Translations under genes and position numbers: made by a program
Source: a bacterium
Lineage (GTDB): Bacteria; B130-G9
NCBI GenBank assembly: GCA_021160245.1
Contig: JAGHCW010000026.1
Span: forward strand, 1-14,662
DNA: 14,662 nt
Reading direction: 5' to 3'
In this document: in pieces, positions 1 to 14,662 of the stretch
How the letters are laid out: each line of letters starts with the position of its first letter
Position numbering within the stretch: the stretch's first letter is position 1
The notes under the pieces: model-generated
What the model saw: only the letters and a program-made list of their open reading frames with translations
Told to the model about the DNA's origin: nothing
Database searches by the model: none

Positions 1-36
1 CCATTGTAACATGGAACAGCGGCAGTGATACGCAAT

Positions 37-978
37 TTACGCCAGGGCGATGCCAGTTAAGTGCTTCGCGGCGGCAAGGCCCGCGACTGCCCCGTCAGCG
101 ACCGCTGTGCAAACCTGCCTGAGATCGGTCGTCCGAACGTCGCCCGCGGCAAAAATGCCCTCGACGGACGTTACCATCTTGTCATCAGTCTTGATAAAGC
201 CACCATCATCCACGCTGAGAAGGTCGCCGAGAAATTCGGTGTTGGGCGCAATGCCGACAGAGATAAATACGCCATCAACCTTGATGTCTCGGGTGCTGTC
301 ATCCTTGCGACTCTTGACGCGAACGGCCTCGACTTGGTCCTCGCCGATGATCTCCTCGACCGTGTGGCTGAAGACGCGTTCAACGTTCGCAAGATTTGCG
401 AGCTCATCGGATGTCTCGCCAGCCAGCCTAAGCTGGTCGCGCCTGTGGATGTGATAGACCTTTTTGACGAGGCGCGAAAGATGAATGACGTCTTCCACGG
501 CTGTTGTTCCGCCTCCAACGACCGCGACCATCAGGCCTTTGTAGAAATTGCCATCGCAGACTGCGCACGTGGATACTCCCTTTCCAAAGAGATTCCACTC
601 GCCCGGCACACCGAGGAGCTTCGGCCTTGCGCCAGTTGCGACAACGACGGCCTTGCCCTGAAACTTCCCTCCAGTGCTGGTCTCAACGGTCAATATCTCG
701 CCCGGGACGATTTTCGAGGCGGTTTCGGAGAGAACCTCTATATCAAAGGACGAAAGGTGCTCCTGAAACTTCATGACAAGATCAACAGATGTGGTCCCAG
801 CCGGAAAACCCAAGTAGTTGTCAATCCCCTGCGTCCGCATTATCTGACCGCCCGGGGCCACATGCTCCAGCATCACCACGTCAATTGCCGAACGCTTCAA
901 ATAAATTGCGGCCGACATCCCGGCCGGCGCGGCGCCAATTATCACAACAGAATTGTTCGGGTCATAATTTGCTGACAT
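37..978 (-). CDS. trxB: Thioredoxin reductase (NADPH), 313 aa
   Basis: Reduces oxidised thioredoxin with NADPH through FAD and a redox-active disulfide in the cytoplasm. Residues 11-24 form the FAD-binding beta-alpha-beta turn (IIGAAPAG). The active-site pair is C138-A-V-C141 followed by DG; E. coli has CATC at the same place. G155-G-G-T-T-A160 is the pyridine-nucleotide loop, and H178-R-R-D-Q-L-R184 fits the HRRxxxR pattern that binds the NADPH 2'-phosphate. The FAD motif near the C-terminus reads FAAGDVR. Length is normal for low-molecular-weight bacterial TrxR. The start at 978 is chosen over the in-frame ATG at 1017 because GGAGGTG lies 5 nt upstream of it and the family alignment begins there. 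Oddity: the second Gly of the usual GxGPAG motif is Ala. It is transcribed away from the flavoenzyme at 1211. Confidence 0.93.
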   Translation of the reverse strand: MSANYDPNNSVVIIGAAPAGMSAAIYLKRSAIDVVMLEHVAPGGQIMRTQGIDNYLGFPAGTTSVDLVMKFQEHLSSFDIEVLSETASKIVPGEILTVETSTGGKFQGKAVVVATGARPKLLGVPGEWNLFGKGVSTCAVCDGNFYKGLMVAVVGGGTTAVEDVIHLSRLVKKVYHIHRRDQLRLAGETSDELANLANVERVFSHTVEEIIGEDQVEAVRVKSRKDDSTRDIKVDGVFISVGIAPNTEFLGDLLSVDDGGFIKTDDKMVTSVEGIFAAGDVRTTDLRQVCTAVADGAVAGLAAAKHLTGIALA

Positions 979-983
979 AAAAT

Positions 984-990
984 CACCTCC
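984..990 (-). promoter_or_regulatory. Strong Shine-Dalgarno site of trxB
   Basis: On the minus strand this reads GGAGGTG, a full complement of the 16S anti-SD core, 5 nt before the ATG at 978. It decides the trxB start in favour of 978 over the longer reading frame from 1017. Confidence 0.85.
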
Positions 991-993
991 AAT

Positions 994-1007
994 GCGCCTT
1001 CTGGCGC
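994..1007 (-). other. Small hairpin just upstream of the trxB ribosome binding site
   Basis: GCGCC-AGAA-GGCGC is a perfect 5-bp G+C stem with a 4-nt loop, ending 3 nt before the Shine-Dalgarno site of trxB. If transcribed it would sit in the 5' untranslated leader and could affect mRNA stability or ribosome access. No known riboswitch pattern is recognised. Confidence 0.5.
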
Positions 1008-1056
1008 CCGAATTCACATTCGTCCGATCGATCTAACTTTTATTCTCTCAACTGCT

Positions 1057-1062
1057 ATTGTA
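1057..1062 (-). promoter_or_regulatory. Possible -10 element for trxB
   Basis: The minus strand carries TACAAT (5 of 6 to the sigma-70 -10 consensus) about 80 nt upstream of the trxB start, within an A+T-rich stretch of the divergent spacer. No convincing -35 lies 16-18 nt upstream, so this is only a candidate. Confidence 0.3.
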
Positions 1063-1210
1063 TTTTGAGTTGTAGCTGTGAATGTCGCAGCAATAATGGA
1101 GATTGTTTATAGATTCACCTTGTCCGTCAAGAGTTTTAGAGATGAGGCTCTGATAGGCTGCTCAAGGACCGCCTTCAGATTGTACAACAACCTCATCATA
1201 CGAGGGAGCA

Positions 1211-2587
1211 ATGTCGAATAATAATAAGAGAATCGTAGTAATCGGAGCACAAACCGCCGGACTCGGAGCTGCGACCGCAGCACGAAAGATAAATCGAAAT
1301 GCGAGCGTCACTGTGTTGGAACGGTCGATGAACGCCTCAAGCTCCCCATGTGGGCTGCCCTACTTCATCGGAGACGAGATACAGGACATCAATAAACTCA
1401 CATTCGCCCAGCCAAACGTCATCAGAGATAAAATGGGCATCGACCTGCGTCTCAAGCACGAAGTGCTCTCAATCGACCCAAATACCAAGTCCCTGACATG
1501 CCACGACATCAATGCCGACGCGAGGTACGAACTGCAGTATGACAAGCTTATACTCGGAATGGGCGCCTCGCCAAAAGTCCCGCCAATCGATGGGATTGAT
1601 AGCAAGGGTGTCTTCACGCTTCGCAGCATCGACGACGCGACCAGAATCAAAGATTACATTGAGAAAAACTCGCCGAGGCGCGCTGTTGTAGTTGGCGCGG
1701 GCTACATTGGGCTTGAGATGGTCGAGGCGCTTGCAAGGGGCGGTATTGAAGTGACACTGGTTGAGATGCTGCCGCAGATTCTGATAACGCTGGACTCGGA
1801 CATCGCATCAATTGTCAGGCAGCGTTTCGAGGAGAACGGTGTTAAGGTTATGACACGCTCGCCACTTAAGAACGTTTTTTGCGAAGCTGATGGCCGCGTG
1901 AGCACTGTGCAGGCGATGGGCGAGAGGCTTAGCACTGACCTTTTGATACTCGCGCTCGGCGTGACACCGAACGTTCAGCTCGCAAGAGCGGCCGGCATTG
2001 CCATCGGGGAATGCGGAGCAATTATCACCGATGAGCATCAACAGACCTCCGCGCCTGACGTCTTTGCGGCCGGGGACTGTTGCCAGGCCAAATGCCTCGT
2101 AACGGGCCGCGATGTCTATATGCCTTTGGCAACGGTCGCTGAGAAGCAAGGCAAGATAGCCGGGGAAAACGCAGCGGGCGCAAGCTCGAGCTTTGCGGGA
2201 ATACTCGGAACCAGCATCTCAGGCGCGTTCGGCCTCGTCTTTTCCTCAACTGGCCTGACGGTTCAGGCCGCTAAGAAACTGGACATAAGGGCCGCAGCGC
2301 AGGCTTATATGGGCCACTCACACGCGGCGTATTATCCCAACTCCAAACCGTTAAGGCTCAAAATCGTCTTCGACCCCAGCTCGGGTAGATTGCTTGGCGC
2401 TCAAGCCGTCGGCGAGAAGGGCGTCGTGGCCAGAATCAATGCTTTAGTTGCCGCAATCCACGCCGGGCTCTCGGTCAACGATCTCACTCAGCTCGATCTC
2501 CCTTACGCGCCGCCATTCGGCTCCAGCTGGGACCCCATACATATCGTCGCGATGATGGCGGCGAGGAAGATAAGGGCCGGCAGTTGA
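1211..2587 (+). CDS. FAD-dependent NAD(P)-disulfide oxidoreductase, CoA-disulfide reductase / NADH oxidase type, 458 aa
   Basis: Belongs to the family that uses one redox-active cysteine instead of a CxxC pair, as in CoA-disulfide reductase, NADH oxidase and NADH peroxidase. The N-terminal FAD loop is G12-A-Q-T-A-G17. The active-site block is SSPC47GLPYF, with C47 where these enzymes carry the catalytic Cys (or Cys-SSCoA). The NAD(P) loop is G162-A-G-Y-I-G167. The following strand ends in LVE, and an acidic residue there usually favours NADH over NADPH. AAGDC is the second FAD motif, followed by the dimerisation domain (about 330-458) ending with YAPPFGSSWDP, close to the YAPPYS-type segment of CoA-disulfide reductases. 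The substrate (CoA disulfide, O2, peroxide, polysulfide) cannot be decided from sequence. It is divergent from trxB, suggesting a shared redox role. GAGGGAG lies just before the ATG. Confidence 0.85.
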   Translation: MSNNNKRIVVIGAQTAGLGAATAARKINRNASVTVLERSMNASSSPCGLPYFIGDEIQDINKLTFAQPNVIRDKMGIDLRLKHEVLSIDPNTKSLTCHDINADARYELQYDKLILGMGASPKVPPIDGIDSKGVFTLRSIDDATRIKDYIEKNSPRRAVVVGAGYIGLEMVEALARGGIEVTLVEMLPQILITLDSDIASIVRQRFEENGVKVMTRSPLKNVFCEADGRVSTVQAMGERLSTDLLILALGVTPNVQLARAAGIAIGECGAIITDEHQQTSAPDVFAAGDCCQAKCLVTGRDVYMPLATVAEKQGKIAGENAAGASSSFAGILGTSISGAFGLVFSSTGLTVQAAKKLDIRAAAQAYMGHSHAAYYPNSKPLRLKIVFDPSSGRLLGAQAVGEKGVVARINALVAAIHAGLSVNDLTQLDLPYAPPFGSSWDPIHIVAMMAARKIRAGS

Positions 2588-2716
2588 CGCTTGGCAGTCA
2601 GCAGTGGCGAGGGCTAGCGATACGACTTGCGGTCTTGCGGGGGGCGTAATAGGATGATCGGCAGATGTTCTATTTCCTTTTTGGGTCCACAGACTAGGTC
2701 GCGAAAGATGTGAGAG

Positions 2717-3520
2717 ATGCCCTACAATCCATTCTTTGAATATGATGACATCCGAGTCTTCAAAGATGATTTCGTCTCTACGACCTACGTGAAAGACGGT
2801 GAGATTGACCTTATAGTAACTTCACCGCCTTACAACGTTCAGATCGACTACGGCTCCTACGACGATCAGACGTCCTACGCCTCATACCTCGATTTCACGC
2901 GACGATGGCTACTCAAGGCCCTATCAGTGCTGAAAGATGACGGGCGCTTGTGCCTCAACATCCCGCTGGATAAGAACAAGGGGGGCCAGCAGTGCGTATT
3001 TGCCGACATCATGGGCATCGCAAAAGACGTCGGCCTAAAATATCATTCGACCGTCATCTGGAATGAGCAGAATATCTCGAGGCGCACGGCCTGGGGCTCG
3101 TGGCTTTCGGCAAGCGCGCCTTATGTGATCGCGCCGGTCGAAATGATCGCCATTCTCTACAAGAATTCGTGGAAGAAGACGAGTGGTTCCGGGAAATCGG
3201 ACATAGACAAGCAGGACTTTATGGAGTGGACAAACGGTGTCTGGACATTCTCTGGCGAGAGCAAGAAGCGCATTGGCCATCCGGCGCCGTTCCCGGTTGA
3301 GCTTCCGAGAAGGTGTGTAAAGCTCTTCACATTCGTCGGTGACGTTGTCCTGGACCCATTCCTGGGCAGCGGGACAACATTGCTTGCCTGCGCGCTCACC
3401 GAAAGATGCGGCATTGGTGTGGAAGTTGATCCGGATTACTGCAAACTGGCGGTAGAACGACTAGTGAACGACGCAAACATAAAACAACGTAAGCTCGCTG
3501 TTTTCCGCGAGTCCGCATGA
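2717..3520 (+). CDS. Site-specific DNA amino-methyltransferase (m4C or m6A), beta class, 267 aa
   Basis: Transfers a methyl group from S-adenosylmethionine to an exocyclic amino group of cytosine or adenine in DNA. Catalytic motif IV is T35-S-P-P-Y39-N and precedes the SAM-binding motif I, L212-D-P-F-L-G-S-G-T-T221; this order defines the beta class. DGRLCLNI (about 75-82) and VIWNEQN (about 113) fit the intermediate motifs, the target-recognition segment probably lies near 115-180, and HPAPFPVELP fits motif X. GVEVDPDYC is motif II. Ser in SPPY is commoner in N4-cytosine enzymes but does not exclude adenine. At 267 aa it is compact but complete. The ATG at 2717 has only a weak purine-rich site; an earlier ATG at 2708 hits a stop at once. 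No restriction endonuclease is visible nearby, so it looks like an orphan enzyme, possibly linked to the NYN gene downstream. Confidence 0.88.
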   Translation: MPYNPFFEYDDIRVFKDDFVSTTYVKDGEIDLIVTSPPYNVQIDYGSYDDQTSYASYLDFTRRWLLKALSVLKDDGRLCLNIPLDKNKGGQQCVFADIMGIAKDVGLKYHSTVIWNEQNISRRTAWGSWLSASAPYVIAPVEMIAILYKNSWKKTSGSGKSDIDKQDFMEWTNGVWTFSGESKKRIGHPAPFPVELPRRCVKLFTFVGDVVLDPFLGSGTTLLACALTERCGIGVEVDPDYCKLAVERLVNDANIKQRKLAVFRESA

Positions 3521-3587
3521 CCCAGAAAAGCATCTCTGAGCTAATCATGAATTACTTCTGGCTGATGAAGCAAACTGAATCAATCTG

Positions 3588-3605
3588 AATAAATTAAACT
3601 TTATT
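3588..3605 (+). other. A+T-rich inverted repeat between methyltransferase and NYN gene
   Basis: AATAAA-ttaaac-TTTATT forms a perfect 6-bp A+T stem about 30 nt before the NYN start. It may be part of a promoter/operator for the NYN gene rather than a terminator, because it lacks G+C pairs. It suggests the two genes need not be a single transcript. Confidence 0.3.
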
Positions 3606-3617
3606 TCGACAAACTAA

Positions 3618-3626
3618 AGAGGAAGG
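3618..3626 (+). promoter_or_regulatory. Shine-Dalgarno site supporting a TTG start
   Basis: AGAGGAAGG ends 8 nt before the TTG at 3635 and is the only good ribosome binding site near the N-terminus of the NYN gene. This makes the unusual TTG the likely initiator. Confidence 0.7.
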
Positions 3627-3634
3627 CGAGAAGT

Positions 3635-4252
3635 TTGAGCGCTGAATATATACAAGGGCAAAGAATCGCGATATTCGTTGACGGCTGGAACTTCAAATAT
3701 GCCACTTACGACTCATTTGGGATACAGGTCGATTTCAAAAAAATGTTGGATTATTTCTCAAAGGGCTCGATCCTCCTAAGAGCCTATTACTACACCGGGG
3801 AATGGAATGACGAGGCCATCGACCACTATATAGACCTGACCAACCCGTCGAATCAGGACGACAAGAAGGCCGAACTGACGAGTCAGCGGGACGATCAACG
3901 GAAGTTTTGGCGCTTTCTGGACCGCAACGGGTACAGAGTAATTCGAAAGCCCATACGCGTCTCCAAGGACGTCCGAGGTGAGATACAGGTCAAGGCCGAC
4001 CTCGACCTCGAACTCGCCATCGACATGCTCACGCTCGCGGACAGATGCGACAAGATGATTCTCGTCTCCGGTGATGGCGATTTCGTCCCCCTTCTGAACG
4101 CCCTAGCTCAACGAGGCGTGCGTATAGCCGTCGTAAGCACCCAACACTCAGAAGCGTTCAGAAGGGCTCATTATCGCGCCTCGGATGACCTCTTGGATGC
4201 TGCCGATGAGTTCATTAGCGTGGAAAGCATCCGCAACTCCATTGAGCGATAA
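3635..4252 (+). CDS. NYN domain protein, LabA/DUF88 family (predicted PIN-like nuclease), 205 aa
   Basis: The NYN fold is a PIN-like nuclease fold, and family members are predicted metal-dependent RNases. The first acidic motif is F14-V-D16-G-W-N19. A second acidic cluster is K120-A-D122-L-D-L-E-L-A-I-D130. The third is S145-G-D147-G-D149-F, followed by VPLLNALAQRGVRIAVVS. These three blocks are the hallmark of the family and all acidic positions are present, so it is probably active. The start is a TTG preceded at 8 nt by GGAAGG (3621-3626); the next in-frame ATG would remove the first catalytic Asp. The last 40 residues (acidic, ending SIRNSIER) have no assigned role. It sits 114 nt after the DNA methyltransferase on the same strand. 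The RNA or DNA target cannot be deduced. Confidence 0.88.
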   Translation: MSAEYIQGQRIAIFVDGWNFKYATYDSFGIQVDFKKMLDYFSKGSILLRAYYYTGEWNDEAIDHYIDLTNPSNQDDKKAELTSQRDDQRKFWRFLDRNGYRVIRKPIRVSKDVRGEIQVKADLDLELAIDMLTLADRCDKMILVSGDGDFVPLLNALAQRGVRIAVVSTQHSEAFRRAHYRASDDLLDAADEFISVESIRNSIER

Positions 4253-4472
4253 AAGAAGGCTCGGCGCTCTACAATCTCGGATTGGTCGCATCCACCACAA
4301 GAGATTCCCGACGGCCGCCTTCGACCCCCATTTGCTCCTAGGCACCCACAGAATGCGTCCAAACCTCAAAATACAACGAGAAACCACTCCCTTCCTCTTA
4401 ATTTCGATTCAGCTCTTGATCTGTGACCAGACCACATGATAAGGTTTTGAAACTACGGACGTTTCGTTTTGA

Positions 4473-4489
4473 TTGTTTGCCGAAAACAA
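4473..4489. repeat. Perfect inverted repeat, possible operator
   Basis: TTGTTT-gccga-AAACAA is a 6-bp perfect palindrome with a 5-nt centre, about 175 nt upstream of the secreted-protein start. It could be a repressor binding site. There is no direct evidence for a cognate regulator in this window. Confidence 0.3.
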
Positions 4490-4524
4490 GTAGGTGGAGA
4501 TGCTTGGGCCAGTATATTTGGGGT

Positions 4525-4562
4525 GGCAGCCGGATTTCTTGAGCGCTTTGGAAGTGGTTGCC
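4525..4562 (+). other. Possible leader hairpin
   Basis: GGCAGCC at 4525-4531 can pair with GGTTGCC at 4556-4562 (7 bp including one G-U), with a further short TTTC/GAAG pairing inside. It lies about 100 nt before the start at 4663. Judged by eye only. Confidence 0.25.
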
Positions 4563-4647
4563 TTTGCGGCGCCTCATCTTCATCGAGTACCAATATGACT
4601 ATATTCACGGGGTCGAATCAGCCCCGGAATTCCTGCAGATGTTAATC

Positions 4648-4654
4648 AGAGGAG
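4648..4654 (+). promoter_or_regulatory. Shine-Dalgarno site that sets the start at 4663
   Basis: AGAGGAG lies 8 nt before the ATG at 4663. The reading frame is open back to an ATG at 4558, but that start has no such site and would place 35 unlike residues before a clean signal peptide. Confidence 0.85.
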
Positions 4655-4662
4655 AATCGAAG

Positions 4663-6924
4663 ATGAAGCAGCGGACTAACATTATTCCAGTTCTGCTGGT
4701 ACTCTGTGTCCTGCTCTCCGTCAGCGCACAAATGGCGATTGCCAAATCGGTCGGCGTTGAATGGATCAACAACTTCGCCGGAACCGTCAACGACCGCTCA
4801 CATTGGGACGAGTCGGCCAAAGGACTCTACAATGAGATGACTGCAGATGGTTGGTCCGGCAAGTTCTGCTGGGGCAACGCGGACGCTTGGATGTCTGATT
4901 TCACTACTGGCAACAGCTCTTGGATAGATTCTGTTGACCTAGCATTGATCGGCACACACGGCGCGTACAACTGGGACGACTTCTGGGGAGATAACCACAG
5001 CTCTGTCATGTTCAGCACCGGATCGTCCGACTCGTTTATGCATCCCGGTCAGGTCTATAACCTCTGGGGCAACAACAACCTGGAGTGGATAGCGCTGGAT
5101 TGCTGCAGCGTGCTTCGAGACCACAGTGTCGGGCACTGGTCACATGCTATGAACGGGTTGCATCTGCTCATGGGCTTTAAGAACACCATGTATGTCTCTC
5201 TGCCGGGTGACGGCCAGAAGTGGGGCGAGTACATGTCCGGCAACTGGTTCTGGCTTTGGGACATTCCATATAATGTCACTCAGTCATGGTTCCTCGCGGT
5301 TGACTATGTTCAACCTCATGGCTGGACAACAGTAACGGCCAGAGTTCTTGCTGAGGTCTCTGACAACTACAACGACTATGCTTGGGGCGAGGGTTACGTA
5401 TCGACGGACCCGGTCAAGGATGGCTGGTATCACATTTGGGACCACGATGCAGCTTGCAAGCCGCCGAGGCGCAACCTGGATGCTGAGGACATGCTTCTTT
5501 ACACCGTGGACAGAACCGGTGTGAGTGAAGACCATGTCGCCGAAATCGCGAAGAACCTGGGCTTCTCTGGCGAGGTCGAGTTCTGCGAAGATGGCTATTA
5601 CCGCGCGACGGATGCAGTCAATGACAACACGTACTTCCAGATGCATGAAACTGGAGCTTTGCTCTATGCGAACATGGACAAGCTCTTCATAGTGCCTGAA
5701 GAAGCACCGGCTCTTTTGGGTGAAAAGAGCATTGGAGCTGCTGCGGAGTTCTTGAGTGCGGCGGGCATCGTATTTGATGGCCTGGGCGCTCCAGAGTTTA
5801 TGACAGAGACGGTTTTCGAGTTTGACAGGGATAAGGACACCAAAGAGCCAGTTAGTGAGATGCCCGTGATGGATTGTGTGTTCTTCCCACACGAGATTAC
5901 ACATAACCAAACAACATATTCCGTCGTTGGCCCAGGCGCCAAATTGAAGGTTTACCTCGGGGACCGTGGAGAGGTCCTGGGATGTCTGGGTGGCTGGCGC
6001 TCGCTCCAAGAAGGCAAGGAGACCGAGGTTCTCTCTGCTGATGAGGCCCTTGAGCTAGTGTACAAGTATAGAGACAAGGTGTCGTTGGCCAAGCTACCGG
6101 CATACGAGAGCTTCGAGGTGAAGGACGCGACGCTCTGCTACTACGAGGACGCTTGTGAGACGAAAGCCACGACACTTTTCCCGACATGGCTGTTCACCGG
6201 CGAGTTCTTTACCAAAGAAGGCAGACAAGGAGGTTCTTTCGAGGGCGACTTGTTTGTGCCAGCGGTTCCGGATTTCATACCACCTGTTGTGGAGATCCCC
6301 CAGCCGATAGACAATGCCTCGTTCGAACCTGGAGAGGACATTCAGTTTGTCGCGGAGGTCTCTTACGGCTTTGGCAATTCCACAATCCAGTGGTTCTCTG
6401 ATCAAGACGGCTACTTGGGCGAGGGCCGGGTTATTACGACGACGCTGAGTGCGGCCTCAAGAGCTGGCGAGATAATGACTCACAGCGTTAAGGCAATCGC
6501 GACCGATTCTGCCGGGAAAATAGGCACGGCAGTCGTAACGGTGCTTATAGGCAAGGATCAGGCGGCACCATGGGTCTATCTCACGCTTAACAACACGATG
6601 TTCAACCAGGGTGAAGATCTGAAGCTGTTCATCTCAGGCGGTAACAACAGCGTGGGGCGCAATGTCAACGTTTATGTATTCCTCGTGACTCCAGATTCGA
6701 GGCTACTTTTCTGGCCGTGGTGGACGGGTCTTGCAGTCCCAATGACACTGTATTTCCCGGCATCGTTTGAGATTCTGGACCTTCCCATCCTCGACGCAAC
6801 GCTTCCGTGCATGACGCCGCGCATTGGGGCCGGAGGCAACTACAGCTTCTGGGCCTTCTTAACGGACACCAGCACGAACGAGATGATTGGGACGTTCAGC
6901 GAGGTTGGCTTTACAATGTACTAG
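4663..6924 (+). CDS. Secreted multidomain protein, DUF6345-like with putative caspase-fold (clan CD) domain, 753 aa
   Basis: Residues 1-27 are a signal peptide (basic MKQR, hydrophobic core PVLLVLCVLL, AIA cleavage). Residues 29-265 form a Trp-rich domain resembling, from memory, proteins labelled DUF6345. In it LALIGTH99G and IALDCC148S each follow a hydrophobic strand and lie 49 residues apart, the pattern and approximate spacing of the His/Cys dyad in clan CD peptidases (caspase, gingipain). Residues 290-535 are an acidic alpha/beta region, perhaps PepSY-like, including a YSVVGPGAKLKVYLGDRG strand pair. Residues 540-630 look like an Ig/PKD-like beta sandwich (FEPGEDIQF...HSVKAIATDSAG). Residues 637-753 form a C-terminal beta domain (MFNQGEDLKLFIS...PDSRLLFWP...GNYSFWAFLTD). 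It is likely exported to periplasm or surface. Proteolytic activity is inferred, not shown. The gene appears monocistronic, with a hairpin after the stop. Confidence 0.8.
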   Translation: MKQRTNIIPVLLVLCVLLSVSAQMAIAKSVGVEWINNFAGTVNDRSHWDESAKGLYNEMTADGWSGKFCWGNADAWMSDFTTGNSSWIDSVDLALIGTHGAYNWDDFWGDNHSSVMFSTGSSDSFMHPGQVYNLWGNNNLEWIALDCCSVLRDHSVGHWSHAMNGLHLLMGFKNTMYVSLPGDGQKWGEYMSGNWFWLWDIPYNVTQSWFLAVDYVQPHGWTTVTARVLAEVSDNYNDYAWGEGYVSTDPVKDGWYHIWDHDAACKPPRRNLDAEDMLLYTVDRTGVSEDHVAEIAKNLGFSGEVEFCEDGYYRATDAVNDNTYFQMHETGALLYANMDKLFIVPEEAPALLGEKSIGAAAEFLSAAGIVFDGLGAPEFMTETVFEFDRDKDTKEPVSEMPVMDCVFFPHEITHNQTTYSVVGPGAKLKVYLGDRGEVLGCLGGWRSLQEGKETEVLSADEALELVYKYRDKVSLAKLPAYESFEVKDATLCYYEDACETKATTLFPTWLFTGEFFTKEGRQGGSFEGDLFVPAVPDFIPPVVEIPQPIDNASFEPGEDIQFVAEVSYGFGNSTIQWFSDQDGYLGEGRVITTTLSAASRAGEIMTHSVKAIATDSAGKIGTAVVTVLIGKDQAAPWVYLTLNNTMFNQGEDLKLFISGGNNSVGRNVNVYVFLVTPDSRLLFWPWWTGLAVPMTLYFPASFEILDLPILDATLPCMTPRIGAGGNYSFWAFLTDTSTNEMIGTFSEVGFTMY

Positions 6925-6942
6925 TAGGCTATCGCTTTGGCA

Positions 6943-6968
6943 CGAGGCGGTCTTCACAGGCCGCCTCG
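6943..6968 (+). terminator. Strong hairpin after the secreted protein gene
   Basis: An 11-bp stem (CGAGGCGGTCT / AGGCCGCCTCG, one G-U pair) with a TCAC tetraloop starts 18 nt after the TAG. The downstream sequence is pyrimidine-rich (TCCATTCTTC, later CCTTTTCTCC) but has no immediate T run. It is therefore a probable but not textbook intrinsic terminator. Confidence 0.65.
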
Positions 6969-7047
6969 TCCATTCTTCGCTGCGACCTTTTCTCCTCACT
7001 TCCCCCTTCTCCCATTTCCGCCGAGCGGAAACTCATTTTCAACAGCC

Positions 7048-7076
7048 TTGAAAAAGATGAGCCATCAACGTAGGGT
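7048..7076 (+). promoter_or_regulatory. Candidate sigma-70-type promoter for pyk
   Basis: TTGAAA (7048-7053, 5/6 to the -35 consensus) is followed after exactly 17 nt by TAGGGT (7071-7076), which keeps the first TA and last T of the -10 hexamer but is otherwise weak. It lies about 47 nt before the pyk start and downstream of the preceding hairpin. Confidence 0.35.
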
Positions 7077-7122
7077 TTGGACATCAAGCTGATTTCCAAA
7101 ACCACAATTGGCGGGGAGCAAA

Positions 7123-8526
7123 ATGCGTAAGACAAAAATCGTTTGCACATTGGGGCCGGCCACCTGTTCCGCCGATATGATCGGCAAGATGGTCGATGCA
7201 GGAATGGACGTGGCCAGAATCAATCTATCCCATGGAACACAGCAGGAACATTCTGCGGTAGTATCAAGCATCCGCCAAGTCTCCGAGGACAAAGGCAAAC
7301 ACATTGCGATTCTAATGGACCTTGCCGGGCCGAAGATGCGACTCGGAATGTTCCCTGATGGACCAGTTACCCTGAAGTGCGGCGATAAGTTCTGCATCAC
7401 CACCAGGGAAGTTCCAGGAACATTGGAGGGAGCATCCATAACCTACGATCGCTTCGCAAGAGAGGTGAAGCGCGAGCAGACGATCTTACTCGCCGACGGC
7501 GCGGTTCGGCTTAAGGTCAACTCAACCGACGATGAGAACGTCTTCTGCGTGGTTGAGGAGGGCGGAGAGATCTCATCTCGCAAAGGCGTGAATGTTACCG
7601 GGGCGTCCCTCGACATCCCGGCGCTAACTCCGAAAGACAGAAACGACATCGAATTCGCGGCGCGCGTCCGGGCCGACTATATCGGCCTATCTTTCTGCCA
7701 TCGGCCGGGGGACGTGCTCGATCTCAAGCAGGCCCTTGCGGAGCTTCAGGTTCCCATCCCGGTAATCGCGAAGATTGAGAAGAAGGAGGCTGTCCAGCAG
7801 ATTGAGGAGATAATCGAGGTGTCGGATGGCGTGATGGTCGCACGAGGCGACCTGGGGGTTGAGATACCTATCCAAGAAGTTCCGATGGCCCAGAAGAAGA
7901 TAATCAGGTGCGCGAATCTGGCCAATAAACCCGTGATAACCGCCACACAGATGCTCAGCTCGATGGTCGATAGCTCGCGTCCCACGAGGGCCGAGACGAC
8001 GGACGTGGCAAATGCTATCCTCGACGGAACCGACGCCACAATGCTCTCTGAAGAGACAACAATTGGAAAGTATCCCGTTGATGCCGTCAAGATGATGTCC
8101 GAGATCGCGCGCTGTGCCGAACCTCACCTTCCCCCAAGACTTGAGACCCAAGAAGGCGGCAGACTGCGCATAAACGATGCCATTGGCCATTCCGCCGCAA
8201 CCGCCACCATCGACCTTGGGGCCAAGGCGATTGTCGCATTCACGAGAACCGGCCGGACCGTCAAGCTCATGTCGCGATTCAGACTGCCTGTACCAATCGT
8301 GGCAATTACGCCAAGTCGAGAAACCAGCAGACATCTCAACCTCTTCTTTGGCGTCATGCCGGTTCTTGTTGAGGAGATAATGAGCACCGACCACATGCTC
8401 GAGGTTGCCCAAAGAGCGCTGTCGGAGAGAGGGATAATACATCGGCACGAAATATATATAGTCACTGCGGGCCTACCCACGTCCGAATCGACCTCAACTA
8501 ACTTCATGCGGGCGGCGAGGCTATAG
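7123..8526 (+). CDS. pyk: Pyruvate kinase, 467 aa
   Basis: Converts phosphoenolpyruvate and ADP to pyruvate and ATP in the last step of glycolysis, usually as a cytoplasmic homotetramer. The N-terminus MRKTKIVCTLGPA and AGMDVARINLSHG are typical. The A-domain loop reads D66-L-A-G-P-K, followed by the B domain (about 70-165). VIAK217IE carries the catalytic Lys, MVAR241GD243LG the metal/phosphate region, and T273-A-T-Q-M with downstream TRAE the signature segment. The C-terminal allosteric domain spans about 340-467 (AIVAFTRTGRT). Length is normal. The ATG at 7123 is preferred: GGGGAG lies 4 nt before it and the protein then begins like its relatives, whereas the in-frame TTG at 7108 adds an unneeded pentapeptide. 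LSEETTIGKYP replaces the SGE(T/S)A form of many homologues. polA follows after 118 nt on the same strand. Confidence 0.96.
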   Translation: MRKTKIVCTLGPATCSADMIGKMVDAGMDVARINLSHGTQQEHSAVVSSIRQVSEDKGKHIAILMDLAGPKMRLGMFPDGPVTLKCGDKFCITTREVPGTLEGASITYDRFAREVKREQTILLADGAVRLKVNSTDDENVFCVVEEGGEISSRKGVNVTGASLDIPALTPKDRNDIEFAARVRADYIGLSFCHRPGDVLDLKQALAELQVPIPVIAKIEKKEAVQQIEEIIEVSDGVMVARGDLGVEIPIQEVPMAQKKIIRCANLANKPVITATQMLSSMVDSSRPTRAETTDVANAILDGTDATMLSEETTIGKYPVDAVKMMSEIARCAEPHLPPRLETQEGGRLRINDAIGHSAATATIDLGAKAIVAFTRTGRTVKLMSRFRLPVPIVAITPSRETSRHLNLFFGVMPVLVEEIMSTDHMLEVAQRALSERGIIHRHEIYIVTAGLPTSESTSTNFMRAARL

Positions 8527-8644
8527 CCCCGATGAGATGACGCTCTCTTTCATATAATCTCCAGAAGTCTCTGAGAGAAACCTCTCTGGAAGAGGGTTAT
8601 TCGACCGAGACCACTTAGACACAGCTGAAGGGACATGGACCTAT

Positions 8645-11323
8645 ATGAAAAAGCAGATGTTTTTGATCGACGGTCACGCAATCGTCTTCAGAGCCTTCTA
8701 CGCCGAACGGACGCTGACTTCGCCAACCGGTTTCCCGACAAATGCCATCTTCGGCTTCTTAAACTCGCTATTACGAGTGATGGACTCCTGCAACGTCGAT
8801 TACGTCGCGGTGGCTTTCGATTCCGGCAGAACGACCTTTCGCAACGACATATATCCTGAGTACAAGGCAAACCGGGCCGAGGCGCCTGAGGAACTGATAC
8901 GGCAAATACCGAGCATCATCAAGCTCCTCGACGCGATGAGAATCCCCCATTTCACGGTTCAGGGCTTCGAGGCAGATGACATCTTGGGAACTCTGGCCAA
9001 GCGGGCTGTGTCGGAGGGCTATGACGTCGTCATAGTCACATCTGACAAAGACCTGTTCCAGTTGGTGGACGATTCGATCACTGTTTACGATCCCTGGAGG
9101 GAAAAAGCCGGCCTAATGATCGATGCGAAGAAAGTCACTGAGAGGCTTGGCGTGAGGCCGGACCAAGTCCGTGATCTACTGGCCCTCATGGGCGATGCGT
9201 CGGACAACGTGCCAGGCGTTCCAAAGGTAGGCCCCAAGACGGCCGTCTCGCTGCTTGGGCGGTTCGGAACGCTCGATTGTGTCATCGCTCGGGCGCTCGA
9301 GAACGCCGATGACAGCGCGCTTCGGAGAGTTGCCGACCATGTTGACCTCGCAAGATTGTCGCAAAGGCTGACGACGATTAGGCTTGATGTCCCTCTGGAC
9401 GCGGACCTTGAGCGATTCGCACGAGTGGACCACGACCGGGAAGCTCTGCTTTCCCTCCTGCAAGACCTTGGATTCGCTTCACTTGTGCCGCGCCTCCTCA
9501 ACACCACTGAGCCGGCCAAGAAAAAGGACTACAAGACGGTGCTGACAAAAGAGCAGCTTGAGTCGCTCAAGGCCGAGCTTGAGGAATCCAACGAATTCGC
9601 TGTGGACACGGAGACAACCGGCGTAAATCCTCACCTGGCGGAGCTAATCGGCCTCTCTTTCTCGACAGCGCCTGACACGGGATACTACATTCCGCTCAAG
9701 CACTGCTACTTAGGCGTCCCCAAGCAGCTTGATAAGAACTATGTGCTCAGAGAGCTGCGGCCCGTTCTTGAGGATACTAAGAAGCGAAAGGTGGGGCAGA
9801 ATCTCAAGTACGACATGCTCGTTCTTCGCCACTGTGGGATTACTATCAAGGGAAGCTGTTTTGACACTATGGTGGCCGATTATCTTCTTCGACCAACGCA
9901 AGGCGGCCACGGGCTTGATGCTCTGGCCTTTCAACATCTTGCCCATCAAACGACGACCTATAAGGAACTCGTTCCACCTAAATCAGCGATAAAAGACCTA
10001 CGAGGCGTTCCAATCGACACGGTAACGAATTACGCCTCGGAGGATGCGGACATTGCCTTTCTCCTGAAGCGAAAGTTCGAGGCTTCCCTTACCGAACTGC
10101 AGCTTGATGACCTGTTCTACAACATAGAAATGCCGCTCGTCTCCGTGCTCGCGGATATGGAGATGCGAGGCGTTCGACTTAGCGTTCGCGCGCTGGCTAA
10201 GATATCCCAGCAGATTCACCGGGAGCTCCAAGTACTCGAGGAAAGGATTTATCATCTCGCCGGCGAGCCGTTTACAATCAACTCGCCAAAGCAGCTCGCC
10301 CATATTCTCTTTGAGAAGCTCGCCCTGCCAAAGGGTCGAAAGACGAAGAAGGGCTATTCAACCGACCGCGCGGTCTTAGAATCTCTCGCAGATGTCCACC
10401 CTCTGCCTCACGAGCTCTTAAACTACCGCGAGCTCACGAAGATAAAGTCAACCTATGCCGACGCTCTTCCAAAACTCGTAAATCCCAAGACCGGCAGGAT
10501 ACACACGTCGTTCAATCAGACCGTGACCGCGACGGGCCGCCTTTCAAGTAGCGATCCTAATCTCCAAAACATCCCCATAAGAAGCGAGATTGGACGCAAG
10601 ATACGAGGCGCGTTTATCCCGGCTGACGGATACGTTCTGGCTTCGTTCGATTATTCCCAGATAGAGCTTCGTCTGCTTGCTCATTTATCGGGCGATCAGG
10701 AGCTTCTGACGGCCTTTTCCGAGGGCAAAGACGTTCATAAGAGGACCGCAGCCTCCCTATTCGGTGTTCCTGAGGAGGAGGTTGACCGAGACATGCGCGC
10801 CCGCGCCAAGACCATCAACTTCGGCATAATCTATGGCATGGGAGCATTCAAACTGGCTCGGGAACTTCAAATATCGACGTCAAAGGCGAAGCAATACATC
10901 GAGCAGTACTTCAAGACCTACTCGGGCGTCACACGAATGATCCAGAAGTCCCACGAAGACGCCTCGTCAAAAGGATACGTCACCACGATGTTTGGCCGAC
11001 GCCGGCCCCTGCCAGATATAACCAGCTCGAATAGACAGCTCTGCGAGGCAGCAAAACGAGCGGCCTTCAACACGATCATCCAGGGAACGTGCGCGGACAT
11101 TATTAAGCTTGTGATGATCAAGATGCCCGCCGAAATCTGTGCCTCCCGACTCCCCGCGCACATGATTCTCCAGGTCCACGACGAGCTCGTTTTTGAGATA
11201 GAGGAGGGACACGTTGATCAAGCAATCGCGGTCATAAAGCCGATAATGGAGACTTCGGTTGAGCTTGACGTTCCACTTCTAGTGTCGTCATCAGTCGGCA
11301 GAACTTGGGCCGAGGCAAAATAG
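8645..11323 (+). CDS. polA: DNA polymerase I, 892 aa
   Basis: Fills gaps in repair and replaces Okazaki primers. The 5' nuclease domain (about 1-290) starts MKKQMFLIDGHAIVFRAFYA and keeps FEADDILGT, TSDKDLFQLV and MGDASDNVPGVPKVGPKTA. The proofreading exonuclease (about 305-490) is intact: D321-T-E323, N386-L-K-Y-D390 and Y463-A-S-E-D467. In the polymerase domain motif A is D669-Y-S-Q-I-E, motif B has K722 and F726 in NFGIIYG, and motif C is H845-D846-E847. Phe at 726 matches E. coli F762 and predicts strong discrimination against dideoxynucleotides. Length is close to that of E. coli Pol I. The start is the first ATG of two (8645 and 8657), because the residues before the second fit the family; the upstream GAAGGGA is rather distant (about 11 nt). 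It ends next to the convergent surface-gene cluster. Confidence 0.97.
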   Translation: MKKQMFLIDGHAIVFRAFYAERTLTSPTGFPTNAIFGFLNSLLRVMDSCNVDYVAVAFDSGRTTFRNDIYPEYKANRAEAPEELIRQIPSIIKLLDAMRIPHFTVQGFEADDILGTLAKRAVSEGYDVVIVTSDKDLFQLVDDSITVYDPWREKAGLMIDAKKVTERLGVRPDQVRDLLALMGDASDNVPGVPKVGPKTAVSLLGRFGTLDCVIARALENADDSALRRVADHVDLARLSQRLTTIRLDVPLDADLERFARVDHDREALLSLLQDLGFASLVPRLLNTTEPAKKKDYKTVLTKEQLESLKAELEESNEFAVDTETTGVNPHLAELIGLSFSTAPDTGYYIPLKHCYLGVPKQLDKNYVLRELRPVLEDTKKRKVGQNLKYDMLVLRHCGITIKGSCFDTMVADYLLRPTQGGHGLDALAFQHLAHQTTTYKELVPPKSAIKDLRGVPIDTVTNYASEDADIAFLLKRKFEASLTELQLDDLFYNIEMPLVSVLADMEMRGVRLSVRALAKISQQIHRELQVLEERIYHLAGEPFTINSPKQLAHILFEKLALPKGRKTKKGYSTDRAVLESLADVHPLPHELLNYRELTKIKSTYADALPKLVNPKTGRIHTSFNQTVTATGRLSSSDPNLQNIPIRSEIGRKIRGAFIPADGYVLASFDYSQIELRLLAHLSGDQELLTAFSEGKDVHKRTAASLFGVPEEEVDRDMRARAKTINFGIIYGMGAFKLARELQISTSKAKQYIEQYFKTYSGVTRMIQKSHEDASSKGYVTTMFGRRRPLPDITSSNRQLCEAAKRAAFNTIIQGTCADIIKLVMIKMPAEICASRLPAHMILQVHDELVFEIEEGHVDQAIAVIKPIMETSVELDVPLLVSSSVGRTWAEAK

Positions 11324-11353
11324 ACCATAGTCCACACAACCACACAATAAATG

Positions 11354-11387
11354 AAAAAGGCGCCACCCTCAGAAGAGGACAGCGCCT
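11354..11387 (-). terminator. Intrinsic terminator of the minus-strand surface-protein cluster
   Basis: Read on the minus strand, AGGCGC-TGT-CCTC-TTCT-GAGG-GTG-GCGCCT forms a 6-bp G+C stem, a symmetric 3x3 internal loop, a 4-bp stem and a 4-nt loop. A run of five T follows directly. It begins about 45 nt after the stop of the lipoprotein at 11434. On the plus strand the same hairpin follows polA but has no T run, so it is mainly a minus-strand terminator and at best a weak bidirectional one. Confidence 0.8.
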
Positions 11388-11433
11388 CGCATTATTCGTG
11401 CTAGCACATAGAGATCAATTCCACGGTCAAAGG

Positions 11434-12216
11434 CTATTCGACGTTCTTCTCTGACCTAATCTCCACGCAGTCAGACCTACTTCCTGCTGTTCCGCAGACT
11501 TTCAGAAGACCGACATCGCCATTCGAGCGGAAGACCGTCTGAGCCGTTCCCTCTGCATTCGTGATAACAACATCCGAATCAAACGTGGCATTCGCGCCGC
11601 CCGTAACAGCAAAATAGACAGACACGCCCGTTATTGAGGCGCCATGCTCCCCTATTACTGTCGCGCTTATCACGGCATAGCCATTGTCTGCATCCGTTAT
11701 GACGCTACGATCCGAGTTCACTACTATCTGAGAAACCCGGTCGCCCTGTGGCAGGAAAACTACCTCAACTGTATCAATCACATAGCTGCTATCTGCGCCG
11801 TAGTCAATGATCGCCGTAATAATTTTCTGGCCAGGGAAATCACCATTGGGGCTGTGGTCAGGATCGTACCTTAACCAGAAGCACGCGTTGTCCACCACCT
11901 CACCCGAGATGATGCTGTCTCCGTTCTCAAAAAATCCCCCGGCTGCCGTCACGTTAACGGCCACAGGCTCGTCCAATTCCTCGCCGTATCCGTTCTTCAC
12001 ATCGATCATTATCAGACTGTGGTCGTAGGGATAAATCTCCGAGGGGCTTGCAGTTATCGTAAGCCTGTATGGTGAAGATGGTCCCGCCGGAGACTCGTCT
12101 CTGCCCGAATCTGATCTCGAACAGGCAAGGCCAAACGCCAATGCGCCTGCAATCAACATAACTACAAATATGGTTGTCCACCTGGGGCAACCAGCAAGCC
12201 GACAACCTTTTTGCAT
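11434..12216 (-). CDS. Lipoprotein with two Ig-like (Big-type) modules, 260 aa
   Basis: The N-terminus has basic residues, then hydrophobic IFVVMLIAGALAFGLA ending in a Cys (residue 33), followed by SRSDSGRDESPAGPSS. This fits a signal peptidase II site with a flexible linker, so the protein is probably anchored in the outer membrane. Two beta-sandwich modules follow. The first, about 48-150, begins YRLTITASPSEIYPYDHS; the second, about 155-255, contains VISATVIGEHGASITGVSVYF and ITNAEGTAQTVF, typical of bacterial Ig-like group 1 (invasin-like) repeats. The start at 12216 is chosen because GGAGG lies 6 nt before it; the longer frame from 12255 has no ribosome site. It is the last gene of the cluster, 42 nt after the 174-aa gene, with the terminator downstream. 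Specific function unknown; a structural or adhesive surface role is inferred. Confidence 0.82.
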   Translation of the reverse strand: MQKGCRLAGCPRWTTIFVVMLIAGALAFGLACSRSDSGRDESPAGPSSPYRLTITASPSEIYPYDHSLIMIDVKNGYGEELDEPVAVNVTAAGGFFENGDSIISGEVVDNACFWLRYDPDHSPNGDFPGQKIITAIIDYGADSSYVIDTVEVVFLPQGDRVSQIVVNSDRSVITDADNGYAVISATVIGEHGASITGVSVYFAVTGGANATFDSDVVITNAEGTAQTVFRSNGDVGLLKVCGTAGSRSDCVEIRSEKNVE

Positions 12217-12222
12217 CAGAAG

Positions 12223-12227
12223 CCTCC
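12223..12227 (-). promoter_or_regulatory. Shine-Dalgarno site deciding the lipoprotein start
   Basis: GGAGG on the minus strand, 6 nt before the ATG at 12216. No comparable purine run precedes the upstream in-frame ATG at 12255, so the shorter protein with a compact signal sequence is preferred. Confidence 0.8.
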
Positions 12228-12258
12228 GTCTATAACTGAATGCTCTTACGATCATTAT

Positions 12259-12783
12259 TTATGGAAGATATGGTGATGGACTATCGCTATATGACCAGAG
12301 TATTGCCTTGCTTACATCCATGAAAGGAATCGTTACCTCCGACCCCCAATCACCGAAATCGTATGTCGTTATGCTCATCGCCTGATACTGCCTGATGCCA
12401 GGGATAAGCTCCATCTCAATCTTTCTGCCGTTTACGGTCGTAACTATAACCTCTGTCGGCGATAGCACCTCGATTACTCGAATGTCCTTCGCCCGAATCG
12501 CATATTCACTTCCAGTTGCGACTCCAAAAAACCTGTCGTCAGGGTGACTGACCGTAAGCTGGCGGACGAACTTGGCCGTTCCGTTGGCCAGAATCCTCAG
12601 TCGCTTCCCTGAATATACATCTCCGCTGCGGGTGTATATCTTCCCGTAGAGCTCGTCTCCGTAAAGCAGCCTCTTCTGATAAAACGGTGTAGTGTCTGAT
12701 TTCACCTGTTGAGCCGACTGACAGCCAAAGCAGCAAAAGGCAGACACTATTATGGTCGCCAGAACCCCTGATTTCATGAACAT
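12259..12783 (-). CDS. Small exported protein, probable lipoprotein with apparently duplicated beta module, 174 aa
   Basis: Family not recognised. The N-terminus MFMKSGVLATIIVSAFCCFGCQSAQQ is a short signal sequence ending in a Cys (residue 21) followed by Gln. FGC is compatible with lipidation, although Cys at -3 and -4 is atypical. The mature part seems to contain two related all-beta units. Each starts with a GKxYxRSGxVYSGKR- or TTVNGRKIEMEL-like hairpin and ends in a hydrophobic strand (AIRAKDIRVIEVL; TIPFMDVSKAILW), reminiscent of SH3/Sm-like barrels. It lies between two genes for Ig-like surface proteins and probably shares their transcript. The ATG at 12783 has AAGGAG 8 nt upstream. 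The role is probably envelope-structural; no enzymatic motif is visible. Confidence 0.72.
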   Translation of the reverse strand: MFMKSGVLATIIVSAFCCFGCQSAQQVKSDTTPFYQKRLLYGDELYGKIYTRSGDVYSGKRLRILANGTAKFVRQLTVSHPDDRFFGVATGSEYAIRAKDIRVIEVLSPTEVIVTTVNGRKIEMELIPGIRQYQAMSITTYDFGDWGSEVTIPFMDVSKAILWSYSDSPSPYLP

Positions 12784-12834
12784 CTAGGATGCTCCTTTCT
12801 TTCAACCCTACGAAACTCTATCCCTCTAATATCA

Positions 12835-12868
12835 CCGGGTAGCCCGCCAGGGGGTGACGGGCTCCCGG
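12835..12868 (-). other. Strong intercistronic hairpin
   Basis: On the minus strand CCGGGAGCCCG pairs with CGGGCT-a-CCCGG: 11 base pairs, nearly all G-C, with one bulged A and an 11-nt loop (TCACCCCCTGG). It lies between the stop of the large Ig-like gene and the start of the 174-aa gene. No T run follows, so it is more likely an RNA-stability, processing or attenuation element than a simple terminator. Confidence 0.6.
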
Positions 12869-12877
12869 GTTCCCGGC

Positions 12878-12896
12878 CCACCTTACAAGGAGGTGG
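12878..12896 (-). other. Second intercistronic hairpin containing an anti-Shine-Dalgarno sequence
   Basis: CCACCT and AGGTGG form a perfect 6-bp stem around a 7-nt loop (minus strand CCTTGTA). The minus-strand 5' arm plus loop reads CACCTCCTT (12887-12895), identical to the 16S rRNA anti-SD tail; the plus strand therefore has a perfect SD with no supported gene after it. It lies 9 nt before the stronger hairpin in the same transcript. Confidence 0.5.
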
Positions 12897-12995
12897 TAAG
12901 AAGACACTATAACCATTTACATTATACGAACTGCAAACTCCTCAATTCAAGCTCTTTTTTACAACGTCAATTCCGCATCAGGAAGATCACGCGCC

Positions 12996-14662
12996 CTACT
13001 CTTCCGGCGGCGCCTCCTCCTCCTCTTCTTCTTCCTCTTCTGCCTTCACGAAGACAGTCGCTGTTGCACAGTCATCAAGATCGTCACATACCTTAACTAT
13101 ATATGTGCCTTCAGTTCCAAACGTGCCCAAGAACGTCTCATACTCTCCTGTTGCGGTGCCGTATAAGACGTCATCTATGAACCAGTGATACGTCTTGGAG
13201 CAGCCGCCCCATGCCGTAAACGTTGCGGCCTCGCCTTCCATAAGCGACCCGGCAGTTGGCGAGATGCGCACGCAGAACTGAGCGCCGAAGTTGACCGAGA
13301 TATTGGTTGATATACCGCCAAACTCATCCGACCTCGCCCTAAGCAGCGCGCGGCCTCCACCAGTCGCATCCAGACTCAGATGCACATAACCGTCGGAATC
13401 CGTCGCCTCACCAATCCACTGCGTCCCTGTATCGTCGTTGAAGTAGGCAATCGCGGTCGGGTTGCTGAAGTTGTCGATCCATACAGTTACGTTCTTTCCG
13501 GCGATCGGCGTCCCGTCGGACTTATTCCTCAACTGCACCCACACATCAGCGAAGCACTGATCCGTAACGGTATCCTCGTCATCCTCAGTCGCGCCCGGAT
13601 CGACCTTTACACAGACATCCACCGGGGTCACGTTGAAGGCTAGCTCGTAACAGCCTGGGCCGCCACGCTCAAACATCACGTGCTCTGTCTTCCAGACAAC
13701 CGGCGGGGTCTGGCCCGCCTGGTCACAGAAGTCGCAATACTCCTGAGCTATTCGGGCGGATTCAAAGGACTTCCCATTCAAGCAATGGCCCTTCAATCTC
13801 TCGCTTACGCGGCCCTTATTATCCGTCGCATACGTTATCGTATTTGTCCCGGATGATGTGAATATACCATAATTACTTGTCATCTCGACGGCCACGCCGA
13901 TTACCGGATACCCATCGCTGTCCTCGACTGCGGCGCTGAGAATGGTCTCCTCAGAACCGTCCTCCAGTATGGAGTAGTCCAAGGCGCTTACACTCTTTAT
14001 CCCGATCTTGCGGAATCTGAAGCTAATCGCCTCCCTGTGCGTCGCTTCACCTACGGCATAATCAGCCCAAATGCTCACGTTGCTATCCGGATTCGTCGGA
14101 TCGTCCCAGAGCATCACACTCGTCGTCATCTTTGTCGTCGCCACGCCCTGACCGTCAGTTATGATCGGAGAGCCACAACGCTCTATACATCCGTTCTCGC
14201 AGCCGAAAGTGACCGGAGCCCCCTCGACTGGAAGGTCATTTTTGTTCTTCAAGACTGCTTTCAATGTAACTCTTGTCAGCCCGTCGGCAGCTGCGCTGGA
14301 GCCATCCGAGAACGCGCCATCGCTCGTTGCCGTCAGCTCTATCGAGTAATCCTCCGGCTCGAAAACCATCGTCTCGTCGGCGCTTGGCCTGCTGCTCTCT
14401 GTCCCTGGACATACATAATCCACAGTGACCGCGCTAATCATACAATCGCCAGTCGAGGCATTGCTGAAGAACTTAGCGGTCGCCACACCCATAGCGTCTG
14501 TGACCTCCGTGCTGGTCCTCCCACCTGACTTCGAGAAGACGACTCCATCAAGCTCCGCGGAGAACGTTATCGTCTCGCCCGCAATCGGCCGGCCATTTGT
14601 CGTCAGAACCGCCGTCGCCTCAACCTCTGAGCCATCGGCCTTGGCCAGCATTGGGTTAATCA
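12996..14662 (-). CDS. Large multi-module Ig-like surface protein, C-terminal 554 residues visible, 5' end outside window
   Basis: The frame stays open to the window edge (INP precedes the first visible Met) and the first visible residues already match an Ig-like module, so the gene certainly starts beyond 14662. About five beta-sandwich modules follow one another. The first two or three have the ADGxxxVTxxAxVxDxxGxPVxGxxVTF pattern of bacterial Ig-like group 1 (invasin/intimin-type) domains with GVATAKF or GVATTKM linking strands. The last (about 465-535) is PKD-like (HWFIDD...GTEGTYIVKVCDD). Many cysteines (FGCENGCIERCG, YCDFC, VCDDLDDC) suggest disulfide bonding outside the cytoplasm. The C-terminus is AEEEEEEEEEAPPEE: nine consecutive Glu, no sortase motif and no visible beta-barrel anchor. 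Function inferred as cell-surface adhesion or scaffold. It is the first visible gene of the minus-strand cluster. Confidence 0.82.
   Translation of the reverse strand, partial: INPMLAKADGSEVEATAVLTTNGRPIAGETITFSAELDGVVFSKSGGRTSTEVTDAMGVATAKFFSNASTGDCMISAVTVDYVCPGTESSRPSADETMVFEPEDYSIELTATSDGAFSDGSSAAADGLTRVTLKAVLKNKNDLPVEGAPVTFGCENGCIERCGSPIITDGQGVATTKMTTSVMLWDDPTNPDSNVSIWADYAVGEATHREAISFRFRKIGIKSVSALDYSILEDGSEETILSAAVEDSDGYPVIGVAVEMTSNYGIFTSSGTNTITYATDNKGRVSERLKGHCLNGKSFESARIAQEYCDFCDQAGQTPPVVWKTEHVMFERGGPGCYELAFNVTPVDVCVKVDPGATEDDEDTVTDQCFADVWVQLRNKSDGTPIAGKNVTVWIDNFSNPTAIAYFNDDTGTQWIGEATDSDGYVHLSLDATGGGRALLRARSDEFGGISTNISVNFGAQFCVRISPTAGSLMEGEAATFTAWGGCSKTYHWFIDDVLYGTATGEYETFLGTFGTEGTYIVKVCDDLDDCATATVFVKAEEEEEEEEEAPPEE
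13014..13040 (-). repeat. Poly-glutamate-coding GAG/GAA tract
   Basis: Nine consecutive Glu codons mixing GAG and GAA near the 3' end of the Ig-like gene. The tract is a purine-only trinucleotide run on the coding strand and could vary in length by slippage in steps of 3 nt without breaking the frame. Confidence 0.8.

Follow-up and report, generated by a model that had tools for sequence, protein, structure and literature searches.

DUF6345 as a candidate family of exported clan CD cysteine peptidases accompanied by a conserved partner domain

Cysteine peptidases of clan CD hydrolyze peptide bonds, usually with a strict P1 preference. Of their catalytic dyad, the His lies where strand 3 ends and the Cys where strand 4 ends, and a conserved glycine stands beside the histidine in all families (PMC4357240). 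His and Cys are 42 residues apart in caspase-7 (His144/Cys186) and 46 in PmC11 (His133/Cys179), and prodomains of the clan are found C-terminally in legumain and N-terminally in gingipain (PMC4357240). The described families with which the present protein can best be compared are C14 (metacaspases and caspases, bacterial PF00656), the gingipain-like C25 (PF01364), and CHAT (PF12770). The stretch of bacterial DNA analyzed here (the window, 14,662 nucleotides in its whole length) contains a gene for a protein of 753 residues with a domain of Pfam family DUF6345 (PF19872), in which the proposed dyad residues are separated by 49 positions. The finding is real, the product of the gene being predicted from sequence to be an exported multidomain protein, and the reading given below is the best available one. 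The gene and the parts of its product are as follows.

4650..4654, + strand: AGGAG ribosome-binding site, 8 bases 5' of the ATG at 4663, read directly from the sequence
4663..6921, + strand: whole coding region, 753 amino acids, followed by the stop codon at 6922-6924
4663..4743, + strand: predicted signal peptide, residues 1-27 (...AQMAIA), recognized by a positively charged start, a hydrophobic core, and A-x-A at its end
4756..5430, + strand: DUF6345 domain, residues 32-256, for which a catalytic role and a caspase fold are proposed (Pfam PF19872, E 8.8e-38; profile alignment with C14, CHAT, and C25)
4957..4959, + strand: H99, the candidate histidine of the dyad, in GTHG where strand 3 ends; 39/39, and in register with its catalytic counterpart in C14, C25, and CHAT
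5104..5106, + strand: C148, the candidate nucleophile of the dyad, in DCC where strand 4 ends; 39/39, and in register with its catalytic counterpart in C14, C25, and CHAT
5458..6252, + strand: middle domain, residues 266-530, proposed regulatory or inhibitory partner, with homologous N-terminal domains in L024, the L016 group, L023, L041, and a Deinococcus protein, and in an adjacent gene in L042
6283..6537, + strand: Ig-like domain, about residues 541-625, with a weak Big_7 match below the cut-off (E 0.55 here, 0.041 in L015)
6568..6900, + strand: terminal module of about 110 amino acids, residues 636-746, common to many exported proteins of the genome, including C25 and S8 peptidases

The N-terminus, MKQRTNIIPVLLVLCVLLSVSAQMAIA, shows the pattern of a typical signal peptide, in agreement with a preliminary description of the sequence, which had taken the protein to be secreted. 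The same description had called it DUF6345-like, and the Pfam match over residues 32-256 (130.4 bits against a gathering cut-off of 26.9, model positions 1-217 of 221) indicates a full-length member. Searches of NCBIfam, PHROGs, and PADLOC with the 753-residue protein gave no match. Pfam states no function for DUF6345, and the family is not named in any paper of the library that was searched. Upstream of the gene, a type II-like DNA methyltransferase (2717-3517, + strand) is adjoined by an NYN-domain (LabA-like) nuclease (3635-4249, + strand), for which no link to the DUF6345 gene was seen. Close to the contig end, proteins with Big_1/invasin-like Ig repeats are encoded at 11434-12252 and 12996-14651 (both on the - strand), the longer of which may be cut by the contig end.

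Whole genomes from across the bacterial phyla were searched with PF19872 and members were detected in 4 of 98 and in 8 of 386 sampled genomes, and in one large phylum in 21 of 400; among the control genomes, the archaeon Methanosarcina acetivorans also possesses a member. A relative, 81% identical over the DUF6345 domain, is encoded in a Candidatus Coatesbacteria MAG, which falls in the same family as the genome of the window. At locus L020 (253-3024, + strand), a papain-family peptidase is joined to DUF6345 via proline-rich repeats; the genome in question has four copies of DUF6345, this fusion included. In Deinococcus peraridilitoris, a plasmid-borne DUF6345 lipoprotein (L196, 2672-4576, + strand) is flanked by IS3 and IS110 transposases; it retains the dyad and also has a middle domain and an Ig-like domain. 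Viral contigs, searched with single proteins and small alignments, gave no further usable DUF6345 relatives, one weak match being judged to be due to chance, and none were present in phage records. Two broad alignments contained no stretch of sufficient conservation for such a scan. A search by sequence of solved structures with DUF6345 gave no match.

Counted from the ATG at 4663, positions 4951-5109 of the window correspond to residues 97-149, and the motif pair noted there at the outset is present as described, VDLALIGTH99G and LEWIALDCC148S with 49 residues between the two marked positions. When 39 DUF6345 domains taken from several phyla are aligned with MAFFT, only H99, C148, and G171 are fully invariant (39/39 each), followed by G100, W159, and G165 (38/39 each), the sole exception at G100 being L042, which reads GHS. 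A diverse subset of 16 members, 12 of which are only 13-29% identical to the protein of the window, retains just four invariant columns, H99, C148, G165, and G171, and beyond the dyad no other Cys and no Asp, Glu, or His column is invariant in it. The preliminary description had left open whether C147 or C148 is the nucleophile, and had proposed that H99 and one of the two should be invariant in homologues. C147 is a Cys only in the closest relatives and is replaced by A, S, T, G, N, or E elsewhere, which rules it out as nucleophile and leaves H99/C148 as the candidate dyad, with C148 as the candidate nucleophile. As the pair is invariant across 39 widely divergent domains, it is more than a chance coincidence of motifs. 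The dyad is therefore conserved with the His preceding the Cys as in clan CD, Gly stands beside the His in 38 of the 39 domains, and the spacing between the two residues varies from 31 to 65 in the family. The Deinococcus protein, which lies outside the 39-domain set, also contains TGHG and AAC. The exception is L041 (2-1729, + strand), a divergent and weak member above the Pfam cut-off that has lost both His and Cys and retains the middle domain, and which, judged by its sequence, is likely a pseudopeptidase.

The 39-row DUF6345 alignment was compared by hhalign with aligned genome-derived domains of C14 (26 domains), C25 (30), and CHAT (28). The match with Peptidase_C14 reached 82.9% (score 43.0) over 119 columns, which begin at strand 1, end shortly after the Cys, and so cover the first four strands, and placed TH99G on SGHG and DCC148 on DAC. 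Matches with CHAT (7.5%, score 26.4; H99 on the His of THG, C148 on SAC) and C25 (3.4%, score 24.4; H99 on GHG, C148 on NC) were weak, and in all three comparisons the H99 and C148 columns fell on the catalytic His and Cys. Controls stayed low: 20 column shuffles per family gave at most 0.3% (score at most 16.0), reversed profiles at most 0.9% (score at most 19.7), response regulators, which have another alpha/beta fold, 0.3% (score 14.4), and unrelated ORF clusters from locus flanks without a caspase-fold protein at most 0.2% (score at most 16.8). One decoy-like ORF cluster reached 2.5% and contains CHAT loci. Accepted pairs within the clan, treated by the same procedure, gave 37.2% (C14-C25), 86.7% (C25-CHAT), and 95.0% (C14-CHAT). 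When H99, G100, and C148 were masked, the match with C14 dropped to 1.5% (score 20.0) and the same register was kept up to the His. The accepted pairs C14-C25 and C25-CHAT also dropped on masking, to 0.8% and 6.7%, respectively, and C14-CHAT stayed at 67.8%. The significance of the DUF6345-C14 match rests mainly on the dyad columns, as is the case for the accepted pair C14-C25, and the relation does not look like one that stands without the active-site columns; because masking affects C14-C25 and C25-CHAT alike, it resembles that between distant clan members.

Compared in detail with C14, DUF6345 shares His-Gly after strand 3, x-x-Cys after strand 4, and the co-linearity from strand 1 to the Cys seen in the profile alignment. 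D146-x-C148 of the window recalls Asp211/Cys213 of TbMCA2, the Asp being a proposed substrate-binding residue (PMC4357240). Only 7 of 39 members have Asp at this position, two before the Cys, and a strong metacaspase-like Asp-x-Cys substrate preference was therefore rejected as a family feature. Unlike in C14, conserved positions follow the Cys in DUF6345 (W159, G165, H167, G171, and W209) for which no counterpart was seen in the aligned part, and the similarity is of the profile-profile kind only, as Pfam C14 is matched by 0 of 16 members at E values up to 10; the models for C25 and CHAT, and any other clan CD model of Pfam, did not match these 16 either. With C25, of which the genome of the window has many, the dyad columns align and one C25 protein of this genome carries the same module at its C-terminus, but the profile score is weak and the C25 protein has a Propeptide_C25 whereas the DUF6345 middle domain matches no Pfam model. 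CHAT likewise shares the aligned dyad columns at a weak score; DUF6345 proteins differ from it in their signal peptides, with a lipoprotein signal in Deinococcus. AlphaFold applied to the DUF6345 domain of the window with a two-row alignment (the window and its 81%-identical relative) gave an unusable model (pLDDT 31.6), and we infer the caspase fold of the domain, as well as its activity, from sequence. The clan CD reading put forward at the outset is thus supported by the invariant H99/C148 pair and the C14 match, with flat decoys.

The preliminary description had also spoken of an acidic middle region and Ig-like C-terminal modules. The middle region does exist, but is a conserved domain of about 265 amino acids homologous to domains of other DUF6345 proteins. 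Compared by hhalign, it matched the N-terminal domain of L024 at 98-99%, that of the L016 group at 95.5%, the product of a gene overlapping DUF6345 in L042 at 95%, L041 at 84.5%, and the Deinococcus plasmid protein at 52.6%; an extended middle-domain profile matched L023 at 97.9% and the C-terminus of L018 at 73.3%. The suspicion that the DUF6345 neighbors in L012 and L044 are middle domains as well was not supported. In the lineage of the window the order is DUF6345, middle domain, Ig-like domain, and terminal module, and elsewhere it is middle domain, Ig-like domain, and DUF6345. The middle domain is thus C-terminal to DUF6345 here, N-terminal to it in other phyla, and encoded by a neighboring gene in one case (L042). 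A narrow profile of it, run against 193 genomes, gave no case in which it occurs without DUF6345. Because it stays with DUF6345 although its position changes, a functional bond between the two domains appears likely. By analogy with the prodomains of legumain and gingipain it may be inhibitory, and we would give somewhat less than even odds to a role in controlling the peptidase, as zymogen or inhibitor module, or in presenting its substrate. Searching solved structures by sequence with the middle domain gave no match. Its AlphaFold model was poor (pLDDT 37.6), and with this model Foldseek listed chains of YycI (2o3o) first, at values that are not significant (E 0.027, TM 0.18), a profile search against YycI giving E 0.41; a YycI-like fold is perhaps a lead.

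With respect to the C-terminal modules, one is indeed Ig-like, its Big_7 match being below threshold, and it aligns together with the middle domain as one unit with L024 and the L016 group. The other is the module of about 110 residues common in the genome. It is beta-rich, has no Pfam name, and is seen N- or C-terminally in at least 20 further exported proteins of the genome (L176-L195). Its carriers include the subtilase L190 and L194, a C25 peptidase that also has Propeptide_C25. The presence of this module in C25 and S8 peptidases and the papain fusion at L020 suggest an exported peptidase by the company kept, which does not amount to proof.

Taken as a whole, the sequence data argue for an exported clan CD cysteine peptidase and a new family candidate with the dyad H99/C148, to which we assign a probability of roughly 0.77. 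Clan CD includes non-hydrolytic or dead members, and a caspase-fold domain whose pocket binds a ligand or carries out another thiol reaction, for example transpeptidation, would be in keeping with the loss of the dyad tolerated in L041 and with the widely varying length of the loops around the dyad (31-65 residues from His to Cys); as His and Cys are strictly kept in all 39 full domains, pointing to catalysis in nearly all members, we consider such a non-peptidase unlikely. We give still less credence to another enzyme class with the order His...Cys (a clan CE or PA(C) peptidase or another alpha/beta hydrolase) in which the likeness to caspases is a convergence of motifs. The match does hang on few columns and the AlphaFold model is unusable, but the alignment begins at strand 1 and most of its register is kept with the dyad masked, three separate caspase-fold families pick the same two columns, and response regulators give nothing.

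A structural role of H99 and C148, in metal binding or in a disulfide with C147 or another Cys, might be thought of for an exported protein with several cysteines; yet C147 is variable, the 16 diverse members share no further invariant Cys or Asp/Glu/His column, and the surroundings of the two residues, HG and xxC, are of a catalytic kind. Such a role is very improbable.

If the protein is an exported clan CD peptidase, the signal peptide would export it and its DUF6345 domain would fold like a caspase, with H99 at the end of strand 3 and C148 at the end of strand 4 forming the His/Cys dyad and G100 helping to form the oxyanion hole. The conserved middle domain, whether it precedes or follows DUF6345 or is the product of a neighboring gene, would control the peptidase or present its substrate, and the Ig-like and terminal modules would hold the protein at the cell surface or on its substrate. 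In a wider and more tentative proposal, which we regard as rather doubtful in its full extent, DUF6345 would constitute a new family of clan CD, present in several bacterial phyla and an archaeon, with the dyad in all but rare dead copies, gated by a single portable partner domain, perhaps YycI-like, placed before, after, or beside the peptidase.

If the peptidase reading is true, a Pfam family of unknown function would obtain a function and an active site, and the caspase clan would gain a family outside C14, C25, and CHAT. H99 and C148 are two named residues to mutate, and the partner domain, constant in its company and variable in its position, poses the question of whether it inhibits, folds, or feeds the enzyme.
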